Assembly (NCBI RefSeq): GCF_000184705.1
Contig: NC_014831.1
Coordinates: 1,984,001 to 2,048,000, forward strand
Direction: 5' to 3'
DNA: 64,000 bases
DNA from: Thermaerobacter marianensis DSM 12885
Lineage (GTDB): Bacteria; Bacillota; Sulfobacillia; Thermaerobacterales; Thermaerobacteraceae
Of this stretch, positions 1 to 64,000 are shown in pieces. How positions within the stretch are numbered: position 1 is the first letter of the stretch; every line of letters starts with the position of its first letter. The translations under genes were made by a program, and so were the position numbers. A model generated the notes under the pieces. It made no database searches and was not told the origin of the DNA. It saw only the letters and a list, made by a program, of their open reading frames with translations.

Positions 1-280
1 GGGGTGGGGTCACCGGGCAGCGTTCGGCCGCATCGTCACACAGGGTGACGATCAGGTCCATCCGGTCCAGCAGCGCGGGATCGATGGGCTTGGAGGACTG
101 CGCCCGGATGTCGATGCCGATCTCGTCCATGGCGCGGACGGCCAGCGGGTGTACGCCCTTCGGATCCAGGCCGGCGCTGTACACCTCCCAGGCCCCTCCG
201 AGCAAGGACCTGGCCAGCCCTTCCGCCATCTGGCTCCGCGCCGAATTGCCCGTGCACAGGAACATCAAGCGCTTCGCCAC
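1..280 (-). CDS. arsC: ArsC-type arsenate reductase (LMW phosphatase fold), partial
   Basis: Reads leftwards and runs off the window, so about 93 N-terminal residues are visible. I read the frame directly from the reverse complement: Val-Ala-Lys-Arg-Leu-Met, then the phosphate loop [13 protein letters not shown] at about residues 8-20, then a Tyr-Ser-Ala-Gly-Leu segment and the Val-His-Pro-Leu-Ala region usual in this family. This fold reduces arsenate with a catalytic loop cysteine, in many Firmicutes using thioredoxin; a protein-tyrosine phosphatase role cannot be excluded because the resolving cysteines lie beyond the edge. I chose the GTG at 280 because GAGGGGG lies just upstream. It follows phoU by 45 bases on the same strand, so it is probably the last gene of the phosphate-uptake operon, plausible because arsenate enters through Pst systems. 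Confidence 0.8.
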
Positions 281-325
281 ACGTCGCGCCCCCTCGTCGA
301 GCTGGCGCCGAACGGGAAGCCCGGG

Positions 326-982
326 TCAGTCGTTGAGCTCCTGGCGGACGCCGGTCACCAGGTAGATCACCCACTCGGCCAGGTTGGTCGCGTGGTCGCC
401 GATGCGCTCCAGGTGCGAGCCCACCATCAGCAGCTGGGTGGCCTGGTCCACCGTGCCCGGTTTTTCCCGCATGATCATCAAGAGCTCGCGGAAGATCTGG
501 TTGAACAGGTGGTCCAGCTCGTCGTCCCGGGCCACCATGGCGCGGGCCAGTTCCACGTCGCCTTCGACGAAGGCCTTCAGGCCATCCCGCACCATCTTCT
601 CCGCGACCTCTGCCATGCGCGGGATGTCCACCAGCGGCTTGATCAGAGGCTCATCACCCAGCCGCAGCGTCACCTTGGCGATGTCGTGGGCGTGGTCGGC
701 CATTCGTTCCAGGTCGGTGATCACCTTCAGCGTCATGCCGATCTGGCGCAGGTCGCCGGCCATGGGCTGCTGCAGGGCGATCAGGTTCAGGCAGCGCCGC
801 TCGATGTCCAGCTCCATGCGGTCGACCTCGTCCTCCAGCGTCAAGACCCTTTGAGCCTTGTCCGCGTTCCGCTCCTTGAGGGATTCCACCGCCAGCCGGA
901 TCGCTTCCTCCACCTGGGTCCCCATGCGCAGCAAGTCCTGGCGCAGGGCATCCAGCTCGGCATGGTAGGAGACGCGCGCCAC
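326..982 (-). CDS. phoU: Phosphate transport regulator PhoU
   Basis: 218 residues, the usual PhoU length. It shows the two-repeat all-helical PhoU pattern: the first bundle contains a DLRQIGMTLKVITDLERMADHA motif-like stretch near residues 75-95, and the second contains GSHLERIGDHATNLAEWV near the C-terminus. The E/DxxxD metal-binding pattern is visible in both (ERMADH and ERIGDH). PhoU links the Pst transporter to the PhoR kinase and represses the Pho response when phosphate is plentiful. GTG at 982 is preceded by GAGAGGAGGAATGG. It sits 188 bases downstream of pstB on the same strand, completing pstSCAB-phoU. Identity is very secure from motifs and context. Confidence 0.95.
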   Translation of the reverse strand: MARVSYHAELDALRQDLLRMGTQVEEAIRLAVESLKERNADKAQRVLTLEDEVDRMELDIERRCLNLIALQQPMAGDLRQIGMTLKVITDLERMADHAHDIAKVTLRLGDEPLIKPLVDIPRMAEVAEKMVRDGLKAFVEGDVELARAMVARDDELDHLFNQIFRELLMIMREKPGTVDQATQLLMVGSHLERIGDHATNLAEWVIYLVTGVRQELND

Positions 983-1170
983 GATCCCATTCCTCCTCTC
1001 TGCGGCGGCCCCATGGCAACCGGCCTTGCGGCGCCCCTGGCTGCCCGCCCCGCCCGGCGCCCTCCGCAAGATCCGTCCCTCCCCCCGGCCCGTAACGGCC
1101 GGGCCGCCTGCGCCGCCACCCGCGCCCCGGCAGCCGGCGCGGCGGCAGCGGGCCCACCGGGAGCCCGGCA

Positions 1171-1935
1171 TCAGCCGAAGCGACCCGTGATGTAATCCTC
1201 CGTTCGCTTGTCGCGGGGCCGGGTGAAGATCTCCGACGTCGGCCCGTACTCGATCAGCTCGCCGTTCAGGAAGAAGGCGGTCCGATCCGCGACGCGGGCG
1301 GCCTGTTGCATGTTGTGCGTGACGATGACGATGGTGTACCGCTGCTTGAGTTCCGTGATCAGATCCTCGATCCGCGCCGTGGCCGCCGGGTCCAGCGCCG
1401 AGGTGGGTTCGTCCAGGAGGAGCACTTCCGGGTCGACGGCCAGGGCCCGGGCGATGCACAGCCGCTGCTGCTGGCCCCCCGAGAGGGCGGTGGCCGGCGC
1501 GTTAAGGCGGTCCTTCACCTCGTCCCACAACGCCGCCGCCCTGAGCGCCTGCTCAACCCGTTCCGCCAGCTGCGACTTCGGAAGGCGGCCGCCCAGGCGC
1601 AACCCCGAGGCCACGTTGTCGAAGATGGACATGGTGGGGAACGGGGTCGGCCGCTGGAAGACCATGCCGATCCGGCGTCGTACCACCACCGGGTCGACCC
1701 CGGGCGCGTAGATGTCCGCGCCGTCCACGTACACGCTGCCTTCCACCCGCGCGCCCGGTACCACCTCATGCATGCGGTTCAGGCACCGGATCAGGGTCGA
1801 CTTGCCGCAACCCGACGGGCCGATGATCGCCGTGATGGCCTTGGCGCCGACCTCGAGGTTCACCCCGTGCAGGACCTTGCGATCCCCGTACCAGGCCGAC
1901 AAACCGCGCACCGACAACTTGATCGAATTCGCCAT
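1171..1935 (-). CDS. pstB: Phosphate ABC transporter ATP-binding protein PstB
   Basis: 254 residues from ATG 1935. Walker [10 protein letters not shown], the Q-loop in VFQRPTPFP, the signature [16 protein letters not shown], Walker [14 protein letters not shown] and the switch His in VTHNMQQ are all present, and the FQRPTPFP form of the Q-loop is typical of PstB. It powers high-affinity phosphate import with PstA and PstC. ATG 1935 has an AAGGAGAT site very close to it; an in-frame ATG at 2022, just after the pstA stop, would add 29 Ala/Glu-rich residues and cannot be ruled out. Expressed with pstA, whose stop lies at 2026. Confidence 0.95.
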
Positions 1936-2025
1936 GATCTCCTTCCGTTCCCTGGTATCTGCTTCACCGGTGGAGGCGGGCCCGCTGGCGGCACCCGCCT
2001 CGGCCACACGCACCACTTCCATGGT

Positions 2026-2913
2026 TCAGCTCGCCCCTCCTCCCTGCCGCCGCGCCACCAGCGTCCGCGCCACGACGTTCAGCACCAGGACCAGCATGAT
2101 CAGGATGAACGCGCCACCCCACGCCTTTTGTTGGGCGTTCTCGAAGGGGGTCAAGGCGAAGGTGAACACCTGGACCGAGAGGGTGGCGATGGGCTGGTCG
2201 AGGCGCCAGGACCAGAAATTGTTGTTCAGCGCCGTAAACAGCAACGGCGCCGTCTCGCCTGCGATGCGGGCCACGGCCAGCATCACGCCGGTCAGCACAC
2301 CCCCCGCGGCCGCCGGGAGAACGATCCGCAACGTCACCTTCCAGGGCGAGATGCCGAGGGCCAGTCCTGCCTCGCGCACGGCCCCGGGGACGAGGCGCAG
2401 CATCTCCTCGGTGGTGCGGGTCACCAGCGGCAGCATGATCACGGCCAGGGCCATGCTCCCCGCCAGGGCCGAGAACGTGCCCGTCCGGATCACCACCAGC
2501 CCGTAGATGAACAGGCCGACCACGATGGACGGCACCCCGCTCAGAACCTCCGTCAAAAACCGCAGCAGGGCGCCGAGGCGCCCGTCGCCGAACTCGGCCA
2601 GGTAGATGCCCGCCAGGATCCCCACCGGAACGGCCATCAAGGACGCGACCAGGACGACGATCAGCGTCCCCACGATGCCGTTGCCCACGCCACCGCCCCG
2701 TTCGGTCACCGCGCCCGGCAAGGAGGTGAGGAACTCCCAGCTGATGGCGGCCATCCCTTCGCGGACGACATACGCCATCACGATGGCCAGGGGAACCAGG
2801 ACGATGCCCGTGGCCAGGACCGGCAGCCACCGCAGGACCCTGTCGGCGACGACCCTGCGCCGCAGGACCGGATCCGGCGCAAACGGGTTGGCGTTCTCCG
2901 CCGGTTGCATCAT
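2026..2913 (-). CDS. pstA: Phosphate ABC transporter permease PstA
   Basis: 295 residues with about six hydrophobic membrane segments. The binding-protein-dependent transport loop appears near residues 200-220 (EAGLALGISPWKVTLRIVLP), the EAA motif that docks on PstB. The N-terminal 25 residues are polar. Its ATG at 2913 overlaps the pstC stop by four bases, which indicates translational coupling. It forms the membrane channel of the Pst system with PstC. The assignment to PstA rather than PstC rests on gene order and on the ARIAGETAPLLFTALN segment characteristic of PstA. Confidence 0.94.
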   Translation of the reverse strand: MMQPAENANPFAPDPVLRRRVVADRVLRWLPVLATGIVLVPLAIVMAYVVREGMAAISWEFLTSLPGAVTERGGGVGNGIVGTLIVVLVASLMAVPVGILAGIYLAEFGDGRLGALLRFLTEVLSGVPSIVVGLFIYGLVVIRTGTFSALAGSMALAVIMLPLVTRTTEEMLRLVPGAVREAGLALGISPWKVTLRIVLPAAAGGVLTGVMLAVARIAGETAPLLFTALNNNFWSWRLDQPIATLSVQVFTFALTPFENAQQKAWGGAFILIMLVLVLNVVARTLVARRQGGGAS

Positions 2914-3869
2914 CGCGTTCCCTCCACCACCTGCAGGCGCCGGAGCAGCCAGCGCGCCAGGATGTTGACCAACAAGCTGATCACCAAGAGCAACACGCCG
3001 ATTTCCATCAGCGCCGCGCGGTGAAGCTCGGTGGTGGCCTCGGCGAACTCGTTGGCGATGACGCTGGCCATGGTCGCCGCCGGCGCCAGCAGCGAGACCG
3101 AGATCTCGGGGGAATTCCCGATGACCATCGTCACCGCCATCGTCTCGCCCAGGGCGCGCCCCAGGGCCAGGATGACGGCGCCGGCGATGCCGGATCGGGC
3201 GAAGGGCAGCACCACCCGAAAGATCGTCTCCATGGGCGTGGCGCCCAGCGCCAGGAAGGCCTCTCGCTGGCTGCGGGGTACGGCGGCGATGACGTCCCGG
3301 GAGATGGCGCTGATGGTGGGAACGATCATGATGGCCAGAACCAGCGCGCCCGCCATCATGCTGATCCCGTAGGGAGCGCCCGCAAACAGCGGCAGGAAAC
3401 CAAGGCGCTCGCCCAGCCACGGCTGGATCCTCTCCTGCAGCCACGGCACCATGACGTACAAGCCCCAAAGGCCGTAGACCACGCTGGGCACCGCGGCCAG
3501 CAATTCCACCAGAAAAGACAGCAACGCCCGCCAGCGCGGGGGCGCCAGTTCCGCCAGGTAGATGCCCGTCAAGATGCCCAAGGGCGTCGCCAGGAGCAGG
3601 GCCAGCAGCGATGAGACCACCGTTCCGTAGATGAAGGGCAGGGCACCGAACTCGCCGGCCACCGGGTCCCACGCCTGCGAGCGGAGGAACCCCCAGCCGA
3701 AGGCGGCGCGTGCATCCTGGGAGTTCCGGTACAGTTCCACCGCCAGCCCCAACAGCACGAGACCCACGACGGCGGCCGCGAGAAGCGTGATCAGCTGGAA
3801 ACCGCTCAGCTTGAACCGATGTCTCCACCACGGGTCCGGTCGTTGCCGCACGGCAGCGACACCTCTCAT
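2910..3869 (-). CDS. pstC: Phosphate ABC transporter permease PstC
   Basis: About 319 residues. One membrane segment lies near the N-terminus (after Lys-Leu-Ser-Gly), followed by a periplasmic-type loop, then five more hydrophobic segments. The EAA docking loop REAFLALGATPMETIFRVV and the GRALGETMAVTMVIGN stretch are typical of PstC. The start is uncertain: ATG 3869 is listed, but GTG 3851 has GAGAGGTG at good spacing, and the frame stays open up to 3968. It couples to pstA by a 4-base overlap and follows pstS by about 120 bases. Confidence 0.93.
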   Translation of the reverse strand: MRGVAAVRQRPDPWWRHRFKLSGFQLITLLAAAVVGLVLLGLAVELYRNSQDARAAFGWGFLRSQAWDPVAGEFGALPFIYGTVVSSLLALLLATPLGILTGIYLAELAPPRWRALLSFLVELLAAVPSVVYGLWGLYVMVPWLQERIQPWLGERLGFLPLFAGAPYGISMMAGALVLAIMIVPTISAISRDVIAAVPRSQREAFLALGATPMETIFRVVLPFARSGIAGAVILALGRALGETMAVTMVIGNSPEISVSLLAPAATMASVIANEFAEATTELHRAALMEIGVLLLVISLLVNILARWLLRRLQVVEGTR

Positions 3870-3992
3870 TCCAGGCGTTGTCCCACTGCGCCCGGCAGGC
3901 AACCCAAACGGGCGCGCGCCCGGGGAACCACCGGAACGCACGCCCGAACGGGAGGGGGGGTAACCCAAAACCGCGTTCTCGGGATCGATGCC

Positions 3993-5135
3993 TTACTGCA
4001 GAATGGGCTGGCCGTTGCAGGTGATGGTCTTCACCGCGTCCAGCGCCATCTGCTTGACGTTGTCCGGCAACGGCGCGTAGAGGAGGTCCGCCGCGTAGGA
4101 CTCGCCCTCCGTCAGCGCCCACTGCAGGAACTCCACCAGCGCCTTGCCCTTCGTGCAATCCGTCTGATCTTTGTAGACCAGCAGCCAGGTGAAGCCGGAG
4201 ATGGGATAGGCGTTCTCGCCGGGCTGGTCCACGATGAAGATCCGGAAGTCGGCGGGCATGTTCGCCGCGGCCCCGGCGGCCGCCGCCGTGACCGTCTCGA
4301 TGGAGGGTTCGACGAAATTGCCCGCCCGGTTCTTCACCAGGGCGTAGGGCATGTTGTTCTCGATGGCGTAGGCCAGTTCGACGTAACCGATGGAGTTCTT
4401 CAGCTTCTGCACCTGGGTGGCGACGCCCTCGTTGCCCTTGGCGCCGATGCCGGTGGGCCAGTCGACGGAAGTGCCGGCCCCCACCTGGTTCTTCCACTCC
4501 GAGCTCACGGCGCTCAAGTACTGGGTGAAGATGTTCGTCGTCCCGCTACCATCGGAGCGGCGGACCACCACGATGTCCGCGTCCGGCAGGTTGACGCCGG
4601 GATTGACGCTGGCGATGGCCGGATCGTTCCACTTCTTGATCTTGCCCAGGTAGATCCCGGCGATGGCCTCCGGGGTGAGCTTCAGGCCGCTTTCCACCCC
4701 CGGCAGGTTGTAGGTCAGCACCACCGCGCCCATGACCGTGGGGATGTGCAGGAGCTCACCCTGGACCTTGGCCAGCTCCTCGTCGCTCATCGGGCCGTCG
4801 GAGGCGCCGAAGTCCACGGTCTTGGCCGTGATCTGCTGCTTGCCGCCGCCGCTACCAATGGACTGGTAGTTGATCTGGACATCGGGACGGAGCTTGTGAT
4901 ACTCGTCGAACCACTTGGAATAGAGCGGATACGGGAAGGTCGCGCCAGCCCCGTTCAGGACGACGGTCTGGGAAGAAGAACCGGAAGAAGAACCCCCCTG
5001 ATCCGTACCTGCCGCGGCCTGCCCGCCCTGGTCCTGTCCTTGCCCGCCCGACGAGCCGCCGCCGCAGGCGGTCAAGACCAGCGCACCGGCGAGCAGGACC
5101 GCCAGCCAGATCCGGCGCATGGAACGCTTCGCCAC
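3993..5135 (-). CDS. pstS: Phosphate-binding lipoprotein PstS
   Basis: 380 residues. An N-terminal Lys/Arg stretch, a hydrophobic core and the lipobox LTAC at about residues 21-24 mark it as a lipoprotein. A Gly/Gln/Ser-rich linker with two Ser-Ser-Ser runs (residues 25-55) tethers the binding domain. Phosphate-binding signatures are seen: GAGATFPYPLY, QSIGSGGGKQQ, FGASDGPM and RSDGSGTTNIFTQYLS. It captures phosphate outside the membrane and delivers it to PstC/PstA. GTG 5135 has GGGAGGGAC upstream. The PhoP-box array at 5203-5241 lies just upstream, so phosphate-starvation induction is expected. The C-terminus is complete (CNGQPILQ). Confidence 0.96.
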   Translation of the reverse strand: MAKRSMRRIWLAVLLAGALVLTACGGGSSGGQGQDQGGQAAAGTDQGGSSSGSSSQTVVLNGAGATFPYPLYSKWFDEYHKLRPDVQINYQSIGSGGGKQQITAKTVDFGASDGPMSDEELAKVQGELLHIPTVMGAVVLTYNLPGVESGLKLTPEAIAGIYLGKIKKWNDPAIASVNPGVNLPDADIVVVRRSDGSGTTNIFTQYLSAVSSEWKNQVGAGTSVDWPTGIGAKGNEGVATQVQKLKNSIGYVELAYAIENNMPYALVKNRAGNFVEPSIETVTAAAAGAAANMPADFRIFIVDQPGENAYPISGFTWLLVYKDQTDCTKGKALVEFLQWALTEGESYAADLLYAPLPDNVKQMALDAVKTITCNGQPILQ

Positions 5136-5202
5136 GCCTGTCCCTCCCTGGGGGATGAGGATTCGTTGCGCTTATCACGTTACCAGACCCTCCGAGGGGA
5201 CA

Positions 5203-5241
5203 GGTTGGTGAATGGGGAACCTTTTGTGAAGCTTCGGTTAA
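5203..5241 (-). promoter_or_regulatory. PhoP-box array upstream of pstS
   Basis: On the minus strand four hexamers recur at exact 11-base steps: TTAACC, TTCACA, TTCCCC and CCAACC, each separated by five bases. This is the layout of PhoP boxes in Firmicutes (direct TTNACA-like repeats with 11-base period). It lies about 70-105 bases upstream of the pstS GTG and just downstream of phoR. A TAACGTGATAAG stretch closer to pstS may include the -10 element. Confidence 0.7.
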
Positions 5242-5260
5242 GGTCGCGGCCGGCCGGCAG

Positions 5261-6913
5261 TCAACGTCCACCGTCGCAGCCGTCGCGGGCTGCCGGCACC
5301 CCTTCCGCGCCCGCGGCGCCGTCGTCCGCAGCCAGCGGGATGCGGAAACGGATGACGGTGCCGGCACCCAGCTCGCTTTCGGCCTCGACGGCCCCGCCGT
5401 GCGCCTCGATGATGTGCTTGACGATGGCCAGGCCCAGGCCGGTCCCGCCGGACGCCCGGCTGCGGCCGGGGTCGACCCGGTAGAAGCGCTCGAAGATCCG
5501 CGGCAGGGCATCGGGCGGAATGCCGCGCCCGGTGTCGCGCACCTCGCCGACCGCCCTGGCCTTGCGGCCTGTCCCGTCGCGACGGACCGCGACCGTCACC
5601 GTGCCGCCGGCCGGGGTGTACTGGCGCGCATTCTCCAGCAGGTTCGTCCACACCTGATCCAGGCGGTGGCGATCGGCCCAGACCGGTACCGGCTCGGGCG
5701 GCGACTCCACCTCCAGCCGCAACCCGGCGGCTTCCAGGCGCGGCCGGAACCGCTCCGCCGCCTGCGCCGCGCTGTCCCGCAGGTCGAACCGCTCCCGCTG
5801 CAACCCCGGTTCCGGCGACTCCAGGCGCGCCAGGTCCAAAAGATCCTGGACCAGGCGGGCCATGCGCTCCGCCTCGCGGTGGATCACCTGCGCGAAGTGT
5901 TCGGCCGTGGCCGGATCTTCCCGGATGACGCCCTCCAGCAAGGTTTCCGCGAACCCCTGGATGGCGGCCACGGGGGTGCGCAACTCGTGGGAGACGTTGG
6001 CGACGAAGTCGCGCCGGATCTGCTCCAGGCGCCGGATCTCGGTGATGTCGTGCAGGACGACGACCACGCCGCCGCGCTTCCCTTCCGCCGCCGTGACGCC
6101 GCCCCCGGCGGACCTGGGGCCGGCCTCCCGGGGGGCACCCCCCTGGTGGCGTGCCCGGGCAGGCTCGGGGCCCAGGCCGGCAGGTGCCGCGGCGGCGTCG
6201 CCATGGCCGGTCCCCGGTCCCGGTCCTCCGCCCGGCGCCATCGCCCCCCGGGCATCGGCGTCCAGGGGCACCACCGTGACCCGCACGTGCCGCGGCGCCG
6301 CGCCCGGATCGGGCGGGATGGTCACGTCGCGCTCCACGACCCGCCCGCCGGCCAGGCCTTCTTCAATGGCGCGCGCCAGGCCGTAGTGGCGGGTCACGCT
6401 GATGTAGTCGCGTCCCAGGGCCTGCTCCGTGATGTCCAGCAGGCGGCGGGCGGCCGGATTCGCCAGGCGCAACCGGCCGTCGCCGTCGATGAACAGCACC
6501 CCGCTGGTCATGGCGCCCACCACGGTGGCGAGGCGGGCCTGCTCCGCCCGCAGCTCGCGCAAGGTGGCCTGCAGGCGCCCGGCCATCTCGTTGAAGGCCC
6601 GCGCGAGCATCACCAGCTCGTCGGGCCCGTCCACGTGGACCCGCCGGTCGAACTCGCCCGCCGCCAGCCGCCGCGCGCCCCGAATCAACTCGCCGACCGG
6701 GCGGGTGACCCGCGCCGCGGTCATCCACCCCACCAGGCCGCCCAGCACGGCCGCGATCACCAGCCCCAGCACCAGGGTCGGGACGAACGGCCGCGAGAAC
6801 AACTGGGGCAGCTCGCCCAGCAGCAGCGCCGTCACCGCGCCGGTGACGCACACCCCGAGGGGAAACAGGAAGGCCAGCCGCCATGCCAGGAAACGCCGCA
6901 GGCCGCCCGTCAC
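5261..6913 (-). CDS. phoR: Phosphate-sensing histidine kinase PhoR
   Basis: About 550 residues. Order of parts: two N-terminal membrane segments (residues about 8-60), a HAMP-like region ending in RVHVDGPDELVMLARAFNEM, a PAS region (GAMTSGVLFIDGDGRLRLAN), a long Ala/Gly/Pro-rich insert (about residues 217-279), then the H-box NVSHELRTPVAAIQG and HATPase boxes (NLLENARQYTP, DTGRGIP, GGTGLGLAIVKHI). The H-box and PAS arrangement match PhoR. The insert splits the PAS domain from the dimerisation helix and is unusual. GTG 6913 has AAGGGGG at good spacing; GTG 6922 is possible. No response-regulator gene lies next to it: the gene on its 5' side is divergent. Confidence 0.9.
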   Translation of the reverse strand: MTGGLRRFLAWRLAFLFPLGVCVTGAVTALLLGELPQLFSRPFVPTLVLGLVIAAVLGGLVGWMTAARVTRPVGELIRGARRLAAGEFDRRVHVDGPDELVMLARAFNEMAGRLQATLRELRAEQARLATVVGAMTSGVLFIDGDGRLRLANPAARRLLDITEQALGRDYISVTRHYGLARAIEEGLAGGRVVERDVTIPPDPGAAPRHVRVTVVPLDADARGAMAPGGGPGPGTGHGDAAAAPAGLGPEPARARHQGGAPREAGPRSAGGGVTAAEGKRGGVVVVLHDITEIRRLEQIRRDFVANVSHELRTPVAAIQGFAETLLEGVIREDPATAEHFAQVIHREAERMARLVQDLLDLARLESPEPGLQRERFDLRDSAAQAAERFRPRLEAAGLRLEVESPPEPVPVWADRHRLDQVWTNLLENARQYTPAGGTVTVAVRRDGTGRKARAVGEVRDTGRGIPPDALPRIFERFYRVDPGRSRASGGTGLGLAIVKHIIEAHGGAVEAESELGAGTVIRFRIPLAADDGAAGAEGVPAARDGCDGGR

Positions 6914-7035
6914 GGGCAACACCCCCTTCCGGCCGTGCCCCGAGGAGCCGGGGACCCCGCCGCCACCGGTCTGCCCGCACCGGACCGGGCGTAAGGTAAA
7001 GGGCAGCCCAACGAGACGGCGGTGGTGAGGCCTGG

Positions 7036-7464
7036 ATGATCCCTCGACCCGTGCCGGCAGCCCCCACTCGCATGGCGCCGGCGCCCCGTCGCCGGTCCGC
7101 CTGCCGGCTGGCCGCGGTCCTGGCGGCGGCCAGCCTGCTCGCCGCGGGCTGTACGCCGCGCAGCTGGGGACCGCGCACCCTGACCGTCGCCATGACGCCC
7201 GATTTCGCGTTCCAGCCGCGGGAGCTGGCGGTGAAGCCCGGCGAAACGGTGCGGATCGTCCTCATCAACCGGGATGACCGCTTGCCCCACGAGCTCCGCT
7301 CCGGCGGGCGCCTGGGTCCCGACCTGCGCCTGGCGCCGGGCGAGCGCCGTGAGTGGCAGTGGACCGCGCCGGCCGAACCCGGAGCCATCGTCTTCTGGTG
7401 CGGCATGCCCGGTCACAGGAAGAACGGCATGGCCGGGCGGGTCGTGGTGCGGGCGTCGCCGTAG
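7036..7464 (+). CDS. Cupredoxin-domain lipoprotein
   Basis: 142 residues. The N-terminus has an Arg-rich region, a hydrophobic core and a lipobox LAAGC near residue 40, then a plastocyanin-like domain of about 95 residues. Type 1 copper ligands can be proposed: His in LPHELRSGG, then Cys and His in FWCGMPGHRKNGM with the final Met. It should be a membrane-anchored electron carrier or copper-binding protein outside the cell. ATG 7036 is preceded by GGTGAGGCCTGG; ATG 7072 would shorten the n-region. Divergent from phoR, with about 120 bases between. The physiological partner is unknown. Confidence 0.8.
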   Translation: MIPRPVPAAPTRMAPAPRRRSACRLAAVLAAASLLAAGCTPRSWGPRTLTVAMTPDFAFQPRELAVKPGETVRIVLINRDDRLPHELRSGGRLGPDLRLAPGERREWQWTAPAEPGAIVFWCGMPGHRKNGMAGRVVVRASP

Positions 7465-7580
7465 CGCATCCGGCTTCCGCCCCCAGGACCCGTCGCCGTG
7501 GCGGGGGCCACGTCACCGCGGCGAACCCGTGCCGGCGGCCCGACGGCGCCCCGCACCGCCCAGCCCCGGATCAACCGGTC

Positions 7581-7997
7581 TCACGGGCGGCCGTCGCCAC
7601 CGGACCCGGGGCTGTCCTTGGGCCCACCGGGCCCCGGGCCGCCTTGCGCCGGACCCGCCTTATCCCGGTTCCGCCGGTACGTCACGATCTCCACGTCCTC
7701 CAGGACCACCAGGCCTTCCTGCACGGCTTCGTCCAGAAAGGGCAGCAACGCTTGCAAGCGGTCGACGTGGTCGATGATCTCCACGATCACCGGCAGGTCC
7801 GACGACAGCTCCAGGACCCGGGCGGTGTGCACCCGGCTATTGGCTCCGAAGCCCTCGATGCCGCGGTACACCGTAGCGCCAGCCAGGCCCAGCTCGCGCG
7901 CCTTGAGCACGATGGCGTGATAGAGGGGCTTGCCCTGCCAGGAATCCGACTCGCCTACGTACACGGTCAGGCGCCGGGCGGGCGCTTGGATCCGCAT
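7581..7997 (-). CDS. DUF190 family protein
   Basis: 138 residues. The DUF190 fold is recognised from the start (RLTVYVGESDSWQGKPLYHAI) and from the centre (GLAGATVYRGIEGFG), with a C-terminal beta strand LVVLEDVEIVTYRR. DUF190 proteins resemble PII-like trimers and are often encoded beside the fluoride channel CrcB, as here (23 bases downstream of crcB on the same strand). The biochemical role is not established; a regulatory role in fluoride or metal homeostasis is inference. ATG 7997 has AAGGAGGCGGTGGGGTC in front. The last 25 residues are Pro/Gly-rich and not part of the domain. Confidence 0.85.
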   Translation of the reverse strand: MRIQAPARRLTVYVGESDSWQGKPLYHAIVLKARELGLAGATVYRGIEGFGANSRVHTARVLELSSDLPVIVEIIDHVDRLQALLPFLDEAVQEGLVVLEDVEIVTYRRNRDKAGPAQGGPGPGGPKDSPGSGGDGRP

Positions 7998-8019
7998 GAC
8001 CCCACCGCCTCCTTGCCGT

Positions 8020-8397
8020 TCATGAACGCGCCCCCAGTCCCTGGGCCGCGGCCCAGCCCAGCCAGGCGGCCACCATGCCGAGGACCACACTGGCCCCCAG
8101 GTAGGCCGCCGCGGCCCCGGGCCGTCCTTCCCGGACCAGCCCCAGCGCCTCCCACGTCATGGTGGAGAAGGTGGTGTAGGCGCCGAGAAAACCGCTGGTC
8201 AGCGCCATCCGCAGGGTGGGCGATGCCACCGTATTCAGCAGGAACGGATGGAGAAACGCCAGCATGAAGGCTCCCGTCAGGTTGATCCCCAGCGTCGCCC
8301 ACGGAAAGCCGCCCGCCCGCTGGGCCACCAGCTGGGTAAGCCCGTAGCGGGCAACGGCCCCCGCCGCGCCGCCCAGGGCAACGCCGAACCAAACCAA
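8020..8397 (-). CDS. crcB: Fluoride channel CrcB/Fluc
   Basis: 125 residues with four membrane helices, the standard Fluc size. The GGAAGAVARYG motif near residues 9-19, the Asn in TLGINLTGAFMLAF and the GFLGAYTTFSTMTWE motif (conserved Phe/Thr track) are all seen. The protein forms a dual-topology dimer that exports fluoride. TTG at 8397 is the only start that keeps the first helix, with GGAGTGAG nine bases upstream; the nearby ATG at 8407 is in another frame. Co-transcribed with the DUF190 gene. I did not recognise a fluoride riboswitch upstream. Confidence 0.92.
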   Translation of the reverse strand: MVWFGVALGGAAGAVARYGLTQLVAQRAGGFPWATLGINLTGAFMLAFLHPFLLNTVASPTLRMALTSGFLGAYTTFSTMTWEALGLVREGRPGAAAAYLGASVVLGMVAAWLGWAAAQGLGARS

Positions 8398-8435
8398 TGA
8401 CGCTCACTCCATTCCCATCCAGCGTCTCCCTCCAG

Positions 8436-8441
8436 TATAAT
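8436..8441 (+). promoter_or_regulatory. -10 element of the terC riboswitch transcript
   Basis: A perfect TATAAT stands about ten bases before the conserved start of the yybP-ykoY element and is conspicuous in this GC-rich setting. No convincing -35 box is visible 16-18 bases upstream. Confidence 0.55.
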
Positions 8442-8448
8442 GGCTGGT

Positions 8449-8661
8449 TGAAGGGGAGTAGCCGCCGCGGGACGAACCGGCCCCCGGCCCGCCACCGGCG
8501 CCGATGGCGGTGGCGGCCCCCGGGGGGCGGGGGGTCCCGCGGTCCCGCGGGCCGTCAGTACGGGGCGAGTTGACGCCGCCCGGCCCGCGGCGCGCGACGG
8601 GAAGCGGGCAAGACCTTCGGGCGCTAGCGAGCTTGGATCGCAGCGACCCGGAGGTCTTTTT
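8449..8661 (+). ncRNA. yybP-ykoY (manganese) riboswitch with terminator
   Basis: The conserved 5' strand AAGGGGAGTAGC (8451-8462), the internal CCGTCAGTACGG and GTTGACGCC blocks, and the 3' strand GCAAGACCTTC match the yybP-ykoY aptamer core. The expression platform is a terminator: GACCTTCGGG at 8612-8621 pairs with CCCGGAGGTC at 8647-8656, followed by TTTTT. The left arm also belongs to the aptamer closing helix, so aptamer formation and termination compete. Members of this class bind Mn2+ and usually turn expression on. The variable stem is greatly expanded and contains a copy of the dispersed 12-mer at 8470. The regulated gene is terC, starting 77 bases downstream. Confidence 0.85.
8470..8482 (+). 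repeat. Dispersed motif GGACGAACCGGCC inside riboswitch stem
   Basis: Exact copy of the 13-base form of the dispersed motif. It lies in the variable, non-conserved arm of the yybP-ykoY riboswitch, whose flanks CCGCGGGAC and GTCCCGCGG can pair around it. Confidence 0.75.
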
Positions 8662-8737
8662 GTTGACCGCCGGTGCGGGCGGCCGCCCCCGGCGGCACCG
8701 CGGGGAACACTAGATCGACCCACGGAGGGATGGACCG

Positions 8738-9673
8738 GTGGCGTTTCTCCTCTTCAACCTGCTGGTGGCGGCGCTCATCCTCTTCGACCTGGGGCTGGGG
8801 CGGCGACAGCAGACCCTCACCGCCCGGCAGGCCATCGCGCGCACCCTGTTCTACGTCGTGCTGGCGGTGGGCTTCGGCCTGTGGCTGGGTCAGACCCGGG
8901 GCACCACCACCATGGCCGAGTACTTCGCCGGCTATCTGGTGGAGTACGCCCTGAGCATGGACAACATCTTCGTGTTCATCGCCATCTTCTCGTTCTTCGC
9001 CGTGCCGGAGGCGATGCGCCCGCGGGTCCTGCTGTGGGGCGTGCTGGGTGCCCTGATCATGCGCGGCCTGATGATCTGGGGCGGCGCCGCACTGCTGGAG
9101 CGGTTCCACTGGCTGCTGTACGTCTTTGGCGTGGTCCTGATCTTCACCGGCCTCAAGTTCCTGCGCCATAAGGAGGAGGAAGGCGGCTCGCTGGAGCGCA
9201 ACCCGGTGCTGCGCCTGGTGCGGCGGCTGCTGCCGGTCACGGAAGACTACCACGGCGGCCGGTTCTTCATTCGGCGCAACGGCCGTCTCTGGGCGACCCC
9301 GCTCTTCGTGGTGCTGGTGCTGATCGAGACCACGGACCTGATGTTCGCCCTGGATTCCATCCCGGCCATCTTCGGCATCACGCGGGATCCCTTCGTGGTC
9401 TACACCGCCAACGTCTTCGCCATCATCGGGCTGCGATCGCTGTTCTTCGTGTTCAGCGCCATCCTGCCGCTGATCCGGTACCTGCGTTACGGGCTGGCGG
9501 TGACCCTGGTGTTCATCGGTGTGAAGATGCTGCTCATCGACGTGGTGCACCTGGCGCCGGCCACGTCCCTGGGCATCCTGGCCCTGATCCTGGGGACCTC
9601 GGTGCTGGCGTCGGTGCTGTTCCCCCGGCGGGAACCGGCGGCGGCGGCGGGCGAGCCCACGGACGAGGCGTGA
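8738..9673 (+). CDS. TerC/Alx family manganese exporter
   Basis: 311 residues, about nine hydrophobic helices. The TerC signature EYALSMDNIFVFIAIFSFF carries the conserved acidic residues in a membrane helix, and the second half has ETTDLMFALDSIPAIFGIT, the matching Glu/Asp-rich helix. Recent work on this family supports Mn2+ export, which fits the yybP-ykoY riboswitch directly upstream. GTG 8738 is preceded by GGAGGGATGG. The name terC reflects historical tellurite annotation and says little about function. The C-terminal tail is Ala/Glu-rich. Confidence 0.9.
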   Translation: MAFLLFNLLVAALILFDLGLGRRQQTLTARQAIARTLFYVVLAVGFGLWLGQTRGTTTMAEYFAGYLVEYALSMDNIFVFIAIFSFFAVPEAMRPRVLLWGVLGALIMRGLMIWGGAALLERFHWLLYVFGVVLIFTGLKFLRHKEEEGGSLERNPVLRLVRRLLPVTEDYHGGRFFIRRNGRLWATPLFVVLVLIETTDLMFALDSIPAIFGITRDPFVVYTANVFAIIGLRSLFFVFSAILPLIRYLRYGLAVTLVFIGVKMLLIDVVHLAPATSLGILALILGTSVLASVLFPRREPAAAAGEPTDEA

Positions 9674-9810
9674 GGAAGGACCACGCCGGCGGATGCCTCG
9701 CACCCGCCAACCCCTTCGAACCAGCCGCCCGAAAGGACGCCCCGGCCCCCGCCCGGGCGGGCCGAAGGCCGTGGCCGCGAGCGGCCGTTGCCGCCAGGCC
9801 CCTGCCCTGC

Positions 9811-9838
9811 GGGCCCGCGCCGTCGCCGGCGCGGGCCC
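9811..9838. terminator. Strong inverted repeat after terC
   Basis: GGGCCCGCGCC (9811-9821) and GGCGCGGGCCC (9828-9838) form a perfect 11-base stem with a 6-base loop, without a T run. It may stop terC transcripts by a factor-dependent route or simply insulate fumC, whose promoter follows directly. Confidence 0.4.
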
Positions 9839-9842
9839 GTGG

Positions 9843-9848
9843 TATGAT
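9843..9848 (+). promoter_or_regulatory. -10 element of fumC
   Basis: TATGAT about 40 bases upstream of the fumC GTG, in the only AT-rich patch of the intergenic region. A -35 box is not clear because the position is occupied by the GC-rich inverted repeat. Confidence 0.4.
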
Positions 9849-9886
9849 CAGGATGGCACAAGCCATCCTGGTGGAGGTGGCTCCCG

Positions 9887-11290
<1,404 letters not shown>

Positions 11291-11331
11291 CGCGGCGGTC
11301 GCCGGCGTCGAACATACCTTGGCGCACATAA

Positions 11332-11362
11332 GGAAGAACCGGCCCATAAGGAAGAATCGGCC
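11332..11362 (+). repeat. Tandem variants of the dispersed motif after fumC
   Basis: GGAAGAACCGGCC at 11332-11344 is followed by GGAAGAATCGGCC at 11350-11362 and a further AATCGGCCAACA echo. These are one- and two-mismatch forms of the dispersed 13-base motif arranged in tandem with an 18-base period. Confidence 0.55.
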
Positions 11363-11406
11363 AACATAATCGGCCAACACAAGTAGAATGAACGGATGAA
11401 CTGAAC

Positions 11407-11441
11407 ACGGGCGGCCGGTCGGGCCAAGACCGGCCGCCCGT
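11407..11441 (+). terminator. fumC terminator
   Basis: ACGGGCGGCCGGTC and GACCGGCCGCCCGT pair around GGGCCAA, followed by TCGATCTATTTACTCGTTTT. Long perfect stem and T-rich tail; probably also serves the convergent OsmC-like gene. Confidence 0.75.
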
Positions 11442-11548
11442 CGATCTATTTACTCGTTTTCAAGCCTCTCTACACTATGGGAGGGGCGCCGGGTCGTCCG
11501 CGGCCGGGCATGCGCCGAATGCGCCCCCCGCGGCGGCGCGACCGGGGA

Positions 11549-12031
11549 TCACGACCGGCCGCGGATGCGCCACTCCAGCTGCACGGGGATGCCCGCGCGG
11601 CGATACAGGTTGTAGGCGGGGCACCGCCGGTAGACCTCGTCCCGCAGCAGGGCGATGCGGTCGGGATCCTCCGGCGTGTCGAGCCAAACCGTGCCCCGGA
11701 CCTCCAGGAAGTCCGGCCGCACCGGCGCCGTACCGTACAGCCCTCTCAGGTCCAGGTCGCCCTCCACGTCGAAGTCCACGCCGTCCACGCGCAACTGCCG
11801 CTCCGCCGCAATCAGCCGGATCATCACCGTCAGGCAACTGACCAGCCCGCCCAGCACGTATTCCATCGGATTGGGGCCGCGGTCGGTTCCGCCGAGCTCG
11901 GCCGGTTCGTCCGCGACCACCGCGAAGTCCCGCAGCTGGATCCGGCTGCGCACACCTTCCTCCAGCGAGCTGGTGGCCCGCAGGGTCACGATGTGCCCCT
12001 GCGCCTCTACTGGCGATTCGGACACCGGCAT
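11549..12031 (-). CDS. OsmC family protein
   Basis: 160 residues. The OsmC/Ohr fold is indicated by the Gly-Pro-Asn-Pro-Met-Glu-Tyr turn followed by VLGGLVSCLTVMIRLIAAE, where Cys lies at the usual peroxidatic position, and a second Cys in RRCPAYNLY. The two cysteines and the GPNPMEY loop suggest peroxide or hydroperoxide reduction, but the substrate cannot be told from sequence. ATG 12031 has GAGAGGAGGCG immediately upstream. The coding strand contains an exact copy of the dispersed motif at 11900-11912, here read in another frame as Asp-Glu-Pro-Ala. Convergent with fumC. Confidence 0.82.
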   Translation of the reverse strand: MPVSESPVEAQGHIVTLRATSSLEEGVRSRIQLRDFAVVADEPAELGGTDRGPNPMEYVLGGLVSCLTVMIRLIAAERQLRVDGVDFDVEGDLDLRGLYGTAPVRPDFLEVRGTVWLDTPEDPDRIALLRDEVYRRCPAYNLYRRAGIPVQLEWRIRGRS

Positions 12032-12169
12032 CGCCTCCTCTCCCCTTTGCAGGCCGCGATTGGGCGGAATCATGCAGAATTGCGGATGCCAAGGAATGGG
12101 CTTTTCGACCCCGGCCTGGAAATTCCTTCATAGACGATAAAAATGATAGGATTTGGCCTGGGCCGCACC

Positions 12170-13240
12170 TCAGCGGACAGGCCCCAATTTCTCCTGGAAG
12201 TCGTAGACGATCTTGCTGATGCGGGCGATGTCCTCGAAGCCGCGGTCGATGTCGTCCACACCCTTGGACAGGATGGCCAGCACGTAGGGCCGGTCGGAGA
12301 AGACGATTCCCACGTCGTCGGCGACCCCGGCGATGTCCCCCTCCTTGTGGGCCACGAACACCTTCTGCGGCAGCAGTCCGGGCAGCCCCACGTGGAAGAT
12401 GGAATGCCCCATGTCGTCCAGCATGCGGCCGCCCAGCAAGGGGTGCCGGCGGGCGAAGTCCAGCACGGCCTCCACGTAGCGGCCCATGTCCCGGGCGGTG
12501 CTGATGCGCCGGCCCTCGGGGAAGATCACCTCACCCCCCAGGCTGCGCATGAACGCGCCCACGTTGTCCTTGCCGAAGTGCCGGAAGAGCATGTTGGTCG
12601 CCACGTTGTCGCTGATGGTGATGGAGAGGTTGGTCAGGATGCGCAGGGAGTAGCTCTTGCCTGGAAAGCCGTCGCGCTGCAGGATGCCGGCACCGCCCAC
12701 CAGGTCGCGGTCGGGCTCGTAGACGACCCGATCGTCCATGCGGGCGCGGCCCGCCGCCACCTGGTGGTTGACGTACAGGACCAGGGGCACCTTGATGGTG
12801 CTGGCGGCGTGGATCGGCTCCCGCTCGTTGATGCCCCACGTGGCCCCCGTCTGCAGGTCCTTGAAGTAGATGCCGAAGGTCTGGGGCCGCGTCGCGATGA
12901 AGGCCCGGACCTGCTCGATCAGCGGCCCGTAGTCGGGCCGGCGCGCACCCGGCCGCAGGTCCGCCCGGTCCAGCAGCTCGCTCAGGCGGGCCAGGGTATC
13001 GCCCGAGTCGGGGTCGACCACGGGGATGCTACGGGCGGACAGGCCCGACGCCCGACCGGGCTTGGCGGCACCGCTCGGGCCGCCCCGGGCCCCGGGCCCC
13101 GCGCTCATCCGGCAGCCGGCCGCCAACAGCAGGGCGGCGACCAGGATCGAAACCAGTACGGCCCGCCCCGGGACGAACCCGGCCTGGCTGCCGCGCCGGC
13201 CGCCGCGTTCCCGGACGAACGCCGCCCCGCGTCCCCGCAC
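12170..13240 (-). CDS. Beta-lactamase-fold serine hydrolase, lipoprotein
   Basis: About 356 residues from the listed GTG. After a long Arg/Gly-rich n-region comes a hydrophobic stretch ending in the lipobox LLAAGC, then a linker, then a class A beta-lactamase-like domain. Catalytic motifs: STIK (Ser-x-x-Lys) in IHAASTIKVPLVLY, Ser-Asp-Asn in SITISDNVATNM, and His-Lys-Glu-Gly in place of Lys-Thr-Gly. The HKEGDIAG form is common in class A-related hydrolases of unknown substrate. Whether it hydrolyses beta-lactams is unproven. The start is uncertain: the frame is open to 13450, and ATG 13432 has GAAGG at good spacing but would put about 100 residues before the signal. Confidence 0.75.
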   Translation of the reverse strand: MRGRGAAFVRERGGRRGSQAGFVPGRAVLVSILVAALLLAAGCRMSAGPGARGGPSGAAKPGRASGLSARSIPVVDPDSGDTLARLSELLDRADLRPGARRPDYGPLIEQVRAFIATRPQTFGIYFKDLQTGATWGINEREPIHAASTIKVPLVLYVNHQVAAGRARMDDRVVYEPDRDLVGGAGILQRDGFPGKSYSLRILTNLSITISDNVATNMLFRHFGKDNVGAFMRSLGGEVIFPEGRRISTARDMGRYVEAVLDFARRHPLLGGRMLDDMGHSIFHVGLPGLLPQKVFVAHKEGDIAGVADDVGIVFSDRPYVLAILSKGVDDIDRGFEDIARISKIVYDFQEKLGPVR

Positions 13241-13502
13241 GAACCCGGGTCCGCATGGCTTGGCAACCCCGGCCCCGCGGCCGAAAGCGTCTCCCTTCCG
13301 GCCACCGCCGATCCGTACCAGCGCCGGCCGGCCCACGGTCGTCGGCCGATGCACGATCCTGTCCTGCGGCCGCCGGGCACCCCACCCGCTCGCCGCACCG
13401 GTCGCGGAATCCACCTGCCCGACCCCTCCCATCCCCCAGGTCCTTCGCATCGCCTTGCGGCCCCTCCCCCTTGCGTGGGCCCCACCCCGTGGCGAGGTGC
13501 CG

Positions 13503-13868
13503 CTAATACGTGCCCAGGTCTTCCACCAGGGTCGTCATCAATGCCAGGGCCGTCACCGCCGCATTCTTGTCCCGCAGCTCGATGGCCGCCCGCAGGGTGG
13601 CCAGCTGGGTCTCGAAGTCCCGGACGGCCGTGGCGTCGCTGTTGACGGCGATGGGCACCTTGACCCTCTTCCAGTCGGTCTCCAGGCGGGCCGCCAGGGC
13701 GCTGGCCCGGCCCCAGTCTTCTGCCCGGACGGCGGCCAGGGTTTGCTCGATCCCCCGGCCCACGGCCCCGCTGGGGGTGAGGGGCTTGCGGAAGTAGGTG
13801 GGGGCCAGCCCCATGGCCACCCCCAGGACCACCAGGATGACGACGATCACGTAGCGCCGCGCCTTCAT
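13503..13868 (-). CDS. DUF4363 family protein
   Basis: 121 residues. One N-terminal membrane helix (VIVVILVVLGVAMGL) is followed by a helical domain containing a conserved-looking DWKRVKVPI region and a tail rich in small residues (AAVTALALMTTLVEDL). Length and pattern match DUF4363, small membrane-anchored proteins found next to DUF421 genes in spore formers. It is 9 bases downstream of the DUF1657 gene on the same strand and divergent from DUF421. No enzymatic role is known. Confidence 0.72.
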   Translation of the reverse strand: MKARRYVIVVILVVLGVAMGLAPTYFRKPLTPSGAVGRGIEQTLAAVRAEDWGRASALAARLETDWKRVKVPIAVNSDATAVRDFETQLATLRAAIELRDKNAAVTALALMTTLVEDLGTY

Positions 13869-13877
13869 GGGCCCCGG

Positions 13878-14267
13878 CTACTCCTTGCCGCCCGCGGCAC
13901 CCCGGCCCGCGGCCACGGGCTCCGTCGTCTGCGGCTCCGACCCGTTCCGCCCGCGGCGGCCGGCGCCGTCCCGGGAAGAACCGGCCTTCTCCCCCTTTTC
14001 GCCGGCGGGTGGCGTCGGGAGATCGTCCCGGTCCGCCACGCCCGGCAGCGGGCCGTCGGGGGCCTGCCGGGCGTATTCCGGTTCTTCCGCCGCCACCTGG
14101 CGAATCCGCCGCTCCAGTCCCTGTTCCATCACCCGCGCCTGGGCCGCCGCCCGGCGCAGGCGTTCCCGCTCCTCTTCCGTCTGCGCGTGGGCGGCCAGGG
14201 AGTCCAGGCCGGCCCGAACCCGCTTCAGGGTGGCCGCCGCCCGCAACAGCTTGGCGTACGTGGTCAT
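13878..14267 (-). CDS. DUF1657 family protein with extended tail
   Basis: 129 residues. Residues 1-65 form the helical DUF1657 pattern: TYAKLLRAAATLKRVRAGLD at the start and LERRIRQVAAEEPEY at the end, very like the 67-residue DUF1657 proteins of Bacillus encoded beside spoVA and DUF421 genes. The remaining 60 residues are a Gly/Ala/Arg-rich tail absent from ordinary members; it contains a one-mismatch copy of the dispersed motif (13974-13986) coding Ala-Gly-Ser-Ser. ATG 14267 is preceded by AGGAGGGTCCGTC. A spore or forespore membrane association is inferred from the family only. Confidence 0.75.
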   Translation of the reverse strand: MTTYAKLLRAAATLKRVRAGLDSLAAHAQTEEERERLRRAAAQARVMEQGLERRIRQVAAEEPEYARQAPDGPLPGVADRDDLPTPPAGEKGEKAGSSRDGAGRRGRNGSEPQTTEPVAAGRGAAGGKE

Positions 14268-14573
14268 GACGGACCCTCCTCGCACCCAACCGCCAGGGAC
14301 GCCTCCCCATGAGGCGCCACCGGTGCCGCGGCCCCCGGCCGTCTTCTTCCGACCGGACGGGGACCGCTTCCCACCGGACGGAGACCGCGCCTGGGGACAC
14401 CCGTCGCCCGCATGCACGGACGACCGTTCCCGTCGAAGACGAGTATCCCCCGGGCCCCCGCGCGTATTTCCGGGCGCGGGCGTAGACACTGGCTAAAGCG
14501 ACGAGCAACGCGACCGCCTGCCGGCGGGCCGATCACGGCGGGCCCGCAGGGCGGGGCATGGGGGGACTCGCGG
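14268..14573. other. Divergent promoter region between DUF1657 and DUF421
   Basis: 306 bases without a convincing gene. Two direct copies of CCGGACGGNGACCGC lie at about 14352 and 14374 (spacing 23). No clear sigma-A promoter is visible; sporulation-specific promoters would not be recognisable by eye. Confidence 0.4.
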
Positions 14574-15434
14574 GTGCCGGAGACGCTGCTGGTGCTCATC
14601 CGCTCCATCCTGGCCTTCATCTGGCTCTTCTTCCTGACGCGCTTCGTCGGGCGCAAGCAGGTCTCGCAGCTCACCTTCACCGAGTACGTCGTCGGCATCA
14701 CCATCGGCTCCGTCGCCGCCCAGGCGTCCACCGACCCCCAGAACCGGTTCCTGGATGGCGTAGTCGGCGTGGCCGTCTGGGCGATGGCGGCGCTGGGCCT
14801 GACCTATCTCCAGCAGAACAGCAACACGGCGCGCAAGTTCATCGAGGGCGAGCCCGTGGTGCTGGTCGCCCGCGGCCAGGTCCAGGAGAAGGGGCTGCGG
14901 ATGGCGCGGCTGTCGGTGGCCGAGCTGATGGAGCTGCTGCGGCAGAAGAACGTCTTCGACCTGCGCCAGGTCGACTGGGCGCTGCTGGAGACCGACGGTG
15001 AACTGACGGTGCTGAAGAAGCCCGAATACGAGCCCCTCACGCCGAAGACGGCGGGCATGGTGACGCCGTCGCGGGCAGAGTTCCCGTACGTGGTGATCGC
15101 CGACGGGCAGGTTCTTCCCAACTCGTTGCGGGCGGCGGGCAAGGACGAGGCGTGGCTGCGGCAGGAGCTGCTGCGCCACGGCGTGAACGACCCCCGCCAG
15201 GTCATGATCGGGCAGATCGTGGGGAACCAGCTCTACGTGGACCTCCGCCAGGACACCCAGCAGGTCAGCCAGCCGCCCACCCGCGCCACCCTGGGCACGG
15301 ACCTGGAAGCCTTGCAGGCCGACTTCACCAGCTGGGCGCTGGAGACCGACGATCCCGCTGCCCGGCGCATGTACGAGGAATACGCGCGCAAGACCGGCGA
15401 AATCCTGAAAGACCTGGACGCCCTGGTTCGATAA
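14574..15434 (+). CDS. DUF421 (YetF-like) membrane protein
   Basis: 286 residues. Three N-terminal membrane helices (IRSILAFIWLFFLTRFVG onward) lead into the DUF421 signature GRKQVSQLTFTEYVVGITIGS, then cytosolic alpha/beta domains with EGEPVVLVARGQV and RLSVAELMELLRQKNVFDL. The tail adds about 60 helical residues beyond the usual end, including FTSWALETDD. YetF/YrbG-like proteins are found in spore membranes and near spoVA genes; the function is unknown. GTG 14574 has a GGGGGG stretch eight bases upstream. Divergent from the DUF1657 and DUF4363 genes, which belong to the same functional grouping in Bacillota. Confidence 0.82.
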   Translation: MPETLLVLIRSILAFIWLFFLTRFVGRKQVSQLTFTEYVVGITIGSVAAQASTDPQNRFLDGVVGVAVWAMAALGLTYLQQNSNTARKFIEGEPVVLVARGQVQEKGLRMARLSVAELMELLRQKNVFDLRQVDWALLETDGELTVLKKPEYEPLTPKTAGMVTPSRAEFPYVVIADGQVLPNSLRAAGKDEAWLRQELLRHGVNDPRQVMIGQIVGNQLYVDLRQDTQQVSQPPTRATLGTDLEALQADFTSWALETDDPAARRMYEEYARKTGEILKDLDALVR

Positions 15435-15515
15435 TCCAGCCGTTGTCGCTTCGGATGATCGATTCGGTTCCCGAAAGAAGCAGGGTTCCGGCACGCCATG
15501 TCGAAACGGACGGTA

Positions 15516-15652
15516 GCGGGGTGCGGCGCGAGATCCGTACACCCCGCCACATCGGCCGGGTTCCTTTGAAGGTGGCCCCGAAGCTTCCGGTCCGCCGGGC
15601 GGTCGCCTGCCCCGCCCGTCCGGATGAGGACCGGAGGGTACCCATGCCCCCA
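15516..15652 (+). ncRNA. Candidate structured RNA ahead of a terminator
   Basis: Two strong nested helices are visible. GCGGGGTG (15516-15523) pairs perfectly with CACCCCGC (15540-15547). TCCGGTCC (15586-15593) pairs perfectly with GGACCGGA (15628-15635), and inside it GGGCGG (15597-15602) pairs with CCGCCC (15612-15617). A terminator follows at once. No downstream gene lies on this strand for 700 bases, so this is either a structured 3' end of the DUF421 mRNA or an independent small RNA. I could not match it to a known class. Confidence 0.4.
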
Positions 15653-15694
15653 GCAGAGGCGATTGCGCCAAGCGCGCAGCGCCTCTGCTTTTTT
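15653..15694 (+). terminator. Terminator after DUF421
   Basis: GCAGAGGCG (15653-15661) pairs with CGCCTCTGC (15680-15688), followed by TTTTTT. Textbook intrinsic terminator. Confidence 0.85.
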
Positions 15695-15703
15695 ACTGAA
15701 CGT

Positions 15704-16222
15704 TTAGTTTGCCGGGCTCACCGTTTGCGCTGGGCGCGTCGTGCCATCGATGGGCTCAAGGGGGATGCCCGCGCGGCGAAGGAACTCGACGGCCTGGGGG
15801 TCGGGATACCAGTCGCGGTACACCACCCGCACCACCCCTGCCCCGATGAGCAGCTTGGCGCAGTGCAGGCAGGGCGTGGCCGTCGTATAGAGGGTGCTAC
15901 CTCGCACCGTCACCCCGTGCAGCGCCGCCTGCAGGATGGCGTTGGCTTCGGCGTGGATGGTCCGGACGCAGTGGCCGTCCTGCATCAGGCACCCTTCGTC
16001 GGTACAGTGCGGGAAACCCGGCGGCGCGCCGTTGTATCCCGTGGCCAGAATGCGGCGGTCGCGCACCAGCACCGCCCCCACATGGCGCCGCGGGCAGGTG
16101 GAGCGCTTGGCCACCACCTCCGCCAGCTCCATGAAATACGCATCCCACGAAGGCCGCCCGTTCCCGCCCGCGTCCGGCTGGGGAGCGGCATCGCAGGGAT
16201 GGAAGTCGGGTCGGGTCACCAC
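15704..16222 (-). CDS. dCMP deaminase / ComEB-type zinc deaminase
   Basis: 172 residues. Zinc ligands of the cytidine-deaminase fold are visible: HAEANAILQAA (His and the catalytic Glu) and PCLHCAKLLIGAG (two Cys). The early DAYFMELAEVVAKRSTCPRR and GAVLVRDRRILATGYNG blocks, and the extra CTDEGC segment, are typical of bacterial dCMP deaminases (ComEB). It would convert dCMP to dUMP for thymidylate synthesis. The GTG pair at 16222/16219 follows GGAAGGAGGGAC. Convergent with DUF421, sharing the terminator region. Confidence 0.9.
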   Translation of the reverse strand: MVTRPDFHPCDAAPQPDAGGNGRPSWDAYFMELAEVVAKRSTCPRRHVGAVLVRDRRILATGYNGAPPGFPHCTDEGCLMQDGHCVRTIHAEANAILQAALHGVTVRGSTLYTTATPCLHCAKLLIGAGVVRVVYRDWYPDPQAVEFLRRAGIPLEPIDGTTRPAQTVSPAN

Positions 16223-16349
16223 CGTCCCTCCTTCCGGCTCCGGGCCGGAGCCGTGGATCCTTGGCGTCCGGGGATTCGGGACCGTCCGGTTCGCTTCGTC
16301 AGCGAGCCCCGGGCCGGGTCCGCGTCCCCGTCTCTGGATGAACCAGCCC

Positions 16350-16377
16350 TTGCCGGGGGCGCCGGCGATGCTACAAT
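16350..16377 (+). promoter_or_regulatory. Sigma-A-like promoter of DUF2203 gene
   Basis: TTGCCG at 16350-16355 and TACAAT at 16372-16377 with a 16-base spacer; the start codon lies about 28 bases further on. Confidence 0.55.
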
Positions 16378-16405
16378 AACACCAGTTTGAGTCGAGGTGA
16401 CCGTC

Positions 16406-17146
16406 ATGCCCGCAGGGGGCCGCAAGTTCTTCACCCCGGACGAAGCCACCGCCCTGCTGCCCGTCATCCGCCAGCGGCTGCTGCGCCTGCGCCGGCTCTA
16501 CCAGAAGGCGCGCCAGTCGTACCGGGAGATGGAGCAGATCAAGGCGGTGGGCTACAAGCCCGACGGCACGCTGATCATGTCCTACGATTACAAGCTGGCG
16601 CGGCAGGCGCTGCGGGCGGCCATCGAGGAAGCGAACCAGCTGCTGGCGGAGATCCACGGACTCGGTTGCCTGGTCAAGGACGTGGACCTCGGGCTGGTCG
16701 ACTTTCCGGCCCGGATCAACGGCGAGCCGGTGCTGCTCTGCTGGCGGCTGGGCGAGCCCCGGGTCGCCTACTACCACGGCGAGCACGAGGGCTTCCGCGG
16801 GCGCAAGCCGCTGCCCCCCGATCTCACCGTGACCTCCAGCCCCTCCGCCACCGGCAACGGCACCCCGGGTCGCGGCCCGGCAAAGGGGGACACCGGGATG
16901 CCGCCTGCTGCGGCCCCCGGCTCCAGCGGCGGGGCGGCCGCCGGCGAGCGCGGTGCCGCCAGCCCCAAGACCGGTGAGGAGCGGGCTGCCGCCGGCGGCG
17001 GGTCCGGCGACGAGCGCACCGGCACCGGCCCTCGACCCGGCCAGGACCCTGCCGCGGGCGGGCACCGGACGGATGACGGCGGGCAGCCAGGTGGGCCGCA
17101 CTCGGGCGAGGCCGGCGCCGACGGCACCACCGGTCGGGACCGCTGA
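16406..17146 (+). CDS. DUF2203 family protein with long Gly/Ala tail
   Basis: 246 residues. The first 135 match DUF2203: FFTPDEATALLPVIRQRL at the start, a helical middle, then the conserved GCLVKDVDLGLVDFPA and VLLCWRLGEPRVAYYHG blocks with a terminal GFRGRKPL. DUF2203 proteins are of unknown function. Residues from about 140 on are a Gly/Ala/Pro-rich, probably disordered tail not seen in ordinary members. ATG 16406 has GAGGTGACCGTC upstream. Single-gene unit with its own promoter. Confidence 0.75.
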   Translation: MPAGGRKFFTPDEATALLPVIRQRLLRLRRLYQKARQSYREMEQIKAVGYKPDGTLIMSYDYKLARQALRAAIEEANQLLAEIHGLGCLVKDVDLGLVDFPARINGEPVLLCWRLGEPRVAYYHGEHEGFRGRKPLPPDLTVTSSPSATGNGTPGRGPAKGDTGMPPAAAPGSSGGAAAGERGAASPKTGEERAAAGGGSGDERTGTGPRPGQDPAAGGHRTDDGGQPGGPHSGEAGADGTTGRDR

Positions 17147-17239
17147 CCCCGTCCTCCCCGGCCGTGGCACGGCCGGGGCACCGCTCCGCGGCCCGTGCCC
17201 GTGCCTGTATGGCGAGTCCTCCCCACCCGGCAGCCGCCG

Positions 17240-17953
17240 CTACTGCAAGAAGGGATTGGTCGCCCGCTCCACGGCGATGGTGGTCTCCGGCCCGTGACCG
17301 GGTAGGAGCCGGGTGTCGCCGGGCAGCACCAGAAGCTCCCGGCGGATGCTGTCCAGCAGTGTGGGCAGGTCCCCGCCCGGCAGGTCCGTCCGGCCGATGC
17401 TGCCGGCGAAGAGGGTGTCCCCCGCCAGCACCACCCCCGACGCGACGAAGACCACGTGCCCCGGGCTGTGGCCGGGGGCGAAGCGCACCTCCAGTTCGAT
17501 GCCGCCGAAGGCCAGCCGCTCGCCACCGGCCAGCAGGTGGTCGGCGGGCGGCGCCACCACCGGCTCAAGCCACACCGACAGGTTCCGCTGCGGATCCCCG
17601 AGCCAGTCCGCCTCATGGCGATGGATCCAGACGGGTGCCCCCGTCGCCTCCTTGATCGCCCGCAACCCGCCGATGTGGTCGAAGTGGGCGTGGGTCAGCA
17701 GGACCGCGGCCACGCGGTAGCCCGCGGCCGCCTGCAGCATGGGCTCGGGATCGTGGGGCGCGTCGACGAACACGGCCACGCCGGCCGTGTCGTCCAGCAG
17801 CACGTACCCGTTGGCCTGCACCGGACCCAGGGTGAAGACTTGGATCCGGAAGGGAGCGGCCGGCGGCCCTCCCGGGGCGCCGGTTCCCCGCGGGGGGCGG
17901 GGGTGCGGGTCCCGGGACCGCACCTCACGCGCTTCGTCCGGTGGAACGTCCAT
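17240..17953 (-). CDS. MBL-fold metallo-hydrolase (glyoxalase II-like)
   Basis: 237 residues. Metal-binding motifs are complete: THAHFDHIGG (HxHxDH), the His in FAPGHSPGHVVF, the Asp in LAGDTLFAGSIGRTDLPGGD and the final His in LLPGHGPET. The closing motifs place it in the YqgX/glyoxalase II-like group. The substrate is unknown; thioester hydrolysis is plausible. ATG 17953 lies 2 bases after the lipB stop, so it is translationally coupled to the lipoate genes; a role in hydrolysing acyl thioesters made by that pathway would be inference only. The first 30 residues are Pro/Arg-rich. Confidence 0.85.
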   Translation of the reverse strand: MDVPPDEAREVRSRDPHPRPPRGTGAPGGPPAAPFRIQVFTLGPVQANGYVLLDDTAGVAVFVDAPHDPEPMLQAAAGYRVAAVLLTHAHFDHIGGLRAIKEATGAPVWIHRHEADWLGDPQRNLSVWLEPVVAPPADHLLAGGERLAFGGIELEVRFAPGHSPGHVVFVASGVVLAGDTLFAGSIGRTDLPGGDLPTLLDSIRRELLVLPGDTRLLPGHGPETTIAVERATNPFLQ

Positions 17954-17955
17954 CG

Positions 17956-18849
17956 TCACGACCTCACCTCGACCTTCCGGAGATCCGGGGACTCCGGCAC
18001 GCCACCCCAGGCGCTCAGCCACCCCGGATCGGATACCCACTCCAGCTGGCGGTCCAGGACGCGGGCCAGTTCTTCCGCGGCCACCCGGGCCACCTGCTCC
18101 AGCGGCGGTGCATGGCCCAGCAGCCGGGCCATGGAGGTCACCCCGCGGTCGGTGATGCCACAGGGGATGATCCCGCCGAAGAAGGCAAGGTCCGGCGCCA
18201 CGTTGAGCGCGAATCCGTGCCAGGTGATGCCCCGGCTGACCCGGATGCCGATGGCGGCGATCTTCTCGCGGCCCACCCACACGCCCACGTTGCCGTCCTC
18301 GCGGTGGGCGGCGATGCCGAACCGGGCCAGGGTGGCCACCAGCGCCTCCTCCAGGCCGTGGACGTAGCGCTTGAGACCGCCGGGCAGGTTCTTCAGGTCG
18401 ACGATGCCGTAACCCACCAGCTGCCCGGGCCCGTGATAGGTCACCTTGCCGCCGCGGTCGATGTGGAACACCTGGACGCCCAGGCGCCGCCGGGCGTCGG
18501 GGTCCAGGAGGATCTCGTCGTCGCGGCCGCTGCGGCCCACGGTGTAGACCGGCGGGTGCTGCAAAAGGAGGAACAAGTCGGGCAGCCGCCCCTCCCCCCG
18601 GGCCCGCGCCAGCCGCTCCTGGAGCCGCCAGGCGGGCTCGTAGGGGGTGAGGCCTGGAAGCCAGCTGACCCGCAGCACGGGGTGGTCCGCATGCCGGGAG
18701 GCCGCGGGGGCCGCCCGGTCCGCGGAGGCCGTGGCGTCGGGCGCGGAGTGCCCCGGCCGGGGCGCCGGTTCGGCCGGCGGCCCGGCATCCGGCTTCGCCG
18801 TCGCCCGCCATGGACCGCCGCCGGGACGGGAGCCGGCCCGTTCCCTCAT
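17956..18849 (-). CDS. lipB: Octanoyltransferase LipB
   Basis: 297 residues including a 50-residue Ala/Pro-rich N-terminal extension. The LipB signature [19 protein letters not shown] is complete, with the catalytic Cys in [13 protein letters not shown] and the catalytic Lys in [15 protein letters not shown]. It transfers octanoate from acyl carrier protein to lipoyl domains such as that of the E2 encoded at 25645-27138. The ATG overlaps the lipA stop by four bases. The extension includes a near copy of the dispersed motif around 18770. Confidence 0.95.
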
Positions 18850-20066
18850 GCCCCCGCCGCACCTCCCACCGCCCCGGTTGCCCGGCCGCCGGCTACCCCG
18901 ATTACCGCCGGGCCCGATGCCGAGGTCTCCCCGGCGCCTGCGGCGGCGGCCACCGTTGCGTCCACGGCGGCCGGCACCGCACCGCCTTGCCGCGCCCGGG
19001 CGCGGTCCGCCTGCTCGTGGGCATGGTAGGAGCTGCGCACCAGCGGGCCCGACTCCACATGGGCGAAGCCCAAGGCCAGCCCGATGCGCTTGAGCTCGGC
19101 GAACTCGTCGGGGTGGTAGTACTTCTCCACCGGCAGGTGGATCGGGTCGCGGGTCGGGCGCAGGTACTGGCCGATGGTGACGATGTCCACCTGATGCGCC
19201 CGCAGATCCCGCAGGGTCTCCAGGATCTCGTCCCAGGTCTCGCCCAGGCCCAGCATCAGCCCCGACTTGGTCTTGATGTGGGGCGCCCGGCGCTTGGATT
19301 CGGCCAGCAGGGCCAGGGACCGGTCGTAGGTGGCGCGGGACCGCACCTTGTCCGAAAGCCGGCGCACCGTCTCCACGTTGTGGTTGAGGATGTCCGGCTC
19401 GGCATCCAGGACCACCTGGAGCGCATCCCAGTCACCGTTGAAGTCGGGGATCAGCACCTCCACCGCCGTGTCCGGGCACCGGCGCCGGATGGCCCGGACG
19501 GTCTCGGCGAAGATGATCGCCCCGCCGTCCCGCAAATCGTCCCGGGCGACGGAGGTCACCACCACGTGCTGCAGGCCGAGGCGCTCGACCGCGTCGGCCA
19601 CCCGCTCGGGCTCCGCCCAGTCCAGCTCCGTGGGCCGGCCCGTGGTGACGGCGCAGAACCGGCAGGCCCGGGTACAGATGTTGCCCAGGATCATGAACGT
19701 CGCCGTCAGGTTCTCGAAGCACTCGTAGATGTTGGGGCAGCGGGCCTCCTCGCAGACGGTGTGCAGGCTCATGCCACGCAGGAGCCGCTTGAGGCGGTTG
19801 TAGTTGGGCCCCTGGGCCAACCGCACCTTGAGCCAGTCGGGATGGCGCCGGCCCGTGGGCGCGGTGGCGGCCGGATCGCCGCCCCGGCCGGGGACGCCGC
19901 CGGACCCGCCGCGGGACTTGCCGTTGGCCCCGCCGGCTGTGGTGAAGCCGGGGGTTTCCGTCGCGGTGGAACCGGCCGACCCGGGGCCGGACGAACCGGC
20001 GGCCGCCGGGCCAGGTCCGGCGTCACCCGCCACCGTTGCCGCGATGGATTGGTTCCAGGCTTCCAC
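18846..20066 (-). CDS. lipA: Lipoyl synthase LipA
   Basis: 406 residues from GTG 20066, against about 290-320 for the family. The core begins at HPDWLKVRL and has both cysteine sets: the auxiliary cluster [12 protein letters not shown] and the radical-SAM CTRACRFC, plus the C-terminal Arg-Ser-Ser-Tyr-His-Ala. It inserts two sulfurs into octanoyl groups. The N-terminal 75 residues are Ala/Gly/Thr-rich and carry an exact 12-mer copy of the dispersed motif (19989-20000), coding Ala-Gly-Ser-Ser. A second low-complexity stretch follows the core. AAGGTGGG stands eight bases before the GTG. First gene of lipA-lipB-MBL. Confidence 0.95.
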
Positions 20067-20202
20067 TGGGCAATCCCACCTTCGCAGGGGGTGGCAGCCG
20101 TGGCGGCCATCGCCGCAGCTGCCTATGGGGCCTTCGCTGTCGGGGGCAGGGTTCCTCCCCGCCGGTTGCCGGCGGCGGCCGGGGACGGGACGCCGCCGCA
20201 AA

Positions 20203-20246
20203 CACGGCGGAAGGGCCGGGGACCCGTCCCCGGCCCTTCCGCCGTG
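20203..20246 (-). terminator. Long hairpin after the repetitive protein gene
   Basis: CACGGCGGAAGGGCCGGGG (from 20203) and CCCCGGCCCTTCCGCCGTG (to 20246) form a near-perfect stem of about 19 pairs with a small loop; on the minus strand it is followed by TTT. It separates the repetitive gene from lipA. Confidence 0.7.
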
Positions 20247-20281
20247 GTCTGTCCGGTCCGGCCGGCGCGGCCCCCGCCGGC

Positions 20282-21058
20282 TCAGCTGCGGAAGGCGCCG
20301 CCGGTCTGCTCGTTGGCCGTGGCGGACTGCCACCTGGCCGAGTAGTTCTCCGCCGGGTCGTAGCTCTGGGCCGTGGCGCCGTACGGGGCGTGGCGGCTCG
20401 CCCCCGCCCCGCCGGCGCCGTACTGGCCCGCCTGGCTCTGGAACGGGCCGTACGGGGCCGCCGCCGTGGGATGGTACTGCCCGCCGTACTGCCCCGCCTG
20501 CCCGTACTGCCCCGCCTGGCCGTACTGCCCGGCCTGGTTCTCGAACTGGCCGAAGGCCTGCCCGTATTGCCCGGCTTGACCGAACTGCCCCGCCTGGTTC
20601 TGGAAGCCGTACTGGCCTGCCGCGCTGCCCAACTGGCCGCCGGCCTGGCCGTACGGGCCCGCCGCGCTGAAACCGGCCTGGCTGGTCATGCCGCCTGCGC
20701 TCGCCTGGGACTGCCAGCGGGAGCTGTAGTTCTCCGCCGGGTCGTAGCTCTGGGCCGTGGCACCGTATTGGGCGTGACGGCTTGCCCCCGCCCCGCCGGC
20801 GCCGTACTGGCCCGCCTGGTTCTGGAACGGGCCGTACGAGGCTGCGGCCGTGGGGTGGTACTGGCCGCCGTACTGCCCCGCCTGGCCGTACTGCCCCGCC
20901 TGGTTCTGGAACTGCCCGAAGGCCTGGTTCCCCAGGCCCTGGCCGCCGGCCGGCGACTGCCACTGGGACGTGTGCTGCTCCTGCGGGTTGTAAGACTGCG
21001 GCGTGGCCCCGTAGCGCGCGTGGCTCGGGCCACCGAAGGCGTTGGGTTCGTCCACCAT
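20282..21058 (-). CDS. Repetitive Gln/Tyr/Gly/Ala-rich protein, unknown
   Basis: 258 residues, not recognised. It contains no Lys, no Cys and no Ile, only one Val and two Leu. Two kinds of repeat occur. Short GQYGQA and NQAGQYG units fill the middle. A longer motif, HAxYGATxQSYxPxEN followed by a Trp-Gln-Ser, occurs three times (about residues 13-35, 94-116 and 226-248). The stretch from QYHPTAA to RWQS is duplicated almost exactly, giving DNA direct repeats at about 20331-20510 and 20721-20890. No signal peptide is seen. The start is clear: AGGGGGGATC before ATG 21058. A spore coat, spore-core or phase-separating role is possible; it is not a recognisable gamma-type SASP. Confidence 0.8.
20331..20890. 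repeat. Imperfect direct repeat of about 170 bases
   Basis: Segments about 20331-20510 and 20721-20890 are nearly identical over roughly 170 bases, both starting at the TAGTTCTCCGCCGGGTCGTAG block. Both lie inside the repetitive protein gene, so unequal recombination could change its length. Confidence 0.7.
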
Positions 21059-21474
21059 GATCCCCCCTGACCGCTAGCGGTTTCCAGGGACTAGATTGCG
21101 AAGCCCGCTGGCTGCTATACCTTCCAGTTGCCGCCAGGCCGGCCCGCCCAGCGTCCGCCCGCCTCCCGCAGGCGGGTGCTGGCGGATGAACCGGCGATCC
21201 GGCCCGCAACCATGGGGGCACCCTGCATCAAGGGGGTTGCACAGCCACCGTTCACAACCCGTGGGGGTGGCGAGACGGCCCGTGGCGCGTGGCGATGGCG
21301 AATCGACCCGTGGGTGCATCGCCCGGCGCCCCCGGTCGCCGGGAACGGGGCCGGCGAGCCGGCATCCGCGGTTGGGCGCCTCGCCCCCGGGCCGGTCGGG
21401 ACGGCCGCCCGGGAACGGCCATACAATGCCGTGGCGGCCCAGGCATTCGGACCAACCGGTCCGATCAGGAGGGA
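21059..21474. other. Intergenic region upstream of the repetitive gene and DUF1805
   Basis: 416 bases between two divergent genes. No credible additional gene. A one-mismatch copy of the dispersed motif (GGATGAACCGGC) lies at about 21183. A TACAAT at about 21422 may be the -10 element for the DUF1805 gene. Confidence 0.4.
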
Positions 21475-21855
21475 ATGCCCGTGGGAATGCCCGTGGTGGA
21501 GGTTCGGCCCATCCCCCTCACCGGCGGGACGGCCATCGGCGTCAAGGTGGACCTGCCCAAGACCCGGCTGGTGGCCATCGCCACGCCGGCCGGCTACATC
21601 ATGTGCGGCGCTCTGGACGTGCGCCTGCTGGACGACCTCCTGGGCGCCCGGCGCATCGTGGCCGGCCGCGCCCTGGGGGTCCGCGACTTCGACGACCTGC
21701 TCGACCGGCCGCTGGAGTCGGTCACGCACACGGCCCGGGCGATAGGGATCCAACCCGGCATGAAGGGCCGCGAGGCCCTGGAACGGCTCCTGGCGGTCGA
21801 ACCGGCCCCCGCGCCCGGGCCCGCGGCCGGGGGCGCGGGGGCGGCGGCGGGATAG
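21475..21855 (+). CDS. DUF1805 (YunC-like) protein
   Basis: 126 residues. The DUF1805 pattern is seen: GVKVDLPKTRLVAIATPAGYIMCGALDV followed by a RIVAGRALGVRDFDDLL region, with the conserved Gly-Tyr-Ile-Met-Cys-Gly centre. These small alpha/beta proteins are of unknown function. CAGGAGGGA precedes ATG 21475; a second ATG lies four codons on. The C-terminal 25 residues are Pro/Ala/Gly-rich and include a one-mismatch copy of the dispersed motif at about 21794. Confidence 0.8.
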   Translation: MPVGMPVVEVRPIPLTGGTAIGVKVDLPKTRLVAIATPAGYIMCGALDVRLLDDLLGARRIVAGRALGVRDFDDLLDRPLESVTHTARAIGIQPGMKGREALERLLAVEPAPAPGPAAGGAGAAAG

Positions 21856-22166
21856 CGACCGGCCCGAGCGCGCATCCGTGGGGCGGGCCGGCACGCCCCC
21901 AGTGGACCGCGTGCGGTCCCGCCGCCCCTCGCGCCGGGGGCACGCGGGGGACACGCAGGTGACACACCGGGGGCCCTTGGAGGGCACGCCGCCGGAACGC
22001 CGCCGGTGCCGCCCGCCCTCCCGCACAAACCCGTGAGGGCGCGGGCACGGCTGCGGGCAAGACGCCCGCCGGCGGGCCCGCCGAAGGCCCGTATAAAGGT
22101 TGAGAGGGCCGGTTCCTCCGCGGAACCGGCCCCCGTTGCTCCGTGCGTTACCGGCCGGGGATGGGT
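21856..22166. other. Convergent intergenic region with motif-bearing hairpin
   Basis: No gene seen. The only strong element is a perfect palindrome at 22107-22131, where GGCCGGTTCC pairs with GGAACCGGCC around five bases. Its left arm is a one-mismatch form of the dispersed motif. It may terminate both neighbours; on the minus strand it is followed by CCTTTAT. Confidence 0.5.
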
Positions 22167-22775
22167 TTACGACCGGTGGGGCTCCCGGGCCGCCTCCCCG
22201 GACCAGGCCGGTTGCGGCGGCGCGGCGAAGACCGGGTCGTCCAGCACCCGGGCGACGCGCGGGTAGGCCACCAGCGCCAGGACGCCCGTCAGCAGGCCTT
22301 TGATCAGGTTGAAGGGCGTGATGGCCGTCACCACCGTGGCCCCCACCTGCTCGGCGGGCACCCCCCACAGGGGCAGGAAGACGAAGTAGTTGCCCACCGC
22401 CATCACCGCGCTGGTGCTGACGGTGCCCACCAGCACGGCCAGGCCGAGGGCCCACCGGGTTCCGAGCCTGCGGTACACCCAGGCCGCCGGCACCACGTAG
22501 GCCACGGCAGCCAGCAAGTTGGCCGACACGCCGATCCACCCCGCCGTGGACTTGCCCGAAAAGAGGAACAGCAGGTCCTTGACCAGGGCCACGGTGGCGC
22601 CCGCCGCGGGGCCGAAGGCGAAGCCGCCCATCAGGACGGGCAGATCGCCGGGATCGTACTTGAGGTACGCCGGGATGAAGGGCAGAAGCGGGGTCAGCTG
22701 GATCTCCCACAGCATGAGCAGGAACGCCATGGACGCCAGCAGCGCCAGGCGCACCATGCGACGAACCACCGGCAT
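22167..22775 (-). CDS. ribU: Riboflavin ECF transporter S component RibU
   Basis: 202 residues with about six membrane helices. It begins with Arg-rich residues and a helix, followed by PFIPAYLKYDPGDLPVLMGGFAFGP, a stretch typical of RibU-type S components (Lys-Tyr-Asp near the ligand site), then ALVKDLLFL. It binds riboflavin and works with the energising module EcfA/EcfT, not seen here. ATG 22775 follows GCAGGGGG. The FMN riboswitch upstream makes the substrate assignment strong. The last 30 residues are a variable polar tail. Confidence 0.9.
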   Translation of the reverse strand: MPVVRRMVRLALLASMAFLLMLWEIQLTPLLPFIPAYLKYDPGDLPVLMGGFAFGPAAGATVALVKDLLFLFSGKSTAGWIGVSANLLAAVAYVVPAAWVYRRLGTRWALGLAVLVGTVSTSAVMAVGNYFVFLPLWGVPAEQVGATVVTAITPFNLIKGLLTGVLALVAYPRVARVLDDPVFAAPPQPAWSGEAAREPHRS

Positions 22776-22806
22776 GCACCCCCTGCGGAGAGCGTGCGGG
22801 CGGGCA

Positions 22807-22845
22807 TAAAAAAGCCCGTCCCGCCCAGCCCTTCGGGGGAACGGA
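22807..22845 (-). terminator. Riboswitch-controlled terminator before ribU
   Basis: On the minus strand CCGTTCCC and GGGACGG pair across a GC-rich loop, followed by GGGC and TTTTTT. It lies 30 bases before the ribU ATG and is the likely off-switch of the FMN riboswitch. Confidence 0.65.
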
Positions 22846-23096
22846 CGCAGGTGGACCCGTATTGCGATGCCCGTCGGGTCGTCGATCTCCCGGTTCGGCG
22901 AGCGCAGCGACACGGGCCGCCGCAACGCCGCAACTCGGGCCGCCGGCAGCCTGTGGCATGGCCCGCGGCCGCACCAAGGAGCCGGAACCGCGACCGCGGC
23001 AGCCGCGGCCGCGCCGGGAAGCCGCCCGCGCACGCCACACGCAGCGGACACCACGCGACTCGCCGCGGTGCGCCGCGCTCGTCCGGGAAATCCCGC

Positions 23097-23313
23097 GTCC
23101 CTTCCTTCTCCCATCCGGACTATCACCGTCGGCTCCGGCTTCTCACCGGGATCGGCCGCGCCCTTCACCGTGCCTCCGCGCCGGGCCGGCCCTCCGGCCA
23201 CGGCCCCGCCATGGGCACTCCGGAACGCGGTTCGCGGGCTGGTGCGGTCGCGCCCGGGTGGCGCGCCGCCATCACCGCCGGTCGGGACTTTCACCCTGCC
23301 CCGAAGGAAGGTC
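23097..23313 (-). ncRNA. FMN riboswitch (RFN element)
   Basis: On the minus strand the conserved blocks appear in order: CCTTCGGGGCAGGGTGAA, then AGTCCCGACCGGCGGT, then AGCCCGCGAA, then CCCGGTGAGAAGCCGGAGCC followed by GACGGTGATAGTCCGGATGG and the closing GAGAAGGAAGG. The closing helix GACCTTCCTTC/GAAGGAAGG is intact. The class binds FMN and represses riboflavin synthesis or transport. The regulated gene is ribU; the 320-base gap to its start contains the terminator at 22807-22845. Confidence 0.95.
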
Positions 23314-23363
23314 GTCTGGTTTTGAGGTGAGGGCCGTCCGGACGAGTACCCACCTCTGCCTCC

Positions 23364-23369
23364 ACTATA
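23364..23369 (-). promoter_or_regulatory. -10 element of the riboswitch transcript
   Basis: TATAGT on the minus strand about 50 bases upstream of the aptamer. No clear -35 at standard spacing. Confidence 0.4.
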
Positions 23370-23393
23370 CCAGACCGGGCAAGGGGTGGTTCG

Positions 23394-23438
23394 CCACGAG
23401 TCAGGTCCTTTCTCCACGAGTCAAGTCCTTTGGACTTG
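23394..23438. repeat. Direct repeat and dyad upstream of the riboswitch
   Basis: CCACGAGTCAGGTCCTTT (23394-23411) is repeated as CCACGAGTCAAGTCCTTT (23414-23431) with a 20-base period. The second copy forms a dyad with the following GGACTTG (CAAGTCC-TTT-GGACTTG). It may be a regulator site shared by ribU and the small + strand gene. Confidence 0.5.
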
Positions 23439-23720
23439 CTCCCACGGAGGACTTGCTGCCATGGCTGCGCCCGCACGGCCAGGATGCCCTTGCCTTCGCT
23501 CCGCACGCCCGGGTGCCGCCCGCGCCCGCCGCTGGCACGGCGTGACCGGCTCGACCCCCATGCCTTGCCCGCGCTGCTACAAGGCGCCGGGCTGCCGGCG
23601 CCCCGTTCCGGGCAGGTTATGCCCGAAGAACCGGGGCGGCCGGTGGTGACCCGGCCGGCCTCTAGCACGTCGCGACGGAGCGGCTGCGGGTGGTCGCAGC
23701 CGCCCGCCGTCGCCTGCGGG

Positions 23721-23924
23721 GTGGTCCAGGTGGGTTGGGCACTGACGCTGATCGTGGTGGGGCTTGCCCTGTTGCTGGTGGCGCGGCTCGGGGTCTTCGC
23801 CTTCACCCTGGGCCTCGGGCTCTTGCCCTTCCTGCTCATCGCCGGCGGGGTCGTCTGGGCCGTCTCCACGGCCCTGGCCCACCGGCGCAACGGCGACCGC
23901 GGCGGACCGGGCGAGCTCACGTAG
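23721..23924 (+). CDS. Small two-helix membrane protein
   Basis: About 67 residues, unrecognised. Two hydrophobic helices, ALTLIVVGLALLLVARLG and GLLPFLLIAGGVVWAV, are joined by a short turn, with a polar Arg/Gly tail. The frame is open further upstream (to 23430), but the upstream residues look non-coding, so I take GTG 23721; its ribosome site is weak. Function unknown. Confidence 0.45.
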   Translation: MVQVGWALTLIVVGLALLLVARLGVFAFTLGLGLLPFLLIAGGVVWAVSTALAHRRNGDRGGPGELT

Positions 23925-24012
23925 ACTGCGACGCCCAACGCCCGGCACCCGGCGCACGGCGCCGCACGGCGCGACCCAGCGTGGCCTGCCGCTCGCCCGC
24001 GCCGGCGCGCCC

Positions 24013-25560
24013 CTACCGCTTCCCCAGCACGTGGATGGCGTGTCCCAGCCCCGCCTCCGCCGCCTCCATCACGGCCTCGCTCAAGGTCGGGTGGGCGTGG
24101 ATGGTCAGGGCCACGTCCTCCAGGGTCGCCCCCATCTCGATGGCCAGGGCCAGCTCGGCCACCAGATCCGACGCCTCCGGTCCCACGATCCCCGCGCCGA
24201 GCAACACCTTCGTCTCGCGGTCCGCCACCAGTTTGACGAACCCGTCCCGCTCCCCCAGGGTCAGGGCCCGGCCGTTGGCGGCGTAGGGAAACCGCCCCAC
24301 CACCGGCTCGTAGCCCTGCTGGCGCGCCTGCGCCTCGGTCAGCCCCACCGTGGCGATCTCCGGGTCGGTGAAGACCGGCGCCGGCACGGCGACGTAGTCG
24401 GCTGCCGAGGGCAGCCCTGCGAGGACCTCCGCCGCCACGATCCCCTCCCGGCTCGCCTTGTGGGCCAGCATGGGGCCCGGCGCGATGTCGCCGATGGCGA
24501 AGATGTGCGGCTGGGTGGTGCGGAGCTGCGCGTCCACCTTCACGCGCCCGCGCTCGTCCAGCTGGACGCCGGCCAGCTCAAGCCCCAGCCCGTCGGTGTT
24601 GGGCCGCCGTCCCACGCTGACCAGCACGGCGTCGGCCACCACGGCCTGTTCGTCCGCCGCGGGCGCCCCCGCACCCGCCCTGGCCGCGCCGGCTCTCGCC
24701 CCCGCCGCGCCGCCGCCCGGCCCGCCGGCACCCCCGGCCCCGGACGAACCGGCTCCCTCACCCCGCGGCTCGGGCCGGAACACCACCCGCACCCCCTCGC
24801 CGCCGGGCTCTTGCTCCCAGCCCAGCACCCGCACCCCCGTATGGACCTTGACGCCCAGCTGGCGCAGGCGCCGGGCCACTACCTGCACCAGCTCGGGGTC
24901 CGTGCCGGGCAGCAGCTGATCCGCCAGCTCCAGCACCGTCACCTCCGACCCCAGCTTGGCGAAGGCGGTGCCCAGCTCGAGGCCAATGTACCCCCCGCCG
25001 ATCACGACCAGCCGCAGGGGCAGGTGGTCCAGGGCCAGGGCGTCGGTGGAATCCAGAATGCGCACGCCGTCGAAGGCGAAGCCCGGCAGTTCCACGGGCC
25101 GCGAGCCCGTGGCCAGGATGCAATGCTTGAAGCGGTAGACCTCGTTGCCGCCGCCGGGGTTCTCCACCAGCACCTGGTTCGGCCCGGTGAAGGTGGCGCG
25201 GCCCTTGACCACGGTGACGCCGTTGCCCTTGAGCAGCTGCTCCACGCCGCCCGTCAGCCGCTGCACCACCGACTGCTTCCAGCCCTGCAGGCGGCTGAAG
25301 TCCAGGCGCGCGCCCTCGACCACGATGCCGCGCTCCGCCTCCCGGGACAGGCGGTGATAGGCCTTGGCGGCGTCGATCAGGGCCTTGGAGGGAATGCAGC
25401 CCACGTTGAGGCATACGCCGCCCAGGCGGTCCTTTTCGACCAGGGTGACGTCCTTGCCCAGCTGGGCGGCGCGGATGGCCGCCACGTAACCGCCGGGTCC
25501 TCCGCCGATGACCAGGACTTCCGTTTCCGTTGCCACTTCGCCGACGACCATCGCCCGCAT
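24013..25560 (-). CDS. lpdA: Dihydrolipoamide dehydrogenase (E3)
   Basis: 515 residues against about 470 usual. FAD motif VIGGGPGGYVAAIRAAQLG, redox-active GGVCLNVGCIPSKAL, NAD motif VVIGGGYIGLELGTAFAKLG, the second FAD motif FAIGDIAPGPMLAHKAS and the catalytic HAHPTLSEAVMEA are all present. The extra length is a 45-residue Gly/Ala insert (about residues 262-306) inside the NAD domain, just before VVADAVLVSVGRRPN. It carries an exact 12-mer copy of the dispersed motif (24742-24753), coding Ala-Gly-Ser-Ser. ATG 25560 has GGGAGTGA upstream. Last gene of the pdh operon; reoxidises the lipoyl arm with NAD+. Confidence 0.95.
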   Translation of the reverse strand: MRAMVVGEVATETEVLVIGGGPGGYVAAIRAAQLGKDVTLVEKDRLGGVCLNVGCIPSKALIDAAKAYHRLSREAERGIVVEGARLDFSRLQGWKQSVVQRLTGGVEQLLKGNGVTVVKGRATFTGPNQVLVENPGGGNEVYRFKHCILATGSRPVELPGFAFDGVRILDSTDALALDHLPLRLVVIGGGYIGLELGTAFAKLGSEVTVLELADQLLPGTDPELVQVVARRLRQLGVKVHTGVRVLGWEQEPGGEGVRVVFRPEPRGEGAGSSGAGGAGGPGGGAAGARAGAARAGAGAPAADEQAVVADAVLVSVGRRPNTDGLGLELAGVQLDERGRVKVDAQLRTTQPHIFAIGDIAPGPMLAHKASREGIVAAEVLAGLPSAADYVAVPAPVFTDPEIATVGLTEAQARQQGYEPVVGRFPYAANGRALTLGERDGFVKLVADRETKVLLGAGIVGPEASDLVAELALAIEMGATLEDVALTIHAHPTLSEAVMEAAEAGLGHAIHVLGKR

Positions 25561-25644
25561 TCACTCCCGTCCCTGGTGTCGCGCCGTCCCGGCCCGCGCG
25601 GACGTGGCTCGCGGGCCCCCTGCCACGCCGGCCGCCGCGCCGGC

Positions 25645-27138
25645 TCACGCCATCTCAAGGAAGAGCAGGCTCGGCTGCTCCAGATACGCCTTGATCCGGT
25701 TGACGAAGCGCACCGCGTCGGCGCCGTCGGCCACCCGGTGGTCGAAGCTGAGGGCCAGGTACGTCATGGTCCGCACCACGATCTGCCCGTCCCGCACCAC
25801 CGGCGTCTCCCGGAACTTGTGCACGCCCAGGATCGCCACCTCAGGGTAGTTGATGATGGGCGTGGACCACACGCCGCCGCCCATGGCCCCGACGTTGGTA
25901 ATCGTGAAGGTGGAACCCCGCACGTCGTCCAGGGCGATGCGCCGCGCCCGCGCCGCCTCCGTCAGGGCGGCGATCTCCCGGGCGAGCTGGAAGATGCTCT
26001 TGCGGTCTACGTCGCGGACCACGGGGACGATCAGGCCCTCGTCCGTCGCCGTCGCCACGCCGATGTGGTAGTAGCCCTTGAGCACGATCTCCTGCCGCTC
26101 GTCGTCGAGGCTGGCGTTGAAGACGGGGAACTGCTGCAGGGCCGCCACCACCGCCTTGGCGATGAAGGGCAGGTAGGTGAGCTTGATGCCCCGCTGCTCG
26201 GCCAGGGGCAGGGCCTTGCGCCGCAGCTCGACCAGCTCGGTGACGTCCACCTCTTCCACGTGGGTGACGTGGGGTGCCGTGGACTTGGACTGGACCATCT
26301 TCTCGGCGATGCGCTTGCGCAGGCCCCGCAGGGGAACGCGCTGCTCGCCGCCGGGCGGCACGGCCGGTGCGGCGGGCGCACCCGGCACGGTGGGCACGGT
26401 GGGGCCCGCCGGTGCGGACGAACCGGCCGCCGCGGCGGCCGGAGCCGCCGCCGGCCCTGCGGCCGGTACCGCCGTGACCGGAGCCGGAGCCGCCACCGCC
26501 GGCGCGGGAGCGGCCGGGCCCGTGGCGGGCACCGGTCCCGCCGGTGCCGCAGGCTGGGCGACCCCCGCGGCGGCCGCCGGTGCCGACCCCGCCGTCCCCG
26601 CCGCCTGCCGGGCCGCGAAGGCCCGCACGTCCTCGGCCGTCACCCGCCCGGCCGGACCCGTGCCGGGCACCAGCCGGATGTCGACGCCCAGTTCCCGGGC
26701 CAGGCGCCGCGTCGCCGGCGTGGCCAGCACCCGGCGGCCCGCCGGGCTCTCCCCCGCGCCGCCGGCGGGAGCGGCGACGGCCGCGGGGTGCGCTGCCGCC
26801 ACCCCGCCGGTCCCCTCCGTCGCGCCGGTCCCCACGGCCGTGACCGGCGCCCCGGCCGGCGCCGGCGGCGCCCCGGCGGCGGCCGGTTCCTCCGCCCCGG
26901 CCTCCGTGTCGATCACCACGATGACGCTGCCGACCTGGACCACGTCGCCCTCATTGGCCCGGAGCTCCCGCACCACGCCCGCCACCGGCGAGGGGATCTC
27001 CACCGTCGCCTTGTCGGTCTGGACCTCCACCAGGGGCTGGTCCTCCCGGACCCGGTCGCCGGGCTTCACCAGCCAGCGGACGATCTCCCCCTCGTGGATG
27101 CCCTCGCCCACGTCGGGCAGCCGGAATTCGTACGCCAT
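25645..27138 (-). CDS. pdhC: 2-oxo acid dehydrogenase E2 (acyltransferase)
   Basis: 497 residues. Order: one lipoyl domain (residues 1-80, lipoylated Lys in [10 protein letters not shown]), a long Ala/Pro linker, a peripheral subunit-binding domain ([16 protein letters not shown] to [12 protein letters not shown]), a second Ala/Pro linker, then the catalytic domain ending with the active site [15 protein letters not shown]. The second linker contains an exact 13-base copy of the dispersed motif (26416-26428), coding Ala-Gly-Ser-Ser; a one-mismatch form lies at 26881. GAGGTGCGGCGG precedes ATG 27138. Probably pyruvate-specific, but branched-chain specificity cannot be excluded from sequence. 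Confidence 0.93.
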
Positions 27139-27197
27139 CCGCCGCACCTCGCCTTTCCCTTGCGCCCGCCTTTCCTTGCTCCTGCCGGCCCCCGGGA

Positions 27198-28175
27198 CTA
27201 GAAATTCAGCACCCGCTCGACACCCTTGATCACCCGCTGCTTGTTGGGCAGGTAGTAGTCCTCCAGGTGGAAGAGGGGCATCGGCGTGTCGAAGCCGGCC
27301 ACCCGGTAGACCGGCGCCTCCAGATGCAGCAGCGCCCGCTCGTTGATCAGCGCCACGATCTCCGCCCCGAAGCCCCCTGTCTTGGGCGCCTCGTGGACCA
27401 CCAGGGCGCGGCCCGTCTTCTGCACCGCCGCCACGATGGCGTCCACGTCCACGGGGCTCAGGGTCCGCAGGTCGACGATCTCGCACTCGATACCGCGGCC
27501 GGCCAGTTCCTCCGCCGCCTCCTCGACGATCCGCACCATGGCGCCCCAGGTGAAGATGGCGACGTCCCGCCCCTCGCGCACGGTGCGGGCGCGGCCGATG
27601 GGCACGGTGTAGGCCTCTTCCGGCACCTCCTGGCGGAAGGCGCGGTAGATCCGCTTGGGCTCGAAGAAGATCACCGGGTCGGGGTCGCGGATGGCGGCGA
27701 TCAAGAGCCCCTTGGTGTCGTACGGGGTGCTGGGGATCACCACCTTGAGCCCCGGCTGGTGGATGAACCAGTCCTCCGGACTGTCCGAGTGATGCTCGGG
27801 CGCGCGGATGCCGCCGCCCCACGGCGCCCGGATCACCAGCGGGCAGGTGAAGCGGCCGCGGGAGCGGGTGCGGATGCGGGCCGCGTGGTTGACGATCTGG
27901 TCGAAGGCCGGCGCCATGAACCCCTCGAACTGGATCTCCGCCACCGGCCGCAGGCCGTAGATCGCCATGCCGATGGCCGCGCCGACGATCCCCGACTCCG
28001 CCAGGGGCGTGTCGATCACCCGGTTCTCGCCGAAGCGCTCGTACAGGCCCTCGGTGGCGCGGAAGACCCCGCCGTTGACGCCCACGTCCTCGCCCAGGAC
28101 CACCACCCGCTCGTCCAGTTCCATCTCCGTGCGCAGGGCGTCGGCCACCGCCTGGACGATGGTCAGCTTGGCCAT
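27198..28175 (-). CDS. pdhB: 2-oxo acid dehydrogenase E1 beta subunit
   Basis: 325 residues, standard length. Typical E1 beta segments: [83 protein letters not shown] and the C-terminal [11 protein letters not shown]. The HSDSPE region contributes catalytic residues at the subunit interface. With E1 alpha it decarboxylates a 2-oxo acid on thiamine diphosphate. The ATG overlaps the E1 alpha stop by one base (TGATG). 59 bases separate it from E2. Confidence 0.94.
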
Positions 28176-29389
28176 CACCGCCCACCCCCCTGGCGGCCCT
28201 GAGCGCCCGGGGCCGCCGCGTTCATCCCGCCGGCCGGGCTGCCGGCCGCCGCGTTCGTCCCGGAAGAACGGGCGCCGAGGGCCGCGGTCCCGCCGGCCTC
28301 CGTGGCCCCGGCCCGCCCGAGCTCCTCGAGAAGCTCCCGGCGCTGCTCCTGCAGGTTCCACGGCAGCTGGGCGTAGACGTAGTCGAAGATGCTCTCCGGC
28401 GGGGCCTTGGGCTTCTGCTCGACGGTCCGCACGGCGGCGGCGATGCGCTGGCGGGCCTCCTCGGCAATGGCCCGGTCGGCCTCTTCGTCCAGCAGCCCGC
28501 GGGCGGTGAGGAACCGGCGCATGCGGGTGATGGGGTCCCGCCGCTCCCGCCACTCCTCCAGCTCCTCCCGCGCCCGGTAGCGGGTGGGATCGTCGGCGGT
28601 GGTGTGGGGGCCGAAGCGGTAGGTCACGGCCTCGATCAGGGTCGGCCCCTCGCCGGCGCGGGCCCGGTCCAGGGCCTCCTTGGTCACCTTGTAGACCGCC
28701 AGCACGTCGTTGCCGTCGACCCGCACCCCCGGGAAGCCGTAGGCCACCGCCTTCTGGGCGATGGTCTCGCTGGCCGTCTGCCGGTGGAGGGGTACGCTGA
28801 TGGCGAACTGGTTGTTCTGGCAGAAGAAGACGAGGGGCACCTTGAAGACGCCGGCGAAGTTGCAGCCCTCGTGGAAGTCGCCCTCGGAGGTGGCGCCGTC
28901 GCCGAAGTAGACGATGAACGCCCGCCGGTCGCCGCGGATCTTGGCCGCCCAGGCGGCGCCAACGGCGTGGGGGATCTGGGTGGCGATGGGCACCGCCACG
29001 GTGAAGACGTTCACGTCCGGCGGAATCTGGTTGCCCTCTTCCCGGCCCATCCAATACAGCAGGACGTTCTCCATGGGCAGGCCGTGGATCATGGTCACCG
29101 CGTGCTCGCGGTAGGACGGGAAGACCCAGTCTTCCGCCTGCAGGGCGAAGGCGCTGCCCACCTGGGCCGCCTCCTGCCCGGAAAGGGGCGCGTAGGTGCC
29201 CATGCGCCCCTGGCGCTGCAGGTTGAGGCACCGCTCGTCGAACAGCCGGGCGAAGACCATCCAGCGGTAGAACTCCAAAAGCTTCTCATCGGTTAAATCC
29301 GGGGCCGGTTCCCCGACCAGGTTGCCGTCGGGGTCCAGCACCCGGACCAGTTCGAAGGTCTCCTCCCGGAGGTGGTGCAAGCTGCCCAC
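28175..29389 (-). CDS. pdhA: 2-oxo acid dehydrogenase E1 alpha subunit
   Basis: 404 residues from GTG 29389. The thiamine diphosphate motif is clear: [18 protein letters not shown] leading to CQNNQFAIS. Other E1 alpha segments are [31 protein letters not shown] and [21 protein letters not shown] stands five bases before the GTG; GTG 29425 is possible but has no site. The C-terminal 45 residues are Ala/Gly-rich, with a variant of the dispersed motif region (28253-28270). First gene of the operon E1 alpha-E1 beta-E2-E3. Confidence 0.93.
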
Positions 29390-29440
29390 CGCCGCTCCCC
29401 CCCTTGCCTCCCGACGAAGGTGCACGGCCCTGCTTTCACT

Positions 29441-29458
29441 GACAAACGGTCGTTAGGA
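29441..29458 (-). promoter_or_regulatory. Palindromic operator candidate upstream of pdhA
   Basis: CAAACGGTCGTTAG contains AACG and CGTT arms around GT (29445-29454), the look of a TetR-family operator. It is about 55 bases upstream of the pdhA GTG, where an operator overlapping the promoter would be expected. Confidence 0.35.
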
Positions 29459-29593
29459 GGATCCACCACCCATCGGATTCGGTTCCCGCCGGGCATTCCC
29501 TCCCGGCGTGCCTGCGTCGCCCCCCCTGCCACCCGGTCGGCTGCGCGCCCGGAAGGTCAGGCCCGCCGCTGGACTCCGAGGCCACGCCGGTAC

Positions 29594-30337
29594 CTACGGC
29601 ACCAGCTCGTCGAGCCGCACCCAGCGGAACCCGCGCCGGCGCGCGGTCTCGATGATGGTGGGGAGCGCCGCCACCGTATTCTCGGGTGCCCCCGGGGCTC
29701 CGCCGGCGTCGTGCAGCACGATCACGGCGCCCGGGTGCAAGCGGCGGGTCACACGGTCGGCGATGCGGCGGGCGGTCTCCTTCCGGGACCAGTCGCCGCC
29801 GGTGATGGACCAGAGGACGGGCCGCTGCCCCGTGGCGGTCGCGGCGACGCGCGTCGCCAGGTTGAAGGCGCCCCAGGGAGGCCGGAACCAGCGCGGCCGC
29901 ACCCCCGCCGCCGCGGCCACGCTCTCGGCCCCGTGCGTCACCTCGCGCCAGGCGGCCCACGGCAGCAACAGGTAGGCGTGCCGGTGGTGCTCGGTGTGGC
30001 TGCCCACCAGGTGCCCCTCGGCCATCATCCGGCGCACCAGCCCGGGGTGACGCCGGGCCCGTTCCCCCACCAGGAAGAACGCGGCCCGCACCCCGTGCTC
30101 GCGCAGGATGTCCAGAACCCGGCCGGTGTAGCGGGGATCGGGGCCGTCGTCGAAGGTCAGGGCCACGGCGGCCCCACTCACGCCAGCCGGCGCGCGCGTC
30201 CCCCCGCGCCCGCCCACCTCGGGCAGCCCTCGACGCAGCACTCGCCGGTCCCCGAACCGCGACCAGAGGTCCGTCCCGGGCGCATAGACGAGGTAGGCCG
30301 CCGTCACGGCACCGGCAGCCGCCACCAGCCCGCTCAC
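29594..30337 (-). CDS. Polysaccharide deacetylase (NodB domain)
   Basis: 247 residues. One N-terminal hydrophobic helix (residues 2-20), then the carbohydrate esterase 4 motifs: ALTFDDGPDPRYT (catalytic base and metal Asp), GSHTEHHRHAYL (metal His pair), RPPWGAFN and VIVLHDAGG. Expected to remove acetyl groups from cell-wall or exopolysaccharide at the outer membrane face. GTG 30337 overlaps the upstream stop as GTGA and has GGGGGGAC before it; the frame is open to 30385. Coupled to the glycosyltransferase upstream. Confidence 0.88.
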   Translation of the reverse strand: MSGLVAAAGAVTAAYLVYAPGTDLWSRFGDRRVLRRGLPEVGGRGGTRAPAGVSGAAVALTFDDGPDPRYTGRVLDILREHGVRAAFFLVGERARRHPGLVRRMMAEGHLVGSHTEHHRHAYLLLPWAAWREVTHGAESVAAAAGVRPRWFRPPWGAFNLATRVAATATGQRPVLWSITGGDWSRKETARRIADRVTRRLHPGAVIVLHDAGGAPGAPENTVAALPTIIETARRRGFRWVRLDELVP

Positions 30338-31779
30338 GCCCCGTCCCCCCGCAGTGCCACTGTCTGCCCCGGACGCCCCACCCATTCGCGGCCCTCTGCC
30401 AACGCGGCCCCCTGCTCGCCCGCGGAGCCCGGTGCCACCCCCGTTCGACCTTCGTGGGACGGCCCGTCGGGTGCCGGCGCCCGCTCCTCGCGGGCCGCAG
30501 ACCCCACCGCCGGCCCGCCCCGCCCGGGGCGGCGTCGCGATCCGTGACCGGGACCCGGCGCCCCGGTCCCGGAACGTGCTTCACCGCCGCCGCGCCCATC
30601 GGCGCGGTCGCCTGCCGACGGCTCCCCCGTCCCGCCCGCAAGGCCGGCAAGGATGACCCGCGCCACCCGCTCCGCGGCATCGGCGCGGGCCAGCGCCCAC
30701 GCCGCCCGGGCCATCGCCGCCCGGCGCTCCGGCCGGGCCAGCAGGTCCGCCACGGCGGTCCCCAGTTCTTCCGCGTTGCGGGCGCGGAGGGCGGCGCCGT
30801 GGGCGACCAGGTACGCCGTGTTGGCCTCCTCCTGCCCGGGGATCGGCCGGTAGATGATCATGGGCAGCCCGGCCGCCAGGGCCTCGGAGGTGGTGACACC
30901 CCCGGCCTTGGTGATCAGGAGATCCGCCGCTCCCATCAGCACCGGCACGTCCTCCCGGTAGCCGAAGACGCGCATCGGCACGGGCGACTGCCGCACGAGG
31001 GCCTCCAGCCGGGCGGCCAGGGCCCGGTCGCGGCCGGCGACGACCACCGCCTGGAGTGGCCGGGGCACCCGCATGAGGGTCGCCACAATCTGAGGAACCC
31101 CGCCGAGGGCGCCGAACGCGCCCGCCATGACCAGGACCACCGGCAACCGGGGGTCGAGGCCCAGGGCCTCCCGCGCCCGCTGCGGGTCCGGGATCTCCCG
31201 GAACCCGCCACGGATCGGGATCCCGGTCACGATCACGCGCGCCGGGTCGACGCCGCGGCCGCTCACGCCGCGGGCAACCTCGGGCGAGCTGACGAAGTAG
31301 ACGTCCACGTGGGGGTGAATCCACTGGCTGTGCACCGTGTGGTCGGTGATCACCGTATACAGGGGGACGCGGACCCGCCCGCGCCCCTTCCACTCGGACA
31401 GCACACCGGCCGGCGTGGGGAAGGTGCACAGGATCGCGTCCGGCCGATACCGCGTGACCGCCCCAAGCAGCCGGTCCGCGCCGAGGGAGTTCAACCATCG
31501 CTGGAACGGGGAGTCGGGCCGGATGTCGCCGGTCAGCCGGTAGAACAAGCCGTACCCCTGGGGCCAGTGCTTGATCGACGTCAGGTAGAGCCGTTGCACC
31601 GCGCGGTTCAGCCAGGGCGAGACGAAGGCCGCGAAGAAGTCCCAGACGGGCACATCGGCAGCGGGACAAAGCCGGAGCACGGCGTCCCGGACCGCATGGG
31701 CGACCTGGTCGTGGCCCGCCCCGTAGCTCGCGGACAAGATCAGCAGGCGCGGGGCGTGGGCGTCGCGAACGCGCAACAC
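30334..31779 (-). CDS. MGDG synthase/GT28-like glycosyltransferase
   Basis: About 481 residues. The N-terminal lobe starts RLLILSASYGAGHDQVAHAV, typical of MGDG synthase/UgtP-type enzymes, followed by VITDHTVHSQWIHPHVDVYFV. The C-terminal lobe has VLVMAGAFGALGGVPQIV and the nucleotide-sugar site LLITKAGGVTTSEALAAGLPMI-type loop (KAGGVTTSEA). It probably adds sugar to diacylglycerol, making membrane glycolipids. The last 100 residues are a disordered Gly/Arg/Pro tail. The start is uncertain: GTG 31779 is the first in-frame start next to the domain, without an obvious ribosome site. Confidence 0.82.
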   Translation of the reverse strand: MLRVRDAHAPRLLILSASYGAGHDQVAHAVRDAVLRLCPAADVPVWDFFAAFVSPWLNRAVQRLYLTSIKHWPQGYGLFYRLTGDIRPDSPFQRWLNSLGADRLLGAVTRYRPDAILCTFPTPAGVLSEWKGRGRVRVPLYTVITDHTVHSQWIHPHVDVYFVSSPEVARGVSGRGVDPARVIVTGIPIRGGFREIPDPQRAREALGLDPRLPVVLVMAGAFGALGGVPQIVATLMRVPRPLQAVVVAGRDRALAARLEALVRQSPVPMRVFGYREDVPVLMGAADLLITKAGGVTTSEALAAGLPMIIYRPIPGQEEANTAYLVAHGAALRARNAEELGTAVADLLARPERRAAMARAAWALARADAAERVARVILAGLAGGTGEPSAGDRADGRGGGEARSGTGAPGPGHGSRRRPGRGGPAVGSAAREERAPAPDGPSHEGRTGVAPGSAGEQGAALAEGREWVGRPGQTVALRGDGA

Positions 31780-31908
31780 GGTGGTCTGACCCGGACGGGA
31801 GGCGCCGCCGTCGGCGCGGGCCGGTGCTGGGCCGTCACGCTCCCGCGGTACGGCCTCTGACGCCGCCCCAACCGGCCGTCGCGCCCGCTCCCCGTCCTCT
31901 GTCGAGTA

Positions 31909-31914
31909 TAATTC
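31909..31914 (+). promoter_or_regulatory. -10 element of the DUF212 gene
   Basis: TATAAT about 65 bases before the ATG at 31978; the -35 region is not clear. Confidence 0.5.
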
Positions 31915-31977
31915 TTGCGCTGGAGCCGAAGGAGCCGGGCTGTCGCACCGGCCCGGCGGCCAGGAGGAGGGTCGGTC

Positions 31978-32448
31978 ATGTGCCCGGCCTGCGTACTGCT
32001 CAGCCGCTACAACCAACCCCTGGTCAGCGCCGTCGCGGCCGCCGGCCTGGGACAGGCGACCAAGGCCGTGCTCGCCGCCGTGACGGGCAAGGACGACCCC
32101 AAGGCCGCCCTGGTCAAGGCGGGAGGCATGCCCAGTGCCCATGCCGCCTTGGCCATCGCCTTGCTGACCTCCGTGGTCAGCCTCGAGGGGTGGACCTCCC
32201 CGACCACCGGCTTGGCCGCCATCCTCGCCGTGCTCGTACTGTACGACGCGATGGTCGTCCGCCGGGCGGTTGAACAGCTGGCCGCCACGGTGCGGGAGCT
32301 GGTGGAGTGCGTCGCCCAGGACCGTCCCACCGATCTGGCGCCGCCCCCGGTCCCCTCATCGCTGGGCCATACCCCGCCGCAAGTGCTCGCCGGCGCCATG
32401 CTGGGCTTTACCGTCGCCCACCTGCTGCTGTGGTTGAGCGGGCACTAG
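31978..32448 (+). CDS. DUF212 (YuiD-like, PAP2-related) membrane protein
   Basis: 156 residues with four hydrophobic segments. The family hallmark KAGGMPSAHAALAIALLTSV (a PAP2-like Pro-Ser-x-His motif) is followed by a LYDAMVVRRAVEQLA segment and the C-terminal HTPPQVLAGAMLGFTVA. DUF212 proteins are divergent PAP2-superfamily members; phosphatase activity has not been shown to my knowledge. AGGAGGAGGGTCGGTC precedes ATG 31978. Divergent from the glycosyltransferase gene. Confidence 0.85.
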   Translation: MCPACVLLSRYNQPLVSAVAAAGLGQATKAVLAAVTGKDDPKAALVKAGGMPSAHAALAIALLTSVVSLEGWTSPTTGLAAILAVLVLYDAMVVRRAVEQLAATVRELVECVAQDRPTDLAPPPVPSSLGHTPPQVLAGAMLGFTVAHLLLWLSGH

Positions 32449-32763
32449 CGCATCCCGCCGCCGCGTCCCGGCGCGAGCCTTAGGATCGCGTTGCCCCCAC
32501 CGCCCGCCCCCCGCGCCGTCAGGACCACCGGCCTGGCCGCCGTCACCGCCGCCCCTTGCCCGCTGGGCCCCCGCCGCAGCCCGCTGGAACCGGGCTCCCC
32601 CGGCCCTTGTGGCCTTCGCCCCTGGGCCCCTGCGGCCCTTGCTCCGTGTTCCACCGCCGGCGCACCGGGGCCCGCCTTGACCCCGCCCCATTGGTTAGTA
32701 AGACTAAACTTTAGCGTAGCGAAACAAACGCCCGCGTAGCCCGTCGGCAAAGGAGATCCTGCC
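32449..32763. other. Intergenic region with MarR promoter and operator
   Basis: 315 bases. The first 200 are GC-rich with no credible gene (an 82-codon Pro-rich frame looks spurious). The last 70 bases change to AT-rich sequence and hold the control region of marR. Confidence 0.5.
32677..32710 (+). promoter_or_regulatory. marR promoter with overlapping operator
   Basis: TTGACC (32677-32682) fits a -35 box. The perfect inverted repeat TTAGT-AAG-ACTAA (32695-32707) overlaps the expected -10 region. Short AT-rich dyads of this size are typical MarR sites, so MarR probably represses its own operon here. Confidence 0.55.
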
Positions 32764-33216
32764 ATGGCGTCCTCTCTCACGGCCGAAGCCTGCGCCCGCG
32801 CCATCACCGAGGTGGTGCCGCGGGTGATGCACCTGATCCGCACGGAGATGCGCCGCCACCAGCCAGGCCGGCTGTCCGTGCCCCAGTTTCGCACGCTGCT
32901 GTTCCTGCAGCGGCACCCGGGCGCATCGCTCTCTGCCGTGGCCGAGCATCTGGGGGTGAGCCGGCCCACGGCCTCGGCGCTGGTCGACCGCCTGGTCCGG
33001 CGGGGGCTCGTGACCCGCAGCCCCGATCCCGCCGAGCGCCGGCGCGTGGTGCTGGGCCTGACCGACGCCGGCCACCAGCAGCTGGCGGAGGCGCGCCGCC
33101 GGACCCAGGCCCACCTCGCCCAACGGCTGGCCGGCTTCCGGCCGGAGGAACTGGCTGCCCTGGCCGACGGCTTGCGGCTGCTGCAGCGGCTTGCGGAGGA
33201 GGTGGCGGAGGGTTGA
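32764..33216 (+). CDS. MarR family transcriptional regulator
   Basis: 150 residues. Winged helix-turn-helix: LSAVAEHLGVSRPTASALVDRLVRRGLV, then the wing with SPDPAERRRVVLGLTDAG, and helices at both ends for dimerisation. It is the first gene of an operon with an ABC exporter, and the ATPase start TTG overlaps its stop as TTGA. A ligand-responsive repressor of the exporter is the likely role. The ribosome site is AAAGGAGATCCTGCC before ATG 32764. Confidence 0.9.
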   Translation: MASSLTAEACARAITEVVPRVMHLIRTEMRRHQPGRLSVPQFRTLLFLQRHPGASLSAVAEHLGVSRPTASALVDRLVRRGLVTRSPDPAERRRVVLGLTDAGHQQLAEARRRTQAHLAQRLAGFRPEELAALADGLRLLQRLAEEVAEG

Positions 33217-34052
33217 CCACGGCGGCAGGTGCCGCCGCCTCCCGGCCCGCCGGCTCGGGTTGGGCGGTGGAGACGGTCCAGTTGATGCGGTCCTTCGGTG
33301 ACTTCGTGGCCGTGGACCGCCTCAACCTGGTGATTCCCGCAGGGTCGATCTTCGGCTTGCTCGGCCCCAACGGGGCCGGCAAGAGCACCACCATCAAGAT
33401 GCTGACCACCTTGCTGCCGCCCAGCGGCGGCACCGCCCGGGTGGCGGGGTTCGACGTGGTCCGCCAGCCCGCCGCCGTGCGCCGGCAGGTGGGCTACGTC
33501 CCCCAGTTCCTCTCCGCCGACGGCGCCCTCACGGGCTACGAGAACCTGCTGATCTTCGCCAAGCTCTACGGCATCCCGGCCCGGGAGCGGCAGGGGCGGA
33601 TCATGGAGCTCCTGGAACTGGTCGGGCTGGCCGATGCGGCCCACACCCTGGTCCGGCGCTACTCGGGCGGCATGATCCGCCGCCTGGAGATCGCCCAGTC
33701 GTTGCTCCACCGGCCGGCGGTGCTGTTCCTGGACGAACCCACCGTGGGCCTCGACCCCACGGCCCGCCGCGGCGTCTGGGAGCAGGTCCGCCTCCTGCGC
33801 GAGCGCTTCGGCACAACCGTCGTTTTGACCACCCACTACATGGAGGAAGCCGACGAGCTCTGCGACCAGGTGGCGATCCTGCACCGCGGCCGGGTGGCCG
33901 CCGTCGGCTCGCCGGCCGAGCTGAAGGGCCGGGTCGGGCCCGGGGCGACGCTGGAAGACGTCTTCGTCCACTTCACCGGCAGCTCGCTGGAGACAGGGGG
34001 GAGTTACCGCGATGTCGCCCGCACGCGCCGTACCGCCCGCCGGCTCTCCTGA
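33213..34052 (+). CDS. ABC-2 exporter ATP-binding protein (DrrA-like)
   Basis: 279 residues. Walker A GPNGAGKSTTIKML, Q-loop VGYVPQFLSADGALTG, signature RYSGGMIRRLEIAQSLL, Walker B VLFLDEPTVGLDP and switch His in LTTHYMEEADELCDQ. The GLDPTARRGVW and MEEADELCD forms are typical of daunorubicin/drug-type (DrrA) exporters. TTG 33213 overlaps the marR stop. Works with the permease that overlaps its 3' end by 41 bases. The substrate is not deducible. Confidence 0.92.
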   Translation: MTTAAGAAASRPAGSGWAVETVQLMRSFGDFVAVDRLNLVIPAGSIFGLLGPNGAGKSTTIKMLTTLLPPSGGTARVAGFDVVRQPAAVRRQVGYVPQFLSADGALTGYENLLIFAKLYGIPARERQGRIMELLELVGLADAAHTLVRRYSGGMIRRLEIAQSLLHRPAVLFLDEPTVGLDPTARRGVWEQVRLLRERFGTTVVLTTHYMEEADELCDQVAILHRGRVAAVGSPAELKGRVGPGATLEDVFVHFTGSSLETGGSYRDVARTRRTARRLS

Positions 34053-34950
34053 GCGCGGGGAGCGCGGGGCCCACGCCGACGCCGGCGGCGTCACCGACGG
34101 CGTCGCCGGCGGCCCGTCCATGGAGGCGGAGCCGGCCAGCCGGGGGGAAGCCGCCGGCGCCCTGGCCGCCCGGACCGGCGCGGCCGCGTTCGTCCGGCAG
34201 ACCCTGGCCGTGGTCGAGGCCGAGGTCCGCAAGCTCCGCCACGACCCCGTCGAGCTCGTGACCCGGGCTGTCCAGCCCGCCCTGTGGGTGCTGGTCTTCG
34301 GCCAGGTGATGGGCCGTCTGCGCGGGATCCCCACGGGCGGCGTGCCCTACCTTGATTTCATGGCGCCGGGGATCCTGGCCCAGAGCACCCTGTTCGTGGC
34401 GATCTTCTACGGCATCTCGCTGATCTGGGAGCGGGACCTGGGGATCCTGCACAAGTACATGGCCAGCCCGGCCCCGCGGACAGCCCTGGTGCTGGGCAAG
34501 GCGCTGTCGGCGGGGGTGCGGGGGATCAGCCAGGCGGTGGTGATCTACCTGCTGGCGGCGGCCACGGGGGTGGCCGTGCGGCACGACCCGGGGGCGCTGC
34601 TGGGGGTGCTGGCGGTGGTGGTGCTGGGGGCGGCGGTGTTCTCCACCTTCTCGTTGATCGTGGCGTGCCTGGTGCGGACGCGCGAGCGGTTCATGGGCAT
34701 CGGCCAGGTGCTGACGATGCCCCTCTTCTTCGCCAGCAACGCCATCTACCCCCTCAGCCTGATGCCCGGCTGGCTCCACGGCGTGGCGCGGGTGAACCCG
34801 CTGACCTACCAGGTCGACGCCCTGCGCGGTCTGATGATCCGCGGCGGCGCCAGCCAGTTCGGCCTGGGTTGGGATCTGGGAGTGCTGGCCCTGGCCCTGG
34901 CGGTGCTGGTGGCGGTGGCGTCGCGCCTCTACCCGCGGGCGGTGGCGTAA
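34012..34950 (+). CDS. ABC-2 type permease (DrrB-like)
   Basis: 312 residues. About six membrane helices follow a 75-residue Ala/Gly-rich N-terminus. Seen: PYLDFMAPGILAQSTLF, ISLIWERDLGILHKYMASPAPR and the ABC-2 signature stretch FFASNAIYPLSLMPGWLHGVARVNPLTY. GGGGGGAG lies nine bases before ATG 34012. Partner of the ATPase. The coding DNA includes near copies of the motif family around 34187. Confidence 0.9.
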   Translation: MSPARAVPPAGSPERGERGAHADAGGVTDGVAGGPSMEAEPASRGEAAGALAARTGAAAFVRQTLAVVEAEVRKLRHDPVELVTRAVQPALWVLVFGQVMGRLRGIPTGGVPYLDFMAPGILAQSTLFVAIFYGISLIWERDLGILHKYMASPAPRTALVLGKALSAGVRGISQAVVIYLLAAATGVAVRHDPGALLGVLAVVVLGAAVFSTFSLIVACLVRTRERFMGIGQVLTMPLFFASNAIYPLSLMPGWLHGVARVNPLTYQVDALRGLMIRGGASQFGLGWDLGVLALALAVLVAVASRLYPRAVA

Positions 34951-35098
34951 GGTGGGACGGGACGGGGTACGCCCGCACGCGGTGGAAGCCGGCGCGGTGC
35001 CGCAAGGCGATGGGCAGCAGGAAGCGGTGGAACGGGACACGGCGCCCCGGGCAGCGGTGAGGCCGGACGCGGCATGGCGGAAAGCGGCCGGAGGGGAC

Positions 35099-36799
35099 GT
35101 GGCGGAGGACCGCCGTGGGGCGGACGATCGGCGGATGAGGCAGGCGCCTGGGATGGAAGAACGGCCAGGGAGAACAAGGGAACGAAGTGCGGAACCGGGC
35201 CCGAGCCCGGCGGCGACAAGCCACGAGGCGGCAGCCGGGACGACGGGGACGGCGGGGACGGCGGGGACGGCGCCGAAGGTCCCCCGCCGGACCCGGGAGG
35301 CGGCACCAGCGGCTGCGGCCGCACCGGCCCCCCGGGGGGATGGGCCGGTGCAGCCGGGGCATGGTGCCGGCCGGCAGGCCGGCACCCGCGGCCTCTTGTT
35401 GGCGGCCGTGGCCTTCGGGGCGCTGCTGAACCCGCTGAACTCGTCCATGATCGCCGTCGCGCTCCCCGCCATCGCCCGGGACTTCCGCGTTCCCATCGGC
35501 CGGCTGACGTGGGTCATCGCCGCCTTCTACCTGGCCAGCGCCGTGGGCCAGCCGGTGATGGGCAAGGTGGCCGACCTGGCGGGGCGGCGGCGGATCTTCT
35601 TTGCCGGGCTGGCGCTGGTGGCCCTGGCCTCGGCCGTGGCGCCCCTGGCGCCTACCCTGGGCGCTCTGGTGGCGGCGCGCGTTCTGCAAGCCCTGGGGAG
35701 CTCGAGCCTGTACCCCGCGGGGATGGCGGCGGTCCGCGATGCCTTCACCGGCCGGACGGGGCAGGCCCTGGGGATCCTGGCGGTGTTCGCCTCCACCTCG
35801 GCGGCGCTGGGGCCGTCCCTGGGCGGGTTCCTGGTCCAGGCCGGCGGCTGGCAGGCGCTGTTCTACGTCAACTTCGTGCCGGTGGCGCTGAGCATGGTGC
35901 TGGCGTCGCGGGCGTTCCCGGCGGGGCCCGGGGGGGCCGGTTCGTCCGGGGGCCGGTCGCCACGGCCCGCGGCTCCAACCGGGCGACCCGGTGGCCTGCG
36001 GGAGCTCGGCCGGCGGCTCGATCTGCCCGGGATGGCCCTCTTCGCCGGAACCGTGGCCTTCGGGCTGGCGGCGCTGCTCTCCCTGTCGGAGCCGCAGCCG
36101 GCCTGGTGGACGATGCCGGTGGCGGTGCTTCTGGCCGTGGCGCTGGCACGGTGGGAGGGGCGGGTCAAGGCCGCCGGCTGGGAGCCGTTCCTGGACCTGG
36201 AGATGCTGCGGCGCGACCGCGCCCGCACCGCCGTCTACGGGGCGTGGATCCTCTCCAACCTGGCCTTTTACACGGTCTTCTTCGGCATGCCGGCCTACTT
36301 CGAGGAGGTGCGCCACCTGGACCCGCGGGAGAGCGGCCTCATGATGCTCTCGGTGGCGGGGTTCAGCAGCGTGGCGTCGCCCCTGGTCGGCCGCTGGGTC
36401 GACCGGGCGGGGCACCGCCCGGCCCTTTGGGCCGCGGGGCTTTCGCTGCTGGCCGGCGCCCTGGCCCTGCTGGCCGTGGGGCCCGGGGCACCGCTGGCGG
36501 TGCTGTTCGTCGTGCTGGCCTTCCTGGGTGCCAGCAACGGGGTCAACAACCTGGCCCTGCAGGCCGCCCTGTACCGGTTCGTCCCGCGGGAAGAAACCGG
36601 CGCCGCCTCGGGCCTGTACATGACCTGCCGGTACGTGGGGAGCATCCTGTCCAGCAGCCTGCTGGGGCTGGTCCTGAGCGGGCCGCTGAACGCGGCCATG
36701 CTGCGCGAGTTGGCGGTGGCGCTGCTGGTGCCGGCGCTGGGCTTGCTGGCGTTCGTCCGGTGGATCCCCGCCCGGCCGGCTCCCGTCGCGAGCCGGTGA
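35099..36799 (+). CDS. MFS drug exporter (DHA2-like)
   Basis: About 566 residues. A disordered N-terminus of about 95 residues precedes TLLNPLNSSMIAVALPAIARDF-like helix 1, the loop GKVADLAGRRRIFFAG (MFS motif A), and ALGPSLGGFLVQAGGWQALFYVNFVP (motif C). An Ala/Gly/Pro insert between helices 6 and 7 holds an exact 13-base copy of the dispersed motif (35935-35947), coding Ala-Gly-Ser-Ser. Up to 14 helices are plausible. The start is uncertain; GTG 35099 has GGAGGGGAC. It follows the ABC permease and may be co-transcribed under MarR control. Confidence 0.85.
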   Translation: MAEDRRGADDRRMRQAPGMEERPGRTRERSAEPGPSPAATSHEAAAGTTGTAGTAGTAPKVPRRTREAAPAAAAAPAPRGDGPVQPGHGAGRQAGTRGLLLAAVAFGALLNPLNSSMIAVALPAIARDFRVPIGRLTWVIAAFYLASAVGQPVMGKVADLAGRRRIFFAGLALVALASAVAPLAPTLGALVAARVLQALGSSSLYPAGMAAVRDAFTGRTGQALGILAVFASTSAALGPSLGGFLVQAGGWQALFYVNFVPVALSMVLASRAFPAGPGGAGSSGGRSPRPAAPTGRPGGLRELGRRLDLPGMALFAGTVAFGLAALLSLSEPQPAWWTMPVAVLLAVALARWEGRVKAAGWEPFLDLEMLRRDRARTAVYGAWILSNLAFYTVFFGMPAYFEEVRHLDPRESGLMMLSVAGFSSVASPLVGRWVDRAGHRPALWAAGLSLLAGALALLAVGPGAPLAVLFVVLAFLGASNGVNNLALQAALYRFVPREETGAASGLYMTCRYVGSILSSSLLGLVLSGPLNAAMLRELAVALLVPALGLLAFVRWIPARPAPVASR

Positions 36800-37158
36800 C
36801 GCCCGGGTTCGGCCGAATGGGGGACACGGCCGAACCGGGCGCACCCGGCGCCGCCATGCCCGCCGGCGCTCGGGTACTCCCGGGTGCTCGCGCGCTCCCA
36901 GGCCGGGTAGCGAGCGGGTCGCGGTCCAGCTCGTTTTCCACCCCGCCGATCACCGTCTGCCCCAGGCCCCCAAGGCGCCGCTCGGCCGCGGCGCGGCAGT
37001 CGTGCCAGAACGATCATCGGCTCCGTCACCGGGACGAACCGGCCCCGCAGGGCTGAACGGCTCCGCCGCGGGCCTGGCGCCCTGCGCGTTCCGGATGCGC
37101 CCGCATACCGCCCCGGTGCCGGTGACACCTTACACATCGGTGAAGGGAGGAATCACCG
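36800..37158. other. Intergenic region before DUF3243
   Basis: 359 bases, no gene seen. Contains an exact dispersed-motif copy at 37032-37044 and AT-richer TTACACATCGGTGAAGGGAGG just before the DUF3243 start. Confidence 0.45.
37032..37044 (+). repeat. Dispersed motif GGACGAACCGGCC, intergenic
   Basis: Exact 13-base copy about 115 bases upstream of the DUF3243 start. Confidence 0.75.
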
Positions 37159-37431
37159 GTGCCGGAATTCAGCGAGGTCTTCCGCCAGCAACTGACCGTG
37201 CTGGCCGACAAGGTCCGCACCATGGAGAACCTGGGCATGTCCAACGAGGGCATCGCGGGCGTGGTCACCGAGGTGGGCGACTGGCTGGCGCGGGAGGCCG
37301 AACCGCGCAGCGCCGAGCAGCGCCTGCTGAAAGAGATGTGGCAGCACGCCTCCAACCAGGAGCAGGCCCAGATCGCGACGGCCCTGATCAAATTGGCCGA
37401 CCGCACCGTGGGCCGCGGCGTGGCGAAGTAA
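37159..37431 (+). CDS. DUF3243 (YmfJ-like) protein
   Basis: 90 residues, all-helical, matching the size and pattern of YmfJ of Bacillus: KVRTMENLGMSNEGIAGVVTEVGDWLA (conserved Gly-Met-Ser and Ile-Gly-Asp-like positions), EPRSAEQRLLKEMW and SNQEQAQIATALIKLADR. Function unknown. GAAGGGAGGAATCACCG precedes GTG 37159. Single gene followed by a strong hairpin. Confidence 0.8.
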   Translation: MPEFSEVFRQQLTVLADKVRTMENLGMSNEGIAGVVTEVGDWLAREAEPRSAEQRLLKEMWQHASNQEQAQIATALIKLADRTVGRGVAK

Positions 37432-37524
37432 CGGCCCGGGTCAAGTCAGCGCGGCGCCAGGACGCGGTGCCACGGTCTGGCGGCGCGCCCGAGCGAGTTT
37501 TCCCCGAGCCCCCTCCCCTCACCC

Positions 37525-37556
37525 GGGGCCGGCGGCCGGTGGCGGCCGCCGGCCCC
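37525..37556 (+). terminator. Hairpin after DUF3243
   Basis: GGGGCCGGCGGCC (37525-37537) and GGCCGCCGGCCCC (37544-37556) form a perfect 13-base stem with a 6-base loop. No T run follows. Confidence 0.5.
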
Positions 37557-37828
37557 GGCGTGCTTGATCCGAGGGCCGGCGCGGACTGCGACGGTCGCCC
37601 CTTCCACCCAAGGACGGCACCGCGCCCTCGCCTGGGCGAGGGCGGGCGGTTGGTTCCGCCGGGCGCGTTCCGCCCGGGGAGCCAGACCCTGCCCTTCGAC
37701 TCCGTGGGGCAGCAGGACCTCTCGGTCCGGAGGTGGAAGGCACCGCCACAGGAAAGCCTGGCGGCGCCGCCTTGAGGCCGCTCACCCTGCGGGCGCGGTA
37801 GGTGCGGTGCCGGGAGGGGGGCAACCGC
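37557..37828 (+). other. Hairpin-rich leader before the thioesterase gene
   Basis: No gene. Several inverted repeats follow each other: CGCCCTCGCC-TG-GGCGAGGGCG (37623-37644), GGACC-TCTCG-GTCC at about 37719, and GGCACCGCCA with TGGCGGCGCC at about 37738-37767. This may be a structured leader; I do not recognise a riboswitch class. Confidence 0.35.
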
Positions 37829-38236
37829 GTGTCCGATTTCCTCGCGTTGGGGCGAGCCGTTCTGGCCCAACAGTCGTTCAGCGTTCTCCTGGGTACCGAG
37901 CTGCTGGAGTTTGAACCGGGTAGGGCGGTTCTGGCCCTGCAAGTCAAAGATGCGTTTCGCCAACAGCACGGGTTCGTCCACGGCGGCGTGATCAGTTACC
38001 TGGTCGACAATGCCCTGACCTTTGCGGGGGGATCGGTGCTCGGAGAAAACGTCCTCACCGTCGAGTTCAAGGTGAACTACCTCCGGCCGGCCCGGGGCGA
38101 GCGGCTGATCGCGAGGGCGACGGCGGAAAGCTCGGGGCGTCGCATTGCCGTATGCCGTTGCGACGTCGTGTCGGTGGAAGGCGGGCAAGAACAGCGCTGC
38201 GCTATCGGGCAAGGCACCATTGCCCTGGCGGGGTAA
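37829..38236 (+). CDS. PaaI family hotdog thioesterase
   Basis: 135 residues. The hotdog core has QQHGFVHGGVISYLVDNALTF, with HGGV and the Asp of the catalytic helix, then VEFKVNYLRPARGERLIARA. These features match PaaI/YdiI-type acyl-CoA thioesterases. GTG 37829 is preceded by GGGAGGGG; the frame is open to GTG 37802. The codon frame continues past its stop into the 38237-38341 remnant. Base composition starts to fall toward its 3' end, at the border of the AT-richer island. Confidence 0.82.
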   Translation: MSDFLALGRAVLAQQSFSVLLGTELLEFEPGRAVLALQVKDAFRQQHGFVHGGVISYLVDNALTFAGGSVLGENVLTVEFKVNYLRPARGERLIARATAESSGRRIAVCRCDVVSVEGGQEQRCAIGQGTIALAG

Positions 38237-38341
38237 TCGGTTCGTTGGTTCTTCCAGTGCCCGAATTGTAACGAACCCCGGATCACCTGGCAGCCCGAAT
38301 GGTTCTCTGAGGCTCAACGCGTGGCCCAGGAGGCGGTCCCG
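38237..38341 (+). pseudogene. Zinc-ribbon-like remnant without a start
   Basis: Directly after the thioesterase stop and in the same frame, 28 codons without ATG, GTG or TTG read FFQCPNCNEPRITWQPEW followed by Phe-Ser-Glu-Ala-Gln-Arg, then continue into the next gene. The Cys-Pro-Asn-Cys pair and Trp-rich tail look like the end of a zinc-ribbon domain. I infer a 5'-truncated gene whose remainder is translated from GTG 38342. Confidence 0.45.
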
Positions 38342-38659
38342 GTGGGTGATCTCCCCGATGAAATCAAGCCCTTGTTCCACAACTACCATCCAGAGAAGAT
38401 CGACGTCGAGCGAGATGCTGAATGGATCATTTTGACGGTGCTGTTATACGGCGAATGGCATCAGATCGAATGGGCGTTCCGGACCTACGGATGGAACCGG
38501 ATTGAGGAGGTCGTAAAGAAGGACATTGAGGGAATGCGGACCTTACCGTACGTTGTTGCAAATTTCTGGAGCATTGTCTTTTGGGGCCGGGATCTTCCGC
38601 ACCCAACCGTCCGAGAGAAATGGGCCATTACGCGATTACCAGAAAAAAGGCGGCGATGA
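38342..38659 (+). CDS. Putative antitoxin partner (resembles DUF6922)
   Basis: 105 residues from GTG 38342, which has AGGAGGCGGTCCCG before it. Pattern: an N-terminal LFHNYHPEKID segment, a helical centre ILTVLLYGEWHQIEWAFRTYG with a following NRIEEVVKKD, and a C-terminal ANFWSIVFWG. This resembles the small domain (DUF6922) often encoded just before AbiEii-type nucleotidyltransferases; I judged this by eye. It ends four bases before the next gene, so the pair is co-translated. Lower GC than all surrounding genes suggests acquisition. An antitoxin role is inference. Confidence 0.65.
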   Translation: MGDLPDEIKPLFHNYHPEKIDVERDAEWIILTVLLYGEWHQIEWAFRTYGWNRIEEVVKKDIEGMRTLPYVVANFWSIVFWGRDLPHPTVREKWAITRLPEKRRR

Positions 38660-38663
38660 ACGA

Positions 38664-39350
38664 ATGGCCCTGGTCTACTGGAACCTGATTGGCGACAAGA
38701 CAAAGTCCGTGTTATTCAGGTTGCGCGATGCGGGTATTCTCCGTGAATACTACTTGTCGGGTGGTACTGCGTTAACCCTTCAATTGGGTCATCGAGTATC
38801 CGAAGATCTGGATTTCTTTACAAAACGTGCGTCAACACGCCTTCCGGTTCAATCACTAATTTCCCGTTGCGAAAAGGCGTTTGGTAAGGAGCATGTAGCG
38901 GTTCGCCTATATGAAGTCGATCAGGTTTGGATGGATATTGAAGGGGTTCACGTCACATTCTTGGCTTTCCCATTTGACCTGAAATATCGACTCCTTAGAG
39001 AATCAGGAATTCACATCGCGAACATCAGGGACATTGCACTGCAGAAGGCATATGCCATTGGGCGACGGGCGAGAACCCGCGATTACATTGACCTGGCATA
39101 CATTTTGGAGGATGGAGCAATTACGCTGGAAGAGTTGATAAGCGACGCGCAATCCGTTTTTCGTATCAATGGGGATCCGGTGTTTTCGCCGCGATTATTT
39201 TTGCAGCAGCTTACTTACACTGAGGATTTGGCAGATCGGGAAGACGCCTTGAGGTTATTGGTTCGCAAGCGTTCCTTTGAGGCGATCACCGACTTTCTCA
39301 AGACGAAGGTTCGCGAGGCGGTACAATCGATGGTTTCTGAGGGCCACTAA
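38664..39350 (+). CDS. AbiEii/AbiGii-type nucleotidyltransferase (toxin-like)
   Basis: 228 residues. The nucleotidyltransferase motif is clear: YYLSGGTALTLQLGHRVSED followed by LDFFTK, where Gly-Gly and the Asp-Leu-Asp pair bind nucleotide and metal. LKYRLLRESGIHIANIRDIALQKAYAIGRRARTRDYIDL is cut here into its parts: IANIRDIALQKAYAIGRRA carries the family's second conserved block and TRDYIDLAYIL the third. This family contains the AbiE toxin, which acts on tRNA or related RNAs and gives phage abortive infection. Composition is distinctly AT-rich relative to neighbours, a sign of transfer. Its stop is 10 bases from the MFS remnant on the other strand. Confidence 0.78.
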   Translation: MALVYWNLIGDKTKSVLFRLRDAGILREYYLSGGTALTLQLGHRVSEDLDFFTKRASTRLPVQSLISRCEKAFGKEHVAVRLYEVDQVWMDIEGVHVTFLAFPFDLKYRLLRESGIHIANIRDIALQKAYAIGRRARTRDYIDLAYILEDGAITLEELISDAQSVFRINGDPVFSPRLFLQQLTYTEDLADREDALRLLVRKRSFEAITDFLKTKVREAVQSMVSEGH

Positions 39351-39359
39351 TCATCGGAC

Positions 39360-39620
39360 AGATTTGTCGGACGCGGAACCAGGCCAGGAAGGTGAAGACC
39401 CGCACCGTCGTGCCCCGCGTCTCGACCCGGGTCAACCCGCCACTTGCTGCGCCCAGCGCCCGCATGGCTGGAAACACGAAGGCAAAGCCGGTGCCGAACA
39501 CCACCATGGCGGCCAGCACGACCGGACGCGTCCCGGGGACTCCAAGGGACTGCAGCGCCGCACCGATGCAGGCCAGTCCCAGGGCCGCCGGCTTGGTCCG
39601 GCCCAGGCTGGGCGCCTCCC
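39360..39620 (-). pseudogene. MFS transporter C-terminal remnant
   Basis: On the minus strand a stretch of about 85 codons reads like the last helices of an MFS exporter: KPAALGLACIGAALQSLG, then VVLAAMVVFGTGFAFVFPAM, then RALGAA. The normal loop after the last helix then decays into TRGTTVRVFTFLAWFRVRQI. There is no start region upstream: preceding codons are Arg/Gly-rich noise. I take it as the surviving piece of a gene cut when the low-GC pair arrived or by later decay. Confidence 0.5.
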
Positions 39621-39821
39621 CTTGTAGACCACGGCCCGTCCCCACGACCGTGCTCCGTCCCACTCCCGGCGGGCGCCTCCTGCCCGGCCGCCTCCCACGC
39701 ACCCCGCCTTCCCGCCCGCACGCCGCCCCCCGGCGCGCCCCGCGTCGCCCCCACCGGCCTCCCCCGCCATTCGATCCCCGTTGCCGGGTTCGTCCTGGCA
39801 GAAATGGCGGCTGAAAAGAGG

Positions 39822-39827
39822 TACAAT
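39822..39827 (+). promoter_or_regulatory. -10 element of acnA
   Basis: TACAAT about 24 bases before the aconitase ATG; the -35 element is not clear. Confidence 0.45.
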
Positions 39828-39850
39828 GGCCGCAGAGAGGGGGACGACGG

Positions 39851-42664
<2,814 letters not shown>

Positions 42665-42701
42665 TGCCGCCTGGGCAAGGCGACCTTGGATGCAAGGTGG
42701 C

Positions 42702-42735
42702 AAGCGGGGCGGCTCCGAAGGGAACCGCCCCGCTT
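42702..42735 (+). terminator. acnA terminator
   Basis: AAGCGGGGCGG and CCGCCCCGCTT form a perfect 11-base stem, followed by CTTCTTCTC. Confidence 0.7.
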
Positions 42736-42851
42736 CTTCTCGCGTAGTTGGGATTGGCCTGGCCGAAGGTCTGGTCGACGGCTATGATCACCCTGAACCA
42801 AGGGCTCAAGGGGCATGCCAATGGAAAGGCCGTCGTGAAGGGAGAGCGACC

Positions 42852-43220
42852 GTGGGCGCAAGACGAGAAGTGAGCGAAACCGCCGTGCTGGAGAAGATCC
42901 GGACGTGGCAGGAACCCTTCCGGTCTTACGGGTTCCGCCTGCATCACGTCATCCTGGAGGCCGTGCCCGAGCTGACCCCGCGGCTGTGGTACGGCATGCC
43001 TGGTTACGGCAAGGGGAGCGGTCCCGTCCTGTGCTTCTTCCGGGCCGACGACCGCTTCATGACCTTTGGCCTGACCGACAAGGCCCACCTCGAGCGGGAG
43101 CCGGGCCAGCCCGACCAGCTCATGCCCAGCGCCTGGTTCTTCACGAGCCTCGATGAACCGACGGAAAGGAGGATCGCGGCCATTGTGCGGCGTGCCGCCG
43201 CGGGACACCGTTCCACCTAG
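42852..43220 (+). CDS. DUF1801 family protein
   Basis: 122 residues. The DUF1801 pattern is present: VLEKIRTWQEPFRSYGFRLH at the N-terminus, LTPRLWYGMPGYGKGSGPVLCFF with the conserved Trp-Tyr-Gly-Met-Pro, then FMTFGLTDKAHL and a C-terminal PTERRIAAIVRRAA. The family includes the Fra/YdhG iron-chaperone-like proteins, whose role is poorly defined. GTG 42852 follows GGGAGAGCGACC. Stands between the aconitase terminator and a convergent hypothetical gene. Confidence 0.78.
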   Translation: MGARREVSETAVLEKIRTWQEPFRSYGFRLHHVILEAVPELTPRLWYGMPGYGKGSGPVLCFFRADDRFMTFGLTDKAHLEREPGQPDQLMPSAWFFTSLDEPTERRIAAIVRRAAAGHRST

Positions 43221-43368
43221 GCATAGACCACTGGGGGAAGGAGCCGGTCTTGGATGCCATGACTCACCGGGTCCACCCACCGGACGCTGCCCTACCGCCC
43301 ACCGGCCCCCGGCTCCCCCGACCCCCCGCCGCTACCCTGTCGCCGAATACCGTCGGCGACTTGTTCGC

Positions 43369-44007
43369 TTAAAGCGGCATCCCTCGGGCCGGGGTGAGCA
43401 CCGCGTTGGTGTAGGCGACGAGGGCGTTGAGGATCACCCGGTCACGGTAACGAGGGGAAACCCGCCCCACCCCGATCACGGCGACGTTGGGGTAAGCTCC
43501 ATCCCTCTGCTGCACGGCCACTCCCGCAAGGGTGGTGGCGGAGGCTGTCTCAGGCTTCAGACCGAGGCCCTGGATCCCCATCGTCCGGAAAAACGGACCC
43601 GGATCGGAATCGAGCCAGACGATGACCTTGCCCCTGGCCAAATCCGACTGGAGGCGTTCTCGCTCCCCTTCGGAGAGGGAGGCCAGTGCGGAAGGGTGCA
43701 GCAAGACCACATCCGCAGCCGCGATGGCTTGCTCCCCCGGCCCTTGCGCCAGGTCCCATACCGCGAACCGGCCAGCCGAGTGATCGACCAGCTCTCGCAC
43801 CCCCGGCGTGTCCAACCGGGGTAGCGATCCCACCGCCGCGGCCTGGCGGGAATCCCAGAGGGCGGCAACCTTCCCTCGCGGAACCTCCCACGCGGGCCCT
43901 CGCGACGCCCCGACCAGATGAACCGTGACGACCACCAGCGCGGCGACGGCGAGAAACGCGGCGCCGGCCTTGACGAACCCGCACCTCTTTGCGCCCCGGC
44001 ACCTCAT
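43369..44007 (-). CDS. Membrane-anchored hypothetical protein
   Basis: 212 residues, not recognised with certainty. One N-terminal membrane helix (AGAAFLAVAALVVVTVHLVG) anchors an external alpha/beta domain with DVVLLHPSALASLSEGERER, then LARGKVIVWLDSDPG, a layout seen in glutamine-amidotransferase-like or DUF4350-like domains that bind rather than cleave ligands. No catalytic cysteine is evident. GGGGAGGTTTGAGCG precedes ATG 44007. Downstream of the ferredoxin on the same strand, separated by a strong hairpin. Confidence 0.6.
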   Translation of the reverse strand: MRCRGAKRCGFVKAGAAFLAVAALVVVTVHLVGASRGPAWEVPRGKVAALWDSRQAAAVGSLPRLDTPGVRELVDHSAGRFAVWDLAQGPGEQAIAAADVVLLHPSALASLSEGERERLQSDLARGKVIVWLDSDPGPFFRTMGIQGLGLKPETASATTLAGVAVQQRDGAYPNVAVIGVGRVSPRYRDRVILNALVAYTNAVLTPARGMPL

Positions 44008-44056
44008 CGCTCAAACCTCCCCGCAAGGTCGCGACGGGTTTTTGCTTTCTAGACAG

Positions 44057-44084
44057 CGCGCCCCGGAAGGGTTTCCGGGGCGCG
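44057..44084 (-). terminator. Hairpin after the ferredoxin gene
   Basis: CGCGCCCCGGAA and TTCCGGGGCGCG form a perfect 12-base stem with a 4-base loop; on the minus strand an AT-rich stretch follows. Confidence 0.6.
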
Positions 44085-44131
44085 GTTCGCTGGCATGATC
44101 AGTGATGGGAGCAGGCGCCGAGCGTAGAGGA

Positions 44132-44380
44132 TCACAGCTGGCCGCGTTCCTCGAAGAACTTGCGGGCCTTCTCCTTGTAGTGCTCCCACTGCTCGGGGAC
44201 CTCGTCCTCGTCGTAGATCGCCTCGACGGGGCACACGGCCGCGCAGGCGCTGCAGCCGATGCACTCCTCCGGATGGATGAAGAACTGGTCCTCACCCTCG
44301 TAGATGCAGTCGACCGGGCAGACCTCGACGCAGGACTGGTCCTTGGTGCCGACGCACGGCTCGCAGATGACGTAGATCAT
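44132..44380 (-). CDS. fdxA: 7Fe ferredoxin
   Basis: 82 residues, the standard size of FdxA-type ferredoxins. The N-terminal CVGTKDQSCVEVCPVDCI has the Cys-x7-Cys-x3-Cys-Pro spacing of a 3Fe-4S site, and the second set CIGCSACAAVCPVEAI (CxxCxxCxxxCP) binds 4Fe-4S. The conserved HPEECIGC link is seen. A low-potential electron carrier in the cytosol; possible clients in the genome include oxidoreductases not in this window. AAAGGAGC precedes ATG 44380. Confidence 0.93.
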   Translation of the reverse strand: MIYVICEPCVGTKDQSCVEVCPVDCIYEGEDQFFIHPEECIGCSACAAVCPVEAIYDEDEVPEQWEHYKEKARKFFEERGQL

Positions 44381-44417
44381 CGGCCGGTGCTCCTTTCCTC
44401 GCCTGTTTACCCCTCTA

Positions 44418-44447
44418 AGTCTATGGCAACCCCGTCCACCCAGGCAA
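44418..44447 (-). promoter_or_regulatory. Ferredoxin promoter
   Basis: Minus strand: TTGCCT (44447-44442) and TAGACT (44423-44418) with an 18-base spacer, about 38 bases upstream of the ATG. Confidence 0.45.
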
Positions 44448-44916
44448 GCTTCTTGGTCGCGGTGGTTGCCGCTGGCGACGGCCACCCGGCAGGACGGCAG
44501 GTCCGGAGGACCGGTGACGCGCCGCAGGCGCGCCCTTCCACGTCGCCGCGACACGGCGGGGTTCGACGCCCCCTTGCCGCCACCGGGCCCGCGGCCCGCG
44601 CGCGCCGGGACCGGCGCCTGCCTCTCTTACTGTACCGCACGCCGGGGTCGAATTCCTGCCGGGAACGGGCAAAATCTCGTGATTTCGACAGATAAGAAGT
44701 GATATTCATTTTCAACCCCGGGCGGCGGGGCCACAAGCCCGTTCCCTTCGCCCTGGGCCGGCTTACCGGCCCGTTCCTCCGGACGAACCGGCCCTACCAG
44801 CGCCGGTCCGTGTCAACCCCGGGAGCCGTCCCTGCCGCTGCCCATGGCCGGGCCGGGCCGCTCGGCGAGGCGCACGTCCCGCTGGCCTCTGACGGTCGGC
44901 CGGTCGCCGCCGGAAG
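44448..44916. other. Intergenic region with Fur-box-like dyad
   Basis: About 470 bases without a convincing gene. An AT-rich island at about 44671-44715 is striking in this genome. It includes TGATATTCATTTTCA (44700-44714), which matches the 7-1-7 Fur box TGATAATNATTATCA with two mismatches, and the dyad AAATC-TCGT-GATTT nearby. An exact dispersed-motif copy follows at 44781. Confidence 0.4.
44781..44793 (+). repeat. Dispersed motif GGACGAACCGGCC, intergenic
   Basis: Exact 13-base copy about 120 bases past the end of the M42 operon. Confidence 0.75.
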
Positions 44917-46074
44917 CTACGCCTCCGGCAAGGGCCGGGACAGCATGGCCACCAGCAGGCGCACGGCGTTCTCCAGGTCGCGGACGTCCGCCATCTCGCC
45001 CGGCGTGTGACCGTACCGGACCGGGATGGACAGGGTGCCCGCCGGGACGCCGGCCCGTGCCAGCTGCATGGCGCCCGCGTCGGTGCCGCCGAAGGGCAGG
45101 ACCTCCAGCTGGTACGGGATGCCCTCGGCCTCGGCGGCGCCCTCCATCCACCGCCGCACCAGCGGGTGGGCGATCTGGCTGTTGTCCTTCACCTTGATGG
45201 CCGGCCCCTTGCCGAGTTCCACCGCCACCCGGTGCTGGGGCTCGGGCGTGTCCCCCGCCAGGGTGATGTCCACGGCCACCGCCACGTCGGGCTCCACGCC
45301 GTAGGCCGCGGTGCGCGCGCCCCGCAGGCCCACCTCCTCCTGCACGGTGAACACGAAGAAGATCTCGTGGGGCGACGCCTCCAGCCGCGCCATGGCCTCC
45401 ATCACCACCGCGCAGCCCGACCGGTCGTCCAGGGCCTTGGCGATCAGCCGGTCGCCCGCACGTTCCAGGGGCCGGTGGAACACGGCCATGTCGCCAACCC
45501 GCACGCGCCGGCGCGCGTCATCGCCCGACGTGGCACCGATGTCCACGAACAGCTTGCCCATCTTCAGGTCGCGGGCATCGTCCAGCTTCTCGCTGCCCAC
45601 CACGCCGACCACGCCGCCGGCGAACTCCACCCGCTGGCCCAGGAGCACCATGGGATCCTGCCCACCCACGGGCTCCACGCGGATGAAGCCCTTGTCGTCG
45701 ATGTGGGTGGCGATGACGGCGATCTCGTCCATATGGGCAGCGATCATGATGCGCCGGCCGGCCCCGCGGCCCCCAGGCCCCTCGGCACCTCCTGCGGACC
45801 CGGCGGCTGCAGGGGTGCCGGGACCGGCCGCATCCGCCCCGGTCCCCCGCGGCGCGCGCCGGGCGATCAAGTTGCCCAGGGCGTCGACGCGCACTTCGTC
45901 CGCCCACGGTTCGATCCGGGCGCGGATGTACTCGCGCACCGCGTCTTCCCGGCCCGAGGGGCCGTAGGTCTGGGTCAGGTCGCGGAGGAAACCGATCAGA
46001 CGTGACTCGCCGCCGGCCTGTCCACCGGCCGGGACGCCGGGCTGCCCTCCGGCCTGCTCAGCTGGGGTCGCCAT
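44917..46074 (-). CDS. M42 family aminopeptidase, copy 1
   Basis: 385 residues. Metal-binding residues of M42 enzymes: MIAAHMDEIAVIA, AKALDDRSGCAV, the catalytic pair in FTVQEEVGLRGA, VAVDITLAGD, and the final His in RYGHTPGEM. These cytosolic enzymes form large tetrahedral TET particles that trim peptides. An Ala/Gly insert of about 37 residues (about 70-107) separates the first strand block from the AAHMDE motif. Overlaps copy 2 by 17 bases; AAGGAGGCG precedes its ATG 46074. Third gene of the three-gene M42 operon. Paralogue-specific substrate preference (Asp/Glu, Leu or Lys) cannot be read from sequence. Confidence 0.9.
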   Translation of the reverse strand: MATPAEQAGGQPGVPAGGQAGGESRLIGFLRDLTQTYGPSGREDAVREYIRARIEPWADEVRVDALGNLIARRAPRGTGADAAGPGTPAAAGSAGGAEGPGGRGAGRRIMIAAHMDEIAVIATHIDDKGFIRVEPVGGQDPMVLLGQRVEFAGGVVGVVGSEKLDDARDLKMGKLFVDIGATSGDDARRRVRVGDMAVFHRPLERAGDRLIAKALDDRSGCAVVMEAMARLEASPHEIFFVFTVQEEVGLRGARTAAYGVEPDVAVAVDITLAGDTPEPQHRVAVELGKGPAIKVKDNSQIAHPLVRRWMEGAAEAEGIPYQLEVLPFGGTDAGAMQLARAGVPAGTLSIPVRYGHTPGEMADVRDLENAVRLLVAMLSRPLPEA

Positions 46075-47092
46075 GGCGGGGCACGCCTCCTTCGTTCAAG
46101 TCCTCCAGAAAGCCGCGCACCAGCTGCTGCGCATTTTCAAAGTCCTGCCGGCTCATCACGGCGCAGGGCGAGTGGATGTAGCGGCAAGGCACCGACACCA
46201 CCGCCGACGGCACCCCCGCCCGCACCTGGTGGATGCGCCCGGCGTCGGTGCCGCCGAAGGTGGTGCGCTTCCACTGGTACGGGATGCCGCGCCGTTCGGC
46301 CGCCGCCACCAACCGGTCCGTGAGCCAGCGCGGCGGGATCACCGTGCGGTCCATGGCGGTGATGGCGGGGCCGTGGCCCAGGCGGGTGGACTGGCCGTGT
46401 TCGTCCGCGCCGGGGATGTCGGCGCAGGTGGTGCCCTCCAGCACCAGCGCCACGTCGGGGTGGATGGCGTAGGCCGCCGTGGCGGCGCCCCGCAGCCCGA
46501 CCTCCTCCTGCACCGTGAAGGCGCCGTAGAGGGGGAAGTCGTAGTCGCCCCGGAGCAGCTCGATCAGCAGGGCGCAGCCCACCCGGTCGTCGAAGGCCTT
46601 GCCCTTCCAGCAGCCCTGGCCGAACTCGCCGAAGGCCGTATCGAAGGTGGCGTAGTGCCCGGGGCGCACCAGCTTCTCCGCCGCCTCGCGGGAGGTGGCG
46701 CCGATGTCGATGTAGAGCTCGTCCGAGGGGGTCACACTGCTCGCCCTGCGGTCCAGGTGGATCGGCTTGCTGCCGATGACCCCCGGGACCCCGTCGGGCC
46801 CCACCCGCACCCGTTTGCCAGGCAGCAGGCGGTCGTCCAGGCCGCCCACCTTGGCGAAGCGCAGAAGGCCGTTCTTCTCCACCCGGGTGATCATCAGGCC
46901 GACCTCGTCCATGTGGGCGGCGACCATGACCCGCGGGCCGGACTTGTTCTTCCCCTTGACGACCAGCAGGTTCCCCATGCTGTCGATGCGGTACGCGTCG
47001 ATGGAGGGCAGGACCGCCTCGAGGATCAGCTCGCGGACCGCCGCCTCGTCACCGGAGACGCCCCGGGCCTCACTGAGCCGCGCCAGCAGCAC
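46058..47092 (-). CDS. M42 family aminopeptidase, copy 2
   Basis: 344 residues, the usual length. VMVAAHMDEVGLMI, AFDDRVGCALL, FTVQEEVGLRGAATAAY, LEGTTCADIPGAD and YIHSPCAVM supply the metal and catalytic residues. It has no Ala/Gly insert. The Thr-Thr-Cys-Ala-Asp segment differs from copies 1 and 3, suggesting a different pocket. GTG 47092 has GGAGGTGAGGCCC. Its start overlaps the stop of copy 3 by 23 bases. Confidence 0.9.
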   Translation of the reverse strand: MLLARLSEARGVSGDEAAVRELILEAVLPSIDAYRIDSMGNLLVVKGKNKSGPRVMVAAHMDEVGLMITRVEKNGLLRFAKVGGLDDRLLPGKRVRVGPDGVPGVIGSKPIHLDRRASSVTPSDELYIDIGATSREAAEKLVRPGHYATFDTAFGEFGQGCWKGKAFDDRVGCALLIELLRGDYDFPLYGAFTVQEEVGLRGAATAAYAIHPDVALVLEGTTCADIPGADEHGQSTRLGHGPAITAMDRTVIPPRWLTDRLVAAAERRGIPYQWKRTTFGGTDAGRIHQVRAGVPSAVVSVPCRYIHSPCAVMSRQDFENAQQLVRGFLEDLNEGGVPRHGDPS

Positions 47093-48185
47093 CGGGCCTC
47101 ACCTCCTGCCAGCCCGGCCCCACCAGCCGGGTCACCGCCTCGGCGTCGAGCCGCGCCGCCATGGCCGCCAGCAGGCGGGCTGCCTCGCGGACGTCGTCCA
47201 GGTCGACCACCTCGGCGGGGCTATGCATGTGGCGCAGGGGCACGGAGACCAGGCCGGTGGGGATCCCCTCCCGGGCGATCTGGATGGCCCACGCATCGGT
47301 GCCCGAGGCGCCAGGGATGGGCTCGGGCTGGGTGGCGATGCCCTCGGCCCGGGCGGCCTCCCGCAGGGCCTCCAGCACCCGCGGGTGCACGTTGGCTCCC
47401 TGGGCCACGGCCGCCCCCTTGCCGACCTCGACGGTCTTGCCGTCGGGGATGCCGGGCTGGTCGCCGAAGGTCACGTCCACCGCAATGGCCAGGGTCGGGT
47501 GAAGGCCGTAGGCGCTGGTGGTGGCGCCCCGGAGACCCACCTCCTCCTGGACCGTGGCCACGGCGTAGACGTCCACGGCGTGCCGGCGCCGGGCCAGTTC
47601 CTCCAGCGCCAGGGTGAGGACGGTGACACCCACCCGGTTGTCCAGGCTCTTGCCCGTCATGCGCTGGCCCTGGAGGCGGGCCGGGGACTGGCGCACGGTG
47701 ATGGGGTCGCCCACCCGCACCCGGCGCCGGACCTCCTCGGGCGGCAACCCCACGTCGACGAACAGGTCCCGCAGGCGGGGCACCTGCCGCGCCTCTTCGG
47801 CGCTGGTCAGGTGGGGCGGCTTGGTGCCCACCACGCCGGCCAGGGGCCCGCCGGCGGTGTGGACCGTCACCTCCTGCGCCAGCAGGTTGCGGGGGTCGGC
47901 GCCGCCGGCGGCGTCGACCCGCAGGAAACCCTCGTCTTCGATGGCGGCCACCAGCAGGGCGATCTCGTCCATGTGGGCCGCCCACATCACGCTGGCCCGC
48001 CCGCCCTCCGGCAGGGGCAGCCCCTCGCCCCGGACGACGGCGATCACGTTGCCCAGGGCGTCCCGCCGCACCTCCGTGGCCAGCGGGCGCCAGAGTTCCT
48101 CCACCGCCGCCGCCACCGGGGCTTCGTGGCCCGGGGGCCCGGCGATGCCGGCCAGGCGTGCCAGAACCTCGGCCGCATCCAACAA
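47070..48185 (-). CDS. M42 family aminopeptidase, copy 3
   Basis: 371 residues from TTG 48185, five bases after GGAGG; the frame is open far upstream but reads as noise. VMWAAHMDEIALLV, SLDNRVGVTVL, TVQEEVGLRGATTSAYG, VDVTFGDQPG and RHMHSPAEVV carry the family residues (Asp-Asn in place of Asp-Asp in the second motif). First gene of the operon. The TTG start of the first gene may keep expression of the set modest. Confidence 0.88.
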   Translation of the reverse strand: MLDAAEVLARLAGIAGPPGHEAPVAAAVEELWRPLATEVRRDALGNVIAVVRGEGLPLPEGGRASVMWAAHMDEIALLVAAIEDEGFLRVDAAGGADPRNLLAQEVTVHTAGGPLAGVVGTKPPHLTSAEEARQVPRLRDLFVDVGLPPEEVRRRVRVGDPITVRQSPARLQGQRMTGKSLDNRVGVTVLTLALEELARRRHAVDVYAVATVQEEVGLRGATTSAYGLHPTLAIAVDVTFGDQPGIPDGKTVEVGKGAAVAQGANVHPRVLEALREAARAEGIATQPEPIPGASGTDAWAIQIAREGIPTGLVSVPLRHMHSPAEVVDLDDVREAARLLAAMAARLDAEAVTRLVGPGWQEVRPGAAGAAQ

Positions 48186-48246
48186 GCAACCCTCCTCCCG
48201 CCCGCCGCTTCGGGGGACCGCACGGCGCAGGGCCGGTCGCCGGGCC

Positions 48247-48259
48247 GGACGAACCGGCC
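48247..48259 (+). repeat. Dispersed motif GGACGAACCGGCC, upstream of M42 operon
   Basis: Exact 13-base copy in the leader of the M42 operon, surrounded by further GCCGG-rich dyads. Confidence 0.75.
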
Positions 48260-48390
48260 CCCGGCCGGTAGCCGGCCGGGCACCGGGCCGGCTCACCGGG
48301 GCAAACCGGCCCACCCCGCAACGGCGCCCGGAACGGGCCGCCGGTGCGGCATGCACCGCACCGGCGGCCCGTCCATGCTTCCAAAGCCCG

Positions 48391-48432
48391 ATGATACCAC
48401 TTTTGGCAGCGAAGTTTGCCCGTTTCGGCAAA
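48391..48432 (-). promoter_or_regulatory. M42 operon promoter and dyad candidate
   Basis: Minus strand: TATCAT at about 48396 is a -10 candidate. Just upstream lies the perfect dyad TTTGCC-CGTTTC-GGCAAA (48415-48432, read on plus), with a further TGCCAAA half-site. A repressor binding TTTGCC/GGCAAA half-sites is plausible. Confidence 0.4.
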
Positions 48433-48511
48433 AAGAGGTTGTGGTGTCGCGATGGCCGGTCCCCCGCTCGGCGGTGTCCCGCGGCTCCGGATCTCGTACG
48501 CTCGCCAGGGG

Positions 48512-49057
48512 TCATTCGCCGGCGAAGGTCGCGGTGGCCATGTCAAACTTGAACTCCTGGCCGGACGCCGCCTTCAACGTCAGCACCCGGTCCTTCTCCG
48601 CCACAATCCGCAAGCTCCCCGGTTGCCCCGGTGCCTCGATGGTTCGTCCCCAGAGCATCCCCCAATCTTGGTCGCGCCAGTGGACGATGACGATCCCCTT
48701 CTCCGGGCGGTCGCGGTACGTTCCCGCATAGACCACCATGGGCCCGTCGCCGACGGGCCCCTGCCAGCGGTTCTGGATGATCACGGTGCTGTCGGGGTAT
48801 TCCCCGTCGTTGATGATGCCCACGGGATGCTGCGGACTCGCCGGCCGGACCGCACCCCCTTGTGCGGCCTTGGCTTTGTCGGCCGGCACGGTGGCGCGGC
48901 GCTGCTGCTCCTCCCGCCTCAGCTGGTCCCGCTTCTCGCCCGGAGGAAGGAACCACCATTCGGGAAGGCGCACGCACCCCGCCAGCATCGCCGCCAGCAC
49001 CAGGAACACGGCAGCCCAGACGCCGGTGTACCCCCATCGCCTTCGTGCGACCGGCAC
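48512..49057 (-). CDS. Lipoprotein of unknown function
   Basis: 181 residues. A basic N-terminus and hydrophobic core lead to the lipobox AAMLAGC at about residues 20-26. The mature part has a Lys/Arg/Glu-rich helix, then a beta-rich domain with STVIIQNRWQGPVGDGPMVV and GIVIVHWRDQDWG. I do not recognise the family. AGGAGGACGGGGG precedes GTG 49057. It lies between the M42 operon promoter and a kinase-like gene, all on the minus strand. Confidence 0.65.
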   Translation of the reverse strand: MPVARRRWGYTGVWAAVFLVLAAMLAGCVRLPEWWFLPPGEKRDQLRREEQQRRATVPADKAKAAQGGAVRPASPQHPVGIINDGEYPDSTVIIQNRWQGPVGDGPMVVYAGTYRDRPEKGIVIVHWRDQDWGMLWGRTIEAPGQPGSLRIVAEKDRVLTLKAASGQEFKFDMATATFAGE

Positions 49058-49374
49058 CCCCCGTCCTCCTTTCTTCCGGAGGTGGCTTGCGTGCCTCGAA
49101 CCGGATGTCTCGGCACCCGTTCCGCCGTGCCGCAAGACACGGATGCGTCGCTACGAGCGCCATCGTTCAAGCGCCTCCGGGTTGCACCCTCCTTCGGATC
49201 CGGCGGAGCCCGGCGAAGGGGCGCATGGCCGAGCCGAACAGACCGCTGTGGACCCTGGTGGTCCGACCACCTCACCCACCGCACGAAGACCGGTCGGCGA
49301 CCGGTCGCCCGCCCCGGCAGAGCGTTGCAGGGCATCGGGTTCGTACGGCGACGGGGAGGCACGAGAAGGTTCCC
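49058..49374. other. Intergenic region, duplicated GACCGGTC palindrome
   Basis: 317 bases with no credible gene. The 8-base palindrome GACCGGTC occurs twice (49288-49295 and 49299-49306) separated by GGC. Confidence 0.4.
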
Positions 49375-50988
49375 TCAAGGCCGCAAGACGCGGGGCCGAA
49401 ATCCGTGGGACGGCGGGACCTTGGGGTCGCGGGCCGGTGTGGGCCACCGATCCGCGCCGGTCACGGGCGGGATGGGCCGAACCCGTACCGTCGCGCCGCC
49501 GGCCGTCGCCCGTCCGCCGTGCACCACCCGCCGCCTCAGCCATAACCGCCATATCACCCGCAACGCCGCCTGCACCCACTGGACCCGCCCCGTGACAGGG
49601 ACGAGGCCCGTTGGACGCCTCCCATCCCCTCGGGTCCCGGGCCCATCACCTGCGACCCGCCGGGCCTGCCGTGCAGGCCCCTCGCCCGCCGCCTCGACGC
49701 CGGTACGGGACACCGGACGAACCGGCCGGATCCGTGGACTGCGGGCCCCCGCAGGACGGGGTCGCAGACCGGCGGCCGTGAGGAGCAACCCGGCGACCCG
49801 GGTCCCCTTCCCGGGGACGGAAGCCCTGGCGTCCCGCCGCCGGGTCAGCACCACCCTCCCCGCGGGCCGGAGGATGGCGAACGGGCCGTGGGCGGCGGGA
49901 AACTCGACGACCCACGGCAAGCCGCCACCGCCCCGCCGGCGCGCCCCGTGCAAGGCCAGCAGCTGCTCGGCCAGCGCCAGCGGCAGCGGCGAGGCCACGC
50001 CGCGGCGCCACCGGTTGCCCGCAGGCCCGCCGTCGCCACCGCCGGCACCTCGGGCGGGGTCGCGGCCGCCGTGCCCGGAGATCGCGCCGGCCAGGCACAG
50101 CGTCACAGCTGCCCCGTCGCCGTCCACCTGCACCGTCAGGCGGCCCCCCGGCCGGCAGCGCTCCAGAGCCGCGGCCACCAGGCTCGTGCACAGAAGCTCG
50201 AGCAGCGCCCGATCGCCCCGCACGACCATGGCCGGCCCGGGCCGCCCGGCAAAGCCCAACTCCACCTGCCGGGCCCGGGCCACCACCGCCAGCCGGCGGG
50301 CAACCCGCTCGGCCACCGCGGCCAGGTCGACCCGCTCCCGCTCCGGACGAACCCGGCCTGCCTGGAGGCGCAGCCAGCAGGCCATTTGCAGGGCGGTGAC
50401 GCGCAGCATCTCCGCCTCCGCTTCCAGGTGGACCAGGACCTGCCCCTGGCGGCGCTCCGCATCCCCCAGGGAGACGGCCGCCGGCGGGATGGAATCCCGG
50501 TCGCCCTCCCGTGGCAGCGTGCAAGCCCGGTCCTCGCCCCGCGGCCGGGCATCCCCCCGATCGTCCCCCGCCGGGGCGAGGCCCGGCCCCGCCCCGTTCC
50601 CCGGCCGCCGGAACATCCCCGCCGCCAGGGTGACCGCCGTCGCCCGGGATCGGAATTCGTCGAGGACCGCCTCCAGCATCCACTGCCGGTGTTCTTCCTG
50701 GCGAAGCCGCGACCGCCACTGGCGGTCGAGCCACCAGGCACCGGCTGCCGCCGGCGGCAGCCCGGCCGCCGCCAGGAGCCAGCCGCTGGCCCCGGCCTGC
50801 CGGGCCAGTTCGACCGCCAGCCCCGTCACCGCGGCCACCGCCATGACCCCCAGGGCTTGGCGGCCGCGCCCCGGCATCCCCCGAAGCCGGAGGCGGCCTC
50901 CAACCCGGCGGATCCGGCCGAGGCCCCATGCGATCCGGAGTCGGGCCCCGGACGGGTCCGGAGGCCCGTGGTCCCTCGTACGCACCAT
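49375..50988 (-). CDS. Degenerate histidine-kinase-like membrane protein
   Basis: 537 residues. An Arg-rich start, two membrane helices (about residues 40-85), a helical region containing EEHRQWMLEAVLDEFR, and then an HATPase-like region: ALLELLCTSLVAAALERCRP resembles an N-box in which the key Asn residues are replaced, followed by GGRLTVQVDGDGAAVTLCL. No phospho-accepting H-box of the usual form is evident. The last 150 residues are Arg/Pro/Gly-rich and may be junk from a lost stop or a frameshift; an exact dispersed-motif copy lies there (49715-49727). GGAGGGTCCACG precedes ATG 50988. Possibly an orphan or decayed kinase; low certainty about function. Confidence 0.5.
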   Translation of the reverse strand: MVRTRDHGPPDPSGARLRIAWGLGRIRRVGGRLRLRGMPGRGRQALGVMAVAAVTGLAVELARQAGASGWLLAAAGLPPAAAGAWWLDRQWRSRLRQEEHRQWMLEAVLDEFRSRATAVTLAAGMFRRPGNGAGPGLAPAGDDRGDARPRGEDRACTLPREGDRDSIPPAAVSLGDAERRQGQVLVHLEAEAEMLRVTALQMACWLRLQAGRVRPERERVDLAAVAERVARRLAVVARARQVELGFAGRPGPAMVVRGDRALLELLCTSLVAAALERCRPGGRLTVQVDGDGAAVTLCLAGAISGHGGRDPARGAGGGDGGPAGNRWRRGVASPLPLALAEQLLALHGARRRGGGGLPWVVEFPAAHGPFAILRPAGRVVLTRRRDARASVPGKGTRVAGLLLTAAGLRPRPAGARSPRIRPVRPVSRTGVEAAGEGPARQARRVAGDGPGTRGDGRRPTGLVPVTGRVQWVQAALRVIWRLWLRRRVVHGGRATAGGATVRVRPIPPVTGADRWPTPARDPKVPPSHGFRPRVLRP

Positions 50989-51269
50989 CGTGGACCCTCC
51001 CACAACCCCCGTGACGCCCCAGCCCGGGCCCGTTCCGGCAGCCTCCGGAAGCGGAGCCGAACCGGGCTGGGACGTTCAAAGTTCGGTAAGGCTCGTCCAA
51101 ATCCTGGCACGAAATTCCGCGAAAACCTACGAAATGAACCGGATTCTTGCGACAAGATTCGACGAATCGTAAGCAGGAAGCCCCGCGCCGGCGGGCGAAG
51201 CCAGGGGCGGCGGATGGCCGGTTCGCTCCGGAACGGCCAACCGGCCGGATGGCACCAGGGGGTGAAGGG

Positions 51270-52298
51270 ATGCAGTCCGGCGGCCCGCGCCACGATGGGG
51301 TGCAGCCCGGCAGCCTGCGCGGCGACGGACCGCGGCGCGGCGACCTGCGCGGCGACGGACCGCGACGAGGCGACCTGCGCCGCGAAAGTCCCCGCCAGCG
51401 AGATGCCCGGCAGGCGGGGGTGGCTTACCAGGTGCTCAAGGTCCTGAACAACAACGCCGTCCTGGCCCGGGACGGTACGGGGCGAGCCGTGGTCCTGCAG
51501 GGCCGCGGGCTGGGGTTTCACGCCCGCCGCCGGACCTGCATCCCCGCGGACGACCCGGCCATCGAGGCGGCCTACGTGGCGGGGGCGCCGGGCATCCCGG
51601 TGCCGCCCTGGCTGCCCGGGATCGTCGCGGACCTGGTGGAGCGGGCGGGGGCCACCCTGGGTGAGGCCATCGACCCCCACATCGTGCCCGCCCTGCTGGA
51701 CCACCTGGCCTTCGCCCTGCACCGGGTGCGGCAGGGCCTCCCCCTCGAAAATCCGTTCCTGGCGGAGATCGAGGTCCTCTTTCCGGAGGAACTGCGGCTG
51801 GCGCGCCAGCTCCTGGCGGAGGTGGCGGCGGCCGGCGGGCGGGTTCTACCCCCCGACGAGGCCGGGTTCGTGGCCCTGCACCTGCGAGCGGCCCGGGCCG
51901 GGGTACCCGTCAAGGAGCCTGCCCGCCACACGGCCCTGGTCCACGATCTGGTGGAGTGGGTACGCCGGCGCCTGGGCGTGGCGCTGCGACCCGGCGGCCT
52001 GGACCACGCGCGGCTGGTCGCCCACCTGCGCTACCTGCTGGACGCCGTGGCCCGGGGCGGGAGGACACCCAACCCCCTGCTCCCCCGCATCCAGGAGGAG
52101 TTTCCCGACGCCATGGCGCTGGCCCGCCAGCTGGGGGACGAGATCGCCCGGCGGCTGGGGAAGCCCGTCATGGAGGACGACCTGGGCTATGTGGCGCTGC
52201 ACCTGGCCAAGCTGATGATGGACGCAGGGGGCCCCGCGGACGCGAGCCCTGCCGGCGCCCCCGAGGAGCCGTTGCGGGGATCCCCTACGAGCCCGTAA
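51270..52298 (+). CDS. glcT: BglG/GlcT-family transcriptional antiterminator
   Basis: 342 residues. The RNA-binding CAT domain begins at YQVLKVLNNNAVLARDG (start of family proteins), followed by two PRD domains with conserved His: EAIDPHIVPALLDHLAFALH and GFVALHLRAARA in PRD1, LVAHLRYLLD and DLGYVALHLAK in PRD2. PTS-dependent phosphorylation of these His controls activity. Upstream of the CAT domain lie about 50 extra residues with a tandem LRGDGPRRGD repeat (30-base DNA repeat, about 51313-51375); a start at GTG 51420 would remove them. GGGGGTGAAGGG precedes ATG 51270. Its target RNA element lies directly downstream. Confidence 0.88.
   Translation: MQSGGPRHDGVQPGSLRGDGPRRGDLRGDGPRRGDLRRESPRQRDARQAGVAYQVLKVLNNNAVLARDGTGRAVVLQGRGLGFHARRRTCIPADDPAIEAAYVAGAPGIPVPPWLPGIVADLVERAGATLGEAIDPHIVPALLDHLAFALHRVRQGLPLENPFLAEIEVLFPEELRLARQLLAEVAAAGGRVLPPDEAGFVALHLRAARAGVPVKEPARHTALVHDLVEWVRRRLGVALRPGGLDHARLVAHLRYLLDAVARGGRTPNPLLPRIQEEFPDAMALARQLGDEIARRLGKPVMEDDLGYVALHLAKLMMDAGGPADASPAGAPEEPLRGSPTSP
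51313..51390. repeat. 30-base tandem repeat in the antiterminator N-terminus
   Basis: Two full copies plus a partial copy of a unit starting CTGCGCGGCGACGGACCGCG. It encodes repeated Arg-Gly-Asp-Gly-Pro-Arg-Arg-Gly-Asp-Leu, so if translated gives a basic, flexible tail ahead of the RNA-binding domain. Confidence 0.6.
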
Positions 52299-52366
52299 CG
52301 CGGCTAGAGGGATTTCAGCCCCGGCATCGAATATCGTTCTCGCTCGTTCCACCCAACCGAACCGGT

Positions 52367-52391
52367 GTGTCACGGGTTCGACCCGGCATGA
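52367..52391 (+). promoter_or_regulatory. Ribonucleic antiterminator (RAT) site, GlcT-like
   Basis: GTGTCACGGGTTCGACCCGG with the following CATGA forms a short stem with a TTCGA loop. As I recall the ptsG RAT of Bacillus, it reads GTGTTACTGATTCGATCAGG then CATGA: same length, same loop and same flanks. The 3' end overlaps the left arm of the terminator, so antiterminator binding would block termination. Confidence 0.8.
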
Positions 52392-52437
52392 ACCGGAGGC
52401 GTGCGCAGCCGGAAGGCTGTGCATCCTCCGGTTTTTT
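52391..52437 (+). terminator. PTS operon attenuator
   Basis: AACCGGAGG (52391-52399) pairs with CCTCCGGTT (52425-52433), with an inner helix GCGCAGCC-GGAA-GGCTGTGC, followed by TTTTTT. It precedes the EIIC start by 46 bases and is the conditional terminator controlled by the RAT. Confidence 0.88.
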
Positions 52438-52482
52438 GCTGGCAAGGTGAACATATTCAGATTCAGAGGAGGGGTGCCGGTG

Positions 52483-53616
52483 ATGAACGTCATGGGGGGG
52501 TTGCAGCGGATCGGCCGGGCCTTGATGGCCCCGGTGGCGGTGCTGCCCGCGGCGGGCATCCTGCTGCGCCTCGGCCAGCCGGACCTGCTCAACATCCCGG
52601 TGATGGCCCAGGCGGGGGACGCGATCTTCTCCAACCTCCCGCTGCTCTTTGCCATCGGCGTCGGCATCGGCCTCGCCAACCAGGCGGGCGTGGCCGGTCT
52701 GGCGGCACTGGTGGGCTACGTGGTCTTCCAGAAGACCCTGACCACGATCAACCAGGATCTCAACATGGGCGTGCTGGCAGGCATCCTCACGGGCGCTCTG
52801 GCGGCCGCCATGTACAACCGCTACCACGGCATCCGGCTGCCCGAGTGGCTGGGCTTCTTCGGCGGGCGCCGGTTCGTCCCGCTGGTCACGGCCTTCTGGG
52901 CGCTGGTGCTGGGCGTGGTGTTCGGCTTCGTCTGGGGCCCGGTGCAGGGGCTGATCGACGCCCTGGGCAACTGGATCGTGGGCGCGGGCGCCGTGGGCGT
53001 GTTCGTCTTCGGGGTGCTGAACCGGCTGCTCCTGCCCTTCGGCCTGCACCACATCATCAACAGCCTGGTGTGGTTCGTCTTCGGCGACTACACGAATCCC
53101 ACGACCGGCGAGGTGGTCCACGGCGATCTGCACCGGTTCTTCGCCGGCGACAAGACGGCGGGCATCTTCATGGCCGGCTGGTATCCGATCATGATGTTCG
53201 GCCTGGTCGGCGTGGCCCTGGCCATGATCCACGAGGCGAAGCCGGAGAACCGGGCGTCGGCCCGCGGCATCCTGCTCTCGGCGGCCCTGACGTCCTTTGT
53301 CACGGGCATCACCGAGCCCCTGGAATTCGCCTTCATGTTCCTGACGCCGGTGCTGTACGTGACCCACGCCCTGCTGTCCGGCATCTCCATGGCCCTGGTC
53401 TACGAGCTGGGCATCCGCCACGGCTTCACCTTCTCGGCCGGCCTGATCGACTTCGTGCTCAACTGGGGCATCGCCACCAGGCCGGCGCTGCTCATCCCCA
53501 TTGGCCTGGTGTTCATGGCGGTCTATTACGTCCTGTTCCGGTTCCTGATCCGGCGGCTGGATCTGCCCACACCGGGCCGCGAGCCGGCGGAAGCGCAGGC
53601 AAACCCAGGGGCGTGA
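52483..53616 (+). CDS. PTS glucose/GlcNAc-family EIIC permease
   Basis: 377 residues with about eight to ten membrane helices. Family segments: GRALMAPVAVLPAAGILLRLG at the start, LLPFGLHHIINSLVWF, and the substrate loop GITEPLEFAFMFLTPVLY with the conserved Gly-Ile-Thr-Glu-Pro. EIIB and EIIA are separate genes here. The permease resembles NagE-type EIIC; the GlcT-like RAT points to glucose. Substrate left open. AGAGGAGG lies 10 bases before ATG 52483. An exact 12-mer of the dispersed motif (52868-52879) falls in its coding sequence, read as Arg-Arg-Phe-Val-Pro. Confidence 0.88.
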   Translation: MNVMGGLQRIGRALMAPVAVLPAAGILLRLGQPDLLNIPVMAQAGDAIFSNLPLLFAIGVGIGLANQAGVAGLAALVGYVVFQKTLTTINQDLNMGVLAGILTGALAAAMYNRYHGIRLPEWLGFFGGRRFVPLVTAFWALVLGVVFGFVWGPVQGLIDALGNWIVGAGAVGVFVFGVLNRLLLPFGLHHIINSLVWFVFGDYTNPTTGEVVHGDLHRFFAGDKTAGIFMAGWYPIMMFGLVGVALAMIHEAKPENRASARGILLSAALTSFVTGITEPLEFAFMFLTPVLYVTHALLSGISMALVYELGIRHGFTFSAGLIDFVLNWGIATRPALLIPIGLVFMAVYYVLFRFLIRRLDLPTPGREPAEAQANPGA

Positions 53617-53747
53617 GCCCCGGCGGGGGTTCAGGCGACACGGGTTCCTGCGCGCCGGGCCCCCGCCGGCGGACGGCTATGATAGGGTGGAACGGGTACG
53701 ACCCGTAGGGTGGAAGGGGTTCCCCCAGTCTCGGGAGGCGGAGACCC

Positions 53748-53993
53748 ATGTCCGACAAGGCGAAGGCCGTGATCGAGGCCCTGGGCGGGCCGGACAACAT
53801 TCGCGAGCTGGACAGCTGCATCACCCGCTTGCGCTTGGTGCTGGCCGACCCCAAGAAGGTCGACGAGGCGGCCCTCCGGCGCCAGGGCGCCGCCGGCGTG
53901 GTGAGGATGGGCGGCGGCGCGGTGCAGGTGGTCTTCGGCACCAGCGCCGAGCACCTGGAAGCCGAGATCAAGGAGCTGCTGGGCCGTGGATGA
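53748..53993 (+). CDS. PTS EIIB (glucose/GlcNAc family)
   Basis: 81 residues, a stand-alone EIIB domain. NIRELDSCITRLRLVL carries the phosphocysteine in the family's typical Asp-Ser-Cys-x-Thr-Arg-Leu-Arg, and GAAGVVRMGGGAVQVVFG closes the fold. It passes phosphate from EIIA to sugar at the EIIC. GGAGGCGGAGACCC precedes ATG 53748. Its stop overlaps the EIIA GTG. Confidence 0.92.
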   Translation: MSDKAKAVIEALGGPDNIRELDSCITRLRLVLADPKKVDEAALRRQGAAGVVRMGGGAVQVVFGTSAEHLEAEIKELLGRG

Positions 53994-54741
53994 GCGGCCG
54001 ATCACCGGGACCCGATCCGGTCCTGCCGGCACGGGTGGTGTGGTAGGCCCGCAGGCCCTGGCTGCGGCCGGCAAGGCTGGCCCGGACGGCGCGGACCGTG
54101 GTGCTGCGGCCGGCGTCCGTGGGGCCGGCTCGCCCGGCGGTGGAGGCCCGGACACCGCCCGGAACGGGCACGACACCGCCGGTGGCATGGGCCCCGGGAC
54201 CGCAACAGGCCGTGATCCCGCAGCGCCGGCGACCGGCGGGGGCGGGCGCGGCGTCGCCGTGCCCGCCCCCGTGACGGGCCGGGTCGTCCCGCTGGACCAG
54301 GTGCCGGATCCCGTATTTGCCGAGCGCATGGTGGGCGACGGCGCCGCCCTGCTGCCCGAGGCAGGCGAGGTGGTGGCGCCCCTGGCGGGGACCGTGACCG
54401 CCCTCTTTCCCACCGGTCACGCCGTGGGCCTGCGCACCGACGACGGCCTCGAGCTTCTGATCCACCTGGGCATCGACTCGGCCCATGCCGAGGGTGCCTT
54501 CGAGCCGCTGGTGCAGGTCGGCGACCGGGTGGCAGCGGGGCAGCGCCTGATCCGTACCGACCTGCAGCGCCTGGCGGCGGCGGCTCGCGCCCCGGTCTCG
54601 CCAGTGCTGGTCACCAACCTGGAGGAACTCGGCGGGCGGATCGAGGCCGTGGCCCAGGGCTTCGTGTGGGCGGGGCGGGACGTGTTGTTCCGGGTGGTCT
54701 GGCCGGCGGCGGGGGCCGAGGCGAACGGCAAGCCCCGATGA
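53986..54741 (+). CDS. PTS EIIA (Crr-type) with long N-terminal tail
   Basis: 251 residues. The first 85 are Gly/Ala/Pro-rich and probably disordered. The EIIA-glucose domain follows: VPAPVTGRVVPLDQVPDPVF, the VAPLAGTVTALFPTGHAVG motif with the first His, and the phosphorylated His in LELLIHLGIDS. The tail length is unusual; ordinary EIIA proteins are about 160 residues. GTG 53986 overlaps the EIIB stop. Receives phosphate from HPr. Confidence 0.9.
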   Translation: MDERPITGTRSGPAGTGGVVGPQALAAAGKAGPDGADRGAAAGVRGAGSPGGGGPDTARNGHDTAGGMGPGTATGRDPAAPATGGGGRGVAVPAPVTGRVVPLDQVPDPVFAERMVGDGAALLPEAGEVVAPLAGTVTALFPTGHAVGLRTDDGLELLIHLGIDSAHAEGAFEPLVQVGDRVAAGQRLIRTDLQRLAAAARAPVSPVLVTNLEELGGRIEAVAQGFVWAGRDVLFRVVWPAAGAEANGKPR

Positions 54742-54771
54742 AGACCGGGACGGCCAAGGAGGTGCTGGACC

Positions 54772-55929
54772 GTGGCCGATGGGATTTCTTCTCCAGGCCC
54801 CTCTACCGCGGCCGCGGGACCGGGTGCCGGCCTTCCCACCCCGGGCCCGCGCCTGCTGGAGCTGCCCCCCGCCCGGCTGGTAGGTCTGCGGGGCACGGCC
54901 CTGCGGCAAGCCATCGCCGCCAGCGAGGGCCGGGTCCTGGCGGCGGAGGTGGTGGCCGTGGCGCCACCCCTGGTGGACGGCGTGACCAACGGCGAACTGG
55001 CCGCCGCCTTTGGCGCCGACCTGTTGCTGGTCAACGTCTACGACGTGCTGGCCCCGCGGATCGCGGGCCTGCCCGGCTGGGACGAACCCGGCGCCGGGGC
55101 GCCCGCGTGGGCCGCTCCGGCCCCTCCGCCGGCCGCTTCCCCCGCCGCCCCACCGGGCGCTCTCCCGGCCCCAGGCGCGTCTGCGGGTGCGACGGGCTCC
55201 GCTGCGGTTCCACCAGGATCGGCGGGCAGCGGCGAGGCGCCGGCGGGCAGCGTCGCGCCACCGGCACCACGGGCTTCCCACCCCGGCCCCCTGGCCGCCC
55301 TGGCCCGCCTGACGGGGCGGGTGGTGGGCATCAACCTGGAGCCCAGCGAGCGGGTTCCTTCGGGGCGGCGCGCCACCCCCGAGAACGCCCTGCGGGCGGT
55401 GGAGCAGGGCGCCCAGTGGATCCTGCTGACGGGCAACCCCCACACCGGCGTCACGGCCGAGGGAATCCAGCGGGCCGCCGAGGCGATCCGCCGGGTCCTG
55501 GCCCCGGACCGGCTGCTGCTGGCGGCGGGGCGCATGCACGGCGCCGGCGCCTGGTACGGGGAGGAACCCTTCCTGGACGAGACGGCCGTACGGGCCCTGG
55601 TGACGGCTGGCGTGGACGTGGTGGCCCTCCCCGCCCCCGCCACCGTGCCGGGGGTCACCGTGGAACAGGCCCGCCGCTGGGTGGAGGCCGTCCACGCCGC
55701 CGGCGCCCTGGCGATGAGCACCATCGGCACTTCCCAGGAAGGCGCCGACGAAGGCACCTTGCGGCAGATCGCCCTGATGAGCAAGGCGTGCGGGTTCGAC
55801 CTGCACCACCTGGGCGACGCCGGGTACCACGGCGTGGCCTTGCCCGAGAACATCCTGGCCTACGGCATCGCCATCCGGGGTCGCCGTCACACCTACCGGC
55901 GCATGGCGCTGTCCGCCTGGCGCGAGTGA
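54772..55929 (+). CDS. TIM-barrel protein of PTS operons (PEP phosphonomutase-like annotation)
   Basis: 385 residues. It begins LELPPARLVGLRGTALRQAI, contains the strand GADLLLVNVYDVLAP, and after an interruption resumes with VVGINLEPSERVPSGRRATP, ILLTGNPHTGVTAEGI, LAAGRMHGAGAWYGEEPFLD, LPAPATVPGVTVEQ, MSTIGTSQEGADEGTL and HHLGDAGYHGVALPEN. This conserved set belongs to a family often labelled PEP phosphonomutase-like or DUF7916, seen with PTS genes. A 70-residue Pro/Ala insert (about 102-173) splits the barrel. AAGGAGGTGCTGGACC precedes GTG 54772. Last gene of the PTS operon; reaction unknown. Confidence 0.75.
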   Translation: MADGISSPGPSTAAAGPGAGLPTPGPRLLELPPARLVGLRGTALRQAIAASEGRVLAAEVVAVAPPLVDGVTNGELAAAFGADLLLVNVYDVLAPRIAGLPGWDEPGAGAPAWAAPAPPPAASPAAPPGALPAPGASAGATGSAAVPPGSAGSGEAPAGSVAPPAPRASHPGPLAALARLTGRVVGINLEPSERVPSGRRATPENALRAVEQGAQWILLTGNPHTGVTAEGIQRAAEAIRRVLAPDRLLLAAGRMHGAGAWYGEEPFLDETAVRALVTAGVDVVALPAPATVPGVTVEQARRWVEAVHAAGALAMSTIGTSQEGADEGTLRQIALMSKACGFDLHHLGDAGYHGVALPENILAYGIAIRGRRHTYRRMALSAWRE

Positions 55930-56408
55930 GCATCCGCGGCTCGCTCCCCACCCGGCGCTCGACGCGAGCCTTCGATTCCTGGCAGCACCGGGGCGGGAGG
56001 GGCGTCGGGAATCCGGCCGGACCACCGGCCGGACTACCGGTCCGGCGGACATGTGGCAGGCAACCGGTGGTGACGGAGGCCACGTCGGGGGTGCGAAGGG
56101 GGGTGCAAAGGCCGGACGGGCCGGCGGGATCAGGGGGCCGGACGGGCCGCACCCCGCCGCGGTACCGCGGATGCGAGCAGGCGGGGCGCCATGCGGCGCC
56201 CCGCCTGTCGTCATACCGGCTTGGGCTTCCGATACCTGACGGCCAGGTGAGCCGACCAGCCGTGCCGGCCAGGCCGGTCGGCCCTGTACGCTCTCCGGTT
56301 CCTCCGTCTGGATTGGGTAACGGGCTCATGCCAGGCCCACCCCACCAGGAGATGTCAGGGCCGGGCAGGCCCCGCGACCCCACCGGCGCAGGCCCCCGGG
56401 CCCCGGCC
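55930..56408. other. Convergent intergenic region with strong hairpin
   Basis: 479 bases between the PTS operon and the M36 gene, no gene seen. The perfect hairpin at 56178-56207 and repeated CCGGCCGGAC/ACCGGTCCGG dyads around 56010-56045 are the only structured parts. Confidence 0.45.
56178..56207. terminator. Bidirectional hairpin between PTS operon and M36 gene
   Basis: CAGGCGGGGCGCC and GGCGCCCCGCCTG form a perfect 13-base stem with the 4-base loop ATGC. No T run; position between convergent genes supports a terminator role. Confidence 0.55.
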
Positions 56409-59400
56409 CTACTGGGACGGCTCCGCCGTCAGCCGCAGCGGGACGTTGGCGCCGAGCCACAGATCGGCCACCACGTAGCGGGTGCCGCTGGGGATCACCG
56501 CCGACTCGTCCGCGGCGGCCGTTGCCTTGTTGCCCAGCATCTGGCAGCTGGCCCCATAGAAGTAGAGGTCGAAGTCGTAGGTCCCCGTGCCCGGCCCCGC
56601 CGCCGTGATGCGGTGGGTCCCGTCACCGAAGGACTCGGGCAGTTCCATCACCCAGCCGTCGAGCCCCTCGGTGGACGGGTTCGGGTTGCAAGTGGCCACG
56701 AACTCGTTCTGGGTCACGCCGCCGGCCGTATCCGAGGTGGGGTTGCCCACCCGGACCATCCCTTCCTCCACGATGGGATCTTCCATGGGCAGCGGGGCCG
56801 GTTCGACCGCCGTCGCCCGGTCTCCACCGAAGACCTGGATCTCGGCCACCTGGGCGTAACCCAGGCTGTTGTCCTGGGCGCTGTCGGCGAAGAACCGGAT
56901 GTAGGCCGCCTGGACCGGCTTGTTCAGGTTCCAGAGCTTGTAGTGCAGGGCGGGCGCCACCGGCCGCGGCTTCTCCGTGGGGAAACTGCCCTGCAGGACC
57001 GTCTTCCATGCCACCCCATCCGTCGACACCTGCAGGGTGAAGTCCTTCAGTGCCGCGACCCGCGACTTGGCGATGTCCTTGAAGGCGCTGACCTGCACCG
57101 CCGTGATGGGCACGGGCCGGTCACCGGCCAGGTCGACCACGATCCACTCGCCGTCATAGCCCTGGTCGTTGACGGCCGTGGCCCACACGGTAGCCTCCGT
57201 GTCGTCCAGGGCGTTCTTGACCGGCAGGGTCGCGTCTTCACCCAGGCGGCTGACCTGGACCACCCTGGCGCCGTTCGCCAGGGACGCGTAGTTGGGTTGT
57301 AGGCTGAAGCGCAGGGACGTGGTCTTGCCCGCGGTCACCTTGATGCCCCGGAAGGTGCGAGCGCCGAACCCGCGGGCCTGGATGGTCACGGTGTAGGTGC
57401 CGTCCACCATATCCAGGGCAAAGCCGCCCCTGGCCCCCGTCACCGCCGCCGGGCTCACCCGGGCCTCGTACTCGCCGACGATCACCCGTGCGCCGGGGAT
57501 GGGCTTGCCCGTGGTGGCGTTGACCACGGTGCCCACCAGCCGGCCGTTACGGGCCCGGGCCAGGAGGTCGAAGGCCGGCCGCGGGTCGGTGTCGTCCCCC
57601 GTCTGGCTGACGGCACCCGCTCCCAAGCCCCGCCGGGCGAAGGCGGTCCACAGCAGGTCGAAGTGGTCGCCGTGGTAGCGGTCTACGTCCGCCGTCAGGA
57701 TGGCATCCCGCATGTCGATCATGCTGGGATCGGGCGGCGAGATGGGCATGGCGTCGGTGACCAACTGTTCGGCGATCTGGGTCCCCTTCGCCTTGCCGTA
57801 CCGATCCACCAGCGCCTTCCACACGTCCCACAGGATGGCCGCCCAGATCTCGCCGTCGGCGTGGACCTCGGGCCCGCTGATGTCGTACCCGATGTCGCCG
57901 AAGCCCAGGGGGCTCTGGTCCAGGGCGTAGTTGCGGATGCCCGTCTTGCTGTTGCCGGTCACATACTGGCCCACGATGGGCCGATCCTGCAGCCCGCGGG
58001 CGATCAGGTACGACATGCCGTACCAGTCGCCCCAGGCCTCGCCCATGGATCCGGCCTGGTGGCTGTTCAAGGCTTCGCCACCCGCCACCAGGCGGTTGGA
58101 CAGGGCGTGGGTGTACTCGTGGTAGATCACGCCGGCGTCGAAGTCCCCGTCGGCGCACTGGCCCTCAAAGGCGCCTGGGATCGGTTCCCAGAGGAACATG
58201 CCGCTCCAGGACGGCAGGCCGTCGGGCAGCGTCAGCATGTAGGCGTTATCCCGGCCGGTGTAGAGCGGCTCGCCGCCGGTCAGGGCGCCGGCCTGGGCCA
58301 GCCCCAGGATGAGGTCGCCACCCAGGCCGCCCTTGCCGAAGTTGTCCAGCTGGAGGTTGCCGGCCGGCTCCGTCCACCCCAGCTTGTAGAGGTGGTCGTG
58401 GAAGAGGTTATGGTGATAGAACAGGTTGGTCACCGCCGCCTCCACGTCTTCCGCGTAGGAGGGCGGCGTCGCCTGGCACTGGGTCCGCCCCCACTGGTCG
58501 GTGAAGGCATAGTTGAAGTGGGACAGCAGGTTGACGGGACGAACCACCCCCGGCCCCTCCGGCACCAGGAAGTTGCTCCAGTTGGCGTACGTGTCGGCGT
58601 TGTTTCCGAAGGTGGTGGGGCCGTTCACCCCGGCCAACACCCCCACCCAGCCCTTGGGCGAGGCTTCGGGGTCGCCGGCGAAGGACTTGACCACCTGGGT
58701 GCCGCCCGAGGGGGCGCCCGGGTAGTTCTCGAACACCAGCCCCTCGGGCCCGCTGAAGTTCACCAGCGGCCGCCGATAGAGGATCTCGCCGCTGGTGGCA
58801 TCCACCAGCACCTCATAACCTTCCGTCAGTTTGGGGATGAACAGGATCCGCCAGACGGGCCGCAGCTCCGTTCCCATGGGAAACAGTGCCTTGCGGGCAT
58901 ACTGGACGGTGGCGAAAGGCCCTTGTGCCAGCGTGGTCCAGCCCGCCCGGGTACCGGTCACCTCGGGCGTGTACGACAGGTTGGGCGTCAGGGCCGCGGC
59001 CACCCGCCCCACGGCGTCCGTGACGCTGAGCTCGAACCCTCCCCTGACGGGCGCCGCCGGCTGGGCACTGGCCGCCACCGAGAGGATGCGCCCCTCCCGG
59101 TTGACGGCGACGATAACGCGGCCGCCTGCCGCCGTCTCGATCCCGTCGAAGGTCTGCTGGAAGGTCACGGGATGCAACCCGGTGCCGGGCAGGGCGTAAT
59201 CCCGCACTACCTTCAGCCCGTCGATGATCTCGTCGGTCCACCCGAACAAGTCCTTGTGGTCCCGCAGCCACTTCCGGGCGATATCCACTGCCTTACCCTC
59301 GGTGGGCCCCGTCAGGTAACCCTGGCTGCGGGTGATCATGGACGGCGTCTTGTAGAAGGCATCCCAACGGATCCGCAGGCCGCTGCCCACCTCGCGGGCC

Positions 59401-59618
59401 AGGTTCTCCGCGGCCTCGCGGGCCAGGGGCGGAAGGTCCAGGGAGTCCAGGTCCTCGCGGGCGTCCAGGGATGGCGCCAAGACTGCAGCCGGTTCATCCG
59501 CGGTTGCCCGGGCAGCAAGCCCTTGAAAGGCCTGGGCGGGCGCCGTGAGGAACGAGAGAGCGATGAGAGCAGCCGCGGCCAGGCAGGCCATGGCAGTATG
59601 CCGTCGCCGCTTTGGCAT
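56409..59618 (-). CDS. Secreted M36 (fungalysin-type) metalloprotease
   Basis: 1069 residues. A signal peptide (residues 1-30, ending Ala-Gln-Ala) is followed by an FTP-type propeptide region, then the catalytic domain with VIYHEYTHALSNRL (zinc His pair and Glu, about 499-503) and GSMGEAWGDWYGM supplying the third ligand about 26 residues later. After the protease come a carboxypeptidase-regulatory-like beta sandwich (GTVVNATTGKPIPGARVIV), an F5/8-type discoidin domain (NALDDTEATVWA to YAQVAEIQVFGG) and a C-terminal beta domain. Multi-domain secreted enzyme for extracellular protein breakdown. GGAGGAGGGGCATC precedes ATG 59618. A 32-base tandem repeat lies upstream. Confidence 0.9.
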   Translation of the reverse strand: MPKRRRHTAMACLAAAALIALSFLTAPAQAFQGLAARATADEPAAVLAPSLDAREDLDSLDLPPLAREAAENLAREVGSGLRIRWDAFYKTPSMITRSQGYLTGPTEGKAVDIARKWLRDHKDLFGWTDEIIDGLKVVRDYALPGTGLHPVTFQQTFDGIETAAGGRVIVAVNREGRILSVAASAQPAAPVRGGFELSVTDAVGRVAAALTPNLSYTPEVTGTRAGWTTLAQGPFATVQYARKALFPMGTELRPVWRILFIPKLTEGYEVLVDATSGEILYRRPLVNFSGPEGLVFENYPGAPSGGTQVVKSFAGDPEASPKGWVGVLAGVNGPTTFGNNADTYANWSNFLVPEGPGVVRPVNLLSHFNYAFTDQWGRTQCQATPPSYAEDVEAAVTNLFYHHNLFHDHLYKLGWTEPAGNLQLDNFGKGGLGGDLILGLAQAGALTGGEPLYTGRDNAYMLTLPDGLPSWSGMFLWEPIPGAFEGQCADGDFDAGVIYHEYTHALSNRLVAGGEALNSHQAGSMGEAWGDWYGMSYLIARGLQDRPIVGQYVTGNSKTGIRNYALDQSPLGFGDIGYDISGPEVHADGEIWAAILWDVWKALVDRYGKAKGTQIAEQLVTDAMPISPPDPSMIDMRDAILTADVDRYHGDHFDLLWTAFARRGLGAGAVSQTGDDTDPRPAFDLLARARNGRLVGTVVNATTGKPIPGARVIVGEYEARVSPAAVTGARGGFALDMVDGTYTVTIQARGFGARTFRGIKVTAGKTTSLRFSLQPNYASLANGARVVQVSRLGEDATLPVKNALDDTEATVWATAVNDQGYDGEWIVVDLAGDRPVPITAVQVSAFKDIAKSRVAALKDFTLQVSTDGVAWKTVLQGSFPTEKPRPVAPALHYKLWNLNKPVQAAYIRFFADSAQDNSLGYAQVAEIQVFGGDRATAVEPAPLPMEDPIVEEGMVRVGNPTSDTAGGVTQNEFVATCNPNPSTEGLDGWVMELPESFGDGTHRITAAGPGTGTYDFDLYFYGASCQMLGNKATAAADESAVIPSGTRYVVADLWLGANVPLRLTAEPSQ

Positions 59619-59660
59619 GATGCCCCTCCTCCCCCGCCCAGGCCGGCCCAGGCGGGTGGC

Positions 59661-59729
59661 GATTCTTGATATCCCCTGGGTGTCCTCTTGGGGATTCTTG
59701 ACATCCCCTGGGGATCCTCTTAGGGATTC
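59661..59729 (-). repeat. 32-base tandem repeat upstream of M36 gene
   Basis: GATTCTTGATATCCCCTGGG begins the first copy (59661-59692) and GATTCTTGACATCCCCTGGG the second (59693-59724); a third copy starts with GATTC. Each copy holds a near or perfect ATCCCC-A/T-GGGGAT dyad on the minus strand. Position 43-107 bases before the start codon suggests a regulator-binding array. Confidence 0.7.
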
Positions 59730-59941
59730 GTCGGGCGGATGCGCATTCTGCACCGGTTCACGCGAGCCATGGGTGGGGACAGCAGAGGGAGCGGCTGAAG
59801 TGCTGGAAACGACGGCGGAGGTCACGGTCACAGGAAGGGGAAGGGGCGTTCCGGAGGGCGGCCGCAACGCGGACGGCAGGGCGTGCTGCAAAGATTGCAG
59901 CTTGAGGCCGGCCGACCGGGATGCCAACGAGGCCACAGGGG

Positions 59942-60535
59942 CTACCGGGTGACAAGCGGCAGGTCCGCCGGACCCGACTCCAGCAGGAAGCCCAGGCGGC
60001 GCAGCGCCTCCGCCACCCGCTGGCGGGCCGCGGGATCGTCCGATTCCAGGGTGTGCAGATGCGGCCCGCCGGACAGGGTGAGCAGGGGGCCGGCGCCGGT
60101 CGACTGCATGCGCTGGCAGAACCGGTCGACATCGTAGCGGGACCGGATGTCCAGCAGGCCACGCAGTTCGCCGTAGACGGGGTGTTCCACGATCACGTCC
60201 CGTACCGTCGCCCCCTGGTCGACCATGGCGTAGAGCTCCCGCCGGATGGTGTCGAGGTCCGGGCCGTGACGCACCGCCACCTGCCATACGTGCCGGGCCT
60301 GGGGCCGGTTCAAGACGTACCCGGAGGGGGTGGCGGTGATGGGCGCCCCCTCGGCTCGCAGCAGGGCGATGTCGTGGACGATCACGGCCCGGGTCACGCC
60401 GAAGCGCGCCGCCAGCCGGTGACCGGGCACAGGGCCACCGGCCTCCGCCAGCACCTGGAGGATGGCCCGCCTCCGCGCGGCGGCGTCCGCCACCCCGCCG
60501 GGGATCCCTTTGCGTGGGCCGGTTGCGGCCGCCAT
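59942..60535 (-). CDS. niaR: Niacin-responsive repressor NiaR
   Basis: 197 residues. N-terminal HTH_11 domain (RRAILQVLAEAGGPVPGHRLAARFGVTRAVIVHDI, in parts), then the 3H domain with three conserved His: IVEHPVYGELRG, and GGPHLHTLE with a pair. This is the YrxA/NiaR architecture; it represses niacin uptake and NAD synthesis genes when nicotinic acid is bound. AGGGGGTGGGGCGC precedes ATG 60535. Divergent from niaX with a shared operator between. Confidence 0.92.
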   Translation of the reverse strand: MAAATGPRKGIPGGVADAAARRRAILQVLAEAGGPVPGHRLAARFGVTRAVIVHDIALLRAEGAPITATPSGYVLNRPQARHVWQVAVRHGPDLDTIRRELYAMVDQGATVRDVIVEHPVYGELRGLLDIRSRYDVDRFCQRMQSTGAGPLLTLSGGPHLHTLESDDPAARQRVAEALRRLGFLLESGPADLPLVTR

Positions 60536-60670
60536 GCGCCCCACCCCCTTTGCCTTGGGTCTTTTGTGGTACTCGTCCCTGGCCTTCGGCTTGTCTTCTT
60601 GGACCCAGGCAGCGTCCTGCCTCCGGCGGTGCGCCGTATGCCTTCGGCACAAGGACCCGACCTCTTCCAT

Positions 60671-60706
60671 CTGTATATACTGCTGTGTATATAGGTGTAT
60701 AGACAG
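60671..60706. promoter_or_regulatory. NiaR operator candidate in niaR-niaX promoter region
   Basis: An AT-rich island with CTGTATATAC (60671-60680) and GTATAGACAG (60697-60706) as inverted arms (9 of 10 bases), and an inner TGTGTATATA. It lies between the divergent niaR and niaX genes where a shared NiaR site is expected. Confidence 0.6.
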
Positions 60707-60803
60707 TTCGTGCCGTGGTGGCTTCCGCGCCCGCGATCCCGCGGGGGCCCCGCCCAGGTCGCCGTGCCCCACGGCAACCCGCGTCAGCAGGAGGGACGCC
60801 GTC

Positions 60804-61349
60804 ATGCCCTGGCAACCGGCCCGCCGGGTGGTGCTGGGCGGCCTGCTCACGGCCCTCGCCCTCATGATTCCGATCTTCTTCCGGGGCACCCTGCAGTTGA
60901 CCATCGGTCCCTACTATACCGCGACCTTGGCCTCCCACGTGCCGCCCATGCTGGCCATGTGGCTGGGCCCTGCGGTGGCGGTCATGGTGGGCCTGGGCGC
61001 GACGGCCGGGTTCTTCCTGACCCTGGGGCCGGTGGTGGCCGCCCGGGCCTTCGTGCACGTGCCCTTCGCCGCCCTGGGTGCGGTTCTGCTGCGCCGGGGG
61101 TGGGCACCCTGGGCCGCCCTGCTGGCGGTCCTGCCTGTCCACGCCCTGGGCGAGGCGATGGTGGTGTGGGTGGCGTCGGGCACCGCCTTCCCGGCCTGGA
61201 TCACGGGCCTGGGCACCGCCGTGCACCACCTCATCGACGGCGCGCTCACCCTGGCCGTCCTCCGGCTGCTGGGGCGCGCGGGCATTTGGCTGGATGGGGG
61301 CGAAGGGGGGCCGGTCTCCATCCCCCAGGATGGCGGCGGGTACCGGTAG
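60804..61349 (+). CDS. niaX: Niacin ECF transporter S component NiaX
   Basis: 181 residues with about five to six membrane helices. GGLLTALALMIPIFFRGTLQ, then IGPYYTATLASHVPPMLAMW, is the typical NiaX N-terminal pattern, followed by GLGATAGFFLTLGPVVAARAFVH. It binds nicotinic acid and uses the shared ECF energising module. AGGAGGGACGCCGTC precedes ATG 60804. Paired with divergent niaR, which strongly supports the substrate. Confidence 0.88.
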   Translation: MPWQPARRVVLGGLLTALALMIPIFFRGTLQLTIGPYYTATLASHVPPMLAMWLGPAVAVMVGLGATAGFFLTLGPVVAARAFVHVPFAALGAVLLRRGWAPWAALLAVLPVHALGEAMVVWVASGTAFPAWITGLGTAVHHLIDGALTLAVLRLLGRAGIWLDGGEGGPVSIPQDGGGYR

Positions 61350-61406
61350 CCGGTACCCGCCGCGGCTCCTTGTCCGGGACCGCGCGGGGACCGCCGCCCG
61401 GCTTTT

Positions 61407-62810
61407 TCAGCCGGCGTGGTAGCGGCGGGCGCCGGCGTATTTCTCCGCGTAGGGCGGCCGGTCCAGGGGGATCTCCTCGACCACCCGCTCCGAACTGGGG
61501 GCGTGGATCATGCGCCCGCCGCCCGCGTACATGCCCACATGGTGAACGGCCCCCTTGCCGCCGTCGTGGGCGAAGAAGACCAGGTCCCCCGGCTGCAGCT
61601 GTTCCCGCTCGACGGGCACGCCGTGGCCGTGGTCCCGCTGGGGCGCCGCATCCCGCGGAATCAGGATGCCGTGGAACCGGTGGACCAGGTACATGAACCC
61701 GGAGCAGTCGACCCCGAAGCCCGACGTGCCGCCCCAGAGGTAGGGCAGGCCCAGGAACGTCCGGGCCGTGGCCAGAAGGGACGAACCGGCCGGGAGGGAG
61801 CCGGCCGGCGCCGAACCGCCCGGGGCGGCATGGGCCGCGGCCGAACCGGTCGCATCCGGCTCCGCTTGAGGCCTGCGGCCTTCCCCCATCCCCCCTGCGG
61901 CTTCCGGCCCGTCGATCCGCACGTCGGCGCGGCGGATCCAGGCCACCGTGACGCCGTGGCCATCCCCTGGCTGGGAACGGTGAACAACCGGAGGGATGTC
62001 CGGCTGCACCGGCCAGGTGAGCCGTTCCGGGGCCGGTACCGCCACCGCGATCCAGCCACCGGTCGCCTCGGCTGCACCGCCGGCGGCACCGGCATCACCC
62101 GAGGGACGGAAGGCGCCGCCGCCCGGTTGGAGATCCTCCTCTGCGGCCGGCCCATCGAGAACGGGCAGGCAGGTCCCGAAGCTGATCTCCATCCAGCGGG
62201 CCTGGGCGTGGGGCCGGTGATGCAGCCAGGCCGTCAGCGAGGCGACGGTGACGGTCGGCGTCGTGGCAAGGGGCGGGGTCAAGGCCGCTGCCGGTGCGGT
62301 AGCGCCCGCCAGGGTCCCGGAAGCGGCCGGTGCCCCGCCGCCCGCCGGTGGCGCGGCACCGGCCGGGGTCCCGGCGCCGGCCGGAATCGCCGCGGCACCC
62401 GGCGCCGTCCCCGCCCTCCCGGCGGATCCCAGCACCGCCGCCCAACCCGGGTCGGCCGTCAGCTGCCAGCTGGGGATCCAGCCCGGGTAACCCCCGGGCG
62501 CCCCGGGCTCCGCCTGTTCGGGCACGGCCACCCGTGCCCAGCCGTCCCGTTCCTCCAGCACCGTGACCGGCTGTCCCAGCAGCACCTGGGTTTCGATGCG
62601 GCCCACCAGGTCTTTCTTGGCCTCGACGTCCAGGACCGCCAACCACTGCCGCAGGCCGGCGGGGGCCGCCAGGGCCGGAAGGTCGATGGCCCGCGGCCGG
62701 TCGGGTGCCCGCCACACGGTGGCGACGGCGACGGCCACCCAGCGGGTGACGCCGGCCGGGACGGGCGCCTCCGGGGCCGGGGACGGCGAGGGGGACGGAA
62801 CCGGTGCCAT
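61407..62810 (-). CDS. NlpC/P60 endopeptidase with SH3 domains
   Basis: 467 residues. N-terminal SH3-like segments (VAVATVWRAPDRPRA; GRIETQVLLGQPVTVLEERDGWARV), a long Ala/Gly/Pro linker, another SH3-like region, then the NlpC/P60 domain: YLWGGTSGFGVDCSGFMYLV with the catalytic Cys, and HHVGMYAGGGRMIHA with the catalytic His. No signal peptide is seen, so it is probably a cytosolic muropeptidase of the YkfC type. The linker before the catalytic domain carries an exact 13-base copy of the dispersed motif (61779-61791), coding Ala-Gly-Ser-Ser. AAGGAGGCGTCACCC precedes ATG 62810. Downstream of the peptide ABC ATPase. Confidence 0.88.
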   Translation of the reverse strand: MAPVPSPSPSPAPEAPVPAGVTRWVAVAVATVWRAPDRPRAIDLPALAAPAGLRQWLAVLDVEAKKDLVGRIETQVLLGQPVTVLEERDGWARVAVPEQAEPGAPGGYPGWIPSWQLTADPGWAAVLGSAGRAGTAPGAAAIPAGAGTPAGAAPPAGGGAPAASGTLAGATAPAAALTPPLATTPTVTVASLTAWLHHRPHAQARWMEISFGTCLPVLDGPAAEEDLQPGGGAFRPSGDAGAAGGAAEATGGWIAVAVPAPERLTWPVQPDIPPVVHRSQPGDGHGVTVAWIRRADVRIDGPEAAGGMGEGRRPQAEPDATGSAAAHAAPGGSAPAGSLPAGSSLLATARTFLGLPYLWGGTSGFGVDCSGFMYLVHRFHGILIPRDAAPQRDHGHGVPVEREQLQPGDLVFFAHDGGKGAVHHVGMYAGGGRMIHAPSSERVVEEIPLDRPPYAEKYAGARRYHAG

Positions 62811-62934
62811 GGGTGACGCCTCCTTGAAGGGGTCATGGATCCTTGCAGCGCCAGGGTGCCAGGGGGTTGCTGTCTGGGAGGTCACGCCGGAGCCGGCCAA
62901 CCTTGCGCGGAGCGCAAGCGGGCCGGGGCCGGGT

Positions 62935-64000
<1,066 letters not shown>

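Follow-up and report, generated by a model that had tools for sequence, protein, structure and literature searches.

The window analyzed here is a stretch of 64,000 nucleotides from Thermaerobacter marianensis DSM 12885 (NC_014831.1, positions 1,984,001 to 2,048,000). Its reverse strand carries a gene encoding a repetitive protein, preceded by a ribosome-binding site and a promoter-like element and followed by a hairpin (Table 1). The original prediction placed here a 258-residue ORF at positions 20282-21058. The frame was confirmed, but translation starts more likely at GTG 21055, which gives 257 amino acids, because the upstream and protein alignments place the start of all four relatives at this position (GTG in three, ATG in one) and because the six-G ribosome site (21062-21067) lies 6 nt from this codon versus 3 nt from ATG 21058. 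The ribosome site, described as strong, is kept in the five orthologs. The long terminator reported after the gene corresponds to a perfect 21-bp hairpin, and a hairpin follows the stop codon in 5/5 orthologs, in four different sequences; its T tail is however limited to TTT, and a scan around the gene called no terminator. High expression of the gene is at most an inference from such sequence features.

Table 1. Coordinates, in the window, of the repeat-protein gene and of the features associated with it.
Feature	Position	Strand	Remark
Possible transcript end, 21-bp perfect hairpin after stop	20203..20246	(-)	Weak T tail (TTT only)
Repeat-protein coding sequence	20282..21055	(-)	257 aa from conserved GTG 21055; 258 aa from ATG 21058
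Conserved C-terminal tail	20285..20329	(-)	15 residues, from protein alignment of orthologs
Duplicated block, copy nearer gene 3' end	20324..20519	(-)	178/196 bases identical to other copy
Module 3	20330..20392	(-)	Residues 222-242
Duplicated block, copy nearer gene 5' end	20708..20903	(-)	Pairs with 20324..20519
Module 2	20714..20776	(-)	Residues 94-114
Module 1	20960..21022	(-)	Residues 12-32
Ribosome-binding site AGGGGGG	21062..21068	(-)	6 nt before GTG 21055; GGGGGGATC conserved in 5/5
Forespore-type (sigma-G/F-like) promoter-like element GTATA-N17-CAATCTA	21092..21120	(-)	Invariant in 5/5 species
-10 box CAATCTA	21092-21098	(-)	Part of promoter-like element
-35 box GTATA	21116-21120	(-)	Part of promoter-like element
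DUF1805 gene	21355-21855	(+)	Divergent to repeat-protein gene in 5/5 genomes

The description as a Gln, Tyr, Gly and Ala repeat protein was borne out by the module copies and by the composition: counted from 21055, Q (45), G (51), A (47), Y (22) and S (20) account for 185 of the 257 residues (72%), with 3 W, 15 charged residues and no K, C, I or V. At the composition of lpd and lipB, two proteins of the window used as reference (814 letters), the absence of K, C and I has a probability of about 2e-8, indicating that the bias is real. The protein of the window is thus free of Lys, Cys and Ile as announced, and Cys and Ile are absent from 5/5 orthologs, but one Lys is present in two of the five, so that lack of Lys is not a conserved trait. 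Orthologs contain 6-10% Tyr, 17-23% Gln, 3-5 Trp, 3-8 Arg and 0-1 Lys per protein, as well as uncharged stretches of 66-155 residues. No hydrophobic N-terminus or signal sequence was seen in their alignment, as judged by eye. An AlphaFold model computed from the five-row alignment had a mean pLDDT of 42.8, no residue at or above 70 and no secondary structure, and the protein is accordingly predicted to be unstructured.

The repeats of the window protein include a 21-residue His/Tyr/Trp module, present three times. The motif HAxYGATxQSYxPxEN initially proposed to occur three times fits two of these modules as written, the first one ending in EQ. The nearly exact 170-base duplication was recovered as a stretch with 158 identical bases (93%), embedded in two 196-base blocks identical at 178 positions, which indicates that the gene was enlarged through internal duplication. 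The number of modules and linkers differs among species: in T. marianensis and the relatives G001 to G004, the proteins measure 257, 290, 360, 404 and 332 residues and contain 3, 3, 4, 4 and 4 copies of YGAT-x(1,2)-SY, respectively. When the two end modules (60 codons) were compared, dN was 0.04-0.26 versus a dS of 0.49-0.96 in nine of the ten ortholog pairs, and the tenth pair (G001-G002) had a dN of 0 and a dS of 0.08. Such low dN relative to dS indicates that the modules are kept by selection on the protein, and it also backs the coding status of the frame. The module sequence YGATAQSY occurred in none of the full texts available for searching.

Used as query, the protein retrieved orthologs from 5 of 61 genomes, and a profile of the module gave matches in 5 of 154 genomes of the class, the own genome being included in both counts and the 149 others being negative. 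The carriers are all four Thermaerobacter genomes examined plus a MAG from their family. In 5/5 the gene lies between the divergent DUF1805 gene and lipA, which is on the same strand. The profile also matched 6 of 398 genomes sampled across the phylum, namely the four Thermaerobacter and two that were rejected (G168 and G431, E-values of 2.9e-4 and 1.9e-3). The latter were antisense artefacts, with frames of 88 and 114 amino acids devoid of repeats; facing them on the other strand are long open frames that, by eye, look like murB and an AsnC-type regulator. The search for the 16-residue motif, proposed as a check in the original prediction, thus gave credible matches to the module profile only in the Thermaerobacter family among the genomes searched. 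A first scan of genome contigs with a single protein as query yielded 25 stretches, none of which was confirmed, and the sole match of a second scan (QGUQ01000201.1, 4239 bases) was taken as the MAG G004 rather than a new relative. Elsewhere in the own genome, the protein query gave a weak match (34%, E 0.08). Taken together, these results indicate that the repeat protein is real, conserved and, among the genomes searched, confined to one family.

No Pfam or NCBIfam family matched the repeat proteins above cut-off. A weak match to PF21930 in 3/5 orthologs (best E 0.00029), which reached 13.2 bits for a cut-off of 27 on the window protein and covered its last module, is probably due to chance. 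To characterize the loose resemblance to Gln-rich spore proteins that had been noted, the proteins were compared with gamma-type SASP. The PF04259 profile matched none of the five repeat proteins at E-values up to 1, no protein in the own genome and none of the 154 class genomes at E-values up to 0.01, B. subtilis being matched as a positive control. The GPR-type cleavage site E-[VIFLM]-A-x-E (TEFASE-like) was absent from 5/5 orthologs, and the similarity of the five proteins to the B. subtilis gamma-SASP repeat peptide was reached by 83-463 of 500 shuffles. Neither profile, peptide alignment nor cleavage site therefore supports homology to gamma-SASP, and all the sequence criteria examined place the repeat protein outside that family. 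Similarly, the alpha/beta-type profile PF00269 matched seven places in the own genome, none of them at this gene.

The upstream regions of the five species retain three conserved blocks, GGAAGGTATAGCA, CGCAATCTA followed by CTGGAA, and the ribosome site GGGGGGATC, the remainder being quickly lost. GTATA and CAATCTA are separated by 17 nt in 5/5, with a spacer which itself diverged, and lie 33-36 nt before the start codon (in T. marianensis, 36 nt before GTG 21055 or 33 nt before ATG 21058). The consensus of forespore sigma factors is GYATR for the -35 box and CATNHTA for the -10 box, from which CAATCTA differs at one place. The pattern GYATR-N17/18-CAWNHTA, in which the W was chosen after CAATCTA had been seen, occurs at 10 sites in the 2.84 Mb genome (one contig, 2,844,696 bases), versus 1 for the reversed-pattern control. 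Two of the ten precede the repeat-protein gene and an alpha/beta-SASP gene (group B, 51 nt upstream); several others fall inside long frames or before genes without evident spore role, and the pattern alone is therefore not specific. On an 11-point promoter score, the repeat-protein gene reached 10 in 5/5 species. Among 2000 random 315-nt pieces drawn from the window as background, 20 reached 10 and none 11, and the real site may be present in some of these 20. The promoter scan detected no sigma-70 type promoter between 19700 and 21500. In C. difficile, sigma-F sites are distinguished by a G preceding the -10 box and sigma-G sites by an A following it; both are present in 5/5 species, making a dual use of sigma-F and sigma-G possible. 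From its sequence, the upstream element resembles promoters of the forespore factor sigma-G, perhaps also of sigma-F.

Published descriptions of the genus mention terminal round spores, rarely detectable, in T. marianensis and endospores in old cultures of T. composti. Profile searches detected alpha/beta-SASP, DUF1256/YyaC and SpoVAC/AE-type genes in 5/5 genomes of the family and GPR in four, the one without it being a 580-contig MAG. Two of the four alpha/beta-SASP groups share the promoter type of the repeat-protein gene in 5/5 genomes: group A with GCGTG-N18-CATATTA (score 10 in 5/5) and group B with GCATG-N18-CATGCTA (score 11 in 5/5). A weaker site, G[CT]ATC-N17-CA[AC]ACTA, precedes group D in 4/5. 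The upstream scan of the five genomes gave no site scoring at least 10 for gpr, SpoVAC or SASP group C; for gpr, SpoVAC and YyaC, the regions scanned were delimited from the profile match and not from mapped starts.

Three side observations were made on these spore genes. A conserved GNATA-N17-CATATAC lies upstream of the DUF1256 (YyaC) gene in 4/5 genomes (L098-L101; score 8-9 of 11) and looks forespore-type. SASP group C (L022, L054-L057), without a forespore-type promoter, may belong to an operon or depend on another factor. Group D (L023, L058-L061; in the own genome near C1:1532634-1532918) encodes proteins of about 110 amino acids in which the first half of the domain is present once more, seen as two PF00269 stretches per frame in 4/5 genomes, and because of this additional half they may bind DNA through a doubled helix.

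The conserved forespore-type promoter, in a genus reported to form spores, lends support to the idea of a Gln-rich spore protein, without the homology to gamma-type SASP, and the repeat protein is probably spore-specific. We give about even chances to the proposal that it is an unstructured protein of the spore core, made in the forespore and working, in this lineage, like a gamma-type SASP, that is as an amino-acid reserve. Its gene would be transcribed in the forespore by the sigma-G, possibly also the sigma-F, RNA polymerase and, for want of a signal sequence, the protein would stay in the forespore cytoplasm. It would remain unfolded and accumulate in the dormant core, building up, under the same switch as the SASPs, a sizeable store of Gln, Gly, Ala, Tyr and Ser. 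Upon germination it would be degraded to supply amino acids for outgrowth, the job ascribed to SspE in Bacilli. Since no ortholog has a GPR-type site, the usual degradation route would be missing and another protease would have to degrade the protein. The predicted auxotrophies of Thermaerobacter match a reserve role only loosely, such predictions being uncertain. The His/Tyr/Trp modules, set apart by variable Q/G/A/Y linkers, might serve as sites of processing or packing.

Storage alone does not account for the conservation of the 21-residue aromatic modules, so that a role in packing or condensation may be considered as well. In a gel or glass that packs or protects the core of an extreme thermophile's spore, the Tyr/Trp/His modules could be the stickers and the Q/G/A linkers the spacers, storage being secondary. 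This explanation, which draws on the same promoter evidence, on the purifying selection seen in the modules and on the long uncharged runs, is also in line with the existence in C. difficile of GerG, a gel-forming low-complexity spore protein (PMC5241399). We nevertheless consider it rather unlikely, as the AlphaFold model is uninformative on phase separation and, in the GerG study, the GerG repeats were dispensable for germination (PMC5241399). A broader version, which we hold to be unlikely, would make the protein a member of a new class of the forespore core, evolved independently in Thermaerobacteraceae, whose aromatic stickers in a Gln/Gly/Ala chain form a reversible gel or condensate serving both as amino-acid store and in heat resistance.

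Other explanations place the protein outside the core. A lineage-specific low-complexity protein of the cytoplasm, acting in growth or stress, would require that the promoter match be due to chance. The two boxes are short, 20 of the 2000 random pieces reach an equal score and several genome sites of the pattern appear unrelated to spores, but both boxes and their spacing are invariant in 5/5 species across diverged flanks and no sigma-70 type site was found between 19700 and 21500, making this possibility distinctly improbable. A structural component of the coat or envelope of the spore, made late in sporulation and cross-linked via Tyr or Gln, would suit the repeat architecture and the abundance of both residues (6-10% and 17-23%). 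It appears very improbable given that the upstream element, in a scoring that covered the forespore-type pattern, looks forespore-type rather than mother-cell type, that there is no signal sequence, and that 0-1 Lys per protein provides scarcely any partner for Gln-Lys bonds.

The protein is a candidate reserve protein which contains Trp and lies outside the Bacilli; spore storage or packing proteins of this type are not known to have been reported earlier from the Thermaerobacter family. If the role of gamma-SASP is indeed filled by it in this deep, very thermophilic lineage, amino-acid reserves of spores arose more than once, and the protein would provide a naturally occurring example of low complexity in a protein destined for a dehydrated core.

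Among known systems, GerG is similarly a low-complexity, repeat-bearing and lineage-specific spore protein with predicted disorder, but it has Asn/Met-rich GMPNNMSNNMNSNM repeats and is connected with the Csp proteins, which the mother cell produces (PMC5241399), and no common motif was seen by eye. The alpha/beta-type SASPs (PF00269) occur in the same genomes and, in groups A and B, have the same promoter type in 5/5; unlike the repeat protein, they have a GPR-type E-V/I-A site, and there is no sequence relation between them. Excerpts of the SASP literature further report that they bind DNA (PMC3533761, PMC8999374). Several features separate the repeat protein from gamma-SASP (SspE, PF04259): a length of 257-404 amino acids versus a size class under 100 (excerpt of PMC8452069), 6-10% Tyr and 3-5 Trp, a lineage outside the Bacilli, no family match, no GPR site and a similarity at shuffle level. 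Gamma-type SASPs are degraded to amino acids in outgrowth and do not bind DNA. They are reported to occur in most bacilli and to be missing from the genomes of clostridia (PMC3533761, PMC8452069), and are thought to serve as an amino-acid reserve (PMC8452069, PMC8999374). Like them, the repeat protein has repeats rich in Gln, Gly, Ala and Ser (for gamma-SASP, as in the peptides of PMC3003637), and shows low conservation between lineages; their sigma-G-type control may have its counterpart in the promoter-like site of the repeat-protein gene.
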